64,000 nucleotides of DNA from an uncultured Spirochaetales bacterium (GTDB taxonomy: Bacteria > Spirochaetota > Spirochaetia > Sphaerochaetales > Sphaerochaetaceae), in assembly GCA_944393005.1 (NCBI GenBank), contig CALXYO010000001.1, forward strand, positions 124,001-188,000, in the 5' to 3' direction. A program made the position numbers and the translations under genes. The notes beneath the pieces are model-generated. The model searched no databases. It saw only the letters and a list, made by a program, of their open reading frames with translations, and had not been told where the DNA came from. This document shows, one piece after another, positions 1 through 64,000 of the stretch (positions are counted from its first letter, which is position 1; each line of letters opens with the position of its first letter).

Positions 1-231
1 CTTTGCAAGAAGATCATCCTCGATTTCCTTGAGGATATCAGCCGGTTCATTATAATGGGCATAGAATGTATTGCGGTTGACACCTGCGGCCTCGCACAGT
101 TCGGTTATCTTTATCTCGTCATATGAACGTTCCTTGAGAAGATCAAGCATTGTCTTCTTCAGTTTGTCGATTGTCCTGACGACCCTTGCGTCCTTCTTTG
201 TTCCGCTTTTCCGCTTACCGCTTTCTTTCAT
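1..231 (-). CDS. TetR/AcrR-family transcriptional regulator, N-terminal part (runs off the window start)
   Basis: The minus strand reads from an ATG at 229-231 to the window edge without a stop, giving 77 residues. A basic N-terminal tail is followed by a TetR-type helix-turn-helix in which ITELCEAAGVNRNTFYAHY is the recognition segment. This domain binds operator DNA and normally responds to a ligand in the C-terminal half, which lies outside the window, so the ligand is unknown. A GAGG sequence 7 nt before the ATG can serve as ribosome binding site. The gene is divergent from ssrA. The family call is firm and the target is unknown. Confidence 0.8.
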   Translation of the reverse strand, partial: MKESGKRKSGTKKDARVVRTIDKLKKTMLDLLKERSYDEIKITELCEAAGVNRNTFYAHYNEPADILKEIEDDLLAK

Positions 232-286
232 TCAGCTGCCTCAGCCTCTTAGCCTACTCTATGAGACAAGTGTTTGCAATCTGTAC

Positions 287-315
287 TTGCCTTTAAACGG
301 ACATTTTGTTAAATT
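287..315 (+). promoter_or_regulatory. Probable ssrA promoter
   Basis: TTGCCT (287-292) and TAAATT (310-315) are separated by 17 nt. A transcript would start about 15-20 nt before the mature tmRNA 5' end at 340, leaving a short leader for RNase P to remove. The match to sigma-70 consensus is moderate. Confidence 0.45.
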
Positions 316-339
316 TATTCTGCTTTCAGACAGCGAAAC

Positions 340-713
340 GGGGGTGTTCCAGTTTCGACTGCCGGCAGAGCAGGCTTGAGACTGCAGGCCAAGCGACAAC
401 TTGTAAAACTATCACCAAAATTAAATGCAAAGAAAGAAGACGAATACGTCTCTGACGAAGCACTCGCTCTCGCTGCTTAAGCAGTGTTTTTAGAGCACGG
501 CGTTGAAGGTGCTGATCCTAACCCGAGACTGTCCGACACCAACAGGGTCTTGCCTCTTTCCAGTTGCCGGGGCTGAGGGACACTAAGGCAAATACCGTAC
601 AGGTGCGTTGGCAGCATTACGTTACCGGTATGGGAAAAATTAAAATGCGGCTAAGCTCTGTAGACGTTTCAGGATGCCCCGGTAGGACAGGAGTGCGATT
701 CTCCTCACCTCCA
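340..713 (+). ncRNA. ssrA: tmRNA (ssrA)
   Basis: tmRNA rescues stalled ribosomes and tags the unfinished protein for proteolysis. The 5' end GGGGGTG (340-346) pairs with CACCTCC (706-712), with one G-U pair, to form the tRNA-like acceptor stem. A713 is the discriminator base. The following bases are CTA, so the CCA end is not encoded. A T-arm with stem AGGAG/CTCCT lies at 689-705. The tag frame starts at the resume codon GCA (427-429) and ends at TAA (478-480), encoding AKKEDEYVSDEALALAA. The final ALAA matches the usual degradation signal, but at 17 residues the tag is longer than many. The T-loop reads TGCGATT, where TTCGATT is usual. Confidence 0.93.
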
Positions 714-721
714 CTACCTCA

Positions 722-756
722 AAAAGCCTCATTTTTGCATCAGAAATGAGGCTTTT
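722..756. terminator. Bidirectional rho-independent terminator between ssrA and sir2
   Basis: The arms AAAGCCTCATTT and AAATGAGGCTTT form a stem of about 12 bp around a short loop. T-rich sequence lies on the 3' side in both directions. It can end ssrA on the plus strand and the sir2-miaB-folD operon on the minus strand. Confidence 0.8.
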
Positions 757-774
757 CCATAATCAGGCTATGAC

Positions 775-1563
775 TCAGCTAATATGATGATCAAGGGCAG
801 TGAAGAACTGCTCAAGGTCGGTGAATGTCAGCACTGCATCCTTGTCCTGACTTGTCGGCTGTGCATTGACGATCACGATCTTTCCCCCGTTGTAACGGGT
901 AAGCTGCGGGAAAGCCGCAGCAGGATAGACGGTAAGCGAGGATCCCAGCACAAGAGTCAGGTCTGCCTGAGAGAATGTTATCTCGGCACGCTTGAGCACA
1001 TCTGATGAAAGGCTTTCACCATAGAAAACTATGTCGGGCTTTATCAGGCCGCCGCAGGTTCTGCATCGCGGAACCTCACCGCTTCTGACGACCGGAGCAA
1101 TCTGGTCATATGTATAGTATGCATTGCAATTCGTGCAGTACGCACTTCTGGCAGAACCGTGCAGTTCATATACTTTCCGGCTTCCGGCCCTCTGGTGCAT
1201 GAAATCTATGTTCTGTGTGAATATTCCACCAGGCAGCATCCCCTTCTCTTCCATCTTCGCAAGAGTATAATGGACAATGTTCGGTTCATAATCCTCAAGA
1301 TGATACCAGACGCTTTCCGCCCAGCGGTAGAAGATATCGGGATGGGAATAGAAATAGTCTATTGAAAGGATTTCCTCAACACTCATTCCGTCATAGTCAT
1401 GGGTGTACACACCGCCTTTACCGCGGAAATCAGGAATGCCGGAAAGTGTTGACACTCCGGCACCTGTGAAAACGGCGGTCTTTTTCGATGAATCCAGTAT
1501 CTTCAAGAATTCACTGAATTTCCTTTCAAACACTTCAGTCTTTTCCCGATATTCACCTTTCAT
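775..1563 (-). CDS. cobB: NAD-dependent protein deacylase, Sir2 family
   Basis: Sirtuins remove acyl groups from protein lysines using NAD+, releasing nicotinamide and O-acyl-ADP-ribose. The 262-residue protein has the NAD-binding GAGVS and GIPDFRG motifs near residues 35-50 and a TQNID motif. The catalytic His lies in YELHGSA. Four zinc cysteines sit in CTNC and CRTC. GSSLTVYPAA is the Rossmann GSS motif. The length fits a minimal bacterial sirtuin. It is the last gene of the folD-miaB-sir2 operon and its start overlaps the miaB stop by 4 bp, so translation is probably coupled. A role in acyl-lysine control of metabolism is inferred from the family. Confidence 0.93.
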   Translation of the reverse strand: MKGEYREKTEVFERKFSEFLKILDSSKKTAVFTGAGVSTLSGIPDFRGKGGVYTHDYDGMSVEEILSIDYFYSHPDIFYRWAESVWYHLEDYEPNIVHYTLAKMEEKGMLPGGIFTQNIDFMHQRAGSRKVYELHGSARSAYCTNCNAYYTYDQIAPVVRSGEVPRCRTCGGLIKPDIVFYGESLSSDVLKRAEITFSQADLTLVLGSSLTVYPAAAFPQLTRYNGGKIVIVNAQPTSQDKDAVLTFTDLEQFFTALDHHIS

Positions 1564-2846
1564 TTCACCAGTTCTCCGATATAGGTATTGCCTTTAAGTC
1601 TGTTTGTTCTGAGAGTAACTATATCACCGGTTTTTATTCCTGTGTCACCCGGATTGAAAGTAATCATCTCATTGTGCGCATTCCTGGCAAGGAAAAGAGA
1701 CTTGTCATCGCGTGTGACACCGGTAACCACGGCACGGCTGATCATGCCGACCCGCTTTGTCTTCAGCTCAGAGGCCCTTTTAAGCTGCTCGCTGATAAGA
1801 CGTTCAAGACGGGCGACCTTTTCTTCATCGCTGAGCTGCTCGCTCATCGAAGCGGCAGGTGTGCCTTCCCTGACATTGTAATAATACATGAATGCCTCGA
1901 TGGGAGAAAGATATTCCATTGCAGAAAGCGTGTCCTCATACTCTTCCTCACTCTCACTGGGGAACCCGACCATGACATCAGTTGAGAATGTGAGGCCTTC
2001 GATCTTCTCCCTCATGTTGTCCACAAGTGAGAAGAACTTCTCCCTTGTCGTCTTTCTGTTCATGAGCTGGAGTATTCTCGTGTTTCCAGACTGCATGGGC
2101 AGATGGATGTGCTTGCATACCCTCTCCACACGGGCTATCACATCGATAAGCTCCGGCGAGAAATCCTTCGGGTGCGGAGAATCAAAGCGGACGAACTCGA
2201 TGTTGTCAAGATTGCGGCAGATCTTTGTAAGCAGCTGGGGAAAAACAGTGCCGTTGTAATTATATGAATTCACATTCTGACCAAGCAGGGTGATCTCCTT
2301 GACGCCTTTTGCATCAAGTGCCCTCACTTCATTGACAATCTCATCCACAGGACGTGAAATTTCCCTTCCTCTCACATAAGGCACGATACAGTATGAACAG
2401 AAATTGTTGCAGCCGTTCATTATCGGAACATAGCTTGAGAAATCGCCTTCATTGTAATAGCTTGACATGAACCTGTATTTCTCCTCACTTTCAAGCCCGT
2501 TGCCCTGAAGGTATGTCACGATATTCATTTTCTCATTCGTGCCGATGACAGCATCGACATACGGAGCCTCGGCAAGCAGCTCATCCTTTAGCCGCTCGGC
2601 CATGCATCCGGTGACTATTATCGTAAGAGGATGAACATCCTTCTTTATGTGATGATAGAAAGAAAGACGGCCCCAGATCCTGTTCTCGGCACTTTTCCTT
2701 ACAGAACATGTATTGAGAATGACTGCATCTGCAATTGCTGAATCCTCTGTTTTTGTGAAACCTGCACCCCTAAGTAGGATGTCAAGGGCATTTCCTTCTG
2801 CCATGTTGAGCTGGCAGCCGTATGATTCCAGAATATAGTTTTTCAC
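1560..2846 (-). CDS. miaB: tRNA-2-methylthio-N6-dimethylallyladenosine synthase MiaB
   Basis: MiaB is a radical-SAM enzyme that adds a methylthio group at C2 of i6A37 in tRNAs reading UNN codons. The 428-residue product starts with the UPF0004 domain, whose three cluster cysteines are in YGCQLN, LNTCSVRK and VTGCMAER. The radical-SAM site CNNFCSYC follows at about residue 147, and a C-terminal TRAM RNA-binding region ends near KGNTYIGELVK. The length is normal for the family. It overlaps folD upstream and sir2 downstream by 4 bp each, consistent with one translationally coupled transcript. Confidence 0.95.
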   Translation of the reverse strand: MKNYILESYGCQLNMAEGNALDILLRGAGFTKTEDSAIADAVILNTCSVRKSAENRIWGRLSFYHHIKKDVHPLTIIVTGCMAERLKDELLAEAPYVDAVIGTNEKMNIVTYLQGNGLESEEKYRFMSSYYNEGDFSSYVPIMNGCNNFCSYCIVPYVRGREISRPVDEIVNEVRALDAKGVKEITLLGQNVNSYNYNGTVFPQLLTKICRNLDNIEFVRFDSPHPKDFSPELIDVIARVERVCKHIHLPMQSGNTRILQLMNRKTTREKFFSLVDNMREKIEGLTFSTDVMVGFPSESEEEYEDTLSAMEYLSPIEAFMYYYNVREGTPAASMSEQLSDEEKVARLERLISEQLKRASELKTKRVGMISRAVVTGVTRDDKSLFLARNAHNEMITFNPGDTGIKTGDIVTLRTNRLKGNTYIGELVK

Positions 2847-3727
2847 TTTTCAACCTCAAATCTTTTCTCGGCGGCAATAAGAGTGTTGTCCATAAGCATG
2901 GTGATCGTCATCGGACCGACGCCTCCGGGAACAGGTGTTATGTATGATGCAATCTCCTTTATGGCGGAATAATCGCAGTCCCCAACAAGTCTCCAGCCTC
3001 TTTCCCGAGTCTTGTCCTCAACCCGGTTGGTGCCTACATCGATTACCACAGCACCGGGGGCAACCATGTCAGAAGTCAGTGTGTGCACATGGCCTGCAGC
3101 AACTATGATGATGTCGCTGGAGAGCGTTATTTCCTTGAGATTCCTTGTATGCGTGTTGCATACAGTTACGGTTGCATCCCTTCCTTTCTGCATCAGGAGG
3201 CTCGCAACAGGCTTGCCGACAAGATTGCTTCTTCCTATCACGCAGACCTTCTTCCCGTCCGTTGGAATCTTGTAGTAATCAAGCAATGCAAGTATCCCCT
3301 TGGGAGTACAGGAAATAAAACTCTCTTTCCCCATAAGTGTCAGCCCGGCATTGACAGGATTCAGACCGTCAACATCCTTGGACGGATCAATTGCCTGCAT
3401 CACCTTGTCATCATCAATCTGATCAGGAGTCGGAAACTGAACCAGAATCCCGTCAACCCTTTCATCCTTGTTTAGCTTGTCAACAAGAGAGAGAAGCCCT
3501 TCCTCGCTTGTGTTTTCATCCAGAGTGTAATCAAGATGTTCAAAGCCCATTTCCTCGCATGCGGTTTTCTTGCTGCTCACATAGCTTATGCTTGCCGGAT
3601 CATTACCGACCAGGACAACCGCGAGACAGGGTTTCTTTCTCGAATATGTGTAGAATCTGCTTGTTTCCGTTTTGATGCGCTGTCTGTAGAATTCAGCGAC
3701 TTCCTTTCCGTTTATTCTTACTGCCAT
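2843..3727 (-). CDS. folD: Bifunctional methylene-THF dehydrogenase / methenyl-THF cyclohydrolase FolD
   Basis: FolD interconverts 5,10-methylene- and 10-formyl-tetrahydrofolate with NADP, supplying one-carbon units. The 294-residue protein shows the catalytic lysine in SYVSSKKTA, the substrate loop VDGLNPVNAG, the nucleotide-binding GRSNLVGKP and the C-terminal signature PVPGGVGPMTITMLMDNT. It is the first gene of the operon with miaB and sir2. The six bases before the ATG (GATGAC) contain no Shine-Dalgarno sequence, and a -10 box abuts them, so the mRNA is predicted to be leaderless. No other in-frame start with a ribosome binding site is better placed. Confidence 0.95.
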   Translation of the reverse strand: MAVRINGKEVAEFYRQRIKTETSRFYTYSRKKPCLAVVLVGNDPASISYVSSKKTACEEMGFEHLDYTLDENTSEEGLLSLVDKLNKDERVDGILVQFPTPDQIDDDKVMQAIDPSKDVDGLNPVNAGLTLMGKESFISCTPKGILALLDYYKIPTDGKKVCVIGRSNLVGKPVASLLMQKGRDATVTVCNTHTRNLKEITLSSDIIIVAAGHVHTLTSDMVAPGAVVIDVGTNRVEDKTRERGWRLVGDCDYSAIKEIASYITPVPGGVGPMTITMLMDNTLIAAEKRFEVEK

Positions 3728-3733
3728 GTCATC

Positions 3734-3762
3734 TTTATATTGAAAAATCAGGAAATTTACAA
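3734..3762 (-). promoter_or_regulatory. Predicted leaderless promoter of folD-miaB-sir2
   Basis: On the minus strand TTGTAA (3762-3757), a 17-nt spacer and TATAAA (3739-3734) are followed by only 6 nt before the folD ATG. Transcription starting 6-8 nt after the -10 box would begin at the start codon. Confidence 0.6.
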
Positions 3763-3888
3763 TTCATGAATGGAGAGACAAAGGTCATGATGATTTATAA
3801 GAACAAATAATATAATGAAATAATGAAACATCTGCATATCTGCAGTGTGTAATTTATGTGCAATTGAGGCTGAAAGCCAACTATTCTT

Positions 3889-3917
3889 TAGACTTTTATG
3901 TGTTTTTCGGTTATATT
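3889..3917 (+). promoter_or_regulatory. Predicted leaderless promoter of the outer-membrane protein gene
   Basis: TAGACT (3889-3894), a 17-nt spacer and TATATT (3912-3917) end 7 nt before the ATG at 3925. No Shine-Dalgarno sequence is present. The intergenic stretch 3763-3888 shows nothing else recognisable. Confidence 0.5.
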
Positions 3918-3924
3918 CTGACTT

Positions 3925-4536
3925 ATGAAAAAGAGAACAATGATTATCACATTAGTGCTTCTTGCCATACTGTCATGCATGCCTGCATTCAGTGCAACGT
4001 ATTATGACAACGGCAGCCAGCGTTTCACTATAACAGCTGGTGTGAACTTTCCTATTTCAACTACGCTGTTTGATGAGAATCATACCTATGTTGGTTCTGG
4101 GTATGGTGGAAACAAAACAGGTTTCACTCTTCTCGGAGGCTATGGTTCACTTACATATCAGATGTTTGTAAATCCATACTTCGCACTCGGTGGTGAAATC
4201 GGATATGGCTTCAATTATTATGTTGATGATGCTCTGCTCACCAATGTTCCGATGCAGTTCAAGGTATCATTCATTCCGCTTCAGGGAACAATTGAAATTC
4301 CTCTTTCGCTTGGTGCTGGTTTCTCTTATATGTCTGTCTCTGACGGTGGTGCATACATGCCCTTCTTCCTTTCATTTGAGACAGGTCTCGACTGGTACAT
4401 CACAGACAACTGGGGTATCGGAGTAAAGTCAGGGTTATGGGTGATTCCTGAACTTTATTTTGACAGCAGCAGGTCATATCAGAACGCACTTCAGACATTC
4501 ATACCACTGACACTTTCAGTAACATACAGACAATAA
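3925..4536 (+). CDS. Small outer-membrane beta-barrel protein with signal peptide
   Basis: The 203-residue product begins with a Sec signal peptide: MKKR, a hydrophobic stretch, then a likely signal peptidase I site after MPAFSA near residue 24. The rest alternates polar and aromatic/hydrophobic residues in short strands rich in Gly and Tyr (for example LTYQMFVNPYFALGGEIGYG), as expected for a barrel of about 8 strands. This resembles OmpW/OmpA-like barrels, but no specific family signature was recognised and the function is unknown. The TAA at 4534-4536 is followed directly by an 11-G tract and a lipoprotein gene, so the two are probably co-transcribed. The mRNA appears leaderless. Confidence 0.72.
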   Translation: MKKRTMIITLVLLAILSCMPAFSATYYDNGSQRFTITAGVNFPISTTLFDENHTYVGSGYGGNKTGFTLLGGYGSLTYQMFVNPYFALGGEIGYGFNYYVDDALLTNVPMQFKVSFIPLQGTIEIPLSLGAGFSYMSVSDGGAYMPFFLSFETGLDWYITDNWGIGVKSGLWVIPELYFDSSRSYQNALQTFIPLTLSVTYRQ

Positions 4537-4538
4537 AT

Positions 4539-4549
4539 GGGGGGGGGGG
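4539..4549 (+). repeat. Homopolymeric G tract (11 G)
   Basis: Eleven consecutive G follow the stop codon of the barrel protein and end 8 nt before the ATG at 4558. The tract doubles as the only G-rich ribosome-binding candidate for the lipoprotein gene. An ATG at 4537 runs into it and would encode a GGG-containing N-terminal extension in the present length state. Such tracts are slippage-prone. Confidence 0.95.
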
Positions 4550-4557
4550 TAACAGAA

Positions 4558-5652
4558 ATGAGAAAAATATTCATTCCAGTTCTTACGTTTTTAATGCTTA
4601 TATCCTTCGTCTCATGCAATCTTGACAATAACGGTATTCTCTGGACCGGTGTGAACCGTTATCCATCGGATGATAAAGACAGGAACTTTATCGGATACAG
4701 AACAGGTAAGCTCTACTACACAACAGTAGATGGCCTTTCTGAATTTGATCCTTCCAATGAAAGTTCAAATTCAGAACATGTTATAAGCGGTGATCATATT
4801 TTTATCAATAATTCTCATGACCGGGCATGGATTTCGGGAAATAAAATTGTTTATATCAATGATTATGTTCCTTCTGGTGGCAACATTAATCATCAGGATT
4901 ACTACATCTATAATATTGACGACAATTCTTTAAAAAATATTTCAAAGCCAAATCTTGGAGAATCTGTTGACAGAATCATAAGTACTTTTGTTAGTGCTGA
5001 CAGCAAACAGATGTTGGTTGGAAGTAACGGAACTTTCAACAAAATTCAAATCTTTGAAGCTGTGCTTGATGATAATGATCAGTTAAAATTAATAACAATT
5101 GGAAATGTTATTGAAAACTTTGTTGATGAAATGAACGGACTTGTCTGGTTTGAAGAAAATAACAAATTAAATTTTAAATATCTGAACACTGCTGTAACTT
5201 TTAACGATTCAACAGGTAAAACAGTTAATTTCTGGATCGATAATGACGATAATGATGGTGATCAGATAAGATCTGTAACAGTTAATGACAATAAAATGAC
5301 TGTTCTACGTTACTATGACGGATATGTTTATATTTACGAAGGAACAATAGAGGGATCTGCAATAGCGTTGAAACAGGTTAAAAGTTTTTCCGAAGATCTT
5401 AGTACTGTCCCATCTTTTATACATGATAACAAGCTTTATTTCCTCAAGTACAATTCAGCCAGATCTTCTGAGCTTTATATTGTAAATCTTGATGATTACT
5501 CTGCAAACAGTTATACAACAGATGTGGCAGGCTTACGTGCTGAAGCATTCTTCTTAGCTGATAACAATGTATTTATTCTTACTAAAGATAAAGGCGTATT
5601 CAGAATAGATGAAACTTCAGTAACTCCTGTTCCTGATTTGAGAAGACGCTGA
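4558..5652 (+). CDS. Predicted lipoprotein, AT-rich, function unknown
   Basis: Starting at ATG 4558, the 364-residue product has a lipoprotein signal peptide (MRKIF, hydrophobic core, lipobox-like ISFVSC near residue 20), so it is probably lipid-anchored in the envelope. The mature part is Asp/Asn-rich with repeating aromatic blocks such as KLYYTT, KIVYIND, YVYIYEG and KLYFLKY spaced 40-60 residues apart, which suggests a beta-propeller. The family was not recognised. The alternative start at 4537 adds seven residues encoded through the G tract and would spoil the signal peptide, so 4558 is preferred. The gene is visibly more AT-rich than its neighbours. It is followed by a strong terminator. 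Confidence 0.75.
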   Translation: MRKIFIPVLTFLMLISFVSCNLDNNGILWTGVNRYPSDDKDRNFIGYRTGKLYYTTVDGLSEFDPSNESSNSEHVISGDHIFINNSHDRAWISGNKIVYINDYVPSGGNINHQDYYIYNIDDNSLKNISKPNLGESVDRIISTFVSADSKQMLVGSNGTFNKIQIFEAVLDDNDQLKLITIGNVIENFVDEMNGLVWFEENNKLNFKYLNTAVTFNDSTGKTVNFWIDNDDNDGDQIRSVTVNDNKMTVLRYYDGYVYIYEGTIEGSAIALKQVKSFSEDLSTVPSFIHDNKLYFLKYNSARSSELYIVNLDDYSANSYTTDVAGLRAEAFFLADNNVFILTKDKGVFRIDETSVTPVPDLRRR

Positions 5653-5674
5653 TTGGTAATCAACTTCAACACTG

Positions 5675-5709
5675 TGGAGAATATGGCAATTCATATTCTC
5701 CATTTTTTT
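5675..5709 (+). terminator. Rho-independent terminator after the lipoprotein gene
   Basis: TGGAGAATATG (5675-5685) pairs with CATATTCTCCA (5692-5702) around a 6-nt loop and is followed by seven T. It ends the barrel-lipoprotein transcript against the convergent TetR gene. Confidence 0.88.
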
Positions 5710-6332
5710 CAACTTCTCAGAAGCCTCACAACTTCCTGATATGTAATATCGTAAACAGACAGTGTCGGATAATCGAAACCGGCAAAATCCATTGCCTTCT
5801 TCTGCTTGTCAGTCACGGCTGTATACGGGTAAATACCGAAAAGGAACGGGAAGAAAGAATAGATGAAAGATTCAATATCATCTGCCGTCATTGAGGGAAA
5901 GAACTTATGCACGCTCATTCTCACTTCATTGATGGCCTGTGCATAAAGTTTCTTGAATTCGACAAGCGATTCAAGCCGGCTGTTCTCCTCAATCTCAAAA
6001 TGATTCATTGAGACAAGTTTCAGAAGTTTTGGTCTTTTCTCAAGTGTATGGGCAAGAAGGGATGCGAACTCTTCAGCAGAAAGACTGTCATTCTTGTCCC
6101 TTATTTCCCTGATACATCTGCTGAGCTCCTGGTATTCCCTTCCAAGGAGAGCAAGGAAAATTTCCTCCTTGGTCTGGAAATAGTTGTAGATGGATGTTCT
6201 TGTGAAGGAAGTGACCTCCCCTATTTTCTGGATTGTCATTTCCCTGAAGCTCATCTTCTCATATAAAGACTCGCATGCGTTTATGATCTCATCCCTGCGT
6301 TTTGCAACAAGCGCGTCTGATCCCTTCGGCAT
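5709..6332 (-). CDS. TetR/AcrR-family transcriptional regulator
   Basis: The 207-residue product has an N-terminal TetR DNA-binding domain containing MTIQKIGEVTSFTRTSIYNY, followed by a helical ligand-binding region. That region contains the segments SFREM, EEIFLALLGREY and a C-terminal FSIYSFFPFLFGIYPYTAV-like stretch. The start is placed at the ATG at 6330-6332 because GGAG lies 8 nt upstream. A TTG two codons earlier is possible. It begins 2 nt after the stop of the phosphoribosyltransferase gene, so both are probably on one transcript. The regulated target and ligand are unknown. Confidence 0.85.
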   Translation of the reverse strand: MPKGSDALVAKRRDEIINACESLYEKMSFREMTIQKIGEVTSFTRTSIYNYFQTKEEIFLALLGREYQELSRCIREIRDKNDSLSAEEFASLLAHTLEKRPKLLKLVSMNHFEIEENSRLESLVEFKKLYAQAINEVRMSVHKFFPSMTADDIESFIYSFFPFLFGIYPYTAVTDKQKKAMDFAGFDYPTLSVYDITYQEVVRLLRS

Positions 6333-6334
6333 AC

Positions 6335-6952
6335 TCAATGCTCCAGAATGTCATGGAGGATGGTGCGCACTTCCTCATCATGATAGACTTCCTCGATCTC
6401 ATCATGGGTCAGTCCTATGAATTCATGACAGGTATAATGAATCCATCTCTCATCTTCAGGCTTTTCAAGCACATGCTTTCTGCAGTAATAGTCAGGCTGG
6501 ATCGGAAGCGGTTCCTCATGCTTGAATACCGGAACTTTGTAGTCATATACCGCCACCTTTATATCCTCTCTGGGAATACCGGCCTGCATCACAGTGTTCA
6601 CAAGTGCGTTGACTGTCATGCCGGTATCGAAAATATCATCAACAATGAGGACCTTCTGGCCTTTCTTAAGATTCTTCGGCGACCATGTCCATCCGTCAAT
6701 ATCGACATGTCCTGCATGATCCTTCACAAGATTGTAGCTTCTGGCCACGACAGCAGCATAGAATACCGGCGTCTTGCCTTGCTTGAGTGCAATAAGCTTG
6801 TAAAACTCACTCATAACGTTTGCCATATAAGCTCCGCCTCTGAGCGAATCATAGATCACATCAGGTACGAAACCGTCTTCCTTGTACATCCTGTATACAA
6901 GCTTCAGCGCTGCATCGCGGATCATGTCGCATGTGATAAATTCTTTTGACAT
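6335..6952 (-). CDS. Purine-type phosphoribosyltransferase
   Basis: The 205-residue protein has the PRPP-binding signature VLIVDDIFDTGMT near residue 100 and an early YDSLRGGAYMANVM segment resembling the loop that contacts pyrophosphate. This is typical of type I phosphoribosyltransferases such as hypoxanthine or xanthine PRTases, which join a base to PRPP during salvage. The base cannot be assigned from sequence alone. The ATG at 6952 is preceded by AAGAGGTT. The gene heads a two-gene unit with a TetR regulator, which suggests ligand-controlled expression. Confidence 0.8.
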   Translation of the reverse strand: MSKEFITCDMIRDAALKLVYRMYKEDGFVPDVIYDSLRGGAYMANVMSEFYKLIALKQGKTPVFYAAVVARSYNLVKDHAGHVDIDGWTWSPKNLKKGQKVLIVDDIFDTGMTVNALVNTVMQAGIPREDIKVAVYDYKVPVFKHEEPLPIQPDYYCRKHVLEKPEDERWIHYTCHEFIGLTHDEIEEVYHDEEVRTILHDILEH

Positions 6953-6985
6953 AGTTAACCTCTTGTGAAAATTCTAAGATATGAC

Positions 6986-8350
6986 TTACTGGTTTTGCAA
7001 GCTTATTTCCTTTTTCAGACGACTGAAAACGACCATTCTGACTGCTGTATAGGTTGCTATTCCCCCAATCACGTTGCTGATCGGCTCAGCCATGACAACA
7101 CCGTCAACACCGATGAAGTAAGGCAGTATTATGGTAAGAGGCACAACGATGATGACTTTCCTGAAAAGCGAGAAGAATACCGCCTGTTTCGCATAGCCCA
7201 GTGCAACAAAGGTCTGCTGTCCAGTCATATGGAACGACATGAAAATGAAGCCGAAGAAATAAACCTGAAGTGCATGCTGTGTCGCATTCATCAGTATGAC
7301 ATCACTTGTAAAGAGGTGGATGAATGGAAGCGGGAAAAGATAGAGAAGCGCCCATATTGCACCGGTATAGACAAGCATCATGACAAGAAGCACATTGCTG
7401 GACTGAAGAACTCTCTTCCCGTCTCCCTTACCGTAATTGTAGCTCATGACAGGGCTCGCACCGCCGGAGAATCCGTTTATCGGAGTTGAGAAGATTTCCC
7501 TTATCGAGTTGAGGATCGTCATCACACCGACATACAGATCACCGCCCCAGATGGCAGCACATTTGTTGCATACCAGCTGGACAATTGAATTCGTTGCTCC
7601 CATCGTGAAACCGCTTGTGCCGAGCAGACATATCTTAGAGACCCTTCTGCCTTCAAGACGCGTGAAACGCAGTTTTATGGGAAGATTCCTGCTTCTGAGG
7701 AATACGACAGCAAACACAGCGGAAAGCACCTGGCTTATCACTGTTGCGATGGCCGCGCCTCTGACACCGAAATCAAGAAGAAAGATGAATACAGGATCAA
7801 GAATTATGTTTGCTCCTGCACCTATGACAACTCCTATCATGCCTATGGAAGAATAGCCAAGTGCATTGATGAAAGGGGTCAACGTAAGCGAAACCAGCAC
7901 AGGGACGGAACCCAGTGCATATATCATGAGATATGACTCAGCATACGGGAAAGTCTGCTCGCTTGCACCGAAAAGATAGAGGATCGGCTCACAGAAGACG
8001 AACACGACGATTGTTATTATTATCCCGGTGATAATGGTAAGAGAGAATGATGCAGAAAGATATTTTTCAGCCTCCTCATTGTTTCCCTTTCCAAGTTCTA
8101 TCGCACAAAGAGGACCTCCTCCGTTTGATCCGTAGAGACGGGCAAACGCGGAAATGAGGGAAATGATCGGCAGACACAGTCCGACTCCAGTCAGGGCAAC
8201 TGCGCCAACTCCTTCCATATGGGAAATGTATATTCGGTCAACCTGGCTGTAAAGCAGATTCACGAGCTCTGCGACTATGAGTGGAAAAGATGAATACATG
8301 ATTGACTTTGTCACACTCTGATTCGAAAAGTCTGTCTGATGTATTTTCAT
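6986..8350 (-). CDS. MATE-family multidrug/cation antiporter
   Basis: The 454-residue polytopic membrane protein has about 12 hydrophobic segments arranged as two related halves. Features of MATE exporters include LYSQVDRIYISHMEGVGAVALTGVG near the N-terminus and GFSGGASPVMSYNYGKGD in the second half. These proteins expel cationic compounds using H+ or Na+ gradients. The start is placed at the ATG at 8348-8350, since GGGAGG lies 4 nt upstream. The adjacent ATG at 8353 leaves only 1 nt, and a long upstream extension of the frame has no ribosome binding site. It stands alone between two transcripts. The substrate is unknown. Confidence 0.9.
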   Translation of the reverse strand: MKIHQTDFSNQSVTKSIMYSSFPLIVAELVNLLYSQVDRIYISHMEGVGAVALTGVGLCLPIISLISAFARLYGSNGGGPLCAIELGKGNNEEAEKYLSASFSLTIITGIIITIVVFVFCEPILYLFGASEQTFPYAESYLMIYALGSVPVLVSLTLTPFINALGYSSIGMIGVVIGAGANIILDPVFIFLLDFGVRGAAIATVISQVLSAVFAVVFLRSRNLPIKLRFTRLEGRRVSKICLLGTSGFTMGATNSIVQLVCNKCAAIWGGDLYVGVMTILNSIREIFSTPINGFSGGASPVMSYNYGKGDGKRVLQSSNVLLVMMLVYTGAIWALLYLFPLPFIHLFTSDVILMNATQHALQVYFFGFIFMSFHMTGQQTFVALGYAKQAVFFSLFRKVIIVVPLTIILPYFIGVDGVVMAEPISNVIGGIATYTAVRMVVFSRLKKEISLQNQ

Positions 8351-8414
8351 CATTCCTCCCGTACGTATATGAGAAAGTCTTAATACAAAAAAAAGAAAAT
8401 GAAAATATGATTTG

Positions 8415-8442
8415 AAAAAAATCGGCCGGTATTTCCGGCCGT
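8415..8442 (-). terminator. Rho-independent terminator after map
   Basis: On the minus strand CGGCCGG-AAATA-CCGGCCG is followed by seven T. It closes the flavodoxin-ppiC-nusB-map transcript. Confidence 0.88.
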
Positions 8443-8454
8443 ATGTATTGTCAA

Positions 8455-9213
8455 TCAGAGTTCTGTAAGGATCTCTATTCCATTTTCGGTAACCGCAACC
8501 GTATGCTCCCAGTGGCATGCCGGTTTGCCGTCAGCCGTAACGACTGTCCAGCCGTCCTTTAGATCAATGACCTTCCATGTTCCCATGTTGATCATCGGCT
8601 CAATGGCCAGAACCATGCCGGGCTTGAGACGGGGATTCGGCAGCATCGGGCTGACGAAATTGGCAACTTCAGGCTCCTCATGAACGCTAAAGCCCACACC
8701 ATGCCCGGTATAATCCCTGACAACACCATATCCGTTATCAGTGAAAGCATGCTTGAACACTGCCTTGCCGATTTCGCTGAGTCTGGCATGAGGCTGTCTT
8801 GCAGCATCGATACCTTTGTAAAGGCATTCCCTTGTCACGACATTGAGCTTATGAACCTCATCACTCACCTTGCCCACTTCATATGTTCTGGTTGAGTCAG
8901 AGACAAAACCGTCGAGTGTCACACAGATATCAACAGATATGATATCCCCGTCCTTGAGAATCTTCTTCTTTGACGGAATACCGTGGATCACGACTTCATT
9001 GACAGAAGTGCATGTCGCATTCGGATATCCGCAGTAGCCCAGGCAGGAAGGATAGCCGTGATGCTTCACAATGAATTCATGCGCTATTCTGTCGATATCA
9101 TAAGTGGAAATACCTTCACTTATCACTTCATCAAGAGAAAGAAGGCACTCTGCAAGCACCTTCCCGCTCTTACGGATCATATCAATTTCTCTGTAATTCT
9201 TGAGCTGGATCAT
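8455..9213 (-). CDS. map: Methionine aminopeptidase, type I
   Basis: Map removes the initiator methionine from nascent proteins. The 252-residue product carries the metal ligands expected of type I enzymes: the first Asp in ISVDICV, the second in FVSDSTRTYE, the His of TGHGVGFSVHEEP, and Glu in LAIEPMINMG and CHWEHTVAV. An upstream His in VVIHGIPSKK fits the substrate-binding residue. It starts 1 nt after the nusB stop and is followed by a strong terminator, making it the last gene of its operon. Confidence 0.95.
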   Translation of the reverse strand: MIQLKNYREIDMIRKSGKVLAECLLSLDEVISEGISTYDIDRIAHEFIVKHHGYPSCLGYCGYPNATCTSVNEVVIHGIPSKKKILKDGDIISVDICVTLDGFVSDSTRTYEVGKVSDEVHKLNVVTRECLYKGIDAARQPHARLSEIGKAVFKHAFTDNGYGVVRDYTGHGVGFSVHEEPEVANFVSPMLPNPRLKPGMVLAIEPMINMGTWKVIDLKDGWTVVTADGKPACHWEHTVAVTENGIEILTEL

Positions 9214-9214
9214 T

Positions 9215-9652
9215 TCACTTCTCTTGATTTTTTCTCACGGCATCAAGCACACCGTTGATGAACTTGTATGTCACATCGGTGCTGAGGGCCTGTGACAGTT
9301 TTACGGCTTCGTCAATGACGATTGACGGATGAAGATCCTTGCAGTACAGCAGGGAGAAAACAGAAATGCGCAGTATGTTCCTGTCCACAAGATTGATCCT
9401 CTCGATCGGTCTGTTGATGGAATATTTTGAAATCACGGAATCAACTTCCTCAAGATGATCAAGTGTTCCGTGAATCAGGAAACGCGCATAGAAAAGTGTC
9501 TCCTCAGGGAATGCAAGCATCTCCTCCTCGCTTTTACCGGGGAGGAGAGTGAGATCAACATCTTCCTGAAGCTGTTTGTTGAAATCAAGTGCATAAAGCG
9601 TCTCAACAGCCAGAAGACGTGCTTCATGTTTTTCTATATGTTTATCGCTCAT
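9215..9652 (-). CDS. nusB: Transcription antitermination factor NusB
   Basis: NusB binds boxA RNA with NusE (S10) in rRNA antitermination complexes. The all-helical 145-residue product has the typical N-terminus HEARLLAVETLYALDFNK and the C-terminal signature VIDEAVKLSQALSTDVTYKFINGVLDAV. The length is normal. It lies 8 nt after the PpiC gene and 1 nt before map. The sequence before its ATG (AAGATTTTTT) is a poor Shine-Dalgarno, so translation may depend on coupling to the upstream gene. Confidence 0.93.
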   Translation of the reverse strand: MSDKHIEKHEARLLAVETLYALDFNKQLQEDVDLTLLPGKSEEEMLAFPEETLFYARFLIHGTLDHLEEVDSVISKYSINRPIERINLVDRNILRISVFSLLYCKDLHPSIVIDEAVKLSQALSTDVTYKFINGVLDAVRKNQEK

Positions 9653-9660
9653 AAAAAATC

Positions 9661-10683
9661 TTATTTATAAAGGATTCTGACTCTTGCTTCGCTTCTGAGT
9701 GTGTCAACCATTTCATTGAGTGCATTGTTGGTTGCAACCTGCATGTTCTGGTTTGCAAGAATCTCAGTGATATAGTCACGTACTGTGTAGTCAACATCCG
9801 GCTGGATTCTGTCATCGATACCAAGAAGTCTTGCATCATTGTGAACAGTCACACGTACAATATGATAGCCGGTATTGGATTCAATAACATCGGAAACCTG
9901 ACCGAGCGGAAGAGCGAGAACTGTGTCAACAAAGTCATCGCCCCACAACTGACGGACAGTTGTGTTGTCACTGCTGAGCCAGCCCATCTCACCGCCGTTT
10001 GCCTTGCTTTCCTCATCCTCGGTATACTGGTTTACAGCAGCTTCGAATGTAAGAGAACCGTTATGGATCTTCTCTGCGACATCCTCCATGGTTGCAAGCT
10101 TCTTTGCAGACTCATCAGCATCATCGGTCTTTGCCATGTAGATCTGGAAGAACTTCACGTTTTCAGCCTGGGTGAAGGCTGTTGCGTTTCTCTTGTAGAA
10201 TGTCTCAACCTGACTTGATGTGGGAGCATAGTTTCCATTCTGAAGCTCCTCTCCCTTCTCCTGCATCAGATAAGCCTGAAGTATGTACTGGTTTTTAAGA
10301 GCTTCCTTGTACTCATCCACTGACGGATAGGACTGAAGTACAATCTGTTCGAATTCATCTTCAGTGAGGCTCATTCCCAGCTGAGCTTCAATGCTGGCCT
10401 TCTGCTGTGTATAGAGAGCATCGCGCTGTGTATTGCTGACCGTAATTCCGTCTCTTTCTGCGCCCTGAAGGAAAACCTCGTCATTGATCATGATATCGAG
10501 AACCTCGAGAGCCTGATCATCAGTTGCGCCGAGTGCCTCTACCTGTGCGGCAAGATCGGCATTTGTGATCACTGTGTTCCTGATCAGGTTCACAGTTGCG
10601 GCAGGTGAAGAATTCACCGGAACGGCAAAAAGTGATGTGAGTGCGAGTGCGAGTACCAAAATTGTTGAAACGACTTTTCTCAT
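9661..10683 (-). CDS. Periplasmic PpiC/SurA-like peptidyl-prolyl isomerase
   Basis: The 340-residue product has a Sec signal peptide (MRKVV plus hydrophobic core, cleavage probably near residue 20). A SurA-type N-terminal helical chaperone region with TNADLAAQVEALGATDDQAL follows. A parvulin domain then spans roughly residues 170-280, recognisable by VKFFQIYMAK, GGEMGWLSSDN and LGQVSDVIESNTGYHIVRV. Such proteins assist folding of outer-membrane or secreted proteins. No lipobox is visible, so it is probably a soluble periplasmic protein. It follows a flavodoxin-like gene by 4 nt and precedes nusB. Confidence 0.87.
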   Translation of the reverse strand: MRKVVSTILVLALALTSLFAVPVNSSPAATVNLIRNTVITNADLAAQVEALGATDDQALEVLDIMINDEVFLQGAERDGITVSNTQRDALYTQQKASIEAQLGMSLTEDEFEQIVLQSYPSVDEYKEALKNQYILQAYLMQEKGEELQNGNYAPTSSQVETFYKRNATAFTQAENVKFFQIYMAKTDDADESAKKLATMEDVAEKIHNGSLTFEAAVNQYTEDEESKANGGEMGWLSSDNTTVRQLWGDDFVDTVLALPLGQVSDVIESNTGYHIVRVTVHNDARLLGIDDRIQPDVDYTVRDYITEILANQNMQVATNNALNEMVDTLRSEARVRILYK

Positions 10684-10687
10684 AATC

Positions 10688-11113
10688 CTACAAATTCCTT
10701 TCTACGTTTAATCTTTTCCCTAAAGCTAAGGCAGCATCCGGCTTCTTTATGACCTCTGAGTATTTGAGGTACATACCTTCCCCCTCCATAGCCTTCATCA
10801 ATAAAGATAATGTTTTCTGGCTTCTTAGACCAGCTTTAGTTACGAATGCAAGGCACCTTTTTCCGCTTACCTGACCTGCTCTTGCAAGATATTTCACAAG
10901 AGACTCGGGAATGGAACCGCCGAAAGCGGTCTTTGCAACCGTTCCGACAATTATATAGTCATAGAAGGAAAGCTTGGTATCGGGATCCGTGTTGATATTC
11001 ACTATATCGACATTATGGCCCTGCGATTCCAGGCCCTTGGCAAAATTCCTGCAGATGTCGGCAAGATTTCTGTCATCCCTGTCCTTTCCCGCATAAACAC
11101 AACAAACCTGCAT
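10688..11113 (-). CDS. Flavodoxin-like protein
   Basis: The 141-residue protein has a flavodoxin-like fold pattern: a first strand MQVCCVYAG, an alternating strand/helix core with YDYIIVGTVAKTAFGGSIPESLVKYL, and a strand KRCLAFVTKAG. The usual N-terminal phosphate-binding loop (T/SxTGxT) is replaced by AGKDRDDRN, so FMN binding is uncertain. A role as electron carrier or redox sensor is only a guess. The ATG is preceded by CGGAGG and follows the secG terminator, so it heads the ppiC-nusB-map operon. Confidence 0.6.
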   Translation of the reverse strand: MQVCCVYAGKDRDDRNLADICRNFAKGLESQGHNVDIVNINTDPDTKLSFYDYIIVGTVAKTAFGGSIPESLVKYLARAGQVSGKRCLAFVTKAGLRSQKTLSLLMKAMEGEGMYLKYSEVIKKPDAALALGKRLNVERNL

Positions 11114-11125
11114 TATCTACCTCCG

Positions 11126-11157
11126 AAAAAAATAGCCGACCCCGTAAATGAGCCGGC
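11126..11157 (-). terminator. Rho-independent terminator after secG
   Basis: On the minus strand GCCGGC and GTCGGC pair across an 11-nt loop, followed by TATTTTTTT. It separates secG from the flavodoxin-like gene. Confidence 0.7.
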
Positions 11158-11181
11158 ATTAATGATTGCATTGTCCTTTTT

Positions 11182-11508
11182 TTACTCAGTTACCTCAGCA
11201 CTGGAAGCTGAACCTGAGTCATACCATGCACTGCTCTGTGATGTCGCAGCAGCTTCGACAAGTGAATCTGATGTATTGGATCTGCTTGTAATGCCTACAA
11301 GAAGAGCCAGCACGACAAATGCAATTGCCATTATTGAAGTGACCTTTGTGAGGAACTTTGAGGAACCTGTTCCGAATGTGGAATCAGACGAACCGCCGAA
11401 AATTCCGCCGAGGCCCTGTGATTTCTCATCCTGTACAGCAACAAGGAAAATGAGAACAAGTGCTGAAATCACGAACAGAACGAGAAGGATAATGCTAAGT
11501 ACTCCCAT
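11182..11508 (-). CDS. secG: Protein translocase subunit SecG
   Basis: SecG is an accessory membrane subunit of SecYEG. The 108-residue product has two transmembrane helices (about residues 3-25 and 55-77) flanking the conserved loop VQDEKSQGLGGIFGGSSDSTFG, which is diagnostic. It follows tpiA by 15 nt, a neighbourhood seen in many bacteria, and is the last gene of the glycolytic operon before a terminator. Confidence 0.93.
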   Translation of the reverse strand: MGVLSIILLVLFVISALVLIFLVAVQDEKSQGLGGIFGGSSDSTFGTGSSKFLTKVTSIMAIAFVVLALLVGITSRSNTSDSLVEAAATSQSSAWYDSGSASSAEVTE

Positions 11509-11523
11509 TTTATTTTTCTCCGC

Positions 11524-12282
11524 TTACTTATTGTATGTAATGATCGGCAGGAACTTCTCAACGGAAAGTGATGCACCGCCGACCAGGGCTCCGTCGATAT
11601 TTTCCTTTGCCATCAATGCTTTGACATTCGAAGCATTAACAGAACCACCATACTGTATAATCAAGTTTTCTGCAATATCAGAAGAGTACAATTTTGCAAC
11701 AAAAGAGCGGATAAATGCATGTGCACTGTCTGCATCTTCAGGAGTTGCGGTCTTTCCTGTTCCGATCGCCCATACCGGCTCATATGCGATTGTGATATGG
11801 CTCATAGCCTCAGCACTCACATCCTTGAGGTCTCCGCTGAGCTGTGTTGAGAGAACTTCCTCAAGCTTTCCGGCTTCTCTTTCCTCAAGTGTCTCACCTA
11901 CACACAGAACAACATCCATTCCTTCTTCGATTGCAAGAAGGACTTTCCTGTTGATGAACTCATCGCTTTCGCCATAGTAGCTTCTTCTCTCACTGTGACC
12001 GAGAATGACTGTGCTGACACCAAGATCCTTGAGCATCTCGGGAGCGACCTCACCTGTATATGCACCGCTCTTGTGGTCGTTCATGTTCTGGGCCGCGACA
12101 ATGATGTCTGAACCCTTGAGAGCCTCAACTACTGCAGGGATTGTCACGAAAGGAGGAGCAACCATGATCTTAACATCAGCTCCGGCTTCCTTTGCTGCCT
12201 TTGCAAGTTCACAAGCGAATGCGGCGCCCTTGCTCGGCGTCATGTTCATTTTCCAGTTTCCTGCGATATATGCCTTTCTCAT
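11524..12282 (-). CDS. tpiA: Triosephosphate isomerase
   Basis: TpiA interconverts dihydroxyacetone phosphate and glyceraldehyde 3-phosphate. The 252-residue product has the N-terminal active-site segment AGNWKMN, the catalytic His in LGHSERR, the catalytic Glu in AYEPVWAIGTGKTA (which also contains the flexible loop), and phosphate-binding YGGSVN and GALVGGASL. The start is placed at the ATG at 12280-12282, since an AAGGA lies 8 nt upstream and the family begins here. The frame extends further upstream without supporting signals. Confidence 0.95.
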   Translation of the reverse strand: MRKAYIAGNWKMNMTPSKGAAFACELAKAAKEAGADVKIMVAPPFVTIPAVVEALKGSDIIVAAQNMNDHKSGAYTGEVAPEMLKDLGVSTVILGHSERRSYYGESDEFINRKVLLAIEEGMDVVLCVGETLEEREAGKLEEVLSTQLSGDLKDVSAEAMSHITIAYEPVWAIGTGKTATPEDADSAHAFIRSFVAKLYSSDIAENLIIQYGGSVNASNVKALMAKENIDGALVGGASLSVEKFLPIITYNK

Positions 12283-12347
12283 TATTTCCATCCTTACATT
12301 ACAATGGCAGGACATGCATCCTGTCATGTTCAGATTTTCCGCCCTTC

Positions 12348-13526
12348 TTATTTCTCAAGAGCCTTGATGCCGGGAAGTGTCTTTCCTTCGAGGAATTCGA
12401 GGGAAGCACCACCGCCTGTTGAAACGTGGGAAATCTTGCTTGCAAGACCGAACTTGTTGATAGCAGCCACAGAGTCACCGCCGCCTACAACTGTTGTTGC
12501 ATTGCTTGCTGCAAGAGCCTTGGCAACTGCTTCAGTTCCCTTTGCGAATGCATCGAATTCAAATACACCCATCGGGCCGTTCCATACAACAGACTTCGCA
12601 TCCTTGAGAGCATCTGTGATGAGAGCGACAGTCTTGGGACCGATGTCCATACCCATGAGGTCGTCGCTGATATTGTCGCTGTCGACAAGGATCGGCTCAG
12701 CATTCTCGCTGAATTCCTTTGCACATACATTGTCAACAGGAAGAATGACCTTGACACCCTTCTCCTTTGCCTTCTCGAGGAATGCCTTTGCTGTATCGAC
12801 GTAGTCAGGCTCGAAGAGGGACTTTCCGATCTTGTTGCCGAGAACAGAAAGGAATGTGTATGCCATACCGCCGCCGATGACGATTGTGTCACATGTCTTC
12901 ACAAGAGACTCGAGAACAGTGATCTTGCTTGATACCTTTGAACCACCGATGATAGCGACAAAAGGCTTCTCAGGATTCTCAAGAAGCGGAGCCATGAACT
13001 TGACTTCCTTCTCAATGAGGAAACCTGCATAGCTCGGCAGATAGTGGGAAACACCCTCTGTTGAAGCATGAGCTCTGTGTGCTGTTCCGAAAGCATCATT
13101 GCAGTAGATGTCGCCGTAAGAAGCAAGAGTCTTTGCGAATTCAGGATCATTTGCCTCTTCTTCCTTGTAGAATCTCACGTTCTCGAGAAGAAGGACCTCA
13201 CCCGGCTTGAGAGCCTTGACCTCAGCCTCGACTTCAGGACCGATCACATCCGGAGCGAGCTTGACGGGCCTGCCGAGAAGCTTCTCGAATTCCTTTGCGA
13301 TGGGAGCCATTGAGAAATCAGGATTCTTCTGTCCTTTCGGGCGTCCGAAGTGGCTCATCACAACAAGTGATGCACCCTGTTCGAGAATGTACTGGACTGT
13401 CGGCAGAGCTGCCTTGATTCTTGTGTTGTCTGTCACAACACCGTTCTTGAGAGGAACATTGAAATCAACACGGATAAGGACTCTCTTACCTTTCAAATCG
13501 GCTTCTTTGATTGTATTAAGCTGCAT
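12348..13526 (-). CDS. pgk: Phosphoglycerate kinase
   Basis: Pgk transfers phosphate from 1,3-bisphosphoglycerate to ADP. The 392-residue product begins with the canonical segment [14 protein letters not shown] and has the substrate-binding SHFGRPKG, the hinge region around [12 protein letters not shown] and the nucleotide-binding [15 protein letters not shown]. The start has AGAGG about 8 nt upstream. It lies between gap (90 nt upstream, across a terminator-like hairpin) and tpiA (65 nt downstream). Confidence 0.95.
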
Positions 13527-13538
13527 ATTTTCACCTCT

Positions 13539-13570
13539 TAAAAATAAAGGCCCGCCATTGTCGGCAGGCC
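13539..13570 (-). terminator. Terminator-like hairpin between gap and pgk
   Basis: On the minus strand GGCCTGCC pairs with GGCGGGCC (one G-U pair) across a 6-nt loop and is followed by TTTATTTTT. Partial termination here would leave GAPDH mRNA more abundant than pgk-tpiA-secG mRNA. It could also act as a processing or stability element. Confidence 0.7.
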
Positions 13571-13616
13571 CAATTTTACCCGGGCATTAAGCCGGATCTT
13601 CTGCTTTCGGCTTCAA

Positions 13617-14630
<1,014 letters not shown>

Positions 14631-14669
14631 CTATTCTCCTTTGCATTAGAATTCAGTTTAATCATCAAT

Positions 14670-14698
14670 AATATAGCGAATCAGAAATATTCCGTCAA
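14670..14698 (-). promoter_or_regulatory. Promoter of gap-pgk-tpiA-secG
   Basis: On the minus strand TTGACG (14698-14693), a 17-nt spacer and TATATT (14675-14670) form a near-consensus sigma-70 promoter. The predicted leader is about 38 nt and carries an AAGGAG ribosome binding site, unlike the leaderless promoters elsewhere in the window. Confidence 0.75.
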
Positions 14699-14774
14699 CG
14701 AAAAGAGATTTGTGAGCGCGTTTTTTCGCCCTTTTCACATTTATCATTCAAGCCAGTGAATATTTCCGATACTG

Positions 14775-14817
14775 AAAAAACAATTCTTTCAGAAGGTCTG
14801 ATCAACAGCCAATCAGA
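14775..14817 (-). terminator. Possible terminator of the ECF transporter operon
   Basis: On the minus strand TCTGAT and ATCAGA pair across the stop codon. A second small TTCT/AGAA hairpin is followed by TTGTTTTTT. The stem is weak, so this is tentative. Confidence 0.35.
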
Positions 14818-17428
14818 ACGGATAGAAGAATTTCACTCCCGTACCGAAACGCAGATAAACAGTCAGTGCTATAAGCGCAGCCATGAAAACAATGAGGATC
14901 CAGTCCGCCGTCCTGAGAGAGTCGGCACGGTACCATGTCCTCTTCCTTTTCTTGCCGAAACCGCGGAGAATCATGGCATTTGTTATTATGTCGATCTTGT
15001 CGATGGAAGAAAGGATGAGCGGAGCAAGGGTCTTTGTGGTTCCGCTGATCCTCTGGCTGAGCTTCGCCTTTCTCGATATCTCGACACCGCGGCATGCCTG
15101 ACTGTCACGTATGTTCGTATAATCCTTCATGATCACGGGAATGTATCTGAATGCAAGACTCACCGCATAGGAAATCTTGTAGCTTATCCTGAGCCTGTTG
15201 AGTGAAGATGCGAATTCACTCGGCTGGGTGCAGTAGATGAACGTGATCGCAATCGGAGAGATCGAGAAATACTTCATAACCACAATCAGAAGATACCAGA
15301 GAGTCTCTGCCGTTGGCGTGTAATGCGTGTCAGGAAGATTGAAGAGAATCGTCCGGCTTCCCATATATTCTGGTCCCTGCTGCGGAGAGAAAAGATATAT
15401 GAAAAGCGCATTGAGCAGCACAGAGAGGAAAACGAATATGAGGATCGGCCTGTATTTTCTTATCGGAACATGACATGTGGCAAGTGTGAGCAGTCCGGCG
15501 ACAAGCGTGACTGACAAGACCCTCACATCAAATGTCATGAGACTCACAAGCAGCCAGGTGATGAGAAGTCCGAACTTAGTCACTCCGTTGAGACGGTGAA
15601 CCCAGCTGTCGGCAGGGAAATACTCAACATCGAATTTGAGCTGCTTGCGCTTTGCCTCCCCTTCTTCCTTCTTCCTGACAACAGGTCTGTCTTTCTGTAT
15701 GACCTTTTCATCAACTACAGCTTCAGCCTCGCCTCTTCTGTGTTTTTCCTCAACAATGAAGGTTTCAATGAAAGATGCGACATCACTTCCTTCCAGACCG
15801 AGCTTGCGGGCAAGAGTGAAGAGAGATGTGACCTTCAGATTGGCACTTCTGAGAAGATCCTCATCGGAGAATATGGTGCTGATCGGAGCATCACACAGAA
15901 GCTGTCCGTCAGCAAGCACGATTGAACGCGGTGTGTATTCAAGTGCAAGATGAAGATCATGGGTCACGAAAAGAATGGTGACACCTGTTTCCCTGTTCAC
16001 TCTGGAAAGGAATGACATCATCGCACTGTAGCGTCTGTAATCCTGACCGGCAGTCGGCTCATCAAGTATGAGGATTTCCGGTTCCATGACAAGGATTGAT
16101 GCGATTGTGACTCTTTTCTTCTGACCGTAGCTCAGTGCGCTGATCGGCCATTTATGATACTGGGCAAGAGAACATAACTTAAGCACATCCATAACCTTCT
16201 CTCTTACAGTATCCTCATCCGCGCCTCTGAGACGGAGACCGAAGGCAACCTCATCATAGATCATGGAATTGCTGATCATGTGATTCGGGTTCTGCATCAC
16301 ATACCCTATTTTCTGGGCTCTTTCAGCAATGCTTTCCCTGCTGGCATCCTTTCCGTCTATGAATATCTGGCCGCTGTCAGGTGAATATATTCCTGTCAAA
16401 ATAGACGCAAGTGTGGATTTCCCGGCACCGTTCTTGCCGAGAATCGAGATCATCTCACCGCGGTGCACGTCAAATGAAATATTGTTGAGCGCATTGCGTC
16501 TGCCGTCATATGAAAAGGATACGTTTCTGAAAGAAAGCGCGGCAGGAGTGTCTTTCTGCTCAAGCTTTCTGCGTTTTGCGCTGAACCATTTCAGCAGATT
16601 GTCCCTGTACGGAGAAATGTCCATGCGCTCTATGCTGTCAAGATTCTCTTCTCCAGACACATCGCAGCCTGCGTTTTTCATCGCAGCCACATACAATGGC
16701 TCTCTTATACCCTTGTCAACAAGGATGCCGGACTGGAGCACATGGGCCGGAGTGTCATCCATGACGATTCTGCCCTCATCGACAAGAACGATCCTGTCGA
16801 TGTCCCTGTGCAGGACGTCTTCAATTCTGTGCTCGATTATTATCACAGTCTTTCCGGTCTGCTTGTGCAGATCATCGATAAGCTCGATGGCAAGCTCGCC
16901 TGTCGCGGGATCAAGTGCGGCAAGAGGCTCATCAAAAAGCAGGATGGAAACATCATCCACAAGCACGCCGGAAAGCGCAACTCTCTGTTTCTGTCCTCCG
17001 GAGAGGTCTTCGGGACTGTTGTCGAGAAAGTCCTGCATTGACACAAGCGAAGCACTCTTCATCACGATTTCATGCATTTTCGCTTTGTCAATGCACTGGT
17101 TCTCAAGGGAAAAGGCAATGTCCTCTCCTACTGTCAGACCGACAAACTGGCTGTCAGTATCCTGAAGGACAGTGCCGACTTCCCTGCTTATTTCGTATAT
17201 ATCACTTTCTTTGGTTTCTACCCCGTTTATTTTCAGGCTCCCTTCAATATGTCCGCCAAGCGAATGGGGAATAAGTCCGTTTATGCAACTGCCGAGAGTT
17301 GATTTGCCGGAGCCGGATGCACCGGCAATGAGGATTTTCTCTCCGTCCCGTATCCTGAGATTTATCTCATGAAGGGTCGGTTTCGTCTGGGACTTGTACT
17401 GAAAGGAAAAGGTAGAAAACTCAATCAT
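14813..17428 (-). CDS. Fused ECF transporter: two ATPase domains plus EcfT transmembrane domain
   Basis: Energy-coupling-factor transporters import vitamins or similar micronutrients using two ATPases (A, A'), a membrane coupler (T) and a substrate-binding S protein. Here A, A' and T are one 871-residue chain. ATPase 1 (about 1-270) has Walker A GASGSGKST, signature LSGGQKQR and Walker B LLFDEP. ATPase 2 (about 295-555) has GKNGAGKST, an altered signature ALSYGQKKR and LILDEP. A charged linker rich in Glu/Lys (about 565-610) leads to a five- or six-helix domain with the EcfT coupling motifs ACRG and LRG. The matching S protein lies 2 nt upstream. The substrate is unknown. Confidence 0.88.
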   Translation of the reverse strand: MIEFSTFSFQYKSQTKPTLHEINLRIRDGEKILIAGASGSGKSTLGSCINGLIPHSLGGHIEGSLKINGVETKESDIYEISREVGTVLQDTDSQFVGLTVGEDIAFSLENQCIDKAKMHEIVMKSASLVSMQDFLDNSPEDLSGGQKQRVALSGVLVDDVSILLFDEPLAALDPATGELAIELIDDLHKQTGKTVIIIEHRIEDVLHRDIDRIVLVDEGRIVMDDTPAHVLQSGILVDKGIREPLYVAAMKNAGCDVSGEENLDSIERMDISPYRDNLLKWFSAKRRKLEQKDTPAALSFRNVSFSYDGRRNALNNISFDVHRGEMISILGKNGAGKSTLASILTGIYSPDSGQIFIDGKDASRESIAERAQKIGYVMQNPNHMISNSMIYDEVAFGLRLRGADEDTVREKVMDVLKLCSLAQYHKWPISALSYGQKKRVTIASILVMEPEILILDEPTAGQDYRRYSAMMSFLSRVNRETGVTILFVTHDLHLALEYTPRSIVLADGQLLCDAPISTIFSDEDLLRSANLKVTSLFTLARKLGLEGSDVASFIETFIVEEKHRRGEAEAVVDEKVIQKDRPVVRKKEEGEAKRKQLKFDVEYFPADSWVHRLNGVTKFGLLITWLLVSLMTFDVRVLSVTLVAGLLTLATCHVPIRKYRPILIFVFLSVLLNALFIYLFSPQQGPEYMGSRTILFNLPDTHYTPTAETLWYLLIVVMKYFSISPIAITFIYCTQPSEFASSLNRLRISYKISYAVSLAFRYIPVIMKDYTNIRDSQACRGVEISRKAKLSQRISGTTKTLAPLILSSIDKIDIITNAMILRGFGKKRKRTWYRADSLRTADWILIVFMAALIALTVYLRFGTGVKFFYPF

Positions 17429-17430
17429 GG

Positions 17431-17991
17431 TTATACGTTGGAATCCTCACTCAGGCTGATACTTGAAGAGAACTTCTTTGCAACAAGAAGCATGAGCGCG
17501 CTGCCGATGATACCCATGACGACTGTGTTGGACACAGTTGTGATCTGCTGCTGTGTAAGGGACTTGAGGAACGGTTCGCCGTATGCGATGACGTCGAATA
17601 CAACAGAAATTCCGTAACCTACGAAGTTTGCGATCAGAGACATTACAGTGAAGATTGCAACCTGCTTGCCGCCGAAAACACCCTGCTCGAGATTCTTCTT
17701 TGTGATGTAAGGATACAGACCCATGAGGCCGCCTACGATTGCAGAGCCGAGAGCCCAGCTGAACCAGATCTGGCCGTATACGAGGTCAGTGATGCAGTGA
17801 CCGATGAAACCCACGAGAATACCTACAACAGGTCCCCACAGAGCTGCGAAGAGACCGAGAATTGCCATTGCCGGCTTGAGATAGGTGTTTGTGAATACAG
17901 GGATTGAGAGGAGACCTCCGAATCCGTACAGAGCTGCACCGATTGCGATGATAACTACGGTCTTCACGTAGTTAATATTCTTTTTTGCCAT
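17431..17991 (-). CDS. ECF transporter S component (substrate-binding membrane protein)
   Basis: The 186-residue protein has about six hydrophobic helices and resembles the UPF0397-like S components, with GGLLSIPVFTNTYLKPAMAI and WGPVVGILVGFIGHCITDLVYG. It would capture the substrate in the membrane and dock on the fused ECF module encoded 2 nt downstream. The start is placed at the ATG at 17989-17991, which has CAGGAGG 8 nt upstream. The longer frame reaching 18042 would overlap the preceding gene and lacks a site. The neighbouring SAM hydrolase hints at a methionine-, SAM- or adenosine-related substrate, but this is inference. Confidence 0.82.
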   Translation of the reverse strand: MAKKNINYVKTVVIIAIGAALYGFGGLLSIPVFTNTYLKPAMAILGLFAALWGPVVGILVGFIGHCITDLVYGQIWFSWALGSAIVGGLMGLYPYITKKNLEQGVFGGKQVAIFTVMSLIANFVGYGISVVFDVIAYGEPFLKSLTQQQITTVSNTVVMGIIGSALMLLVAKKFSSSISLSEDSNV

Positions 17992-18014
17992 ATTTTCATC
18001 CTCCTGAATAAGGC

Positions 18015-18890
18015 TTAGATTTTCTCTAGCTTGATCAGCCATCCCTCTCCCGTGCCGATACGGTATTCGGCTGCGAAGGACCCCTGGTTGATCGCAATGC
18101 CCACACAGAGCAGGCTGTTGATGTATACGAGCGCATCGCCCTTCTCCACTTCCGTGAAGTTCTTGCAGAAACGCAGTGTATAACTGTATACGATTCTCTC
18201 CTCATATGCCAGCGTGACACGGAGCATATCGCCGTAGCTTACACCGAATTCTGTAAGCATTGTGTCCTGGATGTTCGTCCAGAGCGAACCGTAGCGTGTG
18301 TCGAGGATATCGATCGAACCGTATATCGCATTGTCCCTGATAACAGGATCCTGCATGTGCAGGGAGACTGTCTCTCTGCCAAGAAGAGGTCCGACCTCAT
18401 CGAATGTGATTATTCCGGCAGCAAGACGGGCACCTGTATATGCATAAACGTCACGGCCGTGGAATGTATAGCTTCTCTGGCTGTTCTTCAGTCTGTTCTC
18501 GGCTTCGGAGATTCTTCTCACTTCAAGAATGCCGATCTGCTTCGCCAGATGAGTCAGTGTTCCGTTGTCGGGAGTCACGACAATGTGTCCGCTTTTTGTG
18601 AGAACGGCGACGGAAGCCCTGTCGGAGCCCACACCGGGATCGACGACGGAAACGAACACCGTACCGGGTGCCCAGTATGTCATCGCCTGGATGAGGCGGT
18701 AGCTTGCTTCCCAGATATTGAACTGAGGAATCTCATGTGTCAGATCTTCAAGTCTGAGAGAATGATCGACTTCATCGGCAACACCGTGCATCGCGCTCAC
18801 AGCACCGTCAACAGTGCCGAAATCAGACATAAAAACAACAGTACCCCGCTTGATCCAGGGCTTTTCTTCTTTCAATTCTTCAATAGTCAT
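18015..18890 (-). CDS. S-adenosyl-L-methionine hydrolase (SAM hydroxide adenosyltransferase, DUF62 family)
   Basis: The family cleaves SAM with water to adenosine and methionine and is related to the SAM-dependent chlorinase and fluorinase. The 291-residue product has the N-terminal MSDFGTVDGAVSAMHG and the central VFVSVVDPGVGSDRASV, which supplies the family's Asp and Arg. TFHGRDVYAYTGA supplies the His of the Asp-Arg-His triad. It lies 7 nt after ybeY and 23 nt before the ECF S gene, so it is probably co-expressed with the transporter. The hydrolase activity is known for the family; the metabolic reason for the pairing is inferred. Confidence 0.85.
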   Translation of the reverse strand: MTIEELKEEKPWIKRGTVVFMSDFGTVDGAVSAMHGVADEVDHSLRLEDLTHEIPQFNIWEASYRLIQAMTYWAPGTVFVSVVDPGVGSDRASVAVLTKSGHIVVTPDNGTLTHLAKQIGILEVRRISEAENRLKNSQRSYTFHGRDVYAYTGARLAAGIITFDEVGPLLGRETVSLHMQDPVIRDNAIYGSIDILDTRYGSLWTNIQDTMLTEFGVSYGDMLRVTLAYEERIVYSYTLRFCKNFTEVEKGDALVYINSLLCVGIAINQGSFAAEYRIGTGEGWLIKLEKI

Positions 18891-18897
18891 GAGGACC

Positions 18898-19356
18898 TTA
18901 TAGCATTTTTTTGAGATTTTGTAATATGTTTTCCTGATTTTTCAGCATCGGTTCAGTTGAAAAATCATTTGTCGCATGGTCAAGACCGCTGAGATGCAGC
19001 AGTCCGTGAATGAGAAGACGCAGGAGTTCCTCTTCTTCCGGGACATTGAATTCCACCGCGTTTTCCTTCATTTTCGCCGTGCATATCAGTATGTCGCCCC
19101 ACTCTTTCTCCTCGCCGGGAACTGGAAAAAAATCATCCCCGTCATCAAGTGCGAATGTGAGGATATCCGTCACAGAGTCAATTCCGCGGTACTCCCTGTT
19201 CTCATTCTGAATCGTCTTCTCGCTGACAAAACTCAGGGAGAATGTCCCTTCTTTCAGGATTTCTCCCGCTGCGATCTCAAGCGCCCTGTTCACAAGAGAA
19301 GGAGGAGCATCCTTCTCGTACTCCTCATTTTCATAGAAAACGTCAAATTCAGTCAT
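18898..19356 (-). CDS. ybeY: Endoribonuclease YbeY (16S rRNA maturation)
   Basis: YbeY is a zinc-dependent RNase involved in 16S rRNA 3' maturation and ribosome quality control. The 152-residue product has the metal-binding signature HGLLHLSGLDH near residue 118 and the preceding SVTDILTFAL block. The start is the ATG at 19354-19356, preceded by GAAGGAAG. The first 8 nt of the gene overlap the end of the HD phosphohydrolase gene. The phoH-HD-ybeY order is a common bacterial arrangement. Confidence 0.94.
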   Translation of the reverse strand: MTEFDVFYENEEYEKDAPPSLVNRALEIAAGEILKEGTFSLSFVSEKTIQNENREYRGIDSVTDILTFALDDGDDFFPVPGEEKEWGDILICTAKMKENAVEFNVPEEEELLRLLIHGLLHLSGLDHATNDFSTEPMLKNQENILQNLKKML

Positions 19357-21568
19357 TTTCTTCCTTCGTATACTGGATTCTATTGTGGTCACGGCCGAAC
19401 ACCTGATGGACAAAGACTTTCTTTATCTTCTCGATCTCCGACATGGAAAGCTTGCAGTCATCAAGCTGGCTTGCATTCATCTTGCCCACAAGTATTGATG
19501 TGAAAACCTTTTCATAACGCAGTGTCGTCGGCTTTTTCAGCGAACGCGTAGCCGCCTCGAAGCAGTCGGCAAGCATCACGATGCCGGCCTCCTTGGACTG
19601 GGGAATGTCAGAAGTGTATCTGAAATCCTCCTCGTTGACCTGCATCGGCGTCTTGCTTTCCTTGGCTTCCTCAAGGGCTTTGTTGTAGAAATAGAATATG
19701 ATGTCGTTTCCGTGATGCTGGTCGATGATGTCCAGGACTTCCTGCGGAAGGCCTATTTCCTTTCCCTTCTCGACACCGAGCTTGACATGAGACTTTATAA
19801 CGGCAGCGGAAAGCGTGTATTTCATATCATCATGGACATTCGGTCCGCCGCCCTGGTTCTCGATGAAGTATTCAGGGTGCTCGGCCTTTCCAATGTCATG
19901 GTAAAGGGCGCCGACACGGGCAAGCTCTGCATTCGCCCCTATTTCCTTGGCGGCATTGTAGGCCATGTTGGAAACATTGAGCACATGATTGTATGTTCCG
20001 ATAGCCTGAGTCCTGAGCCTGATGAGGACAGGACTGTCAGTTGAGCTGAGCTCATGCAGGCGGAAGACAGTCGGAATATTGAGGAAATGCTCCATCAGCG
20101 GCAGAAGTATGGAAATCAGTATGTATGTCACTGTGACATTCAGCGTGATGGCGACGATCTCGCTGAAAAGATAGATAAGCTCCTTGCCCTGTATGAAATG
20201 GAAGACTGCTGTTATGCAGACATTGGCAAGAGCCGTGTAGAAAGTCTGATAGACAGTATCGAGACGCGTGACTGAGAACTTCATCAGCAGCATCGAGATC
20301 TCAATGCTGAAGATAAGGTAAAAGAATGTCATTATCGACGTTGTCGGGAAGAATATAATGAAGCAGGAATACACAGCTCCGGAAAGGAAACCGATCCTCT
20401 TCTTGCTGGTCAGCTGGCACATAAGGACAGGAAGGAAGAGGAACGGGATTAGCTGATCCCTTGCATGGGCGACACTCTGAAAGAGGAACACCGCAATATA
20501 TGTGACAATGAGTATGATTGCAAGCGTTATGAGATATATGTTGGTGTAAAGCAACACTCTGTACTTACGCTCAATGAAATCCCTCATGAAATACAGCGAC
20601 ACATAAAGTATGACTGAGAGGAAGATGATCTGGCTTATTATCTGTATGATTGAGACATCAACTGTTATTCCGTTGATCATCTGGATTGTCTGCAAAGCCT
20701 GTTCTGTGACAATAGTGTCATAACGCAGGATGTAATCGCCTTTGTGGATCTCGGCCGTGACAACTTCAGTGTTCGCGCGCGCCTCGTCCCTCAGCTTCTG
20801 GGTCTCCAGCGCGTCGTAATGCACATTCGGCTCAACGGCAAGGGACAGAAGATTGAAGAGAACGGAGAAACACGCAGGAGAAAGACTGACATTATAGGAC
20901 TGGAGGAAATCGAGAAGAGAATCAGAGATATTCTTCTCTGTTATGAGATTGTCAGTGTAGACAAGACTCTGCTGGAGATTGTATTCGGCATCTGATGGAA
21001 GATCTCCGTAGATAAGCTCGTATCCCTCGTGATTCACATTTGCGATATCAGCGGATGAGAAAATGCCCTTGTAAAGGAAATTATCAATGGCATCGGCAAA
21101 AAGCAGCAGCACGGTGTTCCTGTCCGCATCGCCGATAAGGTTCCACCTTGTGATCATTGAGGCTTCATCAGCACCGAACTCATCCTTGAGAAGTGCATTC
21201 TGCTGTGACGGCTCTCCCCTGAGAATTTCATCAAGCCTCTCCTGCTTCGCCTTCACATGCTGTGTCTCGGCCATTGAGAAAGTGAAACGCGGGATGACAG
21301 CTGCCGCATTTTCCTCCCTGAGCTTCTCGGTTGCGATCTGGTCATCAAAGGAAAAATCATATGGAGCTATGACATCCTCGTTGGCCAGCTCACCGGGCTG
21401 GTAATCGTAAAGCAGCTCGACACTGTAAAGTGAATTTGACTGGATGAGGATCGGAATTGCCACACCGAGGAGCACAATGAAAATGAAGCACACAGCAAGG
21501 AACACAACTGAACGCAGGCTGTATTTCTCATCTCCATTCGTAAGCAGCGGACTGTTTTTCAGAACCAT
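19349..21568 (-). CDS. 7TM-HD cyclic-di-AMP phosphodiesterase, PgpH/YqfF-like
   Basis: The 739-residue protein has an N-terminal membrane anchor (about residues 25-45), an extracytoplasmic 7TMR-HDED region of roughly 240 residues, seven predicted membrane helices (about 290-490) and a C-terminal HD domain. That domain contains TYNHVLNVSNMA, GALYHDIGK and DIIDQHHGND. PgpH-type proteins hydrolyse c-di-AMP to pApA, linking nucleotide signalling to envelope and osmotic control. The stop overlaps ybeY and the start overlaps the phoH stop by 1 nt. The activity is inferred from domain architecture. Confidence 0.87.
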   Translation of the reverse strand: MVLKNSPLLTNGDEKYSLRSVVFLAVCFIFIVLLGVAIPILIQSNSLYSVELLYDYQPGELANEDVIAPYDFSFDDQIATEKLREENAAAVIPRFTFSMAETQHVKAKQERLDEILRGEPSQQNALLKDEFGADEASMITRWNLIGDADRNTVLLLFADAIDNFLYKGIFSSADIANVNHEGYELIYGDLPSDAEYNLQQSLVYTDNLITEKNISDSLLDFLQSYNVSLSPACFSVLFNLLSLAVEPNVHYDALETQKLRDEARANTEVVTAEIHKGDYILRYDTIVTEQALQTIQMINGITVDVSIIQIISQIIFLSVILYVSLYFMRDFIERKYRVLLYTNIYLITLAIILIVTYIAVFLFQSVAHARDQLIPFLFLPVLMCQLTSKKRIGFLSGAVYSCFIIFFPTTSIMTFFYLIFSIEISMLLMKFSVTRLDTVYQTFYTALANVCITAVFHFIQGKELIYLFSEIVAITLNVTVTYILISILLPLMEHFLNIPTVFRLHELSSTDSPVLIRLRTQAIGTYNHVLNVSNMAYNAAKEIGANAELARVGALYHDIGKAEHPEYFIENQGGGPNVHDDMKYTLSAAVIKSHVKLGVEKGKEIGLPQEVLDIIDQHHGNDIIFYFYNKALEEAKESKTPMQVNEEDFRYTSDIPQSKEAGIVMLADCFEAATRSLKKPTTLRYEKVFTSILVGKMNASQLDDCKLSMSEIEKIKKVFVHQVFGRDHNRIQYTKEEND

Positions 21569-22497
21569 CAGTACCCTTCCTCCTCATTCTCCTGATAACA
21601 GGCTATGATCGCCTTGACCAGTCTTGAGCGGATAATATCATCACGATGGAATTCTACCACAGACAGGCCCTCAATGTCATGAATAATCGAAAGAGCATGC
21701 AGAAGACCGCTTTCACGTCTGTGCGGCAGGTCGATCTGCGTGATGTCGCCTGTGATCACAGCCTTGCTATCCTCCCCCAGTCTGGTGAGGAACATCTTCA
21801 TCTGTCCCTTTGTTGTATTCTGGGCCTCGTCAAGGATGATTATGCTCCTGTTAAGGGAACGGCCTCTCATGTATGCAAGCGGCGATATCTCTATCATGCC
21901 GCTCTCCTCCATCTTCTTTATCTGGACTGGAGGAATGAAATATTCCATTGCATCATAAAGCGGCTTGAGATAAGGATTGAGCTTCTGGGACAGATCACCC
22001 GGCAGGAAGCCGAGGCTTTCACCCGCTTCCACTACAGGACGGGTGAGCACTATCTTCTGTTTCTTCCCGCCAAGCACCTGGCTGAGGGCATATGCGATTG
22101 CAAGGAAGGTCTTTCCGGTGCCGGCAGGCCCCACGGCAAAGCAGATCTGATTCTCAAAAAGAGATGCGACATATTTCTTCTGCACAGTGGTCTTCGGCCA
22201 TATGCTCCGTCCGTTCACGGAAAGATCGTATGAGTGTATGCTCTCCTTCTCGCCGTTTCCTTCGGCAAGCCATTCCATATAAAGCTCATTCTCGGCAAAA
22301 CTCTCATCCCTGAGATGCGAAAGCTTTATGAGACGCTCCATGTACGATGAGAATTTCCCGCTGTCCGGAGAAAACGTCATCTGGTTGCCCCTTGTCGTTA
22401 TCTGACCGGAAAGAAGGAATTCAAGATATGCAAGATTGGAATCGTTTATTCCAAGTATCTTCTCCATTTCATTTGAGTCATTGAAATATATCGTCAT
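21568..22497 (-). CDS. phoH: PhoH-family P-loop NTPase
   Basis: PhoH-like proteins are cytoplasmic ATPases with helicase-like features, probably acting on RNA together with YbeY. The 309-residue product has Walker A VGPAGTGKTFLAI, the KIVLTRPVVEAGESLGFLPGD block, Walker B IIILDEAQN and the sensor region KAVITGDITQIDLP. The start is placed at the ATG at 22495-22497, which has GGGGA upstream. A longer frame would run into the lptD stop region without a ribosome binding site. It lies 11 nt after lptD and overlaps the HD gene by 1 nt. Confidence 0.92.
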   Translation of the reverse strand: MTIYFNDSNEMEKILGINDSNLAYLEFLLSGQITTRGNQMTFSPDSGKFSSYMERLIKLSHLRDESFAENELYMEWLAEGNGEKESIHSYDLSVNGRSIWPKTTVQKKYVASLFENQICFAVGPAGTGKTFLAIAYALSQVLGGKKQKIVLTRPVVEAGESLGFLPGDLSQKLNPYLKPLYDAMEYFIPPVQIKKMEESGMIEISPLAYMRGRSLNRSIIILDEAQNTTKGQMKMFLTRLGEDSKAVITGDITQIDLPHRRESGLLHALSIIHDIEGLSVVEFHRDDIIRSRLVKAIIACYQENEEEGY

Positions 22498-22508
22498 AAT
22501 TCCCCGCT

Positions 22509-25500
22509 TCAGTCCTCGCTGGCATAAAGGCTTCCGGTTCTCTGCCATCCGCCTGCTGTCTCATGATAGGTCTCATCCACCTTCAGATCAGGCATTGTAG
22601 CCCATCTCAGATAAATTGCAAATGTGGGGACCCATCCGTATGTGTTGTTGCCGGTATCCTCAAGCTGGGCAGTATAGCGCAGATGAAGATCCCAGTCATG
22701 CATGTAATGAACAAGTTCCATGTCGAAGCTCTGGAGGTTGAACTGCGTGTTCATCCTTCCGTCCCCGAAGAAATCGAAGGAACGCCACAGGTCATCAAGC
22801 ATCAGATCAAAAGAGAATTTGCCATTCTCCATATAGCGGTAGAAACCGTTGTTCGTTGTCGTGAATGACAGTTCCAGCGAAAGGAACTCGGCAATTGAGA
22901 ACTCAAGGCCCGCTTTGATGGAAAGGCTTGAGGAATAGGCATTCATGAAGTCATATCTCAGGCGGGCATCCAGTATTGCCGAAAGATATATTCTGTTCTT
23001 CCATGCATACAGCTCAATATTGTCAACATCGCTTCTGATCTCAAGATAGTCGCTCTGCAGCCGTCCTTCCTTCGTCGCCATGTTGTACACGATGTCGAAA
23101 TACGGAATGGAGAGAGATGTCCTGAGGCTGTTGACCACATTCCTATCTCCGTTGTTCTCAAAATCGAAATCAAGTGTTTCGGTTATGGACCAGAGGCGGT
23201 CCTCGCTTCTCAGTGAAGCCGAAGTGTTTATCGAAAGAGGAAGCAGAAGATCGTCTCTGTCAAAAAGTGCGCTTTCATAGTTCATTGAATAGCTGAATGT
23301 GAAATGCGTGTAGTTCAGCGAAAGAGAGAAATCGATGTCATCGCTTCTGAGCCCCCCGGCATCCTCGCTCTCCTCTTCGAATCTCCAGCTGAATGCCGCT
23401 GAAAGGCCTCCCAGCCTGTAGCTCAGCGAAGGTGTCAGGACAGCTGAAAGAGGCGGCAGCGTATAGCTGAGAGACGGTGTTATGACACCGTAGTTATCCC
23501 TTGAGCCGAACGACTTTGAGAAACGCAGGCGGTGAACCCTCACGTTGTCCTTGTCAAATGCATACAGGATTTCCTCTTCCTCCCTGCTGTGAAGATCCTC
23601 CTGCAGATTGAAACGGTACAGGTATGCGCTGAAGTCGTATGTGAGGCCTATGACAGGAAGAGAAACAGTACTTGCCGACAGCAGTGAGAAATCATGCTCA
23701 TTCATCTCGTCATCTGACTCGTCGAACTCGTAGCTGTAGCTCGGCGTGAACCGCTGGGAGAATGTGAGAATCTGACTGAAACCGCCTTCAAGTGTCAGTG
23801 AAAGGCTTGAAGTTGAGTCCGTTTCGTTGTCCTCAGCCTTTTTCCTGTCCATATCGTATTCAAACTGGTTGGAGAAGCGCTCGCTCAGATTGTAGGAAAG
23901 ACGCAGGTAGCTGCCGCTTCCAAAAACGCTCCGCTCCTCCTCTTTCTCAAGAATGTACAGATCATAAAGCAGGGGATTTTCGATGATGAACTGCTCAGTG
24001 AGGTCAAATTCCTCACTCTCCTCCCCTTCATCACTCTTCTCGCTTGATGACAGATTGAAGAGATCCCCGCTCATCGTTAAGGTGAATGCAGGCAGGGTTA
24101 TGTCACTGACTTCATAGCGATGCTCTGTACCTGACCATGAGAAATCGGCATCCGCACTTATATTTGAGATCCTCAGCGTTTTGATGTAATCATTTGTGAG
24201 GCTGGAGGGAAGACGTATGGATCCTGAAAGGCGTGCCTCATAATTCGAAACAGTGCTGGTTCTCGTCGCGGGGAATTCCTGGGTGCCGCCAAGTATTGAA
24301 TCAATGGAGAAACTGGTGAGACGGTTGCTGTACTGACGAAGCACATAGGGATCAGAATACATCGGAAGGGAAAGCCTCAGATCGGCGAATGAAGAAGACA
24401 CATCAACACTGTTGATGGAATAGAAACGGTAGTTTCCATCAAGATACGGAACTTCGGGAGACAGGATGAATGAGGTCTCGCTTGCGGCTGAAAGCGCATC
24501 ATCAAAGAAATTGAGCTGCGTGTCAAAACCAAGCAGAAAGCCTGTTCTCTGGTAGACATCTGCAAGAAGTGCAAGATAGCTTTCACTCTCCTGTGCCCAG
24601 CGGGCAACACCGCCCTCAGCAGTGCCGGCCTCATAATAAAGCCCGTTTGAGACCATGTTCTCATCACCTTCACTCCTCAGGAGAGAGGCGAATGAGCTTT
24701 CCTCCGCATCAGCGAAATTCGGATAGCGGCCAAAAATCTCAGTTGTGGTAGACACAAACATGCCCCGCTCTGAATTGAAGCCGAAAGCGGGATTCATGCT
24801 GAGCCTGCTGCCGGGAAAGAAGAATGCCGGCAGATAGATTATCGGGACACGCCCGATTGACAGATAGGCATTTGTCAGGAACATGTCTCCGCCTTCAAGC
24901 AGAGCTATGTTTTCCGCAGTGATGGATGAATATGCCGTATCGGGGTTTGATGTGAGATAGCCATCCCTGAAGAACATTCCCCCGTCACTGCTTCTGTAGT
25001 TGAGCAGGCTGCCTGTTGTGTAGAATGTGACAGGTTCATCTTCATTGTTTGTTCTCTGGCTGCTTGTCATACCGCCTGATACAAGCAGGTCTCCTGAATC
25101 ATAAAGATACGTCACGATATCTGCAGAGATGTTTTCAAGCGATGAGTCTTCCTCACTGTCCTCATAGCGTACATTGCCATAGGCGGTGAGACGGCCGTTG
25201 TCACCGTCAAGGAGCATATGATCGGCATACAGGGTCTTGTCTGATGACTCGTCCTCAAGAGTGAAGATGACTTCCACATTGCCGGACAGCGTTATGAGAC
25301 CGTCACGGGAGACATCCATGTTCCCGGCATTGACGATTTCAAGGCTGTAGCCTTCAGTCTCCTCAACTGTCCCGCTTTCAAAAGCCTCTTCGCCTTCAAG
25401 CAGTGTGTTCCTCAAAGATGCTGTGCTCTGCGAGGTGTCAAGTCCCCGCACCTCAGCCATATTCCTTATGGTCTCATCATCCGCATTGGCTATGAAATAG

Positions 25501-25583
25501 CTGACCTCGCCTTCCGCATGCAGAAAAAGGCAGGAAAAAAGCAGGATGATAAAGACGAATACAGCTTTCCTATTCTCTGCCAA
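22509..25583 (-). CDS. lptD: LptD-like outer-membrane protein (OstA family)
   Basis: LptD inserts lipopolysaccharide-type glycolipids into the outer leaflet of the outer membrane. The 1024-residue product has a signal peptide (hydrophobic core about residues 8-21). An OstA/LptA-like beta-jellyroll follows at about 60-175, with ITLSGNVEV, TLYADHMLLDG and LTAYGNVRYED. A very long C-terminal region of alternating Ser/Leu/Tyr strands is typical of a large beta-barrel. The length is greater than Escherichia coli LptD (about 780). Which lipid it exports here is unknown, since some spirochaetes lack classical LPS. It overlaps the uvrA stop by 14 nt and precedes phoH. Confidence 0.85.
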   Translation of the reverse strand: MAENRKAVFVFIILLFSCLFLHAEGEVSYFIANADDETIRNMAEVRGLDTSQSTASLRNTLLEGEEAFESGTVEETEGYSLEIVNAGNMDVSRDGLITLSGNVEVIFTLEDESSDKTLYADHMLLDGDNGRLTAYGNVRYEDSEEDSSLENISADIVTYLYDSGDLLVSGGMTSSQRTNNEDEPVTFYTTGSLLNYRSSDGGMFFRDGYLTSNPDTAYSSITAENIALLEGGDMFLTNAYLSIGRVPIIYLPAFFFPGSRLSMNPAFGFNSERGMFVSTTTEIFGRYPNFADAEESSFASLLRSEGDENMVSNGLYYEAGTAEGGVARWAQESESYLALLADVYQRTGFLLGFDTQLNFFDDALSAASETSFILSPEVPYLDGNYRFYSINSVDVSSSFADLRLSLPMYSDPYVLRQYSNRLTSFSIDSILGGTQEFPATRTSTVSNYEARLSGSIRLPSSLTNDYIKTLRISNISADADFSWSGTEHRYEVSDITLPAFTLTMSGDLFNLSSSEKSDEGEESEEFDLTEQFIIENPLLYDLYILEKEEERSVFGSGSYLRLSYNLSERFSNQFEYDMDRKKAEDNETDSTSSLSLTLEGGFSQILTFSQRFTPSYSYEFDESDDEMNEHDFSLLSASTVSLPVIGLTYDFSAYLYRFNLQEDLHSREEEEILYAFDKDNVRVHRLRFSKSFGSRDNYGVITPSLSYTLPPLSAVLTPSLSYRLGGLSAAFSWRFEEESEDAGGLRSDDIDFSLSLNYTHFTFSYSMNYESALFDRDDLLLPLSINTSASLRSEDRLWSITETLDFDFENNGDRNVVNSLRTSLSIPYFDIVYNMATKEGRLQSDYLEIRSDVDNIELYAWKNRIYLSAILDARLRYDFMNAYSSSLSIKAGLEFSIAEFLSLELSFTTTNNGFYRYMENGKFSFDLMLDDLWRSFDFFGDGRMNTQFNLQSFDMELVHYMHDWDLHLRYTAQLEDTGNNTYGWVPTFAIYLRWATMPDLKVDETYHETAGGWQRTGSLYASED

Positions 25584-28398
25584 GATATCTCCTCAGGAAC
25601 TGTCCTGTATAGCTTTCCTCAACGTCACTGACCTCTTCAGGTGTGCCGGCTGCAACGATCCGTCCCCCTTCATCTCCTCCTTCGGGACCGAGGTCTATGA
25701 GATAGTCTGACGACTTTATGACATCAAGGTTGTGCTCGATGAGGATGACGCTGTTGCCCTGGTCGACAAGACGGTTCAGCACCTCAAGCAGTTTCTTCAC
25801 ATCTGCGAAATGAAGACCTGTCGTCGGCTCATCAAGCACGTAAAGGGTCTTTCCCGTCTGCCTCTTGCTGAGTTCCAGTGACAGTTTGATTCTCTGGGCC
25901 TCACCTCCGGAAAAAGTCAGCGCGCTCTGTCCCAGACGGATATAGTCAAGACCGACACTGACGAGGGTTTCAAGCTTGGTCCTGATGGATGAAACCGGTG
26001 CAAAGAACTCAACAGCCTCCGCCACCGTCATGTCAAGGACATCCGCAATGTTCTTTCCCTTGTACTCGACCTGCAGAGTCTCCTTGTTGAAACGCTTGCC
26101 GTGGCAGACATCGCATGTGACATACACATCGGGAAGGAAGTGCATCTCGATTTTGAGATTCCCGTCTCCCTGACAGTTCTCGCATCTGCCTCCGACCACA
26201 TTGAATGAGAAACGGGAGGCTGTATAGCCTCTGGCCTTCGATTCAGGCAGCTTTGCGAAAAGCTCCCTGATCGGAGTGTAGAAGCCAACATAAGTTGCGG
26301 GATTGGAACGCGGAGTCCTTCCGATTGGACTCTGGTCTATGTTTATTATCTTGTCGATGTTCTCAATGCCGCGGACCTCACGGTAACCGGAAAGCTCGAC
26401 TTTCTTCTTCCTTGTGATCGCATCTTCGACTGCGGGTATCAGGATCTCATTGAGCAGCGTGGACTTACCGCTGCCGGAAACTCCTGTTATGGTGACAAGC
26501 TTGCCGAGGGGAATCCTGACATCGATGTTCTTGAGGTTGTTCTTCGTACAGCCCAGAACCTCAATGAAATGACCGTTGCCTTTTCTTCTCTGCCCGGGCA
26601 CATCAATGCTGAGACGTCCGGAAAGGAACGCACCAGTGATTGATGCGGGGTTTTTCTCGATTTGTGCAGGAGTTCCCTGTGCCGTGATGAGACCGCCCTT
26701 TTCTCCGGCTCCCGGGCCGAGATCAATGACGTAATCGGCACTTCTGATCGTATCCTCGTCATGCTCGACGACAATCACGGTGTTTCCGAGGTTCCTCAGG
26801 TTGATCAGCGTGTTGATGAGTTTCGTGTTGTCCCTCTGATGCAGGCCTATGGAAGGCTCGTCAAGAACGTAAAGCACGCCGGAGAGGGCCGAACCTATCT
26901 GGGTTGCAAGCCTGATGCGCTGGGCCTCTCCTCCTGAGAGCGTGGCGCTGGCACGGTTGAGCGTAAGATAGCCCAGTCCGACATTCATGAGGAAGTTGAG
27001 ACGGCTCTTTATCTCCTTGAGTATCTGGCGGGCAATGTCCTGTTCCATGTCAGTGAGCTCAAGAGACTCGAAAAATGCGACGGAGTCCTTCACTGAAAGA
27101 TTCGAAAGCTCCCATATATTCAGGCCGCCCACCCTGACACTCAGAGCTTCCTTTCTCAGCCTCTGTCCATGACAGGTGCTGCACACATGGGAATAGCGGA
27201 GCTGGTCATACATCCATTTCATCGCGAAACTCTGGGTTTCCATGTAACGCCGTTCAAGTTCCACCAGTATTCCCGGGTACTGTTCCTTCTTTGTATATGC
27301 CGCGGTCCCTTTCTTGTTCTCATATTTCACGTCAAGAAGCTTGCCGCCACCGTACAGCAGGACCTTCTTGGCCTCTGCGGGCCACTTCACAAGCGGCAGG
27401 TCAAGTGAGAAACCGTATGCTTTCGCAAGTGCGCAGATCCAGGCATGGCTGACTTTCGCATCAGGGTTATGGGTGACTATTGCGCCTTCATTATAGCTTT
27501 TCTCAGGATCCGGTATGATCTTGTTGATGTCGAATTCGCTTTTCACACCGAGCCCGTTGCAGTCAGGACAGGCACCGTAGGGATTGTTGAATGAGAACAG
27601 ACGCGGCTCAAGATCCGGAACGGTTATGCCGCAGAAAGGACAGGAATTGCGCTCGCTGAAGAAATCCTTCTTTCCCTCGCTGACGTATTCCACCTCGACA
27701 AGGCCGCTGCTCATCTCACAGGCTTTCTCGATCGAATCGGCAAGACGCGCCCTGTCGCTGCGGCGCAGTATGAGACGGTCAACGACTATGGAGATGGTAT
27801 GCTTGTACTGCTTGTCAAGAACAGGAATCTCATCCTCAAGCATGTATGTCTTTCCGTCCACAACGGCACGGGTATAGCCTGCGGCAAGCGCATCGGAGAA
27901 TATCTTCTTGAATTCGCCTTTTCTTCCCATCGCCAGTGGAGAGAGTATGATCAGACGGCCTTCCTCCTCATGGGTGAAGATCGCATCGATGATCTGGTCA
28001 ACCGACATTTCGGAAATCTCACGGCCGCATTCGGGACAGTGCACATGCCCTGTCCTCGCATAAAGCAGGCGGTAGTAATCATAGATCTCCGTAACGGTTC
28101 CGACCGTTGAACGGGGGTTTTTCTGTGTCGATCGCTGTTCGATTGCTATTGCAGGGGAAAGACCATCGATTGAGTCGACATCCGGCTTTTCCAGACGTCC
28201 CAGGAACTGGCGCGCATAGGCGGAAAGAGACTCGACATAACGTCTCTGTCCCTCAGCGAATATCGTGTCGAAGGCAAGAGAGGACTTTCCCGATCCGGAA
28301 AGTCCCGAAATTACCACAAGACTGTTCTTGGGTATCGTAACATCTATGTTTTTGAGATTGTGCTCCCTGGCACCTTTTATAACTATGCTGTCATTCAT
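25570..28398 (-). CDS. uvrA: UvrABC excinuclease subunit A
   Basis: UvrA is the damage-sensing ATPase of nucleotide excision repair. The 942-residue protein has two ABC-type ATPase modules, with Walker [10 protein letters not shown] near the N-terminus and GVSGSGKST near residue 640. It has two signature motifs, LSGGEAQR and FSGGEAQR. The zinc modules include CPFCG/CPDCNG and CENCQG/CDVCHG. The end LEPVL-type UvrA tail is replaced by a short [10 protein letters not shown]. The gene lies 6 nt after ispG and overlaps lptD by 14 nt. Confidence 0.97.
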
Positions 28399-28404
28399 CG
28401 TGAT

Positions 28405-29445
28405 TCAGATTTTATCTATAAGATCGAAAAGACTGTCCTCGGCAACGCTGACATCCACATCTCTGTAAAGCTGTCCGCGGTAGTAGAGGAAAACCTTGTT
28501 TCCGATACCGGTTATCGCGACATCGGCATTTTTAGCTTCACCCGGTCCGTTCACCTGGCAGCCCATGATTGCGACCGTTATGTCCTTATTGACCGTGAGA
28601 AGCCTGTTCTCAACCTGCTTCAGGAAGCCCTGGGAATCAAAGGTGTGCCGTCCGCAGCGGGGACATGAGACAATCCTGACACCGCCTTTTGAGTAGCCCA
28701 GCGCACGCAGGATCTCGACCGCTGCATGGACTTCATCCTCTATGCTTCCCGTGATCGACACCCTCATCGTGTCGCCGATTCCTTCCTCGAAAAGCTTTGT
28801 GAAGGCATATGTGGAGCGGATGCATGATGAGACCACGCCTCCGGCTTCAGTCACACCGATGTGCAGGGGAACGTCGCATGCCGCCTTGAGCTTTCTGTTC
28901 GCGCTTATCGTCGTCGCGATGTCAGAGGACTTGAGGGAGACAACTGTGTTGTCAAAACCCCAGGAGGCAAACCATGAAAGATACTCAAGCGCGCTGTCAG
29001 CCATTATGTCTTCCGGTCTGTCACCTTCCCTTCCCCTTGGCAGAGAGCCGTTGTTCAGCCCGATCCTGATGGCCGTGCTGTGGTCAAGGGCAGCCTTCAC
29101 CACTTCCTCCGTCTTCCATTTCGGACCGATGTTTCCCGGATTGATCCTTATCTTGTCGGCACCCGCCTGTATTGCTTCCAGTGCCATTTTATAGTCGAAG
29201 TGGATATCGGCAACGACCGGCATCGGACTGCCGCTGCAGATGGCGGCGAAGTTTTCCCTGTCAGCTGATGAGACATAGGAGAAACGTATCAGATCACAGC
29301 CCATCGACTTGAGGACGCGCAGCCTGTGAAGGACCTCCTCCACATCGCATGATGCGATCTGGCTGTCATACATTGTCTGAACCGCCACCGGATTATCTCC
29401 GCCTATGAAGATATCTCTTACCTGAGCAACCTTTCCACTGAACAT
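28405..29445 (-). CDS. ispG: 4-hydroxy-3-methylbut-2-enyl diphosphate synthase (IspG/GcpE)
   Basis: IspG catalyses the reductive ring opening of MEcPP in the non-mevalonate isoprenoid pathway using a [4Fe-4S] cluster. The 346-residue product has a TIM-barrel N-terminal part with [21 protein letters not shown] at the start and cluster cysteines in [11 protein letters not shown] and [20 protein letters not shown]. The length fits the shorter bacterial form. It starts 3 nt after the YhcH-like gene and stops 6 nt before uvrA. Confidence 0.95.
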
Positions 29446-29448
29446 AAA

Positions 29449-29757
29449 CTACTCCAGAACATATTTCCTGACGCGGGCACTGCCCCTGAAGATGAATCTC
29501 TCTCCCGGAAGGAAAAGAGCGAAAGTCCCCTTTGTGAGGCTGACTGCCGCAAGCACATCTTTCGAGATGCTGTTCTCCCTCCAGCTTACTGCCGCCTGAC
29601 TGCCATCTTCCTCAGACACGAAAAGCGTGCAGTACTTTCTGTTCACGTCAAAAATCTCCATGTCCTCAGCGGGAGATGAAAGCACAGATGACAGATTCCT
29701 CAGAGATTCACAGACCGGGTAATACTTTTCAAGATTTGCCGTTTCGTCGAAAATCAT
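29449..29757 (-). CDS. Short YhcH/YjgK/YiaL-like protein (tentative)
   Basis: The 102-residue protein begins MIFDETANLEKYYPVCESL and ends with a GTFALFLPGERFIF...VRKYVLE strand. Both resemble the start and end of the YhcH/DUF386 cupin family, in which some members are linked to sugar metabolism. It is about 50 residues shorter than usual and lacks the central His-rich metal site, so enzyme activity is doubtful. It is the first gene of a ten-gene run. The 9 nt before the ATG contain no Shine-Dalgarno sequence and follow a good -10 box, so translation is probably leaderless or from a very short leader. Confidence 0.5.
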   Translation of the reverse strand: MIFDETANLEKYYPVCESLRNLSSVLSSPAEDMEIFDVNRKYCTLFVSEEDGSQAAVSWRENSISKDVLAAVSLTKGTFALFLPGERFIFRGSARVRKYVLE

Positions 29758-29766
29758 AACGGTGCA

Positions 29767-29795
29767 ATTCTATTGTTTTTAAAGCTCAGTGTAAA
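29767..29795 (-). promoter_or_regulatory. Predicted promoter of the ten-gene yhcH-like-ispG-uvrA-lptD operon
   Basis: On the minus strand TTTACA (29795-29790), a 17-nt spacer and TAGAAT (29772-29767) match consensus at five of six positions each. The -10 box ends 9 nt before the ATG at 29757, leaving a leader of about 0-3 nt. Confidence 0.65.
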
Positions 29796-29859
29796 TGCAG
29801 AAATGCGACGGAAACACATCTCATCCGTTTTACGGAATGAAAACAAAAGGGAGGCACTT

Positions 29860-29934
29860 ATGTTTCAATTCAATCAAAAATGTGAAATTTTTATTATAAA
29901 TCATCTACAACCTTTTCAAAGTCCGTTTTTTTAA
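29860..29934 (+). CDS. Candidate 24-residue small ORF upstream of the P-type ATPase
   Basis: ATG 29860 is preceded by GGGAGG with a 5-nt spacer, an excellent ribosome binding site in an otherwise empty intergenic region. The frame ends at TAA 29932-29934. The peptide starts MFQFNQKCEIFIINHL and ends QPFQSPFF; it is hydrophobic and aromatic. It could be a leader peptide for the ATPase gene 45 nt downstream, a small membrane protein, or chance. No codon bias or homology test was possible. Confidence 0.35.
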   Translation: MFQFNQKCEIFIINHLQPFQSPFF

Positions 29935-29979
29935 ATAATTTATACTGGTTATTTCTAAAACATCTGGAGGAAAAAAAAC

Positions 29980-32643
29980 ATGAAAGAATACCTCTCCAGC
30001 TATCAGGAGGTTCTTGACAGTCAGAAAGTCAATGCCGAAAAGGGTCTGAGCGAAAGTGAAGTCAGGTCCAGGCTTGAAAGAGACGGCAAGAACAAGCTCG
30101 CTGAGGCAAAGAAGGATTCAATGCTCAAGAAGTTCTTTGACGAACTCAAGGAACCGATGCTCATCATTCTGATGATCGCAGCCGTGCTTTCAGTCATCAC
30201 AAGCGCAGCTTCCGGTGAGATCGAATTCACCGACGCCATCATCATTCTCGTCGTTGTTCTCCTCAACGCCATTCTCGGCGTCGTCCAGGAAAGCAAAGCG
30301 GAAAAGGCAATCGAGGCACTGCAGGAAATGAGCGCCGCGACCAGCAAGGTCATAAGGGACGGAAGACAGGTAAGCGTCCACTCCGAAGATCTCGCAGCCG
30401 GCGATATCGTGATACTTGAAGCCGGAGACTCAGTACCGGCGGACGGCAGAATCATCGAATGCGCTTCAATGAAGATCGAGGAAGCCGCTCTCACCGGTGA
30501 ATCAGTGCCGGTAGACAAGCAGGTTGAGGCTCTCAGCGCATCCTCTGACGGTGAAGTCCCGCTCGGCGACAGGAAGAACATGGTCTACATGGGTTCAACT
30601 GTCGTTTACGGAAGAGGAAAGGCCGTGATCACATCAACAGGCATGAATACAGAGATGGGCAAGATCGCAAGCGCAATCCAGACTGCAAAGGAAGAGCTCA
30701 CTCCGCTTCAGATCAAGCTCAACCAGCTCAGCAAGATCCTCACCTACCTCGTACTCGGCATCTGTGTCGTGATCTTCGCAATCGACATCATCAGAATGTA
30801 TATCGTGAACGGCACGGTTTCCTTCAACGGAATCCTCGATACTTTCATGGTTGCAATCTCTCTTGCGGTTGCCGCAATTCCCGAAGGTCTTGCCGCGGTC
30901 GTTACGATCGTTCTCTCAATCGGCGTCACGAAGATGAGCCGCAACAAGGCGATCATCAGAAAGCTCACCGCCGTTGAGACTCTTGGCTGTACTCAGGTGA
31001 TCTGCTCAGACAAGACAGGCACCCTCACCCAGAACAAGATGACTGTCGTCGACAAGTGGACAAGCGATGAGGAACTCCTTGCAAAGGCAATGTCACTGTG
31101 CTGCGACAGCAAGCTTGATGAGAACAACCAGGCTATCGGAGAGCCTACCGAATGCGCTCTCGTGAACTATGCATACACACTCGGCATCAACAAGAACGAA
31201 CTAGAAAAAGGCGTATACAGACGTGTCGGAGAGGCTCCTTTCGATTCATCGAGAAAGATGATGAGCACTGTTCATACAGACAACGGAGGAGATGATTTCA
31301 TCCAGTTCACAAAAGGTGCTCCGGATGAGATCCTCAAGAAGTGCTCATCCATTCTCAAGGACGGCAAAGTCGTTCCGATGACTGACAAAGACAGGGAAGA
31401 CGTGCTTGCACAGAACAAGGCATTTGCCGACAGGGCACTGCGTGTTCTTGCCGCTTCATACAGGGACTGGGAAGTCGAACCGGTGAACTATGATGCGAAA
31501 TACATTGAGGACAACCTCACCTTCATCGGTCTTGTCGGCATGATCGATCCCATCAGACCGGAAGTCAAGATCGCGGTTGAGGAATGCAAGAGCGCAGGCA
31601 TCCACGTAGTCATGATCACAGGTGACCACAAGGATACGGCTGTCGCAATCGCAAAGGAACTTGGCATCATCCAGTCTGCAGCCGAGGCTCTCACAGGCGC
31701 TGACCTTGACAAGATGAGCGATGAGGAACTCGACTCGAAGATCGAGCAGTACTCTGTATATGCCCGTGTACAGCCTGAACACAAGGTCCGAATCGTCCAG
31801 GCATGGAAGTCACGCGGCAAGGTCACTGCAATGACAGGTGACGGTGTCAACGACGCTCCGTCAATCAAGAATGCTGATATCGGGGTCGGCATGGGAATCA
31901 CTGGCACCGATGTCACGAAGAATGTTGCCGACATGGTTCTTGCCGATGACAACTTTGCAACCATCGTAACTGCCGTTGCGGAAGGAAGGAAGATCTACGA
32001 CAACATCAGAAAGGCCATCCAGTTCCTGCTTGGAAGCAACATGGCAGAGGTCATTTCGATTTTCGTGGCTTCCGTCATGGGCTTCACAATCCTCCGCCCG
32101 AGCCATCTGCTGTGGATCAATCTCATCACTGACTGCTTCCCCGCAATCGGACTCGGTATGGAAAAAGGTGATGACGATATCATGACACGTCAGCCGAGAC
32201 CGAAGAACGAAGGAATCTTCGCAGGAGGACTCGGTGTCAACTGCTTCATCCAGGGCGTTGCCGTTTCAATAATCACACTTGTCAGCTACTTCATCGGCGA
32301 TTTCGTTGAGACAGGACATCTGCAGATAGTCAGCAGCACACACGGAATGACAATGGCATTCCTCACCCTCTCAATGGCAGAGCTGTTCCATTCATTCAAC
32401 ATGAGAAGTCTTGACAAGTCACTCTTCTCAATAAAGGGACACAACAAGTACCTGCTCTACACCCTTGTTGGAGCATTCGTGCTCACGATCTGTGTTCTCT
32501 ACATTCCGTTCCTACGCGATGCGTTCAGCTTCGAGCACATCTCGCTGATGGAATTCGCAATCGCCCTCATAATGGCTGTACTGATCATTCCTATCGTTGA
32601 AGTTCAGAAATTCATCCAGAGAAAGATTGCAAAGAAGAACTGA
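29980..32643 (+). CDS. Ca2+-transporting P-type ATPase (P2A/P2B-like)
   Basis: The 887-residue membrane pump exports cations, probably Ca2+, with phosphorylation of the Asp in ICSDKTGTLTQNKM near residue 345. The actuator motif ALTGESVPVDK, the nucleotide-domain KGAPDEIL and the hinge MTGDGVNDAPSIKNADIGVGMG are all present. Membrane helix 4 contains VAAIPEGLAAVV, the PEGL motif of Ca2+ pumps. About ten transmembrane segments are visible. TGGAGG precedes the ATG. A TATACT box at 29941-29946 could be a -10 element, but no convincing -35 was found. A terminator follows at 32664. Mn2+ transport is an alternative. Confidence 0.9.
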   Translation: MKEYLSSYQEVLDSQKVNAEKGLSESEVRSRLERDGKNKLAEAKKDSMLKKFFDELKEPMLIILMIAAVLSVITSAASGEIEFTDAIIILVVVLLNAILGVVQESKAEKAIEALQEMSAATSKVIRDGRQVSVHSEDLAAGDIVILEAGDSVPADGRIIECASMKIEEAALTGESVPVDKQVEALSASSDGEVPLGDRKNMVYMGSTVVYGRGKAVITSTGMNTEMGKIASAIQTAKEELTPLQIKLNQLSKILTYLVLGICVVIFAIDIIRMYIVNGTVSFNGILDTFMVAISLAVAAIPEGLAAVVTIVLSIGVTKMSRNKAIIRKLTAVETLGCTQVICSDKTGTLTQNKMTVVDKWTSDEELLAKAMSLCCDSKLDENNQAIGEPTECALVNYAYTLGINKNELEKGVYRRVGEAPFDSSRKMMSTVHTDNGGDDFIQFTKGAPDEILKKCSSILKDGKVVPMTDKDREDVLAQNKAFADRALRVLAASYRDWEVEPVNYDAKYIEDNLTFIGLVGMIDPIRPEVKIAVEECKSAGIHVVMITGDHKDTAVAIAKELGIIQSAAEALTGADLDKMSDEELDSKIEQYSVYARVQPEHKVRIVQAWKSRGKVTAMTGDGVNDAPSIKNADIGVGMGITGTDVTKNVADMVLADDNFATIVTAVAEGRKIYDNIRKAIQFLLGSNMAEVISIFVASVMGFTILRPSHLLWINLITDCFPAIGLGMEKGDDDIMTRQPRPKNEGIFAGGLGVNCFIQGVAVSIITLVSYFIGDFVETGHLQIVSSTHGMTMAFLTLSMAELFHSFNMRSLDKSLFSIKGHNKYLLYTLVGAFVLTICVLYIPFLRDAFSFEHISLMEFAIALIMAVLIIPIVEVQKFIQRKIAKKN

Positions 32644-32663
32644 TGACGTTTCACATCAGATAT

Positions 32664-32689
32664 GCGGCAGGCAAATCCTGCCGCTTTTT
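32664..32689 (+). terminator. Rho-independent terminator after the P-type ATPase
   Basis: GCGGCAGG (32664-32671) pairs with CCTGCCGC (32677-32684) across a 5-nt loop, followed by five T. Confidence 0.9.
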
Positions 32690-32720
32690 CATGTAACCGT
32701 CTTTCATGAGGTTAAAAAAA

Positions 32721-32758
32721 GTCCCAAAACCTGCTATTAAGAAGCAAGGTAATGGGAC
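32721..32758. repeat. REP-like palindrome / hairpin
   Basis: GTCCCA...ACCTGC and GCAAGGT...TGGGAC form a long imperfect hairpin, followed by GAGGGGACAAATTCT. Repeated GGGAC blocks of this type often flank REP-associated transposase genes, but no transposase lies nearby. It may be a remnant or an independent hairpin. Confidence 0.4.
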
Positions 32759-32779
32759 AGAGGGGACAAATTCTAAATC

Positions 32780-32799
32780 AGAGAGTTCACTCTCTTTTT
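32780..32799 (+). terminator. Short terminator-like hairpin
   Basis: AGAGAG-TTCA-CTCTCT is followed by TTTTC. The stem is short and lies between the REP-like palindrome and an AT-rich stretch (32800-32910) in which nothing else was recognised. Confidence 0.45.
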
Positions 32800-32910
32800 C
32801 TTGATACTGTTGACTATAATCCAGAATAATACATTTTTCAAGTATTTAGTGGTTTTTTTGTTTTATCTTAATTTTATTCAACAGTTGAACTTAATTATTA
32901 AACGTAAAAA

Positions 32911-33462
32911 TTACATAGAATCTCCACAGAATATCTGGTCCATATAAGCCAAGGAAGGATACTCATCATTTATAAGAAGATATGGAGCTGAAAACCTTTC
33001 CGCTTCCTCAAGAAGGCGAAGGTTATCTTCGATGAGCCTGTCTGTATTGATGTCATCACAAATACGTTTCTCACTGCATGAAGCAAAGTCCCTGATCTGT
33101 CCTTCATGCGTTCTTATATATTTTTCACTCATTATAAGTGTGATACCCCGGATATGACTGAGATACCGACTGTCAAAATCATTGCGCCATGAGGAGGGAA
33201 CATAACAGCCCTCTATGATCAGTTTCTGCCTGTTTTCAATACCAGTCATCATAATATTCCTCACCACAGGCCAGAGGTATTCAGTAAGCCTCTCATCCTC
33301 ACTGACAGTGTACGGACACACTCCGCTTCTGATCAGGCCCATCTTGAGCCAGTCCATCGAGAAATACGGTATGAAAAGCTTATTCATGAGATGGCAGCTG
33401 AAATTCGTCTTTCCAGTATGAGAGGCCCCGGTTATAAGCAGTACGTTGATTTCTTCATTCAT
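32911..33462 (-). CDS. P-loop kinase-like protein (2-phosphoglycerate kinase/AAA-type)
   Basis: The 183-residue protein has an N-terminal Walker A loop GASHTGKT (residues 11-18) after a hydrophobic strand VLLIT. A second strand IIEGCYVPSSW may carry the Walker B function. The layout, with a small-molecule kinase lid rich in Arg/Asp, resembles 2-phosphoglycerate kinase-like or zeta-toxin-like P-loop enzymes, but the substrate is unknown. No Shine-Dalgarno sequence precedes the ATG, and TATGAT ends 6 nt upstream with only a weak -35, so it may be another leaderless gene. Confidence 0.6.
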   Translation of the reverse strand: MNEEINVLLITGASHTGKTNFSCHLMNKLFIPYFSMDWLKMGLIRSGVCPYTVSEDERLTEYLWPVVRNIMMTGIENRQKLIIEGCYVPSSWRNDFDSRYLSHIRGITLIMSEKYIRTHEGQIRDFASCSEKRICDDINTDRLIEDNLRLLEEAERFSAPYLLINDEYPSLAYMDQIFCGDSM

Positions 33463-33470
33463 ATGAAAAT

Positions 33471-33508
33471 CATAAAATAAACCTCTTCCGCCGAAAAGAC
33501 AGAAGAGG
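33471..33508 (-). terminator. Rho-independent terminator after nrdB
   Basis: On the minus strand CCTCTTC and GAAGAGG pair across a 13-nt loop and are followed by TTTATTTTAT. It overlaps the predicted promoter of the downstream kinase-like gene. Confidence 0.7.
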
Positions 33509-33533
33509 CATGAAAATGGTGATAAGCTGTCGA

Positions 33534-34580
33534 TTAAAGATCATCCACAAGGGCTGTGCTCTTGGCATATGCAGTGCTTCTTGCTTCAAAGAAGTCCGTT
33601 TTGACCATATTGGCATTGGAGTATAGACTTACCCATGCAAGATCCTCACTCTCCTCCTCGTAGCCCGGATACAGCACTTCAAAGCCGAGGCTTGTCCAGC
33701 GCAGGTTACCAAGATACTTTATATACGTAGTGATGAGATCCTTGCTGAGGCCCGCGATATCATCACCGATGACGTAGTGGCCCCAGTCGATCTCCATCTC
33801 GACGCCGGTCTTAATCATCTGCCTGTAGACTTCCACCTTATCGTCTGTGAAAAGCTCAGGACGTTCCTTCTTCAGCTCAAGGATTATGTTCCTGAAGAGC
33901 CAGAGATGGGTGTTCTCATCTCTGTTGATGTATCTGATCTCCTGGCTGGAACCCGGCATCTTGCCGTTTCTGGCAAGGTTATAGAAGAACATGAAGCCGG
34001 AATAGAAGTAGATACCTTCAAGAATGTAGTTGGCGACAAGGACTTTCATAAGATGCTCTGCATCCCTGTTGTAGAGGAAGTCATTGTAACAGTCCCCGAT
34101 GAATGTGTTCCTCCTCAGCAGATGCTCGTCAGTCTTCCATGCATACAGGATCTCATCCCTCTTCTCCGGAGCACAGATCGTATCAAGCATGTATGAGTAT
34201 GCCTGGGAGTGGATACATTCCTGGAATGTCTGGATATGAAGACAGAGATTCACTTCGTTGGCAGTGATATAGCTGCTGATATTGGGAAGATTTGCGGACT
34301 GAAGGGAATCAAGGAAGACGAGGAATGAGAGGATCTTGTCATAAGCCCTTCTCTCTGCCTCACTCAGATTCGGATAATCCTTCAGATCCTGGGAGAGGTT
34401 GATCTCTTCAGGAATCCAGAAATTGTTCATAGCCTGACGGTACCAGTCGCTTGTCCACTGGTATCGCAGATTGTTGAAATCATTGAGATTGGTGGTGTTG
34501 CCGCCGATCATACGTCTTTTATTGAGCTCAATATCCCCGTCAGGGTTGAAAAGCATTTTCTCTTTGAGAATCTCACTCAT
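33534..34580 (-). CDS. nrdB: Ribonucleoside-diphosphate reductase beta subunit, class Ia
   Basis: NrdB holds the diiron-tyrosyl radical that starts ribonucleotide reduction. The 348-residue product has metal ligands Asp91, Glu121 and His124, then Glu in ANYILEGIY and the ENTHLW pair. Tyr128, in ECIHSQAYSY, occupies the radical position, so this is not the Tyr-less class Ic type. The oxygen-requiring cofactor is notable if the organism is an anaerobe. The gene follows nrdA by 9 nt and ends before a terminator. Confidence 0.94.
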   Translation of the reverse strand: MSEILKEKMLFNPDGDIELNKRRMIGGNTTNLNDFNNLRYQWTSDWYRQAMNNFWIPEEINLSQDLKDYPNLSEAERRAYDKILSFLVFLDSLQSANLPNISSYITANEVNLCLHIQTFQECIHSQAYSYMLDTICAPEKRDEILYAWKTDEHLLRRNTFIGDCYNDFLYNRDAEHLMKVLVANYILEGIYFYSGFMFFYNLARNGKMPGSSQEIRYINRDENTHLWLFRNIILELKKERPELFTDDKVEVYRQMIKTGVEMEIDWGHYVIGDDIAGLSKDLITTYIKYLGNLRWTSLGFEVLYPGYEEESEDLAWVSLYSNANMVKTDFFEARSTAYAKSTALVDDL

Positions 34581-34589
34581 ATAAACCTC

Positions 34590-37109
34590 CTAGGATGAAC
34601 AGGATTCACATTCCTCGACTTCAAGCGACTTGCTGCGTGTATAATAAAGGGTTTTCACACCTTCCCTGTATGCAAGCAGCAGGAGATCAAGGACCTGTCT
34701 CATTGTGTAATCATTTGTTATGTAAAGATTAATGGACTGCGCCTGATCAATATGACGTGTGCGCACTCCCGCCGCCCTGACCGACCAGCTCTGGTCTATT
34801 TCATGGGCGTTCTTGTAATACCACCATGTATCGGGATTGAGATTCGGAGCGATGCGTGGAAGCATGGAACCCTTCTTCTCCTCGTAGAAGAAACGCTTCA
34901 TCACAGGGTCGATGCCTGCAGACGTGCTTGTTATGATGCTGGTGCTGCTTGTAGGCGCGATGGCAAGAAGATAGGCATTCCTCATACCCTGGCGTGCGAC
35001 CTTCTGCCTTATCCTGTTCCAGTCAGCATCGTTGTAGGAACGCTTGTCGAAATAGGCACCGCTCTGCCAGTCAGAACCTTCAAAGAACTCATATGAGCCT
35101 CTCTCATCTGCTAGATCGCTTGAAGCTTCCACAGCAGCTTTGCTGATGGTCTCAAAGACAGAATCTACATACTTCAGGTGCTCTTCGCTTTCCCATCTGA
35201 TACCCTTGTTGGCAAGCATGTGATGATAGCCGGAAACACCGAGACCGACAGCCCTGTACTGCCTGTTCGTATAGCGGGCATACTCAAGAGGATACATATT
35301 CAGATCAATTACATTGTCGAGGATCCTGATTGCAAGGCGTGTGAGTCTTTCAAGCTCCGCCCTGTTGTCAGTATCAATGTTGCCAAGCACGAGGGATGCG
35401 AGATTGCAGACAACGAAGCTGCCCGGCCTGGTCACGGTTACAAGGCACTCCTCCCCGTTGATGTCCTTCAGGGCAACCTCCTTCACTGTTATCTCGCTCA
35501 TGTTCTGTGCAATCTCGGTGCAGAGGTTGGATGAATAGATCATGCCTTTATGACCGTTCGGGTTTGCCCTGTTGACATGATCACGGTTGAAGACAAACGG
35601 GGTTCCGGTCTCAACTGCGCTCTTGATTATGAGACGTACAAGATCCTTGATGCACATGCTTCTCTTCTTGATGCGGCTGTCGGCAACACAGTCAAGATAG
35701 CGGCGTTCCCATTCATCTCCGTAGTAATCTTCAAGCGAGTAGCCCTTGAATTTCTTTATCTCATACGGACACATCATGTACCATGTGCCGTTTATGTTCT
35801 CCTCCACCTGTTTCCAGAAATAATCGGGATAGCAGATCGCAGGGAAAACATCGTGAGCCTTCATCCTGTCATCACCGTTGTTTGTTCTCAGATTGAGGAA
35901 TTCCGGAATATCCCTGTGCCAGATATCAAGATAGACAGCAACAGCACCGCTTCTCACGCCGAGCTGGTCAACAGCGACAGCCGTGTCGTTTACAAGACGT
36001 ATCCACCTTATGATACCGCCGGCCGCTCCTTCAAAGCCGCGGATTGCGGAACCGGCAGCCCTGACCTTGCCGAAATACAGCCCCATGCCGCCGCCGAATT
36101 TTGAAACCTTGGCGAAGTTGTCAAGAGACCGGTAAATTCCGTCAAGACTGTCGGGAACTGTGTCAATGAAGCAGCTTGAAAGCTGATGGAACGGTTTTCT
36201 GGCATTTGAGAGGGTCGGTGTTGCAAGACTTATCTCAAGAAGTGAAAGCGCATCATAGATCTCCTTCACATATCTCATCCTCTCTTCCTTTTTCTCATCA
36301 ATTGCGAGGAAGAGGGAAATTGAAAGATACATTTCCTGAACAAGCTCAAGAGCCACGTTCTGATGACTCTTGATCACATAGCGCTTGATAAGAAGGTCAA
36401 GACCGGAATATGTGAAAAGATTGTTTCTCGTCTCATCCATGAATGACGCGGCTTCCTCTATCTCCGCCTTTGTATATGCAGAGAGTATCCTGCTATAATA
36501 AAGCCCTTCATCGTTCAGGTAACGAAGCTTGTCGTAGAATGTGGCGATGTTGAGTCTCTCCATCTGGGCAAGCACTTTCTTCCTGAAGGAATAGTAAAGA
36601 AGACGTGCTGCGATGTACTCCCATTTCGGCTCCTGAGCGCTGGCAAGCTCGACTGCTCCCTTTGTCAGGGCCTCAAGCTTCTCGTCATCGCTCATACCGG
36701 GATTGATGAACACCACGACCTTTGTCTTCAGCGCAGAAAGGGAATACTCGCTTTCCGGATAATCCTTCTGTATGGATGAAAGCACACTTTCAAGTCCATC
36801 ATCCCCGATAAGCGAGATAAGCTCATTCCTCTCGCTTCTCAGATTTGATCTGCCTTCACGGTAAAGGATGTATGCCTTAGCTGTTTTGTAATAGCCGGCT
36901 TCCATCAGCTTCTCTTCAACGATGTCCTGAATCTGTTCGACAGTCACCGCATCCTTTGTCTCAGCCTGAGTCACAACGGAAGCGACAATGGAATCGAGCC
37001 TGTCATCTGAAGGAAATACCGATGAGCTCTGAAAAGCCTTTGAAATGGCATTTCTGATCTTGGCAGAGTCAAAAGACTCAACCCTGCCGTTTATCTTTGT
37101 TATATTCAT
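34590..37109 (-). CDS. nrdA: Ribonucleoside-diphosphate reductase alpha subunit, class Ia
   Basis: NrdA reduces ribonucleoside diphosphates to deoxyribonucleotides. The 839-residue protein starts with an ATP-cone allosteric domain (about residues 3-90, beginning ITKINGRVESFDSAKI). The catalytic barrel follows with QLSSCFIDTVPDS, FGGGMGLYFGKVRA, NLCTEIAQNMSE and VVCNLASLVLGN, supplying active-site Cys, Asn and Glu. The C-terminus CESCSS carries the mobile redox Cys pair that accepts electrons from thioredoxin or glutaredoxin. An AAGGGA before the ATG is a modest ribosome binding site. No clear NrdR box was seen upstream (37110-37285). Confidence 0.95.
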   Translation of the reverse strand: MNITKINGRVESFDSAKIRNAISKAFQSSSVFPSDDRLDSIVASVVTQAETKDAVTVEQIQDIVEEKLMEAGYYKTAKAYILYREGRSNLRSERNELISLIGDDGLESVLSSIQKDYPESEYSLSALKTKVVVFINPGMSDDEKLEALTKGAVELASAQEPKWEYIAARLLYYSFRKKVLAQMERLNIATFYDKLRYLNDEGLYYSRILSAYTKAEIEEAASFMDETRNNLFTYSGLDLLIKRYVIKSHQNVALELVQEMYLSISLFLAIDEKKEERMRYVKEIYDALSLLEISLATPTLSNARKPFHQLSSCFIDTVPDSLDGIYRSLDNFAKVSKFGGGMGLYFGKVRAAGSAIRGFEGAAGGIIRWIRLVNDTAVAVDQLGVRSGAVAVYLDIWHRDIPEFLNLRTNNGDDRMKAHDVFPAICYPDYFWKQVEENINGTWYMMCPYEIKKFKGYSLEDYYGDEWERRYLDCVADSRIKKRSMCIKDLVRLIIKSAVETGTPFVFNRDHVNRANPNGHKGMIYSSNLCTEIAQNMSEITVKEVALKDINGEECLVTVTRPGSFVVCNLASLVLGNIDTDNRAELERLTRLAIRILDNVIDLNMYPLEYARYTNRQYRAVGLGVSGYHHMLANKGIRWESEEHLKYVDSVFETISKAAVEASSDLADERGSYEFFEGSDWQSGAYFDKRSYNDADWNRIRQKVARQGMRNAYLLAIAPTSSTSIITSTSAGIDPVMKRFFYEEKKGSMLPRIAPNLNPDTWWYYKNAHEIDQSWSVRAAGVRTRHIDQAQSINLYITNDYTMRQVLDLLLLAYREGVKTLYYTRSKSLEVEECESCSS

Positions 37110-37285
37110 GATTGTCCCTTATCAATAATAATTCTTACTAAGACTAACTTAACATGTGCTCATAAACAAGTAGCCTGAGACATATTTCTCCTGAAAATTT
37201 TCACGCATCATCAGGCATGATTCATGAACACATGTTCAGGAAAATCCGTGAATATTCCACTGAATGAGAACACAGGATCAGAAAA

Positions 37286-38976
37286 CTATGCACCCTTCCT
37301 CACTTCAAGTCCGGAGATATGAAGAAGTGCCTCAACAGCTTCGTCAAATGTGGACACATAGACAAGCTCAGCATCGGGAAGAAGCTGGGATGGAATGCAT
37401 TCAACCTCCTTTCTGTTTCCTTCCGGCAGGATTATTCTCACTGCCCACTGATTTGCGGCACCTGAGATCTTTGCAAGTATGCATCCCACAGGAAGAACCA
37501 TCCCCTTGAGCGACAGAGCTCCGGTGACGGCAGTGGATTTATCAGCACAGATTGAAAGGAGATCAGATATGATGACAAGTGCGGTTGCAAGAGATGCGGA
37601 GTCCCCTCCTTTATGAGAACTGTATGTGTAGTTGACGGTCACGGCCTCCAGAGTTCTGCCAAGATGCTGCGATGCATATGAATCAGCAAGTTCATATGCT
37701 ATATCGGCACTTTCGCTCATCACCTTCCCCACCATACCTGTCACTTTTATCTCGCGGAAGGAAGATCTGATGTTCCTGGCTTCCACAGGCTGCATGAAAC
37801 CTCTGTCACAGGCAATTCCGATTCCGCTGACAATTCCGGGTGATAGATGAAATCTTTTACAAGATCGGAATATTCATTCCGATTAAGGATTTTATTTATT
37901 TCTTCATTACTAACTTCCAGTACTGTTTTCCGTTTAACGGACAGTGCCTCTCTTGGCTTTGAGTGCGAAAATACGTTCGATGTTCTGCTGAAGCGGCTGT
38001 ACTGACGAACTTGTTCCATACGAACAGAGAACAAGTTTCCTCATAACAGAAACTGAAAAATGTACAGGGCACTTCGCACTTTTATTGAGCCGGGCCACGA
38101 TACTTTCCACAATACGGAGAAGTTCTTCATAGCTGTATGGTTCCATGAAGAAAACAGTAAGCCGGTCAAGCAGCGGCTCAGGTATGCCTGGAAGGCTATT
38201 CGCCGTGAATATGAACCAACCGTTTGAGACATTCACTTGAAGAGAGAGGAAATTGTCTGTAAACAGACGTGCCGTTTCCCTTTCAAGAAGTTCCAGGAAA
38301 ACACTGTCCGCACGTGAATGAGTATCAGTGGTTCCGGCTTTGTCAAGTTCATCAAACACAATGACAGGAGAAAAAGGGAACCTGCCTGAAGAAATGCCTT
38401 GATTATAAGGCCGAAGTCAGATACTCGCCATGACTGATCGGAACCGCACAGTTCGAATGCCGCCGATTTTCCGCTCATGCTTATGAGCGCAGATCCTCTT
38501 TCAGGGAAGGCGGAGGCAAGACTTGTCTTACCGCATCCGGGACTTCCTACAAGCAGAAGCGGATGAGGACTTCTGCCGTTTGCAGCTGCTGAGGCGATCT
38601 CGTCAAGCATGAATGTCCTCAGTTTTTCCATCCCCAAATGTGTCGCATTCATTTCCTTCTGGGCTCTGGAAATATCATGTGCCGTGAAAGGAACGGCTTT
38701 CATGTCAGCAAACTGAGACAGAACCTGAAGACGCTTTTTATCCACATCGTCATCTGAACCTTCCGACTTTATCACAGTGTTCCACATTGCCCTGATGCGT
38801 TCCACCGTCATACGGCTCATCTGACAGGCAGATGATTCAAGCTTTCTGAGTATCCTGCTTCCTGCATCTTCTTCATCCAGAGTGTCCTGAATATGTGAAT
38901 CATATTCCTTTGCCATGCGAATGTAGTCCATAGCCTTGGATTTGAAAGCATCGATTTCAGATGCGCTCATTCCCAT
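37286..38976 (-). pseudogene. Frameshifted Lon-like AAA+ protease
   Basis: Read 5' to 3' on the minus strand, three single-base frameshifts split one protein. The first piece starts at the ATG near 38976 and has the AAA+ Walker A GSPGCGKTSLA; its frame is lost around 38380 at a GG/TTCCC junction. The next frame has Walker B VIVFDELDK and sensor IFTANSLPG and is lost near 37935. A third short piece follows, lost near 37840 at a CCC run. The last piece is an S16 protease domain with the serine in GGDSASLATA and the lysine in VGCILAKISGA. The three shifts sit beside short homopolymers. It overlaps the end of a decayed ABC gene by 20 nt. Confidence 0.82.
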
Positions 38977-39632
38977 CTTCAAGTCTGATTCTGTCACCAA
39001 TAGAATCAACAATTCTTTTATCATGTGTCGCCACTATGCAAATTGAGCAGAGTTCCCTGTTCAATTCCTCAAGCAGGGACATGATGTCTTCAGCTGTAGA
39101 TGAATCCAGACTGGCTGTCGGTTCATCTGCCAGAATAATCGATGGCTTCTTCACAAGAACCCTGGCAATGGCGACACGCTGCTGCTGACCTCCGGAAAGC
39201 TCACCGGGACAATGATGACGTCTGTCCGAAAGGCCGACACATTCCATAGTTGCCTCTGTGTCCTTCTCAAGCACCTTCCGGTCTGCCCGTCTGACACCAC
39301 CTGCAACAGCACCAAGGAGGATATTCTAAAACACATCCAGAACAGGTATCAGCCTGAACTGCTGAAAAATGTAACCTACATTGCTGAAGCGGTAAGCGGA
39401 TGCTTCCTTGTCAGATGTGTTGACTGTGCTTCTGCCATCAAGCTTTATATCTCCGGATGTGGGGGACATCTGTTGCGGCAATGAGGTTCAGCAATGTGCT
39501 TTTGCCAGAGCCGCTGGGCCCTGATACAACTGTCATGGAACCATTGCGGAAAGTATATGAGAAACCACTGAGGGCATGAACGATATTGTCTCCCATCTCA
39601 TAGATCCTGCTTACTTCAACAAGCTCCAGCAC
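38957..39632 (-). pseudogene. Frameshifted LolD/MacB-type ABC transporter ATPase
   Basis: The gene starts at GTG 39632 with AAGGAGG 8 nt upstream. It encodes MLELVEVSRIYEMGDN, Walker [12 protein letters not shown], then a frameshift at a C run (five G on the plus strand at 39461-39465). In the restored frame a stop codon TAG (39328-39326) stands where VF(E)NILLG would be expected, and the protein then continues to the signature LSGGQQQRVAIARVL and Walker B IILADEPTASLD. One insertion plus one nonsense change make the gene non-functional. Lipoprotein-release or macrolide-export-type permeases usually accompany such ATPases; none is seen here. Confidence 0.85.
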
Positions 39633-39793
39633 AGCTTAACCTCCTTGTGTTTCAAGTCTCACTCCAAGATAGAGGAATGTCAAATAAACTTAAGAATTTT
39701 ACAACAAACTTCTATTCCATGCTGATGTTTTCCTGAAAAATCACCTGCCATTTTCTCCTCAATACATTGTATCATTCATACAGGAGAAAAAAG

Positions 39794-40333
39794 ATGGACA
39801 ACGAAGTACTGAAGAACATAAGGGAAAGACGGAGCATCAGGAAATACAGAAGCGATGCTGTTGATGGAAAACTTCTTGATCTGGTTCTTGAAGCCGGAAC
39901 ATGGGCACCCAGCGCAATGAACAGACAGCCCTCAACAATTGTATGTGTGACGGACAAGAAAGACAGAGATATTCTTTCACGTATGAATGCAAAAATAATG
40001 GGTACAGACAGGGATCCGTATTACAGCGCTCCTGTAATAATTCTGGTTCTGGGTGACAAATCTGTTTCCACATACATCCAGGACGGCTGTCTGGTTCTTG
40101 AAAACATGATGCTTGCCGCTCATTCTCTCGGTCTCGGTTCATGCTGGATCAACAGGGAAGCTGAAATGTTTGACCGCAGGGAGGGAAAAGAGCTTCTCGA
40201 GAAGTGGAATCTTCCCACCACTCTTACGGGTGTCGGTGCGCTGGCCCTGGGCTATATCGATGGAGATCAACCCGAAGCAAGTGAGAGGAAGAAAAACTAC
40301 ATTGTGAAAATCAGAGAGGAGTTTTCACGGTAA
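39794..40333 (+). CDS. Nitroreductase-family FMN oxidoreductase
   Basis: The 179-residue protein has the FMN-binding RRSIRKY near residue 12, the WAPSAMNRQPS loop and the C-terminal GSCWINR and ALGYIDGD segments of the nitroreductase fold. These NAD(P)H-dependent dimeric flavoproteins reduce nitro compounds, quinones or related substrates; the natural substrate is unknown. The start is placed at the ATG at 39794, with CAGGAG upstream. It is a single gene between the decayed ABC/Lon pair and the V-ATPase operon, convergent with the latter. Confidence 0.88.
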   Translation: MDNEVLKNIRERRSIRKYRSDAVDGKLLDLVLEAGTWAPSAMNRQPSTIVCVTDKKDRDILSRMNAKIMGTDRDPYYSAPVIILVLGDKSVSTYIQDGCLVLENMMLAAHSLGLGSCWINREAEMFDRREGKELLEKWNLPTTLTGVGALALGYIDGDQPEASERKKNYIVKIREEFSR

Positions 40334-40348
40334 AAGTAAAAGAAAATG

Positions 40349-40390
40349 AAAACGGTCCTGAGTGTGTATATGCACCAGGACCGTTTATAT
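40349..40390. terminator. Bidirectional terminator between nitroreductase and V-ATPase operon
   Basis: AAACGGTCCTG (40350-40360) pairs with CAGGACCGTTT (40376-40386) in a perfect 11-bp stem. Short T-rich flanks on both sides allow use in both directions. Confidence 0.75.
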
Positions 40391-40403
40391 TTCAACCTTC
40401 TGA

Positions 40404-40841
40404 CTAGTTCAGAAGAAGCATGCAGAATACGAGTGAGAACAGAGCTACAGTCTCAACAATACCGATAACGATGAAGTAGTTTGCTGTACCTTTACCTGTC
40501 TCGGCAAGCGCATCACAGCTTGCAACCGCAACCTTACCCTGCATGTATGCGGAGAAGCCGATTGCAGCACCGCCGAAAACGCCGACACACAGAGCCATGA
40601 GCCAGTTTCCTGTTTCCTGGAATGCGGAGCGGATGAAGTTCATCAGCAGGAAGCCGTAGATTGTCTGTGTGAGAGGTGCACCTGCGAATGCAACCATGAT
40701 GAATGATGCGGGACGTCCTTCTGCATAGCACTTCTTCCAGCCGCCTACAGCAGCCTGAGAAGCAATACCTGTTCCGATTCCTGAACCGAGTGCAGCAAGA
40801 CAGAGTGCGCATGCCATACCTAAATAAGCAAGATTAGTCAT
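40404..40841 (-). CDS. atpK: V-type ATPase proteolipid subunit K
   Basis: Subunit K forms the membrane rotor ring that carries H+ or Na+. The 145-residue product has four transmembrane helices in two hairpins. The essential carboxylate is Glu130 in IGIVETVAL; the first hairpin has no matching acid. Thr58 and Gln59 (APLTQT) and Gln101 (MQGKVA) align with Na+ ligands Thr64, Gln65 and Gln110 of Enterococcus hirae NtpK, whose Glu139 matches Glu130. Leu61 is not conserved (Ala55). Na+ coupling is therefore plausible. It is the last gene of the operon and overlaps atpI by 4 nt. Confidence 0.93.
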   Translation of the reverse strand: MTNLAYLGMACALCLAALGSGIGTGIASQAAVGGWKKCYAEGRPASFIMVAFAGAPLTQTIYGFLLMNFIRSAFQETGNWLMALCVGVFGGAAIGFSAYMQGKVAVASCDALAETGKGTANYFIVIGIVETVALFSLVFCMLLLN

Positions 40842-42700
40842 TTTTGTAACTCCTTATTTGTTTCGTTTGTTTCGACCGTTTTCCTGAACGGATCGTATTT
40901 GTATCCTGTCCACTCCATTCCGAGCTGACCGGAGAATTCCAGAAGATTCAGCCTGACGCCGTGTACGACAACTGAAAGAAGCCCCATCACAATATTAAGC
41001 AATGTACCGAGTATCACAATGAGGAAGCCGAACACAGGTCCTGCCATTCCAGCCATGTTGTTGAATGACTGGGCAATTGCAAGGGAAGCCATGCCTACGG
41101 CAAAAAGCCTTATGTAGCTCATGATGTTGCTGAAGCAGCTTACCGTGTCGAGGAATGAAGTGAAGAAACCTCCCAGTCCTGATTTCAGACCGGAAGCGAA
41201 ACTCTGCCCCGGGCTCTGCGAGCCGAAAACAACGACAAGAGCAAAACCGACAGCAACACCTGCGATCACAATGCTGAAATTGACCTCGGCACCGATTACA
41301 AGGTAGAGAGCCATCATGTAAAGCACGCAGACATCAATGAGCCATCCAATGTCGCCCAGCAGGGACAGGTCTTTCACCTTTGCCTTGTTTATCACATTGA
41401 TGACACAGGCAAGGCCCAGCTGTGCAGCACCTAGGATGAAGCAGAACTGCATGACATTGTTCTGTGCATAAACGGAATCTATGCCATATAGCTCCATCGA
41501 GTAGTTGCATATCGAGGGTATGATGAACACCTGCAGGAACGGCAGCTTCTCAAGCACGGTCAGAGAACCGAACCATGTTCCGGTCACGGCGCCGTAGACT
41601 ATCGTGGTGCCGCTGAGGAAATACAGCAGTATGTTGATGTCACTGCACTTCTTCGCCTTCACATTCATGACAACTGCGATTATGAGGAAGATGAGCCCGT
41701 AGCCGGCATCACCTATGATCATGGCGAAGAACACCGAGAAGAACAGTAGGAACCATGAGGAGATATCATACTCCCTGTAGCCGGGAACTGTGCCGAGTAT
41801 GTCATAAATCGGCTGGATGATCCTGACAAGTCCCTTGTATCTGAGCTTTGTCGGTGGATTGTCCTCATCACTGACATCATCAACAAGATATGCCCATCCG
41901 TTCGCCTTCGCAAGAGTCTTTATATCCTCACTTCTGTCTTCAGGAACATAACCCGTGATCAGGGTGATGGCATCATCTTCATCACGGCTTGTCGCCTTGA
42001 CGCGTTCGAACATCGCCTCCTGATCAAGCAGCTTTATCTGTCTTCTGTACTCATCTGTGTATTTAGCACTTGAGACAAGCAGTTCATGCGCAGACCTGAT
42101 GGTCTTCAGACATTCTTCGTCTTCAGCCTCAAGGGCCGAAAGGCTTTTTTCCGGGAGAGTGAACTCGCGTGCACCGCTGAGAGGATCAGGCCTGCTGCCA
42201 AGGCATGCGACAGCCTTCTGTCTGCCCACATCAGAGAGACAGATGAATCTCACATTCTCATCTTCCCTCAGCCTGTCCAGAGCTTTCTCATCAAGCGTAT
42301 AGAAGGAAAGATCGAAACCCTGACCGCGCAGCGCTCTGACCTCAGAGGGATCAAAATCACCCCAGGCAGAGACTCTGCCGATTTCACGGGCCAGCCTGAC
42401 ATGTTCATCTTCAGCCTTCTTCTTCGCATCAAGCGCCCTGAGGATTTCCTCATGAAGCCTGCTGAAAGAATCACTGTCAAGATTTTCCTGCTTCACTTCC
42501 TTCTTTCTGTCCCCTTCATCGCTTATCGCGTTGAGCACAGTCATCAGGGAGTGTATCCTCTGGGCTTTCTGCTCACTTGCCTCACAGGTTTTCTTCAGCT
42601 CCTTGATGTGAAGCAGACCGGCATCGCGGAGGGATGTCAGCATCTCATTCTTTTTCTTCGAGGAGGCGACAAGAGTCACGACCTTCATTGTTTCAATCAT
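40838..42700 (-). CDS. atpI: V-type ATPase stator/membrane subunit I
   Basis: Subunit I combines a cytoplasmic stator arm with the membrane part that forms the ion half-channels. The 620-residue product has a long N-terminal coiled-coil-rich region (about 1-320, rich in Lys/Glu) and a C-terminal half with about seven or eight helices. YREYDISSWFLLFFSVFFAMIIGDAGYG marks the start of the membrane part. The region LGGFFTSFLDTVSCFSNIMSYIRLFAVGMA contains the conserved arginine of the ion path. It overlaps atpK by 4 nt and lies 6 nt after atpD. Confidence 0.94.
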   Translation of the reverse strand: MIETMKVVTLVASSKKKNEMLTSLRDAGLLHIKELKKTCEASEQKAQRIHSLMTVLNAISDEGDRKKEVKQENLDSDSFSRLHEEILRALDAKKKAEDEHVRLAREIGRVSAWGDFDPSEVRALRGQGFDLSFYTLDEKALDRLREDENVRFICLSDVGRQKAVACLGSRPDPLSGAREFTLPEKSLSALEAEDEECLKTIRSAHELLVSSAKYTDEYRRQIKLLDQEAMFERVKATSRDEDDAITLITGYVPEDRSEDIKTLAKANGWAYLVDDVSDEDNPPTKLRYKGLVRIIQPIYDILGTVPGYREYDISSWFLLFFSVFFAMIIGDAGYGLIFLIIAVVMNVKAKKCSDINILLYFLSGTTIVYGAVTGTWFGSLTVLEKLPFLQVFIIPSICNYSMELYGIDSVYAQNNVMQFCFILGAAQLGLACVINVINKAKVKDLSLLGDIGWLIDVCVLYMMALYLVIGAEVNFSIVIAGVAVGFALVVVFGSQSPGQSFASGLKSGLGGFFTSFLDTVSCFSNIMSYIRLFAVGMASLAIAQSFNNMAGMAGPVFGFLIVILGTLLNIVMGLLSVVVHGVRLNLLEFSGQLGMEWTGYKYDPFRKTVETNETNKELQK

Positions 42701-42706
42701 TCTGTC

Positions 42707-43315
42707 CTATGCCTCCTTCACAAGCTTCTTCTTTGCGATCTTACCTCTGACGACAGCGCTTGTGTCCTGATCGCCCAGGTAAATACTTATGACTCTGATG
42801 TTCTCCTTCGCTTCGGGGATCTTGACCTTCTCAAACAGATTCACGCGCTGGCTCGTGGTTCTAAGTTCCTTCGAGATCAGCTCTATCTGTTCCTTCAGTG
42901 TCCTGATCATAGCGTCGTAACGGGAACACTCTTTCAACGCCACAATGCCTTTATCTATCCACAGTGGATAATCATAAAGGGAATAAGGCACATCCTTGAA
43001 TGTGAGATCCCTGAAAACGGGAATCTCGACACCGGCGACATTCTCCTTACCCTTCACGATAGTGTCGATCTGCACCAGCTTCAGAATATCCTTGTCTCCG
43101 AGAAGAGGATTCTCGCCGAAAACGGCAATCCACGGATCCAGGGAATCGATGAGCTTCTGCTGCTCGGCCTCGTATTTCCTGATCTGATCCTCTATCTGAC
43201 GGATGAAGAGCTGAAGCTGCTGCTTCTTGAGCTGCAGCGTCGGAAGATAACGATTGAATTGTTTCAAAGCATCTTTCTGCTTCTTCTGTTCATTTTTCGT
43301 CAGCTTCACAGCCAT
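42707..43315 (-). CDS. atpD: V-type ATPase central shaft subunit D
   Basis: Subunit D is the coiled-coil rotor shaft turning inside the A3B3 head. The 202-residue product is predominantly helical and begins KLTKNEQKKQKDALKQFNRYLPTLQLKKQQLQ-like heptads (residues about 4-60), with a matching C-terminal helix LRTTSQRVNLFEKVKIP. Length and position between atpB and atpI fit the family. Confidence 0.92.
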   Translation of the reverse strand: MAVKLTKNEQKKQKDALKQFNRYLPTLQLKKQQLQLFIRQIEDQIRKYEAEQQKLIDSLDPWIAVFGENPLLGDKDILKLVQIDTIVKGKENVAGVEIPVFRDLTFKDVPYSLYDYPLWIDKGIVALKECSRYDAMIRTLKEQIELISKELRTTSQRVNLFEKVKIPEAKENIRVISIYLGDQDTSAVVRGKIAKKKLVKEA

Positions 43316-43321
43316 GACTCA

Positions 43322-44617
43322 TCACTCCCCCGGCCAGTATTGTTCAATGAGCTCGCTCTTGAGGCCGGTCTCATTCTTCTCAAAGCACTGGGAAAGAATC
43401 TTCCAGCCGAGATCAAGCGCATCCTCAAGCGAAATGTTGACGGAAAGATCCATGAGCTCAGACTCGAACAGCTGCCCGTATTTCAGCAGCTTCTCATCCC
43501 AGTCGCTCATCATGAATCCCATCGACTTCTTCTCAATCGTATCCTTGTAAGCGGCATAGAGCTTGATCATGGCATCCATGAGCGCCCTGTGGTCTGCTCT
43601 TGTATCTGCGTTGACCTGCTGCTTGAGTCTTGAAAGGGAACCGAAAGGTTCGATGTGCCCGTTCCTGAGGTAATACTGTCCTTCCGTGATGTATCCGGTG
43701 TTGTCAGGAACCGGGTGCGTGACATCATCGCCCGGCATTGTGGTGACACCGAGAATCGTGAGAGAGCCGGCACCTTCAAAGTCGACAGCCTTCTCATAGC
43801 GTGCTGCCAGTGTCGAATAGAGGTCACCCGGGTATCCTCTGTTGGATGGAACCTGATCCATTGTGATTGCCATTTCCTTCTGCGCATCACAGTAGTTCGT
43901 CATGTCGGTGAGCAGGCAGAGAACCCTCTTGCCGTCAAGGGCGAAGCGCTCTGCAACGGCAAGGGCAAGATCCGGAACCAGTGTGCATTCAACTGTAGGA
44001 TCGCTTGCGGTATGGACGAACATGATCGTTCTCGACATCGCGCCGCCCTTCTCAAGCGTGTTCCTGAAATAAAGATAGTCATCATACTTCAGCCCCATGC
44101 CGCCGAGAACGATCAGATCAACCTCAGCCTGCAGTGCGATACGTGCAAGCAGTTCATTGTACGGCTCTCCCGAGACAGAGAAGATAGGAAGCTTCTGCGA
44201 TTCAACCAGTGTGTTGAACATGTCAATCATCGGGATACCGGTTCTGATCATCCTCTTGGGGACAATACGCTTTGCAGGGTTTACGGAAGGCCCTGCGATA
44301 TCAATCATGTTGTCATTCAGCTCTGGGCCGTTGTCACGCGGCCTGCCGGCACCGTCAAACACACGTCCCATCAGCGCATCCGAATAGCTCACGCGCAGGG
44401 GATAGCCGAGGAAACGCACGCTGTCGCCGGTACTTATGCCCTGAGTGCCGGAAAAGACCTGAAGCGACACAAGGTCCCTGTCCAGCTTGATGACGTTGGC
44501 ATAGCTTTTTCCTGTCTTTGTCGTCACTTCCGCAAGGTCAGAATTCTTGACGCCCGTGGCACGTACAGTGATTACGTTGCCGACAATGCTCTCAATTTTC
44601 GTATAAATCTTCTGCAT
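43322..44617 (-). CDS. atpB: V-type ATPase subunit B
   Basis: Subunit B is the non-catalytic partner of subunit A in the A3B3 head. The 431-residue protein shows the N-terminal barrel, [16 protein letters not shown], the [28 protein letters not shown] block and a degenerate nucleotide site [14 protein letters not shown] instead of a Walker A loop. The arginine of [13 protein letters not shown] belongs to the inter-subunit site. It stops 6 nt before atpD and starts 2 nt after atpA. Confidence 0.95.
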
Positions 44618-44619
44618 AA

Positions 44620-46347
44620 CTATGACCTCACCTTTGCCTTATAGATTTCAACAAGCTTTTTCTTTCCTTCCTCGTATGCACTGCTGTCTGCAGCTATGCC
44701 GTTCCAGTCGAGGAAGGCCTGTCTGACTTCATTGAAGAAAACACGCACATCGCTCTTCGTCTCAAGGGCAAAGGAACTCATGAGGATATCATAAAGGACA
44801 TCGAACATATCCTTCTGTCTCTCAGGCGGAGCCGCATAGTCGACAGGATCAAAGGAGTTCTGCTGAAGGTATGCCGCATCAATGAGTTCACCCTTCTGGT
44901 AGATTATATAGTCATCCACACTCGTACCTTCCTCACCAACGACCTTCATCATCTGGTTGACTTCATTGCCGCGCACAAGGATCGAATAAGCCTTTCTGAC
45001 CTTATCCGCATCAATGATTCCCCTGTACTTCGACCAGGAATCAAGCGGATCGATGGCAGGATATTTTCTCGCATCTGATCTCTCACGCGAGAGTCCGTGG
45101 AATGCGCCCACGACCTTCACTGTCGCCTGTGTAACCGGCTCCTCGAAGTTTCCGCCGGCAGGTGAAACCGTACCGCCGATGGTGACGGATGCTATGCTGC
45201 CGTCCTTCAGGCGGACCTTGCCTGCCCTTTCATAGAATTCGGCGATCCTCGATTCAAGGTATGCAGGGAAAGCTTCCTCTCCCGGTATCTCCTCAAGTCT
45301 TCCGCTCATTTCCCTCATAGCCTGGGCCCAGCGTGATGTCGAGTCCGCAAGCAGAAGGACATCAAGGCCCATGTTCCTGTAATACTCTGCAAGTGTCACT
45401 GCCGTATATACGGAAGCCTCACGTGCCGCAACAGGCATTGAAGATGTATTGCATATGATGATGGTTCTCTCCATGAGGCTTCTTCCGGTCTTCGGATCAA
45501 CAAGTTCGGGGAATTCCTTGAGAACCTCAACAACCTCACCTGCTCTTTCTCCGCAGGCCGCGATGATAACTATATCCACATCCGCATTTCGGCTGGTGAG
45601 ATGCTGGAGAACAGTCTTGCCTGCACCGAACGGTCCGGGAGTACAGTACGTACCGCCCTTGGCAACCGGAAGGAAGGTATCGATGATCCTTATCTTGGTG
45701 ACCATCGGCTCATCCGGCATCAGACGCTCCTCATAGCACTTTATGGCCTTCTTGACCGGCCATTCAAACACCATTGAAAGGGACTTCTTCTCACCGCTTT
45801 CATCTGAAATAACGGCAATCTCGCTTCTGACGTTGTAATCGCCTTCCGCCACGACTGAGTCGACAGTCCACTGCCCGCTGACATCGAATGGCACCATGAT
45901 ATGATGGGTGAAAACCCCTTCAGGCACTGTACCCAGAGTATCGCCGGCACTGACCTTGTCTCCTTTCTTCACGACAGGAGTGAAATGCCAGTCCCTGTCG
46001 GGAATGGCGTCAAGGTATACACCGCGCTGTAAGAAGAATCCACATTTATCCGCAAGCTCCGGAAGCGGGTTCTGAAGGCCGTCATAGACCTGACTCAGAA
46101 GTCCCGGCCCCAGCTCTACTGAAAGCAGTTCTCCGGAGAATTCCACTTCATCCCCAACAGCAACACCCGTGGTCATCTCATAGACCTGCAGGGAGGCTAT
46201 GTTTCCATTGATACGGATGACTTCACCCTTCAGCCTTGTATCATCCACAAGAATGTAGGCAACCTCATTCTTGGTCACGGCTGTATCAAATTCCACATTA
46301 ACCATGTTGCCGTTGACTGAAACAACATGACCTATTTTCTTTGACAT
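44620..46347 (-). CDS. atpA: V-type ATPase catalytic subunit A
   Basis: Subunit A hydrolyses or makes ATP in the V-ATPase head. The 575-residue protein has an N-terminal barrel, the V-type insertion (about residues 110-190), Walker [13 protein letters not shown] near residue 233, the [17 protein letters not shown] block with the catalytic glutamate and [15 protein letters not shown]. Size and insertion separate it from F-type beta subunits. It starts 12 nt after the DUF2764 gene. Confidence 0.96.
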
Positions 46348-46359
46348 ATGTTAATCCCC

Positions 46360-46899
46360 TTACTGGAATATTTCCTTTTTCAACGTATTGAAGAGTCTGT
46401 TGAACTCTACCTTGCCTTTCTGTTTCTCGAATGAGGAGCGGCGGCTCAGAAGCTGGAGCTTGAGCACATAGCTGATCAAGAATGTGACATCATAGTTGTG
46501 ACCTGTCTTCACATTCCTGTCCAGAAAACTGAAATAGAGGGAGAGAATGAGCTTCTCCCCTTCAAGCGGGGAAAGCTCGTTCACAGCTTTCCTGACCACG
46601 CTGCTTATGTAATTGTCCTTTGGACCGTCATTTCTGTACTCATCGCTGTCAATGCCGAGGGCAAGACTTCTCTGGTATGCAAGTTCCTTTTCCACACAGG
46701 AGCGGAAACGAGTATATGCCTTCACGAAACTGTTGGACTCGACAACCTCATCGCTGAGCGCGACTTTCTCAAGCGTCGCATAATCCTTTTTCGTGATCTT
46801 TCCCCTGCACATTGAAAGGAATGTCTCGACGGACATATATGAATCGCTCCCACTCTTTATGGAAGGAAGGGACGGCACCAGATAGTAGTAATTAGTCAT
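46360..46899 (-). CDS. DUF2764 protein, V-ATPase-associated
   Basis: The 179-residue soluble protein begins with the DUF2764 signature TNYYYLVPSLPS. This family is found inside V-type ATPase operons of spirochaetes and some other bacteria between subunits E and A, where other operons have the C subunit. A structural role as a replacement for subunit C, linking the head to the membrane, is an inference from position. The Tyr-rich start and helical remainder resemble subunit C in style only. It lies 15 nt after atpE. Confidence 0.82.
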   Translation of the reverse strand: MTNYYYLVPSLPSIKSGSDSYMSVETFLSMCRGKITKKDYATLEKVALSDEVVESNSFVKAYTRFRSCVEKELAYQRSLALGIDSDEYRNDGPKDNYISSVVRKAVNELSPLEGEKLILSLYFSFLDRNVKTGHNYDVTFLISYVLKLQLLSRRSSFEKQKGKVEFNRLFNTLKKEIFQ

Positions 46900-46914
46900 A
46901 ATCCCTTTCCTTCC

Positions 46915-47502
46915 TTATTCTGAAAAGATCTGCTCCTTTATTGACTGGGACAGATAAGGCATGAGTATCTCGCTGAGGGAGGATGAGGAGAAGTCCACAT
47001 AACCGCTTCCGTCCTTTGACACAAGACGGAGACCAGATGCACCGCTTCCGACTTTGAGTTCAAGACCGCCTCTGAGCTTTGATGCAAGCTCACCGGAAAG
47101 ACCTTTGACCATTGATGCGGCATCTTCCCCGCTGATCTCGATGTCAATATCCTTCAGGGAAGCCTCAATGACAGAAAGAACAACCTTCTTCACAAGATCC
47201 TTGTCGAAAGAAGAGCGGATCTCGCCGGAGAGGATTGCGGCAAGCTGTCTGTTGATCTCCTCCCTGAGGGAAAGAGACACATCACGGGCAGCCTGGCTTA
47301 TGGATGCCTTTGCACTCTGTTCTCTGAGCGCACATTCCTTGGCGGCATCATCAATCATCTTTGCGGCGTTGTCCTTGGCTTCCTTTATTATTCTGTCGGC
47401 TTCAGCTTTTGCTTTCTGGATTATTTCATTTCTCTGTTTTTCAGCTTCCTCAAGCCCTTCCTTTCTGATGGAATCGACCAAGTCCTGAATCTGTTGTTCC
47501 AT
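46915..47502 (-). CDS. atpE: V-type ATPase peripheral stalk subunit E
   Basis: Subunit E is part of the stator stalk. The 195-residue protein has a long N-terminal coiled coil (about 1-80) rich in Ala, Glu and Lys, with KAKAEADRIIKEAKDNAAKM, followed by a globular C-terminal domain. The start is the ATG at 47500-47502, with AAGGAG about 11 nt upstream. The frame extends further without a better signal. It is the first gene of the operon E-DUF2764-A-B-D-I-K. Genes for F and G/H-type subunits are not evident in the cluster. Confidence 0.9.
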   Translation of the reverse strand: MEQQIQDLVDSIRKEGLEEAEKQRNEIIQKAKAEADRIIKEAKDNAAKMIDDAAKECALREQSAKASISQAARDVSLSLREEINRQLAAILSGEIRSSFDKDLVKKVVLSVIEASLKDIDIEISGEDAASMVKGLSGELASKLRGGLELKVGSGASGLRLVSKDGSGYVDFSSSSLSEILMPYLSQSIKEQIFSE

Positions 47503-47657
47503 AACAATGCATTCTCCTTTTTTCCGGGACTGTCCGTCACATACGTGGCGAAAAGACAAAATTACATTTGGAAAATCAAATTTATTTCTATAATAACTTT
47601 CTCTTTACATGAAAGTAAACAAGAAAAATTTGCACAAAGAAAAAAATGGAATTTTGA

Positions 47658-47685
47658 TTGACATATTGGCACACAATCGTATACC
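47658..47685 (+). promoter_or_regulatory. Promoter of the toxin-antitoxin operon
   Basis: A perfect -35 TTGACA (47658-47663), a 16-nt spacer and TATACC (47680-47685) lie 25 nt before the antitoxin ATG. TTGGCAC inside the spacer and GTACCAA downstream form an imperfect inverted repeat that could be the autoregulatory operator. Confidence 0.65.
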
Positions 47686-47710
47686 ATTCGAGTACCAAAG
47701 GAGACCACAA

Positions 47711-48007
47711 ATGAGTACAATTTTTTATTCTGTAAGAGAACTAAGAACCCAAAGCCGAAAAATATGGAGTGAACTGGCCTGTGAAAATGAAATCATACTT
47801 ACAAATAATGGAAAACCTGCAGCAATGATGATCAATATTCCTGAAGGAAAATTTGATGAAGTGACAAAAGCTGTCAGACAGGCAAAAGCAATGCTTGCAC
47901 TTTCTGAAATGAGGCAGGAAGCACTTCAAGAAGGGGCAATGAATGATGAAGAAATCACTATGATGATAAAAGAAATCAGGAAAGAACTGAAAGATGAGAC
48001 AGAGTAA
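47711..48007 (+). CDS. Phd/YefM-type antitoxin
   Basis: The 98-residue protein has the Phd/YefM N-terminus MSTIFYSVRELRTQSRKIW and the characteristic ENEIILTNNGKPAAMMINIPE strand-loop. The N-terminal part usually binds the operon's operator and the C-terminal helix neutralises the toxin. The start is placed at ATG 47711 with AAGGAG 7 nt upstream. A longer upstream frame would cover the promoter. It overlaps the toxin gene by 14 nt, typical of coupled toxin-antitoxin translation. The module is AT-rich relative to flanking V-ATPase and lac genes, consistent with mobility. Confidence 0.85.
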   Translation: MSTIFYSVRELRTQSRKIWSELACENEIILTNNGKPAAMMINIPEGKFDEVTKAVRQAKAMLALSEMRQEALQEGAMNDEEITMMIKEIRKELKDETE

Positions 48008-48392
48008 ATATGTTCTGGTTCTTGATACAAATATTATCGTATCAGCCCTTCTATCTGCAAACAGTAAGCCATATTTGATTCTTCAGTCTGTTCTCAGCGG
48101 AGAAAATGTTATTGTATATGACAATAGAATAATTGAAGAGTACAATGCAGTTTTGCATTATAAAAAGTTTAAATTCAAAGAAAGTGACATTTCAGATGTA
48201 CTTAATTTGATCTTGCGTGATGGAATATTAGTTAATGCCCCTTCTATTGATATAACATTTAAAGACCCAGACGATCTTAAGCTCTATGAAGTTGCAAAAG
48301 TCACAGGAGCATTGTTGATAACAGGAAATATCAAAGATTATCCAAATGAAGAAATCATTATGACACCTGCAGATTTCTATCATTTCCTATAG
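47994..48392 (+). CDS. PIN-domain toxin (ribonuclease)
   Basis: PIN toxins of type II systems are Mg2+-dependent RNases that cut RNAs to arrest growth. The 132-residue product has the first acidic residue in VLVLDTNIIVSALLS, a central Glu in IIEEYNAVL, acidic residues in FKDPDDLKLYEVA and a closing LITGNIKDYP. Together these make up the usual PIN acidic cluster. It overlaps its antitoxin by 14 nt and is followed by a 15-bp stem terminator. The target RNA is unknown. Confidence 0.88.
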   Translation: MRQSKYVLVLDTNIIVSALLSANSKPYLILQSVLSGENVIVYDNRIIEEYNAVLHYKKFKFKESDISDVLNLILRDGILVNAPSIDITFKDPDDLKLYEVAKVTGALLITGNIKDYPNEEIIMTPADFYHFL

Positions 48393-48394
48393 CA

Positions 48395-48440
48395 ACAGGC
48401 TGGTGCAGATTTAGGTCTGCACCAGCCTGTCTTTCATTTT
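48395..48440 (+). terminator. Terminator of the toxin-antitoxin operon
   Basis: ACAGGCTGGTGCAGA (48395-48409) and TCTGCACCAGCCTGT (48416-48430) form a perfect 15-bp stem with a 6-nt loop, followed by CTTTCATTTT. It overlaps the last bases of lacM, which runs convergently. Confidence 0.85.
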
Positions 48441-49354
48441 AAAATGAAAACTGTTTTGTATTCCCCTGACGCATCCAGACGGTACTGAGGAGACACATCG
48501 CTCCCCCAGCTGTCTATGCCGCCTACCCCGCGTACACCTGCCGCTATTGTAAGGTAGCTTCTGCGCTTGAGAGGAAGATCGATAGGATGGTATGCCGCCT
48601 CAATCTCCTGAGGTGTCCATGCCAGCAGGGAGAAATTGAATGCAGAATCAGGAAGGCTTTCCACTGTAAGATATCTGCCATCCGTACTCTTCACAGTGAG
48701 GCTCTCCGTGTTCATATGCATTCCGTAATCCTGTGCCATGACATACGGGCATTCCGGAATGCCATCGCTGTGCCAGGTTCCCTTCTCTCCTCCATCCATT
48801 CTGTCCGGATAAGTCTCACCGGAAAGGCCATCCCAGTCAAAAGACTCAGTCCTGAAGGGAAGAATGAATCTCATACCGCACAGCGGAAACTCCGGAAGTC
48901 CTTCACATCCTGTGTAAGTATAGTCGACCCTGATTCCATCACTCTTGCCGCTCACACTGTATTTCACACAGACCTTCGCGGAAGGAGACGTGCAGGTTGA
49001 GAGGAAGAATGTCACTGACGCATCCTCAGCATGGCGCAGCGGAGAATCAAGAAGGCTGTTGTTCCCGGGTGCCCTGAGATCACCCTGCTTAAGTTCCTTT
49101 CCGTCAATGACAGCAGAAAAGTCATCAACATTGAAAAACAGATCAGCGCCCATCCACATGCAGGACCGGCGGGAAAAGCCGTTTCCCCTGTCGTTGTCTG
49201 TAGTCGCCCTCCAGAAAGCCAGGGACGGAACACGGTAGAAGAATTCCTTTCCACCCTTGTTCAGGCTGTCGAGCCCGCCGAGGTTATATGCGAAGATATA
49301 AGACACATCAGCCTTTCTGATACCGAGAGAATAATCACCGAATACGATTTCCAT
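48434..49354 (-). CDS. lacM: Beta-galactosidase small subunit (LacM)
   Basis: LacM is the small chain of heteromeric GH2 beta-galactosidases. The 306-residue product starts IVFGDYSLGIRKADVSYIF and carries the GH2 small-domain signature FWRATTDNDRGNGF, closely matching Lactobacillus-type LacM and the C-terminal domain of LacZ. The Cys/Asp/His-rich remainder is a beta-sandwich domain. Its ATG lies 20 nt inside lacL in another frame, the same overlapping layout known for lactobacilli, so it is not a frameshift product. Activity requires association with LacL. Confidence 0.88.
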   Translation of the reverse strand: MEIVFGDYSLGIRKADVSYIFAYNLGGLDSLNKGGKEFFYRVPSLAFWRATTDNDRGNGFSRRSCMWMGADLFFNVDDFSAVIDGKELKQGDLRAPGNNSLLDSPLRHAEDASVTFFLSTCTSPSAKVCVKYSVSGKSDGIRVDYTYTGCEGLPEFPLCGMRFILPFRTESFDWDGLSGETYPDRMDGGEKGTWHSDGIPECPYVMAQDYGMHMNTESLTVKSTDGRYLTVESLPDSAFNFSLLAWTPQEIEAAYHPIDLPLKRRSYLTIAAGVRGVGGIDSWGSDVSPQYRLDASGEYKTVFILK

Positions 49355-51179
49355 ACACTGCCCTCACTTCTTCATACGCCGGTTTCGGCACTCTGTCCGC
49401 CCTTACTATACCATTGGCACTGAATTCATAATCGCTTCTCTTCTCGCCGAAGTCCCCGCCGTAGGCAAGATAATACTCACCGCTTGCCTCGTCCTTCTTA
49501 TAAAGAGCCTGATCAATGAAATCCCATATGTAGCCGCCGGCATAGCTCAGGTACTCATCAAAGAGATCGTCGTATTCCCTGAAACCGCCAAGGCTGTTGC
49601 CCATACAGTGCATGTACTCACACACAAGGAAGGGCTTGGATCCGTCCTTCTCAAGATACTCCCTTATCCTCTGGGGCGGAGCATACATCTGTGATTCCAC
49701 ATCACTGACGTATTTCTTGTACTCAGGGTAATGGAACACACCTTCGTAATGGACAAGACGTGTCGGATCCGCATTCTTGAAATACTCGTTCATTGCCTTT
49801 ATGTTCTCACCGCAGTAAGACTCATTGCCAAGAGACCAGAAGATTATGCTTGTATGGTTTTTCAGCAGTTCGTAATTGCTTTTTGCCCTGTCAAGCACAA
49901 TAGCCTTCCATGCAGGATCATCACCCGGTACATTCCAGCTCGGCTCAACGGCATTCATTTTCTGCCAGGACCCATGCGATTCAAGATTCGTCTCAGCCAT
50001 CACGTAAATGCCGACCTCATCGCAGAGACTGTACCACTCCACCCTGTCAGGGTAATGGCAGGTCCTCACGGAATTACAGTTGCAGCCTCTGATGAGTTCA
50101 ATGTCCTTTTTCATGTCATCAAGGGAAATCGCACGGCCGGAAGAAGGATTCCATTCATGTCTGTTGACGCCGCAGATGAAAAGCCGGTGGTAATTGTACA
50201 TCACCATCTCGTTTTCTATCTCAATATGATTGAAACCTATTTTATATGGGATGAACTCAACCACTGTGCCATCAGTGTCGTACACAGTTATCCTCAGGTC
50301 ATAAAGATGCGGTGTTTTGTAATGGTAAGGCTTTATGTTTTCTATCCTTATCTCATCAGAAGAATAAGAAAGCACAGTCTCGTCAAGCAGCGCCTCACCC
50401 GATGCGATATCCCCAAGCGACCAGACCAGCTTTCCTTTGAATGAATCCTTGTATGAAAGCCTGAGTTTCAGAGTGAAAACCCCGCTTCCGTCTCTCTGGT
50501 AATCACCGCGTGCCGCCATATCAGCAACATGGCAGGCCGGTACGGAATATACATAGACAGGACGGAAGATACCCGAGAAGCGGAAGAAATCCTGATCCTC
50601 AAGCCAGCTTGACTTCGAATAGCGGAAAACCTCAACGCACAGTCTGTTGCCCTTCTTTCTGACTTTATCCGTTATGTCGAACTCGCTAGGTGTGAAGCTG
50701 TCCTCACTGTAGCCGACAAACTCTCCGTTGAGATAAACATACATTGCACTCTCAACACCTTCGAAACGGAGGATTATCCTATCATTCTCCATGCAGTCTG
50801 CAAGATCAAAGTATCTGATGTACTGGCTTACAGGATTAACGGAAGGAATCACCGGCGGGCGCAGCATTTCCTTCCCTTCCCACGGATACATGGTATTGAT
50901 GTACTGTATCTGTCCATATCCGTTCATCTCGACGTGGGAGGGAACCTTTATCTTTTCCACTTTGCTGCCGGAAAAGTCTTCCCTGTAGAATTCCTCTTCC
51001 CTCTTTCCAGAGTCAGGACTGTAGAGAAAGTCCCACTCTCCGTCAAGACAGAGATAGAAGCCGGATACACCGTTTCGCGCCTCGTCCTCATTCCGGTAAT
51101 GGATATGATCCGAGTGAGCATCCATTCTATTGACACAGAAAGTGTTCAAGTCTGTTAAATAAGTCAAATCTGAGGACAT
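49335..51179 (-). CDS. lacL: Beta-galactosidase large subunit (LacL)
   Basis: LacL carries the GH2 active site. The 614-residue protein has the N-terminal sugar-binding and immunoglobulin-like domains and a TIM barrel. The barrel contains HRLFICGVNRHEWNP, the acid/base Glu in FWSLGNESY and the nucleophile Glu in LVCEYMHCMGNS. It ends where LacZ continues into its last domains, which are supplied by LacM. The ATG at 51179 has AAGGAG 4 nt upstream; no clear promoter was found in 51180-51260. No lac permease or regulator is adjacent, so lactose or galactoside uptake must be encoded elsewhere. Confidence 0.9.
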   Translation of the reverse strand: MSSDLTYLTDLNTFCVNRMDAHSDHIHYRNEDEARNGVSGFYLCLDGEWDFLYSPDSGKREEEFYREDFSGSKVEKIKVPSHVEMNGYGQIQYINTMYPWEGKEMLRPPVIPSVNPVSQYIRYFDLADCMENDRIILRFEGVESAMYVYLNGEFVGYSEDSFTPSEFDITDKVRKKGNRLCVEVFRYSKSSWLEDQDFFRFSGIFRPVYVYSVPACHVADMAARGDYQRDGSGVFTLKLRLSYKDSFKGKLVWSLGDIASGEALLDETVLSYSSDEIRIENIKPYHYKTPHLYDLRITVYDTDGTVVEFIPYKIGFNHIEIENEMVMYNYHRLFICGVNRHEWNPSSGRAISLDDMKKDIELIRGCNCNSVRTCHYPDRVEWYSLCDEVGIYVMAETNLESHGSWQKMNAVEPSWNVPGDDPAWKAIVLDRAKSNYELLKNHTSIIFWSLGNESYCGENIKAMNEYFKNADPTRLVHYEGVFHYPEYKKYVSDVESQMYAPPQRIREYLEKDGSKPFLVCEYMHCMGNSLGGFREYDDLFDEYLSYAGGYIWDFIDQALYKKDEASGEYYLAYGGDFGEKRSDYEFSANGIVRADRVPKPAYEEVRAVYGNRIR

Positions 51180-51253
51180 ATCACTCCTTGACCAGACATG
51201 CTGATCAAATATTCACTGGCAAGTCCGGACAGGAAAATTCTAATAAGTAGCAG

Positions 51254-51294
51254 AAAAAAAATAAATCCTCCGCAGCGCCCTGACGGAGGAAAAA
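51254..51294 (-). terminator. Rho-independent terminator after the DUF2007-like gene
   Basis: On the minus strand TCCTCCG and CGGAGGA pair across an 11-nt loop and are followed by TTTATTTTTTTT. Confidence 0.82.
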
Positions 51295-51336
51295 TCCTGA
51301 TTTCAGCCTTCAGCCGGCGTCCTTCAAGGTCATCTG

Positions 51337-51573
51337 TCAATTTCCGATGATCTCAGTGATGACCGCTTCGGCCTCACCCAGATCGAATTCATTGACATAA
51401 AACTGCCGGCAGAACTGAGAGGAATCTGCAATGATGTTCATAAACTCGGCATCTGCAGCATCTTTCACCATGCAGGGTATGCCGCGGCCGTCAAGTTCCT
51501 GAGCAATCCGTGAAGCTGTAACTTTGTCCATTGCGTTATAGACAAGTTTCAGATTGAGTTCACTCATATACAT
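51337..51573 (-). CDS. Small DUF2007-like protein
   Basis: The 78-residue product (starting MYMSELNLKLVYNAMD) has the pattern of DUF2007 'putative prokaryotic signal-transducing' proteins: a first strand, ASRIAQELDGRGIPCMVKDA and a final acidic helix LGEAEAVITEIIG. The role of the family is unknown. Two starts are possible: the ATG at 51573 (GGAG 4 nt upstream) or that at 51567 (10 nt). It is a single gene with its own terminator, and an inverted repeat lies 32 nt upstream. Confidence 0.65.
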   Translation of the reverse strand: MYMSELNLKLVYNAMDKVTASRIAQELDGRGIPCMVKDAADAEFMNIIADSSQFCRQFYVNEFDLGEAEAVITEIIGN

Positions 51574-51604
51574 GTTTCTCCAATGTTCATTTTTTGCAGC
51601 ACGA

Positions 51605-51628
51605 AACATATTTTTATGGGAATATGTT
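51605..51628. repeat. Perfect inverted repeat, possible operator
   Basis: AACATATT (51605-51612) and AATATGTT (51621-51628) flank an 8-nt spacer. It lies just upstream of the DUF2007-like gene and could bind a dimeric regulator, or could be a small hairpin. Confidence 0.35.
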
Positions 51629-51772
51629 CATGAAAAATCTCCGTTCCCTGAACTGCTTATAATTGAAGAAATTATATGAACCGTATTTCACAGGTGAATT
51701 TTTTCATCCACGGTGAAAGAAGGTTGAAGAAACGCACGGGAACCAATAATATTCCACAGTCAGGAAAATAAA

Positions 51773-52051
51773 ATGAACAAGAAAACACTTTACAGGATAT
51801 ACAACCTTAAGACGGACGCCTCTTATTTCGGCATAAGCAGCAGCAAAGGCAATGTGTGCGCACAAGAACGTTTCAGCCTCGACCTGGGGATGCACCCGTG
51901 CAGAACACTTCAGGATGACTACACAAAAACCGGGCTTGAGCTTTTCGTGATCGAGACGATAAAAGAAAGTGACGAGACTGAAGAGCTCGTCACACTGAAA
52001 GCTGAACTTGAGAAACAGCTTGAAGATAAAGGAACAACCGTCTACCGCTGA
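51773..52051 (+). CDS. Small GIY-YIG-like domain protein
   Basis: The 92-residue protein begins [17 protein letters not shown], reminiscent of the GIY-YIG nuclease core with YRIY and YFG in place of GIY and YIG. An Arg (AQERF) and a Glu-rich C-terminal helix follow. The first Gly of the motif is absent, so nuclease activity is uncertain; the resemblance is inferred by eye. The ATG has AGGA 8 nt upstream. Its last 10 nt overlap the end of the convergent uridine phosphorylase gene. Confidence 0.5.
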
Positions 52052-52824
52052 GCTTTGTCTGCTATTATCAGCTGGCGAACACCCTCCACTGCAACACGTA
52101 TTGCACTGGATGTGTCATGCACCTGAGGATTGTCCATACCTTTCTTCTCCCTCTCCTGGTTCGCGACGACCAGGAATGCGGAACCGGCCCTCACTCCGAG
52201 ACGTGCGGCAACCGTGAAAAGCGCCGCGCTTTCCATCTCGCTTGCAAGAACGCCCAGTCTCTTCCATGCTTCCCATTTGTTCAGCAGCTCATAGCTTACG
52301 GGCATTTCCTCAGGATCATGCTGGCCGTAGAAACTGTCCTTGCACTGCACGACGCCCATATAGTAATTCATGCCAAGCCTGACAGCAGCCTCACGGAGAG
52401 CCATAGCCACATTGAAATCTGCAACCGCAGGAAATTCAATCGGGGCGTATTCACGGCTTGTGCCTTCCATTCTCACGGCGCCTGTCGCAATGACAATATC
52501 ACCGCCCATGACAGGAAGTGCAATACCTCCGCATGTGCCCATTCTGATGAACGTATCGGCTCCGCATTTATAAAGCTCCTCCATCGCAATGGATGCGGAA
52601 GGCCCTCCGATACCGGTGCTGGTGACACTCACCTTCTCTCCTTCCAGATAGCCAGTGTACGTAACAAACTCTCTTGAATCGGCGATCTCTTTCGCATCAT
52701 CAAGATGGGATGCGATCAATGGAACTCTTTTGGGATCACCAGGCAGGATCACATATCGGCCGACATCACCTTTTCCTATCCTGAGATGATACTGCAGTCC
52801 GCTTCCTTCTGTATAATCAGTCAT
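52042..52824 (-). CDS. udp: Uridine phosphorylase
   Basis: Udp phosphorolyses uridine to uracil and ribose 1-phosphate for nucleoside salvage. The 260-residue product has the phosphate-binding [15 protein letters not shown] near the N-terminus, [26 protein letters not shown] with the phosphate Arg/Thr region, and the ribose-binding [12 protein letters not shown]. Length and motifs fit NP-I family phosphorylases. The specificity for uridine rather than another nucleoside is likely but not certain. The ATG is preceded by TTGGAGG. It is a single gene. Confidence 0.88.
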
Positions 52825-52913
52825 GTTTCCTCCAATGAACAGGCTTTAATTCTAACATACAGAAAAAAGATATGAAAGAAAGATTTTACCGACAGAAATC
52901 AGGGCATATATGA

Positions 52914-53135
52914 TCAGTCAGTCTTTCTCACTTCACCATCTCTCGCATGCACTATTTTCTCAACATCATACAAAAAGAATTCCACTGTTTCCTTTGTGAC
53001 AGGCTTCATTTGTGCATCATAATGCATTCTGTCAGTCTGATGGGCAATTATATTGAGGCTGATTTTTACATCAGCTTCAATTGAGCAAGCCCAAATCAGA
53101 ACAGCAACAATGATGACCAGCAGAATCTTTTTACA
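52914..53135 (-). pseudogene. Small lipoprotein reading frame without a usable start codon
   Basis: Between udp and mutS2 the minus strand holds an open frame of 73 codons starting TGT AAA AAG and ending at TGA 52914-52916. It encodes a lipoprotein-type signal (KKILLVIIVAVLIWAC, Cys at about residue 17) and a short mature part ending VHARDGEVRKTD. A strong AGGAGGGG (53145-53138) sits just where a ribosome binding site should be. No ATG, GTG or TTG in frame lies between the site and the signal peptide. Deleting one T at 53133 would give TTG AAA AAG. It is either a gene with a lost start or one using a rare start such as ATT. Confidence 0.5.
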
Positions 53136-53179
53136 ATCCCCTCCTCTTTCTTCTGTTACACTTGCACAGTTTTCAACAT

Positions 53180-55471
53180 CTACTGCAGCAGGACATACGT
53201 TTTCCCCATCCCGCCGTCCTCAGGGTTGGCGAAGTAGTAATCCTTCACATCCTTCTGTTTCTTCAGGTATGCATGTATGCCCTGTGAGAGGATTCCGTTG
53301 CCATAGCCGTGGATGATGGAGAATGAAGAGGCTGAATGGACAAGACAGGCCTCTATCTCCTCGGCTATCGCATCAAGGGATTCTGCAAGAGTCTTTCCTC
53401 TGAGATCGAGAGTAAGGGCTGGCATCTTCGTACTGGACTTGAATGGAGAAACTGTTGTCTTCTTCTCCTGTGGAGCAGGTCTGAGATCTGATGAGGCAAG
53501 AGTTATCTTCATGGAATCGATCGACACCTGATAACGTCCCTTGCCCAGTGCCCTGAGGATTATGCCGCGGCGGGAGAAGCTTCCGCAAAGAACCTCGTCT
53601 CCCGGCTTGAAATCACGGTCGGCATCCACATTCGCCTTCTCAAGCTGTCTGTCAACTTCGGCATCAAGAGCACTGCTTTTCTCCTCAAGAGAGGAAATGA
53701 ATGTGCGCACAGCCTTTGTCTTTTCCTTTGTAAGGGCTCCGGTGCTCACATCCTTCACAAGGTGCTCAAGCTCACGTCTCTTGTCCTTCATCCAGACTCT
53801 GAGCTCATCCGCCCCTTCCCTCTGGAGACGCAGGCGCATTTCATCAAGTTCCCTTTCCTTCTCCTCACTCTTCCTTATCTGGGCTTCAAGCTTCTTCTTC
53901 TCAAGTGAAAGCTCGCTCACTTTTCTGTCAAGGGCACGGGACTTTCCGTTCAGGGCGGAAATAAGAGATGCGACAGAAGACGATGAGGACAGGCTTTCCT
54001 TCGCCTGCTTTATTATGACAGGAGGAAGACCCATCTTCTTTGCCGTCGCAATGGCATGTGAATCTCCGGGCAGTCCTGCAATGACACGGAATGTGGGTCT
54101 GCTTGATGACTCGTCAAAGTCCATAGACGCATTCAGCATTGCCTTGTCGCTGTATGCATGCATTTTCACCTGTGAGTAATGGGAGGTTATGAAAAGCATG
54201 CTGCCTTTTGTCTTGAAATAATCGAGTATGCTGTCAGTGAGGGCCGCTCCTTCAGCCGGATCAGTTCCGCTTCCTATCTCATCAAGCAGTACAAGTGACT
54301 TCTCATCCGCGACTCTGCAGATTGATGCCACATTGGCCATGTGAGATGAGAATGTCGAGAAATTCTCAAGAATCGACTGTCCGTCTCCTATGTCAGTATA
54401 GACAGAAGTGAAAAGAGGAAGGCTGCTGCCTTCGTCACAGGGAGCAAAGCCGCAGGTCTGTGCAAGCAGGGAGAAAAGCGCCACTGTCTTCATCGTGACG
54501 GTCTTTCCTCCGGCATTTGGACCTGAGAGGACAACCACCCTGACACCTTCCCCAAGAGACAGGCTTATGGGAACCGCCTTGTCGAAAAGCAGCGGATGGC
54601 GTGCATTCTCAAGGTTTATCACGCTGGAGAAAGTGACTCTGCTGCTTCTGGTTTCCTTGACGAAAAGCGCAAAGGAATAATGGAAATCGAAATCAGCGGC
54701 ATAGGAGTCAAGTTCCCTGAGGCTTGTGATCACATTCCTCACCTTTCTGGAAAGATCAGAGAGGATCTTATGCTTCATCCTCACTATCTCATCCTCAGCA
54801 AGCACGACTTTGTTGTTGAGCTCTACAAGCTCGAAAGGCTCGACGAAAAGAGTCGAACCTGTTGCGGATGATCCCTGGACATAACCTGCAACCTCGCTTT
54901 TTCTCTCCCTCTTCACAGGAAGAGCGATGCGCTCATTCCTGTACACGGCCTCACCGGACTGGAACAGAGATGAATTTGCAGCCATGAAGGACTGGGCATA
55001 AGTCTGTCTTCTCAGGCGCTCGCTTTCAAGAGCGCGGTAAAGGGGCCTGAGCAGAGGATGGGTTTCAAGAACGCTGCCATCCGGTGAGAGTGATGATGAA
55101 ATTTCCTTTCCGAGAGAACGCAGTTCATCTGAAAGCAGCGAGTCATTTTCCTCAAAGGCCGCAAGAAGATTCGCCGCTGCAATGAATGAGGAGACAAGGT
55201 AGATGTCATGTCCGTCAAAATCGGGAACCTTCCTCTCGTATGTCTCGAAAAGGGATGAAAGCGACACGAAGGGAGAAAGGGACACCTTTCCTTCAATTAT
55301 CCTTTCCAGTATTTCCTCAATTCTAGCGGCACGTGATGCGATGACGCTCTCATCGCTTGTGAATGCAGATGGGCTTATCTTCTCCTTTCCACCCTCACTC
55401 AGGCTGTGACGCCTGACAAGCGAGAGCACCTGCTCAAATTCAAGATCCGCGATTGTTCTTTCTCTTATCAT
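53180..55471 (-). CDS. mutS2: MutS2-family endonuclease/ribosome rescue ATPase
   Basis: MutS2 proteins suppress recombination and, in some bacteria, split collided ribosomes. The 763-residue protein has MutS-like core and lever regions and the ATPase with Walker A SGPNAGGKTVTMKT and LVLLDEIGSGTDPAEGAA. A long coiled coil spans about 495-610, and a C-terminal Smr domain contains LDLRGKTLAESLDAI and IIHGYGNGIL. It lacks the mismatch-binding N-terminal domain of MutS1. It overlaps rsgA by 4 nt, so the pair are co-transcribed; RsgA also acts on ribosomes. Confidence 0.94.
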   Translation of the reverse strand: MIRERTIADLEFEQVLSLVRRHSLSEGGKEKISPSAFTSDESVIASRAARIEEILERIIEGKVSLSPFVSLSSLFETYERKVPDFDGHDIYLVSSFIAAANLLAAFEENDSLLSDELRSLGKEISSSLSPDGSVLETHPLLRPLYRALESERLRRQTYAQSFMAANSSLFQSGEAVYRNERIALPVKRERKSEVAGYVQGSSATGSTLFVEPFELVELNNKVVLAEDEIVRMKHKILSDLSRKVRNVITSLRELDSYAADFDFHYSFALFVKETRSSRVTFSSVINLENARHPLLFDKAVPISLSLGEGVRVVVLSGPNAGGKTVTMKTVALFSLLAQTCGFAPCDEGSSLPLFTSVYTDIGDGQSILENFSTFSSHMANVASICRVADEKSLVLLDEIGSGTDPAEGAALTDSILDYFKTKGSMLFITSHYSQVKMHAYSDKAMLNASMDFDESSSRPTFRVIAGLPGDSHAIATAKKMGLPPVIIKQAKESLSSSSSVASLISALNGKSRALDRKVSELSLEKKKLEAQIRKSEEKERELDEMRLRLQREGADELRVWMKDKRRELEHLVKDVSTGALTKEKTKAVRTFISSLEEKSSALDAEVDRQLEKANVDADRDFKPGDEVLCGSFSRRGIILRALGKGRYQVSIDSMKITLASSDLRPAPQEKKTTVSPFKSSTKMPALTLDLRGKTLAESLDAIAEEIEACLVHSASSFSIIHGYGNGILSQGIHAYLKKQKDVKDYYFANPEDGGMGKTYVLLQ

Positions 55472-56409
55472 TGTTTGTTCTTTCTGAATTTAGTTCTGAG
55501 ATACCCGGGCTTTCTTGACTCAAGGCTGTCAAGAAGGCCGAGGTAGCTTGTATAACGGTCAGGATCGATGAGGCCCTCCTCAAGCGCCCTGATGACGGCA
55601 CAGCCGGGTTCTGTAGAATGGGTGCAGGATGAGTATTCGCACTCGCCTGCATAACGGGAGAACTCGATGAAACTTTCTGAAAGGACGCTTTTGTCCTCAT
55701 ACGGAACAAGCAGTTCCCTCACACCCGGTGTGTCTATTATCCTGATATCATCCCTTTCCAGATAAAGCGCATGATTCGTCGTATGCCTGCCCCTCTGGTA
55801 CTTCTGGCTTATTTCCCCCGTCACCTGCTTTTTCTCCGGCCTGATTATGAGATTGACAAGGCTGCTCTTGCCGACCCCGCTCTGACCGACGAATGCAGTT
55901 GTTCTCCCGCGAAGGAGATCCTTGAACTCCTCAATGTTCTCCCCGGTGGCAGCGCTGACGGCAATGATCCTGTAGCCAAGCTTATGGTAGAGCGCCCAGC
56001 GCTCGAACTCTTCCTCAGTCAGGTCAAAGTCGCATTTATTCATCACTATGATAACGTCACAGGACTGCACACAGCTGAGGGCCCGGTCAAGGAAGCGCGG
56101 GCGGAATGGCGGCTCGAATGCGCTTGTTATGATCGCAACCTGATCCATGTTCGCCGCAATTGTCTGGTTCTTCTCAAGTTTCACGTTCCAGCGCACGAAA
56201 GCGCTCTTCCTCTCAAGACGCGCCGTGATGAGCCCCTCGGTCTCACTGTAAGGGGTGAACTCCACATAGTCACCGACGGCAAGCGGATTGTACTCAAAAT
56301 CCTCAAGCGGAAGTTTCTTTCCTTTGATGCGCAGGGTGTAATGCTTTCCGCCCTCCTCATCATATGCGTCATAAAGATTGTTGATCGCTTTTCTGATCTG
56401 TGCTTTCAC
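55468..56409 (-). CDS. rsgA: Ribosome small-subunit GTPase RsgA
   Basis: RsgA assists late 30S maturation. The 313-residue product has an N-terminal OB fold, a circularly permuted GTPase with the G4 motif MNKCDF, G1 GQSGVGKSSLVN and G3 DTPGV, and a C-terminal zinc finger in CEYSSCTHSTEPGCAV. The start is placed at GTG 56409 (VKAQIRKAINNLYDAY), where the family normally begins. It has no Shine-Dalgarno sequence but a good promoter whose -10 ends 8 nt upstream. An alternative TTG at 56457 would add 16 residues unlike the family. It is divergent from the pentapeptide gene. Confidence 0.92.
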   Translation of the reverse strand: MKAQIRKAINNLYDAYDEEGGKHYTLRIKGKKLPLEDFEYNPLAVGDYVEFTPYSETEGLITARLERKSAFVRWNVKLEKNQTIAANMDQVAIITSAFEPPFRPRFLDRALSCVQSCDVIIVMNKCDFDLTEEEFERWALYHKLGYRIIAVSAATGENIEEFKDLLRGRTTAFVGQSGVGKSSLVNLIIRPEKKQVTGEISQKYQRGRHTTNHALYLERDDIRIIDTPGVRELLVPYEDKSVLSESFIEFSRYAGECEYSSCTHSTEPGCAVIRALEEGLIDPDRYTSYLGLLDSLESRKPGYLRTKFRKNKQ

Positions 56410-56417
56410 AGAAGATG

Positions 56418-56446
56418 AGTGTAGCACAAGTGATGCTGATTGACAA
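56418..56446 (-). promoter_or_regulatory. Predicted leaderless promoter of rsgA-mutS2
   Basis: On the minus strand TTGTCA (56446-56441), a 17-nt spacer and TACACT (56423-56418) end 8 nt before GTG 56409. Its -35 box overlaps that of the divergent promoter. Confidence 0.6.
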
Positions 56447-56468
56447 ACCTCACGCAAGGTCTGATCCT
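56440..56468 (+). promoter_or_regulatory. Predicted promoter of the pentapeptide-MBL operon
   Basis: Consensus TTGACA (56440-56445), a 17-nt spacer and a weaker GATCCT (56463-56468) lie 6 nt before ATG 56475. The A at position 2 and T at position 6 of the -10 are kept. The -35 shares five bases with the opposing rsgA promoter. Confidence 0.5.
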
Positions 56469-56474
56469 TATTGT

Positions 56475-57086
56475 ATGTTCAGTGCGCAGATATGTTCCCA
56501 CCCGGGCTGCAACAGCTATGTGAGTCCGCCTTTTGACACCTGTTTCCACCATTCAGACAGCCAGGAGAGGAAGATAATCCTCGGCAATCTTGAGAAGATC
56601 CTCAGCCAGAAGAAAAACATAAAGGATATCACGATAGTCGGGGGAGACTTCGAGAATGTCAATGTCAGGGAAAGACGGCTCACAGCATCCAACTTCGCCT
56701 TCTCCACCTTCACCGGCTGCGATTTCTCCTCCTGCGACATGTACACCTGCTTCTTCGACATGTGCATCTTCATAAACTGCCGCTTTGACAACCTTGAAGC
56801 AAGCTACTCGATTTTCTCGGGCTCAGATCTGAGAGGCTGCTCTTTCACCGGCTCATCTCTGATCAACTGCAACTTCATGGGAATCGACAGCGTCGGCAAT
56901 GATTTCTCCCACTCGGATCTCTATTTCTCCAATTTCAGCATGAGCAAGATCTTCAATACCAGTTTCGATGACTGCAATCTCAAAAGGGTCAACTTCCGTG
57001 CCAGTGCGATAAAAAACGTCTCATTCCGCTATTCAAATCCGGAGGAGGCATTCTTCAAAGATGAGGTGGAGGATGTGATGTCATGA
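56475..57086 (+). CDS. Pentapeptide-repeat protein with N-terminal Cys/His motif
   Basis: The 203-residue protein begins with a possible zinc site (CSHPGC...CFHH) in the first 30 residues. Many tandem five-residue repeats follow, with a Phe/Leu centre (for example NFAFSTFTGCDFSSCDMYTC) from about residue 70 to 190, predicted to form a right-handed quadrilateral beta-helix. The role is unknown; DNA mimicry is known for some members only. The ATG at 56475 has no Shine-Dalgarno sequence and follows a promoter by 6 nt, so it is probably leaderless. It overlaps the MBL gene by 4 nt. Confidence 0.75.
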   Translation: MFSAQICSHPGCNSYVSPPFDTCFHHSDSQERKIILGNLEKILSQKKNIKDITIVGGDFENVNVRERRLTASNFAFSTFTGCDFSSCDMYTCFFDMCIFINCRFDNLEASYSIFSGSDLRGCSFTGSSLINCNFMGIDSVGNDFSHSDLYFSNFSMSKIFNTSFDDCNLKRVNFRASAIKNVSFRYSNPEEAFFKDEVEDVMS

Positions 57087-57679
57087 AAATATTCTCCCAT
57101 TTCTGTCCTCAGGGACAGGTGAACACATATCTGGTGACAGAGGGAAAGAGAAAATGCGATGCCCTCATAATAGATCCGGCCGATCTGGATGCCGATCTCA
57201 TTTCCATAATAGAGAAGTATGAGCTGAACATAGCAGGGCTTCTCGTGACGCATGACCATGAGCAGCATGTGAGGGGAATCGGAAAGATCGAGAAGGTTTA
57301 CCCCTGCCCTGTGTATGCCTTCAAGGATTCGGTCCAGAGCTTTGACACTGTGAGGCTGAAGGAAGGAAAAGGCGTAAGGATCTCAGATTTCTCCATGGAT
57401 ATACTGTATGTGCCGGGACATTCGCCCGACTCGCTTGCATTCGTCATCGGAAACTGCATCTTCACCGGCGACACCCTTGCCGCGGGAAGGGTTTCCACGA
57501 CCACAAACAACCTTGCCCATGCAATACTCACAAGGAACATCTCTCAGAAAATAATGACGTATGACGACAACTTCCTCATCTTTCCCGGACACGGATGTCC
57601 GACAAAGATCAGGATCGAACGTCTTTTCAACCATGATCTGCTGGAAAGCGAGGTGCAGCTAAGCGAGAATCTGTTTTAA
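57083..57679 (+). CDS. Metallo-beta-lactamase-fold hydrolase, glyoxalase II-like
   Basis: The 198-residue protein has the glyoxalase II-type layout. N-terminal strands with a QVNTYLV segment are followed by the metal motif THDHEQH, a mid His in VPGHSPDSLAF, IFTGDTLAAGRV and a C-terminal FPGHGCPTKI. The canonical HxHxDH is altered: the Asp is Gln (HDHEQH), which removes a ligand of the second metal site. It may use one metal or have different chemistry. The substrate is unknown. It overlaps the preceding gene by 4 nt and its 3' end overlaps convergent rluD by 21 nt. Confidence 0.8.
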   Translation: MKIFSHFCPQGQVNTYLVTEGKRKCDALIIDPADLDADLISIIEKYELNIAGLLVTHDHEQHVRGIGKIEKVYPCPVYAFKDSVQSFDTVRLKEGKGVRISDFSMDILYVPGHSPDSLAFVIGNCIFTGDTLAAGRVSTTTNNLAHAILTRNISQKIMTYDDNFLIFPGHGCPTKIRIERLFNHDLLESEVQLSENLF

Positions 57680-58573
57680 AACAGTTCTTATCCTTTCAGG
57701 CATAGGGGCATAGAACGTCATTCTCTGTCCGCTGACAGGATGGGCAAAGCTGAGGGAAAGCGCATGAAGACACAGCCGGATGGACGGGAAGTTCCTGTCT
57801 CTGTTTGAATATATGTCATCACCGAGAAGAGGATGGTTGATGCTCTTCATGTGCACGCGTATCTGATGGGTCCTCCCTGTCTCAATCCGGATGCGGAGGA
57901 ATGCATAGTGCAGGCTCTGTCTGAGGACTGTGTAATGAGTCACTGCGCTCTTTCCCTTCCTCACATCATCACATGTGATGAAGCTTTTCCTGTCAGAGGG
58001 GTTTCTCACGATATTCTTGTCCACCGTTCCCCTTTTCTTCTCGAAATACCCTTTTGCAATGGCAATATATATTTTTTCTGTGGTATGAGAGGCAAACTGT
58101 CCTGCAAGATTCCTGTGTGCATCTGCCGTCTTAGCGATCACCATGACACCTGATGTGTCCTTATCCAGGCGGTGGACTATACCGGGCCGCATCAGATTCA
58201 CTTCCTCATCCTCGCTTGTTGCGAAATCCTCGCCGTAACGGTACAACAGCGCATTGACAAGCGTGCCGGACCAGTTCCCCGCACCGGGGTGCACCACCAT
58301 GCCGCAGGGCTTGTTTATGACAAGGATGGAATCATCCTCGTAAAGAATGTCCAGCGGTATATCCTCGCCTTCAAGACCTTCGAAAACCTCCTCGCTCCAT
58401 GTGACGGTCACAATGTCGCCGGCACTGACGCGGAAACTTTTCTTGACAACCCTGTCGTTCACATAGATCGTGCAGGAAGGATATGAGAAAACCGAACGGG
58501 GAATCTCAGTGGAGACCTTGTCAACACGTCCTGCACTCTGTGCCGTGAATGAGAGACTTTCCTTCCTTATCAT
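57659..58573 (-). CDS. rluD: Large-subunit rRNA pseudouridine synthase, RluD family
   Basis: RluD makes pseudouridines in helix 69 of 23S rRNA. The 304-residue protein has an N-terminal S4-like RNA-binding region (VDKVSTEIPRSVFSYPSC), the catalytic Asp in HRLDKDTSGVMVIAKT near residue 130 and the KIYIAIAKGYF and GRTHQIRVHM motifs. It overlaps the small membrane protein by 4 nt upstream and the MBL gene tail by 21 nt on the opposite strand. Relatives RluA and RluC cannot be fully excluded. Confidence 0.88.
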   Translation of the reverse strand: MIRKESLSFTAQSAGRVDKVSTEIPRSVFSYPSCTIYVNDRVVKKSFRVSAGDIVTVTWSEEVFEGLEGEDIPLDILYEDDSILVINKPCGMVVHPGAGNWSGTLVNALLYRYGEDFATSEDEEVNLMRPGIVHRLDKDTSGVMVIAKTADAHRNLAGQFASHTTEKIYIAIAKGYFEKKRGTVDKNIVRNPSDRKSFITCDDVRKGKSAVTHYTVLRQSLHYAFLRIRIETGRTHQIRVHMKSINHPLLGDDIYSNRDRNFPSIRLCLHALSLSFAHPVSGQRMTFYAPMPERIRTVLKQILA

Positions 58574-58893
58574 CCGCTCAGTTCCCCGATGATCCAGTCA
58601 GCTGCGGAAATTGAAAGCGACAGACCGCCCGCAATAAGCAGCTGCCAGCCGAATTCCTGAATACCGTCCGCACTCACCCAGCCCGCATTCTCCATGAGGT
58701 TCCATGCGAGCACCGAAAGCGGCAGCGTGATGACAAGCGAACCGAAGAAAAGACTTTCGGCCCTGCGGAGCTTCATCGTCCATATGGGAAACTCATCCTC
58801 CCCATATGGTTCATAGCTGAGTTTCGCCTCGGCAGAAAGAGGGGAAAGAACAATGGCTATGACAAGAAAGAAAGCAATCAGTTTTTCAGGCAT
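58570..58893 (-). CDS. Small membrane protein, function unknown
   Basis: The 107-residue product has an N-terminal hydrophobic segment that could be a signal peptide (MPEKLIAFFLVIAIVLSPL). A short hydrophilic part (YEPYGEDEFPIW) and one or two further membrane helices (LFFGSLVITLPLSVLAWNLM and LLIAGGLSLSIS) follow. No family was recognised. The start is placed at the second of two adjacent ATGs because AAGGA lies 6 nt upstream. It overlaps yggS by 8 nt and rluD by 4 nt. Confidence 0.6.
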   Translation of the reverse strand: MPEKLIAFFLVIAIVLSPLSAEAKLSYEPYGEDEFPIWTMKLRRAESLFFGSLVITLPLSVLAWNLMENAGWVSADGIQEFGWQLLIAGGLSLSISAADWIIGELSG

Positions 58894-59566
58894 CATAGTT
58901 CCTTGCACCGAAGATCGCACTTCCGATCCTCACTTCATTGCTGCCTTCCTCTATCGCCTGTCTGTAGTCCGCGCTCATGCCCATGCTGAGGACGGCAAGA
59001 TGATATCCTGCGGCATTGAGCTTATCGTAAAGTCTCCTGACGTATCGGAACGCCTTTCTGTTCTTCTCTTCATCAAAGCCCAGCGGTCCCACTGTCATAA
59101 GACCGCACAGCCTCAGATGGGGGCAGTCTGCCAGATGGGACACACCTTTCATGAGCTCATCTTCATCAGCGAAACCTGACTTCTGCTCTTCCCCTGAAGA
59201 ATTCACTTCAAAGAGTATGTCCATTACACGGTCCGCCCCGGCAAGATGCTTTTCAAGCTCGTCCATGAGAGGAATTGAATCCACACTGTCAATGCGGTCG
59301 ACAAGGGAAAGTGCCTTTTTAGCCTTGTTGCGCTGGAGATGTCCTATAAGACACAGTTTCATTCCCTGCGGCCGTTCACAGAGAGGAGGAAACTTCGCCT
59401 CAATCTCCTGCACCCGGTTCTCTCCGAAGAGCCGCTGGCCCTGATCATATGCCTCAAGAATGTCCTCATAAGGATGCGTCTTGCTGACAGCCATGAGAAC
59501 AACATCATGGCTGCAGGCAGCGGCACATTCATCAACATCTTTTCTGACAGCTTTTATGTTAACCAT
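58886..59566 (-). CDS. YggS-family PLP homeostasis protein
   Basis: YggS/PROSC proteins are monomeric PLP-binding proteins that regulate PLP and amino acid balance without known catalysis. The 226-residue product has the PLP lysine in VLMAVSKTHP, FGENRVQEIEAKF, HLIGHLQRNKAKKAL and the MSMGMSADYRQAIEEGSNEVRIGSAIFG C-terminal region of alanine-racemase-like barrels. It overlaps the CmpB-like gene by 8 nt and the small membrane gene by 8 nt. Confidence 0.92.
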   Translation of the reverse strand: MVNIKAVRKDVDECAAACSHDVVLMAVSKTHPYEDILEAYDQGQRLFGENRVQEIEAKFPPLCERPQGMKLCLIGHLQRNKAKKALSLVDRIDSVDSIPLMDELEKHLAGADRVMDILFEVNSSGEEQKSGFADEDELMKGVSHLADCPHLRLCGLMTVGPLGFDEEKNRKAFRYVRRLYDKLNAAGYHLAVLSMGMSADYRQAIEEGSNEVRIGSAIFGARNYDA

Positions 59567-60386
59567 TATTCTTTCTTTCCTTGCCGGCTTTCTTTGCAGC
59601 CTTATGCCCGGCTTTCCTTGCTTTGTACTCTTCTTTCAGCTCATTGACAAGAGCACGGGCCTTTTCAAGCTGCTCCGCACCATCACGCAGTGTGAGAGAC
59701 GGGTTGCTTTCGAAAATTCTCTTTCCATAAGAATAGTAACGCTTCTTGCGGCCTTCAAGCTCAAGGGCGAATCTTTCCTTCGCCTGTGCGAAACTTTCAG
59801 GGGAAAGAGTTGACTTGAGGGCCTTGAGGGATGCTTCCGCATTGGCCTTTGCCACGTTGATTTCCTTCACGAATTCCTGGAACTTGCTCATCTTCGATAC
59901 AGACACGGCTGTGTCAGCGGACATGAGGCCCACAATTACAAGTGACAGGACATTGACCAGCGTCATGTTGAGCCCCGCCAGGAAATTGTATATGGGATCA
60001 TTGACGACATAGACAATGAAAAGGCAGAGAAGTCCGAAAAGCGTTGAATTCAGGGCGCATACCCTTCCGTTTATGTTCAGAGGATAAGTTGAATAGTCCC
60101 ACAGCTTCACATGAAAAAGCTTCTCAAGGGCAAAGCTCGTGAAGTATTCAAGAACTGACGTGAGTACTACTCCGCAGATGAAAACAAGATACCAGTGTTC
60201 ACGGAAAGGATACAGGACCACAATCACGATCATGGCGCCGAAACCGTAAATGGGAAGATACGGTCCTATGAGAAAACCGCGGTTTACGAATCTCTTCTTG
60301 GGTACCGAGCAGTACACGACTTCACAGATCCAGCCGAGCACGCAGTAAATGAAGAAACTGAGAACAAAGGTGTCAACACTGTACAT
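59559..60386 (-). CDS. CmpB-like putative ABC transporter permease (PF06541-type)
   Basis: The 275-residue protein has five or six hydrophobic helices in residues 1-165 with the family pattern FFIYCVLGWICEVVYCS, KRFVNRGFLIGPYLPIYGFGAM and ALEKLFHVKLWDYS. A long charged helical tail rich in Lys and Ala (about 170-275) follows. Proteins annotated as 'putative ABC transporter permease' share this pattern, but no ATPase partner is nearby and the function is unknown. TGGAGG precedes the ATG, just after the tRNA-Val terminator. Confidence 0.75.
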   Translation of the reverse strand: MYSVDTFVLSFFIYCVLGWICEVVYCSVPKKRFVNRGFLIGPYLPIYGFGAMIVIVVLYPFREHWYLVFICGVVLTSVLEYFTSFALEKLFHVKLWDYSTYPLNINGRVCALNSTLFGLLCLFIVYVVNDPIYNFLAGLNMTLVNVLSLVIVGLMSADTAVSVSKMSKFQEFVKEINVAKANAEASLKALKSTLSPESFAQAKERFALELEGRKKRYYSYGKRIFESNPSLTLRDGAEQLEKARALVNELKEEYKARKAGHKAAKKAGKERKNNG

Positions 60387-60400
60387 ACCAGCCTCCAGAT

Positions 60401-60431
60401 AAAAAAAAGTCAGGTAACATGTACCTGACTT
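60401..60431 (-). terminator. Terminator after tRNA-Val
   Basis: On the minus strand GTCAGGTA and TACCTGAC pair across a 5-nt loop, followed by eight T. It overlaps the leader of the CmpB-like gene. Confidence 0.82.
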
Positions 60432-60435
60432 CCAG

Positions 60436-60507
60436 TGGAGGATACAAGGATTGAACTTGTGACATCCTGCTTGTAAGGCAGGCGCTCTCCCGCTGAGCTA
60501 ATCCTCC
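60436..60507 (-). tRNA. tRNA-Val (anticodon UAC)
   Basis: The acceptor stem GGAGGAT pairs with ATCCTCC. The D-arm, the anticodon stem CCTGC/GCAGG with loop CTTACAA (anticodon TAC at 60475-60473) and a T-arm with loop TTCAATC complete the cloverleaf. The discriminator is A and the CCA end is not encoded. Confidence 0.95.
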
Positions 60508-60538
60508 GTAATTGCCTGATCTCTCAGCAACGATGATT

Positions 60539-60568
60539 AACTTAGCAGAAAATCTCATTTTAAGTCAA
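60539..60568 (-). promoter_or_regulatory. Promoter of tRNA-Val
   Basis: On the minus strand TTGACT (60568-60563), an 18-nt spacer and TAAGTT (60544-60539) lie about 31 nt before the mature tRNA 5' end. The -10 match is modest. Nothing else was recognised in 60569-60723. Confidence 0.5.
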
Positions 60569-60723
60569 TAGAAAACCGATTAAAAATGAGAAAGCCAGAT
60601 AAGCCGTGCTGCTGAAAGCAAATACATTGACCTCAAGTACTGTTTTCTTTATTCAGATTAATACGCCGAAGACAAATTGGCAAGGATTTCCGGTTCCGAG
60701 GAAAACTATTTTCCCTCCCGCAA

Positions 60724-60752
60724 TTGAATTTTTTCACTCTCCCTGCTAATAC
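60724..60752 (+). promoter_or_regulatory. Predicted leaderless promoter of the second MATE gene
   Basis: TTGAAT (60724-60729), a 17-nt spacer and TAATAC (60747-60752) end 7 nt before ATG 60760. There is no Shine-Dalgarno sequence. Confidence 0.65.
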
Positions 60753-60759
60753 TGATTCC

Positions 60760-62142
60760 ATGACCGAACAACGCCTTATGCTATTTGAGAGCGAAAGAGT
60801 CCCGAAAGCCGTGCTCAAGCTGGCCATACCTACGGTGCTCTCCTCTCTTGTAATGACAATATATTCGCTTGCCGACACTTTCTTTGTCGGCATGCTTAAC
60901 AACAGCATCGAAAACGCCGCAGTCACGCTTTCCGCACCTGTCCTTCTTGCATTCAATGCCGTCAACAACCTTTTCGGCGTCGGCTCTTCCTCAATGATGA
61001 GCCGGGCTCTGGGGCGCAAGGACTACAAAACCGCATACCGAAGCTCGGCCTTCGGCTTTTACTGCTCGATCGTAAGCGGCATTCTTTTCTCATCTCTCTG
61101 CTTCATATTCAATGACGAGCTGCTTGTGCTTATAGGCGCCGATGCATCCACAATGGAAGCTACACGGGCATACCTGAAATGGACGGTCGTATTCGGTGCA
61201 TCTCCGTCAATCCTCAACGTAGTCTTCGCCTATCTTGTCCGCGCCGAAGGCTCTGCAATGCATGCAAGCATAGGAACAATGAGCGGCTGTGCGCTTAACA
61301 TCATTCTCGATCCCATTTTCGTACTTCCGCAGTTTGCGGGCATGGGAGCGGAAGGCGCAGGACTTGCAACACTCATATCAAACTGTTTTGCCGTACTTTA
61401 TTTCCTTATCCTCATAACAGTCCGGAAAGGAAAGACATTTGTCACCATAAGTCCTAGGCACATCTGTCTGAAACGGTATATCGTTCTGGGTGTGTGCGCG
61501 GTCGGCATTCCTGCATCCATACAGAATCTGCTGAATGTGACTGGAATGACGCTTCTGAACAATTTCACATCCGTCTACGGTGCCGATGCCGTTGCCGCAA
61601 TGGGAATAGCACAGAGGCTGAACAACGTCCCCTACAGCATTGCCAGCGGCTTCACGCAGGGAGTGATGCCGCTTGTCAGCTATACATTTGCAAGCGGGAA
61701 TCACAAAAGAATGAAGGAGGCGATAATATTCGCGGCAAAAGTGGTAGTCACATCGCTTCTTGCCGTAACAGTCATATACAGCATTGAATCTCCTTTCTTC
61801 ATCTCTCTTTTCATGTCAGACGGCACTGTTGTCTCCTACGGAACACGCTTCCTCAGAGGCTTCTGTCTGGGCATTCCCCTTCTTGCCGTCGACTTTCTTG
61901 CCGTCGGCGTTTTCCAGGCTGTGGGAAAAGGCTTCTATTCACTCTGCTTTGCAATAATGAGGAAGATTGTCCTTGAAATTCCGGCGATCATAATACTCAA
62001 TACGCTTTTCCCTCTTTACGGTCTTGCCTATTCACAGGCGGCGGCGGAATCCGTCATGGCTCTTCTTGCCGTCATGACGCTGACAAGGCTTGTGAGAAAG
62101 ATCAGCGAAGGAAAGCTGGTCGACAGCGCAGGGCGCAGCTGA
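60760..62142 (+). CDS. MATE-family multidrug/cation antiporter
   Basis: The 460-residue membrane protein has about 12 helices in two halves, with VPKAVLKLAIPTVLSSLVMTIYSLADTFFVG at the start and IAQRLNNVPYSIASGFTQGVMPLVSY in the second half. It is distinct in sequence from the MATE protein at 7-8.3 kb. The start is placed at ATG 60760 because the promoter ends 7 nt before it; longer or shorter frames have no Shine-Dalgarno sequence. The last 41 nt overlap pdxA on the opposite strand. The substrate is unknown. Confidence 0.9.
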   Translation: MTEQRLMLFESERVPKAVLKLAIPTVLSSLVMTIYSLADTFFVGMLNNSIENAAVTLSAPVLLAFNAVNNLFGVGSSSMMSRALGRKDYKTAYRSSAFGFYCSIVSGILFSSLCFIFNDELLVLIGADASTMEATRAYLKWTVVFGASPSILNVVFAYLVRAEGSAMHASIGTMSGCALNIILDPIFVLPQFAGMGAEGAGLATLISNCFAVLYFLILITVRKGKTFVTISPRHICLKRYIVLGVCAVGIPASIQNLLNVTGMTLLNNFTSVYGADAVAAMGIAQRLNNVPYSIASGFTQGVMPLVSYTFASGNHKRMKEAIIFAAKVVVTSLLAVTVIYSIESPFFISLFMSDGTVVSYGTRFLRGFCLGIPLLAVDFLAVGVFQAVGKGFYSLCFAIMRKIVLEIPAIIILNTLFPLYGLAYSQAAAESVMALLAVMTLTRLVRKISEGKLVDSAGRS

Positions 62143-63067
62143 GAGTCTCCTTCATGCCTGTCTCATCGGCAATGCCGCATCCGGCGATATCGAAGGCGGT
62201 GCCGTGATCCACGGAGATACGCAGGACAGGCATGCCGAGCGTGAGGCTTATCGTCCTGTCAAAATCATATGTCTTTGCCGCGATATGTCCCTGATCATGG
62301 TAAAGGCTCAGAACAGCTGAATACTTTCCTTTCAGGCACTGGTGGAAAACGCTGTCCGCGCTCACGGGGCCCACGACATCAAGTCCCATCCTGCGGCATT
62401 CTTCCACTGCCCTTTCTATTTCCTTTTCCTCATCACCGAAAAGGCCTCCGTCAGAGCTGTGAGGGTTCAGTCCGGCAACTGCGAAAGTTCCCCTTACGCC
62501 AAGTCTTTCCAGCTCTTTCACGCAGCGGGGTATGTAATCCATCAGACGGGAGTATGTGACCATATCGCAGGCCCTGCGCAGAGACACATGACGGGAGAGG
62601 AAGAATATCCTCATGTTCTCGACCTGGAACATTGTAAGAGGATCGTCCGTGCCGGTAAGGAATGCGAATATTTCAGTGTGTCCTATGTACGGGACTCCTG
62701 CCATTTTAAGGGAAACCTTGTTTATCGGTGCAGTGCAGACACACTCAGTCTTTCCGTCCATTGCGTCCTTCACGGCCTTCTCTATGTATTCATATGCCGC
62801 CCTGCCGCATAAGGCAGACTCCTCTCCCATCTTGAAATCTGATGGGGAAAGATTATGAAGATCCTTGACATTCACTTTGCCTGGAACAGCAGATCTGACA
62901 TCATCTACGGCATTGAAAACAAAGTCAGAACCGAGTGCCCTGTTTGTCTTTTCCAGTATCCGCGTATCACCGTAAATGATGAAATCATCAGTGTTGAAAG
63001 ACTTAAGTGCCTTGAGAATGATCTCAGGTCCGATTCCCGCAGGATCTCCGAGTGTGAGTGCAATCAT
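62102..63067 (-). CDS. pdxA: PdxA-type 4-hydroxythreonine-4-phosphate dehydrogenase
   Basis: PdxA oxidises 4-phosphohydroxy-L-threonine in pyridoxal phosphate biosynthesis; relatives act on 4-phospho-threonate or -erythronate. The 321-residue protein begins LTLGDPAGIGPEIILKAL and has the metal-binding YIGHTEIFA, SLYHDQGHI and VDHGTAFDIAG motifs. The ATG has AAGGAG upstream. No other pyridoxine gene is nearby, so the specialised PdxA2-like role cannot be excluded. The 3' end overlaps the convergent MATE gene by 41 nt. Confidence 0.88.
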   Translation of the reverse strand: MIALTLGDPAGIGPEIILKALKSFNTDDFIIYGDTRILEKTNRALGSDFVFNAVDDVRSAVPGKVNVKDLHNLSPSDFKMGEESALCGRAAYEYIEKAVKDAMDGKTECVCTAPINKVSLKMAGVPYIGHTEIFAFLTGTDDPLTMFQVENMRIFFLSRHVSLRRACDMVTYSRLMDYIPRCVKELERLGVRGTFAVAGLNPHSSDGGLFGDEEKEIERAVEECRRMGLDVVGPVSADSVFHQCLKGKYSAVLSLYHDQGHIAAKTYDFDRTISLTLGMPVLRISVDHGTAFDIAGCGIADETGMKETLSCALRCRPAFLR

Positions 63068-63103
63068 AGGTGTGCTCCTTATCTACAGGAGAAAGCATAC
63101 AAT

Positions 63104-63145
63104 GAAAAAAGGCGGTCAGGAAGTACATGCACACCTCCGGACCGC
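63104..63145 (-). terminator. Terminator after the GH20-like gene
   Basis: On the minus strand GCGGTC and GACCGC pair, with an inner AGG/CCT extension, followed by CTTTTTT. It lies between the glycosidase gene and pdxA. Confidence 0.7.
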
Positions 63146-63160
63146 AAGGGGAAACCAGAT

Positions 63161-64000
63161 TCAGAATGTAGGTAATGTGGTATAGCCGCAGGTATCATAC
63201 GTTTCAAATGAACTGTCGGCTTCATACCCCTTCTCAACAGACTCTCTCTGCCCTGCCAGCCAGGAGCGGAGATAATCAAGACGTGAGATTATATTTGCAA
63301 AATATGTGAGAGGGATCTCAATTTCACTGTCTCTGGCAATGAGTCGCCACAAAGCAGTGAAGGAAAGTTCCAGCCTGACAAAGCGTTTTATGAGAACTCT
63401 GACCTCATCTTCCAGCCTCACGTAATCCTCGACGCCCAGAGTGCCGCTGCTGACCTTGCAGATTATTTTCCTTGAAAGATCCAGCTTGTCAGCCATAAGA
63501 AGGAATGCATCATGCACATAAGTGAAGGCACTCTTTGTCTTTTCATCATGCAGTTTTGCAATAAGCGCTTCACTTTCATGTACTGCAGTCCTTATTCCTT
63601 CCAGTGTTGTCTCCGGTATCGAGAAGTAAGGGCGGAGAGGATGCTTTGCATGCGGCTCAAGCACACTTGAGACTCCGGCAGGCAGCCGGAGATTGTAAGC
63701 TTCAAGACCTTCAGGAGGAATCTTCCCCCTGACAGCCTTTCCGAATACAGGTTCATCGAACAGGGCCATCACGCATTCACTCCTGTTTTTGGACCAGATC
63801 GGAGGAAGATAATATATTGATGCATACAGATGCATCAGGGATGAATACACATCCTCCCCCATCACCATGTTGCAAAGCTGGTCGGCCGTCTGCCTGTCAG
63901 CACGGCTTCCCATCCAGGACACAAGACCAGCAAAAACATAGCTGTATGATGCGAAAAGAGATACAGCGTATCCTCCATGATCGTTCCAGTCGGTCAGCAG
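63161..64000 (-). CDS. Glycoside hydrolase family 20-like protein, C-terminal part (runs off the window end)
   Basis: The minus-strand frame is open from the window edge to TGA 63161-63163, giving 279 residues. The first visible residues, LLTDWNDHGGYAVSLFASYSYVFAGLVSW, resemble the barrel-end of GH20 beta-N-acetylhexosaminidases (TDWGDGG then aromatic-rich helix). The remaining helical part ends CGYTTLPTF and is not recognised. The catalytic Asp-Glu pair would lie upstream outside the window, so enzyme class is inferred. An internal GTG at 63922 is not the real start, since the frame continues upstream. Confidence 0.55.
   Translation of the reverse strand: MLTDWNDHGGYAVSLFASYSYVFAGLVSWMGSRADRQTADQLCNMVMGEDVYSSLMHLYASIYYLPPIWSKNRSECVMALFDEPVFGKAVRGKIPPEGLEAYNLRLPAGVSSVLEPHAKHPLRPYFSIPETTLEGIRTAVHESEALIAKLHDEKTKSAFTYVHDAFLLMADKLDLSRKIICKVSSGTLGVEDYVRLEDEVRVLIKRFVRLELSFTALWRLIARDSEIEIPLTYFANIISRLDYLRSWLAGQRESVEKGYEADSSFETYDTCGYTTLPTF

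Follow-up and report, generated by a model that had tools for sequence, protein, structure and literature searches.

A candidate slippage-prone poly-G Shine-Dalgarno region of a spirochaetal lipoprotein gene and related G tracts across the family

Results

In the 64-kb window, i.e. the whole stretch of DNA that was analysed here, which comes from an uncultured gut spirochaete, a run of eleven G residues stands immediately upstream of a lipoprotein gene (Table 1), and comparison with the orthologous loci suggests that this tract is probably the Shine-Dalgarno region of that gene, where changes in its length would tune translation. The tract belongs to a family-wide set of G runs that lie ahead of lipoprotein genes and mostly within promoters.

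Table 1. Parts of the locus, with positions counted from the first letter of the window
Feature	Position	Strand	Remarks
Upstream gene, 203-aa signal-peptide protein, outer-membrane beta-barrel type	3925..4536	+	Type inferred from composition
Upstream ATG with poly-G leader, probably no main start	4537..4557	+	Frame and presence not conserved
Poly-G tract, G11	4539..4549	+	Aligns with ortholog Shine-Dalgarno; G8 in G015, GGAGG-type in other species
8-nt spacer taacagaa, tract to start codon	4550..4557	+	9 nt in G015
Lipoprotein gene, 364 aa, lipobox MRKIFIPVLTFLMLISFVSC, beta-propeller model	4558..5652	+	Start at ATG 4558 conserved in orthologs

A tract of 11 G at the start of a lipoprotein gene had been reported in the first-pass annotation, and its length proved to be exactly that. 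The first G of the run is also the third base of the ATG at 4537-4539. The run starts 2 nt past the stop codon of the upstream gene (TAA, 4534-4536), and its 3' end is 8 nt ahead of the ATG at 4558. No other run of G or C in the whole window reaches 7: counting both strands, runs of exactly 2, 3, 4, 5, 6, 7 and 8 G number 4481, 786, 130, 17, 1, 0 and 0, followed by the single run of 11, and G11 appeared in none of 100 dinucleotide-preserving shuffles of the window. The source genome (G000; 2.26 Mb in 20 contigs) tells the same story at a larger scale, since its runs of exactly 7, 8, 9, 10 and 11 G, as derived from overlapping matches, number 6, 1, 4, 2 and 1, and the spectrum thus rises again from 9 G upward instead of decaying, which is a clear excess. 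The tract is no assembly artefact, given that an independently assembled relative, G015, carries G8 at the homologous place. As in contingency loci, the repeat is far longer than chance would produce, and it is found at the gene of an envelope protein, as judged from the lipobox, in the Shine-Dalgarno position, where its length could affect expression.

The earlier description of the site as lying between two envelope-protein genes was borne out, with the outer-membrane-type gene on the 5' side and the lipoprotein gene on the 3' side. There was no Pfam match for the upstream gene, and no Pfam family above the cut-off for the lipoprotein, whose lipobox reads FVSC. The AlphaFold model of the lipoprotein (nine orthologs; pLDDT 87.4) consists of all-beta repeats in a propeller-like arrangement, and its structural matches are generic beta-propellers, including BamB. 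We rejected an identification as BamB, because its TM score of about 0.4 is matched by many unrelated propellers. Relatives of the lipoprotein are present in 11 of the 15 other genomes of the genus, and the orthologs come directly after an upstream gene with the same TYRQ*-type end, so that this conserved C-terminus precedes either the tract or a Shine-Dalgarno sequence.

In the DNA alignment, the G tract fills the exact Shine-Dalgarno columns of the orthologs (G013, taaGGAGGaagtggaaATG; G014, tagGAGGTGGgaagATG), and the start at ATG 4558 is kept in orthologs; both observations support the proposal of the first-pass annotation that the tract forms the G-rich region where the ribosome would bind. 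The nearest relative is G015, with 54% protein identity, and the tract length differs between these sister species (G11 here vs G8 there, with one genome per species), while G012 has G5 at the tract position. Since the 3' end of the 16S rRNA was not found in the assembly of the source genome, the anti-Shine-Dalgarno sequence was assumed to be canonical; on that assumption the modelled duplex gave -15.2 for the focal tract vs -15.0 for G014 and -11.1 for G013, i.e. in the model the tract pairs as strongly as a good ortholog site. The modelled folding changed with length, the last five Gs being unpaired at 0.07 with 8 G and at 0.37 with 11 G, a weak indication that they become freer in a longer run. 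In 138 genomes of the family, G8 located 4-9 nt before ATGARRA was found at about 22 places vs about 7 in the reversed control, so tracts of the Shine-Dalgarno type are a minority. Another tract of the source genome, a G10 at C1:43046, lies 10 nt before a lipoprotein start and has no informative ortholog.

The larger set to which the focal tract belongs was seen at both genus and family level. The 16 genomes of the genus hold 97 further tracts of at least 9 G (68 G9 and 24 G10), and TA follows the tract directly in 54 of the 97. A perfect TTGACA was located 15-22 bp before the TA in 19 of these 54, most often at 16, where about 0.1 would be expected by chance (an estimate, 54 x 8 / 4096). Lipoprotein starts within 150 nt downstream were found for 29 of 95 tracts on the G strand, compared to 5 of 91 on the opposite strand and 13 of 1338 random positions. 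In the family, 49 of 139 genomes contain TTGAC-N(6-12)-G8-TA, against zero hits for the reversed control throughout. In both genus and family, sister tracts are placed between -35 and -10 elements, and the start site would lie ahead of the start codon. The richest genus is g10, whose genomes (e.g. L201-L230) each contain up to about a dozen TTGACA-N-G9-TA promoters, nearly all of the sampled ones ahead of lipoprotein genes; where a sampled promoter had an ORF within 200 nt, this ORF encoded a lipoprotein in 25 of 26 cases, and about 25-45 nt separated the tract from its start. Among the matches listed for g10, for which 11-33 was allowed, the distance from TTGACA to TA was 16-23 with a peak at 19. 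With a peak at 19 and not at 17, either many of the assembled copies would represent a weaker state, or the -10 would have a different position.

G9 tracts of the source genome were also found beside an IS3-like element, which was read from its ends at contig ends and whose transposase was not recovered. All four right ends (contigs C1 end, C6 end, C13 start and C18 start; L071-L074) are followed by a G9 tract after exactly 4 bp, and at those sites where a -35 is present, the element is located between the -35 and the tract. The inverted repeat is TGARCTGACCCCCTGAAGGTAGACA, and the two sites with both flanks known have 3-bp target duplications, GAC and CTA. Uninterrupted versions of the insertion sites are carried by G015 (L153, L157). 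Other IS ends are found at the C9 end and C4 end (L070, L075). Judging from these positions, the IS3-like element may choose poly-G promoters as its targets.

Discussion

Three other readings of the focal tract have to be weighed against that of a Shine-Dalgarno region with a tunable length. It could be hypothesized that the tract separates a -35 from a -10, such that slippage alters transcription as in tp0126, porA and the sister tracts. The sister tracts do show TTGACA-N-G9-TANNNT, and the focal tract is preceded by CAGACA at exactly 17 bp from a TAACAG. However, CAGACA falls within the codons for the conserved TYRQ* end and recurs in the orthologs that have no tract, TAACAG matches a -10 poorly, the implied transcription start at about 4562 falls inside the gene, past the ATG at 4558, and in G015 the spacing of the -35-like and -10-like letters is 14. 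Moreover, a promoter consensus scan gave no site spanning the focal tract. Considering that the -35-like letters are conserved coding sequence and that the start site would be inside the gene, we rejected a role as promoter spacer, which seems very unlikely here: the focal tract has neither the flanking -35 and -10 nor a start site upstream of the start codon.

A second pathway could be envisioned in which ribosomes begin at ATG 4537, right after the upstream stop (TAAATG), and the length of the tract sets the frame. The first-pass annotation had placed this ATG in frame with 4558, which is true at 11 G, and would hold at 8 G as well. At 10 G it would give a 4-codon minicistron that stops after MGGG, and at 9 or 12 G an overlapping frame of 28-29 codons. 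Because the frame changes with tract length, a role through termination-reinitiation is possible, and the upstream stop abutting this ATG could allow it. We nevertheless find the scenario quite unlikely, as ATG 4537 is without a Shine-Dalgarno, is missing from the tract-less orthologs, and has a counterpart in G015 that is 19 nt from the true start and out of frame; these same three points make improbable the on/off product that had been predicted from this start. In addition, initiation at 4537 would place MGGGVTE ahead of a normal signal peptide, and the tract lies 5' of the conserved start and not inside a conserved reading frame. A third possibility is a static G-rich ribosome-binding site, where long G runs work as a Shine-Dalgarno and their length is irrelevant. 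Every length of at least 8 would indeed retain a G-rich pairing stretch at the proper spacing, and the G5 of G012 stands at the same position. Yet runs this long are nearly absent elsewhere in the genome and are concentrated at lipoprotein genes, and the length differs from that of the sister species, which makes a static site unlikely.

If the tract is a Shine-Dalgarno region of tunable length, the following pathway can be put forth. The lipoprotein gene would be the downstream member of a two-gene unit, with the tract as its ribosome-binding region, and the slippage-prone G run would have taken the place of an ordinary GGAGG-type site, a replacement that probably dates from a common ancestor with G015. 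Both the slippage in this species and its effect on translation are steps that we infer. Replication slippage would make the run longer or shorter, and since the 3' edge is fixed 8 nt before ATG 4558, the new length would act by changing the number of Gs able to pair with the anti-Shine-Dalgarno, and also how the RNA folds locally and how far the upstream stop codon lies away. Translation of the lipoprotein would thereby be graded up or down, with the protein itself unaltered. The effect of length on translation could be small, since any length of at least 8 leaves five Gs at the proper spacing.

Poly-G tracts at surface-protein genes have precedents. In Treponema pallidum, tp0126 has its poly-G between the -35 and the -10, and tprL has 7-11 G in vivo, mostly 9, with a transcript beginning 4 nt beyond the tract on its 3' side, and an effect on transcription (PMC7864442). 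Like the focal locus, tp0126 and Neisseria meningitidis porA (PMC7864442) have poly-G, of variable length in these two, at the gene of a surface protein, and tp0126 is also spirochaetal. The -35/poly-G/-10 layout of these two is the same as in the sister tracts of the family, whereas the focal tract is located at the Shine-Dalgarno and would act on translation. Similarly, the poly-G of tprE, tprG, tprJ and tprL (PMC7864442) is 5' of genes for outer-membrane proteins, as here, and the commonest length in tprL, 9 G, is the commonest length in the source genus; unlike in tprL, the focal tract lies within a gene pair and is separated from the start codon by just 8 nt. The parallel to T. pallidum drawn in the earlier annotation is therefore apt in kind, since poly-G tracts at genes for lipoproteins and secreted proteins, the focal one among them, form a set that spans genus and family, but the mechanism of tp0126 fits the sister tracts and not the focal one, and the source organism belongs to Candidatus Aphodenecus and not to Treponema. 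With the phase-variable loci based on simple sequence repeats (reviewed in PMC11868660, where words for ribosome-binding sites do not occur), the focal locus shares a mononucleotide tract at the gene of a surface protein; those loci vary in length and expression, which for the focal tract is a prediction from its sequence. In the open-access literature, as covered by titles and abstracts, we recognised no paper on a poly-G run serving as a Shine-Dalgarno; the open-access literature likewise gave nothing relevant on phase variation in Sphaerochaeta or on IS3 elements that target G tracts.

Most of what is known of poly-G phase variation in spirochaetes comes from the agent of syphilis, which is hard to manipulate. 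The G runs of this family look like genetic dimmer switches. The commoner sister type, placed in the spacer between -35 and -10, would act on transcription, and the focal tract would add a mechanism in which the repeat is itself the ribosome-binding site and the output graded instead of on/off. If the tracts slip, these gut spirochaetes would vary their lipoprotein coats randomly while in the host gut, and metagenomic reads could show such changes directly. We tentatively regard it as possible that these tracts form a large and so far undescribed array of poly-G switches for lipoprotein genes, in which most would work via promoter spacing, a second class would consist of slipping Shine-Dalgarno sequences, and an IS3-like element would target the same G9 tracts.

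Tracts were also observed in settings other than these. A G10 in the source genome (G000:C6:100915-100924; L069) and a G9 in G008 C10 (L099) lie at corresponding positions in the leader of a secreted protein (MRR..LLFISS..AYQLSPLNVTYAPSGADSAKVYTITND), and a small inverted repeat is located just 3' of the tract; this arrangement is conserved between species. Tracts of G8-G9 were found inside lipoprotein reading frames soon after the start (G000:C9:115713-115720, L070; L111; L137), where the gain or loss of a G would act as a genuine on/off switch by frame-shift.

Follow-up and report, generated by a model that had tools for sequence, protein, structure and literature searches.

A three-gene locus joining an ECF transporter to a DUF62 hydrolase in a gut spirochaete, with a possible role in S-adenosylmethionine uptake

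We analysed a 64,000-nt stretch of DNA from a gut spirochaete, here called the window, in which an earlier note had placed the genes of an energy-coupling factor (ECF) transporter and a hydrolase between positions 14813 and 18890. All the components are present there, encoded on the minus strand, as follows.

18015..18890, minus strand: DUF62 / SAM_HAT hydrolase gene, 291 aa (Pfam PF01887, E=1.4e-47; PF20257, E=2.1e-19)
17431..17991, minus strand: ECF S component of 186 aa, taking the probable start ATG (PF07155, E=3.8e-33)
14813..17428, minus strand: A-A'-T fusion, 871 aa (two ABC_tran, DUF3744 and CbiQ/EcfT domains)
16709..17425, minus strand: first ATPase domain, approximate, residues 2-240 (ECF_ATPase_1 at residues 2-247)
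15779..16537, minus strand: second ATPase domain, approximate, residues 298-550, with LSYGQKKR (ECF_ATPase_2 at 299-551)
14942..15607, minus strand: EcfT domain, residues 608-829 (PF02361 CbiQ, E=6.1e-25)

The end of the S gene is separated from the ATG of the fusion by 2 nt, the spacing given in the note, and the naming of the next gene as a DUF62 S-adenosylmethionine (SAM) hydrolase is borne out by its predicted SAM_HAT_N and SAM_HAT_C domains. The longest open reading frame of the S gene (203 aa) reaches position 18042, 28 nt into the DUF62 gene; the alignment with relatives favours the later ATG at 17991, which leaves a gap of 23 nt to the DUF62 gene. The transporter components are encoded together, as is the mark of group I ECF systems, in the window and likewise in most relatives. 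An Rfam search of the window stretch found no RNA element, and a scan for promoters and terminators was uninformative, giving 19 promoter candidates, against a mean of 13.5 in shuffled sequence, and 11 terminator candidates, against 9.7. In most members of the genus, ybeY, an HD-domain gene and a phoH-like gene share the operon, and their link to it is not obvious.

The single 871-residue chain carrying both ECF ATPases and EcfT was confirmed with Pfam and NCBIfam: it scores above the NCBIfam cut-offs for ECF_ATPase_1 (TIGR04520) and ECF_ATPase_2 (TIGR04521) and has a Walker A motif and a signature in each ATPase. The fusion had been called unusual, which is true of the added EcfT but not of the two-ATPase chain; the latter is the norm, being found without EcfT in 48 of 67 homologues, some of these 48 truncated by contig ends. 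The fused rows form one clade in a quick tree (17 rows, SH-aLRT 99), in which L056, truncated at a contig end, is the sole row without the fusion, and the EcfT-bearing fusion looks like a variant of single origin, seen in Spirochaetota only. Similarly, the altered second signature is real (LSYGQKKR) but no oddity: the motif [LIV]S[YF]GQ[KR]KR is found in 66 of the 67 fused or split homologues (some genomes appear twice, in the G set and as named loci, so that these rows and the triad rows below are partly duplicated), and the sole exception, L081, is a split ORF. An inactive second ATPase was rejected, as it keeps its Walker A motif and its signature is that of the family at large. Neither trait informs on the substrate, since the signature is shared by the whole family and the same operons hold fused and split versions; the fusion was thus discarded as a functional clue.

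The S component was modelled with AlphaFold2 (mean pLDDT 91.9). The model is most similar to ThiT (PDB 4tkr; Z 16.7, rmsd 3.3 over 169), followed by chain S of 4hzu (Z 16.6, rmsd 2.6 over 155), and the top 22 VIA-align rows are all ECF S components or transition-metal ones of the NikM/CbiM type (Z 9.7-16.7), as expected of an ECF S fold. A search of the PDB with the single S sequence returned two chance-level rows only, and the S profile matched a sole PDB sequence, that of RibU (3p5n, E=4e-5). This distant homology, the structural similarity of the model to RibU (Z up to 14.7) and the NCBI model NF010182, 'ECF-type riboflavin transporter substrate-binding protein' (score 170.1, cut-off 99), would all agree with riboflavin as the substrate. 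However, FMN riboswitches were absent from the 42 loci scanned and from the window stretch, the methionine control and DUF62 linkage described below have no known tie to riboflavin, and ThiT and 4hzu chain S rank about 2 Z units above RibU, a weak hint in the same direction. We regard a riboflavin transporter as very improbable, and the database name looks wrong for this S family. Residues T36, H65, D69, W76, W79, D133, E139, Q147 and N155 are kept in 51-56 of 56 rows. According to the model topology, by which alone the pocket was assessed, most of them would sit within or close to loops 1, 3 and 5, and their make-up suits a cation ligand.

The DUF62 protein has a relative in the PDB, 2zbu (E=3e-38). 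In an alignment of 128 DUF62 rows, the window protein carries D84, R91 and H144 at the presumed sites of the hydrolase triad, as judged from its motif and from the description in PMC10491745. The triad is apparently intact in 88 of the 100 DUF62 rows at ECF loci (some genomes being counted twice), and its His is replaced by Tyr or Phe in 10. An Asp-Arg-His triad has been reported for SAM hydrolases, and adenosine for the product released by DUF62, in the available part of PMC10491745. The homology of fluorinase and chlorinase to DUF62 would allow a halogenase, or an enzyme working in the synthetic direction, that produces SAM or a halo-nucleoside; the apparently intact triad, in the window protein as in those 88 rows, argues against such an enzyme, which we hold to be most improbable. 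StDUF62, an (R,S)-SAM hydrolase, resembles the window protein in having the two Pfam domains and the triad; the abstract, introduction and discussion of its account mention no transporter, whereas the present context suggests one (PMC12120602). The role of DUF62 was called open in a 2025 paper.

Conservation of the neighbourhood, to be expected under the reading of the earlier note, holds strongly, the DUF62-ECF pair recurring in both Bacillota and Spirochaetota. In other genomes, ECF genes lie within 3 kb of DUF62 at 55 of 80 loci, and S, AA (the double ATPase) and T are all present at 51 of those 55; the 80 are the best-scoring of at least 588 confirmed candidates and are biased toward this DUF62 branch. 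Among 392 Spirochaetota genomes, S lies within 10 kb of DUF62 in 25 of the 28 that have both DUF62 and a strong S (a PF07155 match at E<1e-20, a cut set after inspection of the list and giving 84 matches spread over 66 genomes; a match at E<=1e-3 exists in 136). The linkage counts at the 80 loci were redone on six frames, as the simple greedy caller used for ORFs at the loci misses some genes: the no-DUF62 labels of L074, L089 and L113 are due to missed genes, and L033 stops at a contig end. Co-location by chance, with which the ybeY, HD-domain and phoH-like companions in the genus would be in keeping, is scarcely credible given that the pair recurs in two phyla with differing flanks, gene order and copy number. 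A literature search for a DUF62-ECF link found none in the parts of the papers available; the most relevant precedent was a Listeria T-box entry (PMC2494555), and PMC6004538, PMC11477304, PMC3766115, PMC3616900, PMC10418091, PMC4418817 and PMC3246461 held nothing decisive in the parts covered.

The two partners also occur apart. Ten S-AA-T operons of other spirochaetes (L146-L155) are without DUF62 and keep the same S residues (7 rows); the ten genes flanking them have no common theme, one being metK. A strong S without DUF62 is found in 38 Spirochaetota genomes, and DUF62 without a strong S of this family in ten Bacillales genomes. Within the genus, the module is absent from 4 of 16 members, an absence that is provisional at their stated completeness of 62-98%.

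The control of these genes in relatives points to methionine. A T-box lies just upstream of DUF62 at 11 of 16 Bacillales loci versus none of the 24 other loci scanned, its end being 61-291 nt from the DUF62 match (the order of the loci was taken from record names); T-boxes also precede DUF62 in Listeria and on an Enterococcus faecium plasmid. The specifier codon is AUG (Met) in all 13 T-box leaders, 11 of them assigned by a rule and two by reading the leaders. As a control, the rule gave the correct codon for 7 of 11 T-boxes, taken from 17 other matches in the genome (five were dropped by a motif filter and one was unused) and with downstream genes identified from their translations; it was one base off for Phe, chose the wrong site for Val and Thr, and gave none for ProB. 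The rule often returned several sites, of which the one correctly placed within the leader was chosen, and a second candidate site exists in 3 of the 11 DUF62 leaders. In L064, alone among 40 loci scanned, a SAM riboswitch lies upstream of S. The earlier note had guessed at a methionine-, SAM- or adenosine-derived substrate: the T-boxes and the SAM riboswitch of relatives support its methionine- or SAM-related part, and the adenosine type is left without support of its own.

An importer of a nucleoside or corrinoid (adenosine, 5'-deoxyadenosine or a cobamide precursor), with DUF62 acting on a related adenosyl compound, would be consistent with the release of adenosine by DUF62, as given in the available part of PMC10491745, and with Sphaerochaeta L054, where CbiR, CobU, CobS and ThrH genes precede the module. 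But CobS-like neighbours are confined to four related loci, and across the 42 loci scanned neither cobalamin nor purine riboswitches turned up, the control elements observed being methionine T-boxes and a SAM riboswitch; we judge such an importer unlikely.

In Listeria, the DUF62 gene is located between fdhF and mdrT, which we take to be lmo2588, and its T-box reads AUG. The Listeria gene lmo2587, for which Table 2 of PMC2494555 (in the part available) gives a Met T-box and the label 'Met related cytosolic hypothetical', is probably of the same gene family as the window DUF62. The 10.9-kb Listeria stretch bears no annotated ECF genes, though its gene table is possibly incomplete, whereas the window DUF62 is ECF-linked.

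Our preferred reading, put forward tentatively and held with somewhat less than even confidence, is that the transporter imports SAM or a close S-adenosyl sulfonium, from which the hydrolase then releases methionine and adenosine. The three genes would in that case work together as a module for methionine salvage. SAM or the close sulfonium would enter through the transporter, acting as a dedicated (group I type) ECF importer, and the SAM taken up would probably include an epimer without biological activity, (R,S)-SAM; S would bind the substrate outside and topple upon docking to the A-A'-T unit, ATP hydrolysis would free the substrate inside the cell, and DUF62 would hydrolyse it to methionine and adenosine. 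What is transported, which way it moves and what the window hydrolase does are our inferences. The module probably supplies methionine to the cell, and it may explain the purpose of the DUF62 family. The window genome contains metK and a MetQ-family lipoprotein, and no match to the methionine synthase families PF02574 and PF01717 was found in it, an absence that is provisional, as in all the genus assemblies. With these families unmatched, a precursor that depends on the synthase would be of little use, whereas from SAM methionine could be had with DUF62 alone. SAM auxotrophy as the reason for import was rejected, metK being present in the window genome and in every one of the 22 spirochaete genomes tested (the match in G340 is partial, at a contig end); of the 38 genomes with a strong S and no DUF62, 18 were tested and all have it.

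The main rival is that the ECF system imports methionine or a simple derivative, such as methionine sulfoxide or S-methylmethionine, and that DUF62 separately recovers methionine from internal SAM or (R,S)-SAM, their adjacency reflecting one methionine-starvation response. In five Bacillales loci whose genomes lack a strong S of this family, DUF62 stands alone under a methionine T-box, so it can serve methionine supply without the importer. The gene upstream of S in L152 is metK, which fits methionine import equally, and metK is convergent with T in L028, L029 and L032 (= L055). The S-AA-T operons without DUF62 agree with this rival too and, having the same S residues, count against the import of SAM; so do the rarity of the SAM riboswitch, together with the lack of a known RNA element in the window, and the four module-less genus members, in three of which the synthase families are also missing (provisionally, at 62-98% completeness). 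On the other hand, a MetQ-family lipoprotein is already present in 16 of 16 genus genomes examined, and a number of the best-conserved S positions carry acidic or aromatic side chains. On balance we find methionine import a serious but rather doubtful explanation.

The number of DUF62 genes bears on both readings. At least two are present at 21 of 55 transporter loci versus none of 20 loci without ECF genes, among the best 80 of at least 588 (Fisher p 8e-4, ignoring relatedness), and the L064 operon has six. A second DUF62 subfamily in the tree (17 rows, SH-aLRT 99) consists of rows from multi-copy ECF loci only, and 7 of the 9 Spirochaetota genomes with two DUF62 genes have copies beside S. 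The copies thus multiply mainly beside the transporter, which internal recycling of SAM does not predict. In G290, however, a tandem DUF62 pair has no such S, AA or T within about 7 kb, the strong S sitting on another contig, and in G171 the two DUF62 genes lie on two contigs with ECF genes absent from the stretches read. These copies away from S slightly lower the SAM-import reading, along with the wider proposal given next, and slightly raise methionine import, which the G290 pair would suit. We also entertain, with a little less assurance than SAM import itself, the wider proposal that import of SAM or its (R,S) epimer as scrap is the role of this DUF62 branch, the second subfamily, born in the operon, handling the other epimer or a related sulfonium.

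If SAM is indeed imported, sulfonium cofactors would be added to the substrates of ECF transporters, and a family named 'riboflavin transporter' in NCBI models would be corrected. The question of the role of DUF62 gains a testable answer, namely that its substrate may come from outside the cell.

Rodionov et al. (2009) are said to have predicted the MtsT family of S components for methionine supply from methionine T-boxes or SAM riboswitches; such control occurs in relatives of the window, but none was found in the window stretch itself. As described in the available part of PMC5037267, the group I ECF transporter YkoEDC likewise has a dedicated S, a double ATPase and T encoded together, YkoD having two fused ATPase domains as in the window fusion. 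Unlike YkoEDC, the window fusion adds EcfT to the double ATPase and its S belongs to PF07155; YkoEDC is under a thiamine riboswitch, whereas relatives of the window have a methionine T-box or SAM riboswitch. The operon is also carried by two Enterococcus faecium plasmids, one typed conjugative and one mobilizable, and may in this form move between gut bacteria; on one of them it lies near mmuM and a permease gene bearing its own T-box.

The module in the window is made up of three head-to-tail genes:

18015-18890, minus strand: DUF62/SAM hydrolase gene, the first of the three
17991 (likely start) to 17431 (end), minus strand: ECF S component gene, the middle one
14813-17428, minus strand: gene of the A-A'-T fusion, the last of the three

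The DUF62 and S genes are separated by 23 nt, and the S and fusion genes by 2 nt. The gene ybeY lies 7 nt upstream of the DUF62 gene on the same strand, preceded by an HD-domain gene and a phoH-like gene, while GAPDH, PGK and TPI follow the fusion gene after a gap of 188 nt, these flanking genes being named from a reading of their translations. Assembled into 20 contigs, the genome measures 2.26 Mb, and its closest named relatives are uncultured Spirochaetales and Candidatus Aphodenecus pullistercoris. It carries a second PF07155 S component gene (G000:C8:23846-24310, in locus L156), which sits amid weaker matches to the ECF ATPase and T models.

The one-chain design, regarded as unusual in the earlier note, is so only in part: the double ATPase is common to the family, whereas the added EcfT was seen in Spirochaetota alone, with 16 distinct A-A'-T sequences among the 79 homologues at the loci examined. 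In a quick tree, the fused sequences form one clade (SH-aLRT 99), where the sole unfused member, L056, is truncated by a contig end; EcfT is separate in the sister branch (L059, L060, and L162) and in the remaining relatives. The fusion is a lineage-specific merger of genes that are adjacent anyway. The "altered" signature of the second ATPase, LS[YF]GQKKR, turns out to be the norm across the family. Every component of the module is of a known kind, and the A-A'-T fusion is a new form of one. A full-text search, which covered few subscription papers, found no literature joining DUF62 to ECF transport.

A survey of the neighbourhood in relatives, proposed in the same note, shows that the DUF62 and S genes are kept together in the genus and beyond, in Bacillota and Spirochaetota. 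Both genes occur in the same 12 of the 16 genus genomes, in the fused form in nine and in the split form in three. In these three, S is only 37-38% identical versus 66-68% for DUF62, indicating that the two genes differ in part of their history but have remained side by side. Among the best-scoring 80 of at least 588 confirmed DUF62 candidates in genome_contigs, 55 loci (39 Bacillota and 16 Spirochaetota) carry ECF genes within 3 kb, with S, the double ATPase (AA), and T all present in 51; 20 lack ECF genes although both flanks can be read for 4 kb or more, and five are too short to judge. The nine Bacteroidota loci of this set comprise eight lone genes and one that is too short. At several spirochaete loci (L027 9739-10461, L028 9582-10193, L054 9158-9763), a gene for ThrH, a phosphoserine phosphatase/homoserine phosphotransferase, lies directly upstream of DUF62, at L054 after a cobamide-remodelling cluster (CbiR, CobU, and CobS).

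Such linkage could reflect import followed by hydrolysis: the ECF importer would take up SAM or a related S-adenosyl sulfonium, which DUF62 would then convert to methionine and adenosine. We favour this reading tentatively, as it would account for the gene linkage, the control by methionine, the additional DUF62 copies, and the missing methionine synthase. The main rival, which we hold to be somewhat less likely, is that the ECF system brings in methionine or a simple derivative while DUF62 recycles internal SAM. It draws support from S-AA-T operons devoid of DUF62. Of 392 Spirochaetota genomes, 101 possess DUF62, 66 a strong S match (PF07155, E below 1e-20), and 28 both; the two genes lie within 10 kb in 25 of these 28, and 58 of the 84 strong S matches have no DUF62 within 10 kb. 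An S-AA-T operon was found in all ten regions read around a strong S in genomes without DUF62. In L152 (5862-7646), a gap of 18 nt separates metK from a downstream S-AA-T operon that contains no DUF62 gene, and at L028, L029, and L032 (= L055) metK points towards the operon.

The S model (mean pLDDT 91.9) adopts the ECF S fold, and the closest solved structures are ThiT (4tkr; Z 16.7, r.m.s. deviation 3.3 over 169 residues), tied with 4hzu chain S (Z 16.6, 2.6 over 155), followed by RibU (Z 14.7, 3.2 over 156). Nine residues, T36, H65, D69, W76, W79, D133, E139, Q147, and N155, are conserved in 51 to 56 of 56 sequences, and topology places most of them at or close to loops 1, 3, and 5; these loops make the substrate site of solved S components. 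The three acids and two tryptophans among the nine conserved residues would fit a cation, e.g., a sulfonium, which is suggestive only. The conserved residues are shared by seven S sequences from DUF62-less operons. Thr and Gly replace D133 and E139 in five DUF62-linked sequences (L030, L064, L083, L102, and L160), which belong to an Erysipelotrichia-type branch from multi-DUF62 loci. From these substitutions, the substrate of that branch may be different.

Methionine control was examined by an Rfam scan of 40 DUF62 loci, 16 of them from Bacillales, and two later records. Of the Bacillales loci, 11 have a T-box upstream of the DUF62 gene that ends 61-291 nt before the match, and none was found at that place in the 24 others. 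The specifier rule (codon, six bases, GAG) was correct in seven of 11 control T-boxes from one of these genomes, with the amino acid of the downstream gene named from translation (Tyr, Leu, Arg, Ala, Cys, Ile, and ProC); Phe was off by one base, Val and Thr gave a wrong site, and ProB no site. By this rule, all 11 Bacillales DUF62 leaders specify AUG (Met). S-AA-T follows in six of them and ECF genes are absent in five. DUF62 genes of the latter kind, which stand alone under a methionine T-box where the genome is devoid of this S family, support the main rival. A methionine-controlled ECF system (MtsT) was reportedly predicted in a 2009 study. T-boxes with an AUG specifier, by reading, also precede DUF62 in Listeria monocytogenes and on one E. 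faecium plasmid. By gene neighbourhood, the Listeria gene is likely lmo2587, a locus tag that we take to match the DUF62 position. A Met T-box before lmo2587 is already listed by Wels et al. 2008 (PMC2494555).

Two E. faecium plasmids carry a DUF62-S-AA-T operon, L175 (NZ_CP064407.1, 423-10005) and L176 (NZ_CP034950.1, 481-4446), both near IS1216 and further IS copies. IS1216 copies flank the operon on the L175 plasmid, which is typed as conjugative, and mmuM is found nearby together with an amino acid permease gene that has a T-box of its own. A SAM riboswitch is located upstream of S in L064, a locus with six DUF62 genes. Another, in L117 (11021-13936), comes right after a T-box-controlled DUF62 gene and precedes apparent sulfate-assimilation genes (cysH, sat, and cysC by reading). 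Rfam detected no FMN riboswitch at any of the 42 loci; in the window, it detected neither an FMN riboswitch nor any other known RNA element.

The window's genome encodes metK and a MetQ-family lipoprotein and has no match to the methionine synthase families PF02574 and PF01717, so that the cell would need external methionine. PF02574 is absent from 15 and PF01717 from all 16 of the genus genomes, whose assemblies are 62-98% complete. SAM could meet the methionine need through DUF62 alone, and the lipoprotein points to an ABC importer that already serves free methionine.

DUF62 is present in two to six copies at 21 of the 55 transporter-linked loci versus none of the 20 lone loci among the best 80 (Fisher p 8e-4, relatedness ignored). 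In a tree of 132 DUF62 sequences, a second subfamily (SH-aLRT 99) has 17 members drawn from Lachnospiraceae, other Clostridia, and spirochaetes, all of them additional copies beside ECF genes. From this multiplication beside the importer, we infer that the enzymes act on the imported compound. A counter-example beyond the best 80, in line with recycling of internal SAM, is the tandem DUF62 pair of the spirochaete genome G290 (L177 7196-8949, G290:C38), which has no such S/AA/T within about 7 kb, the strong S of that genome being on a different contig; G171 has two copies, both lone. The Asp-Arg-His triad reported for DUF62 hydrolases is whole in 88 of 100 sequences at ECF loci; His is replaced by Tyr or Phe in ten, and two miss more of the triad. 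The largest arrays beside one ECF operon comprise six DUF62 genes in an Erysipelotrichaceae MAG (L064 2646-10831) and five in a spirochaete (L030 8002-15573). Each includes one very divergent copy without most of the triad, which may have a different function.
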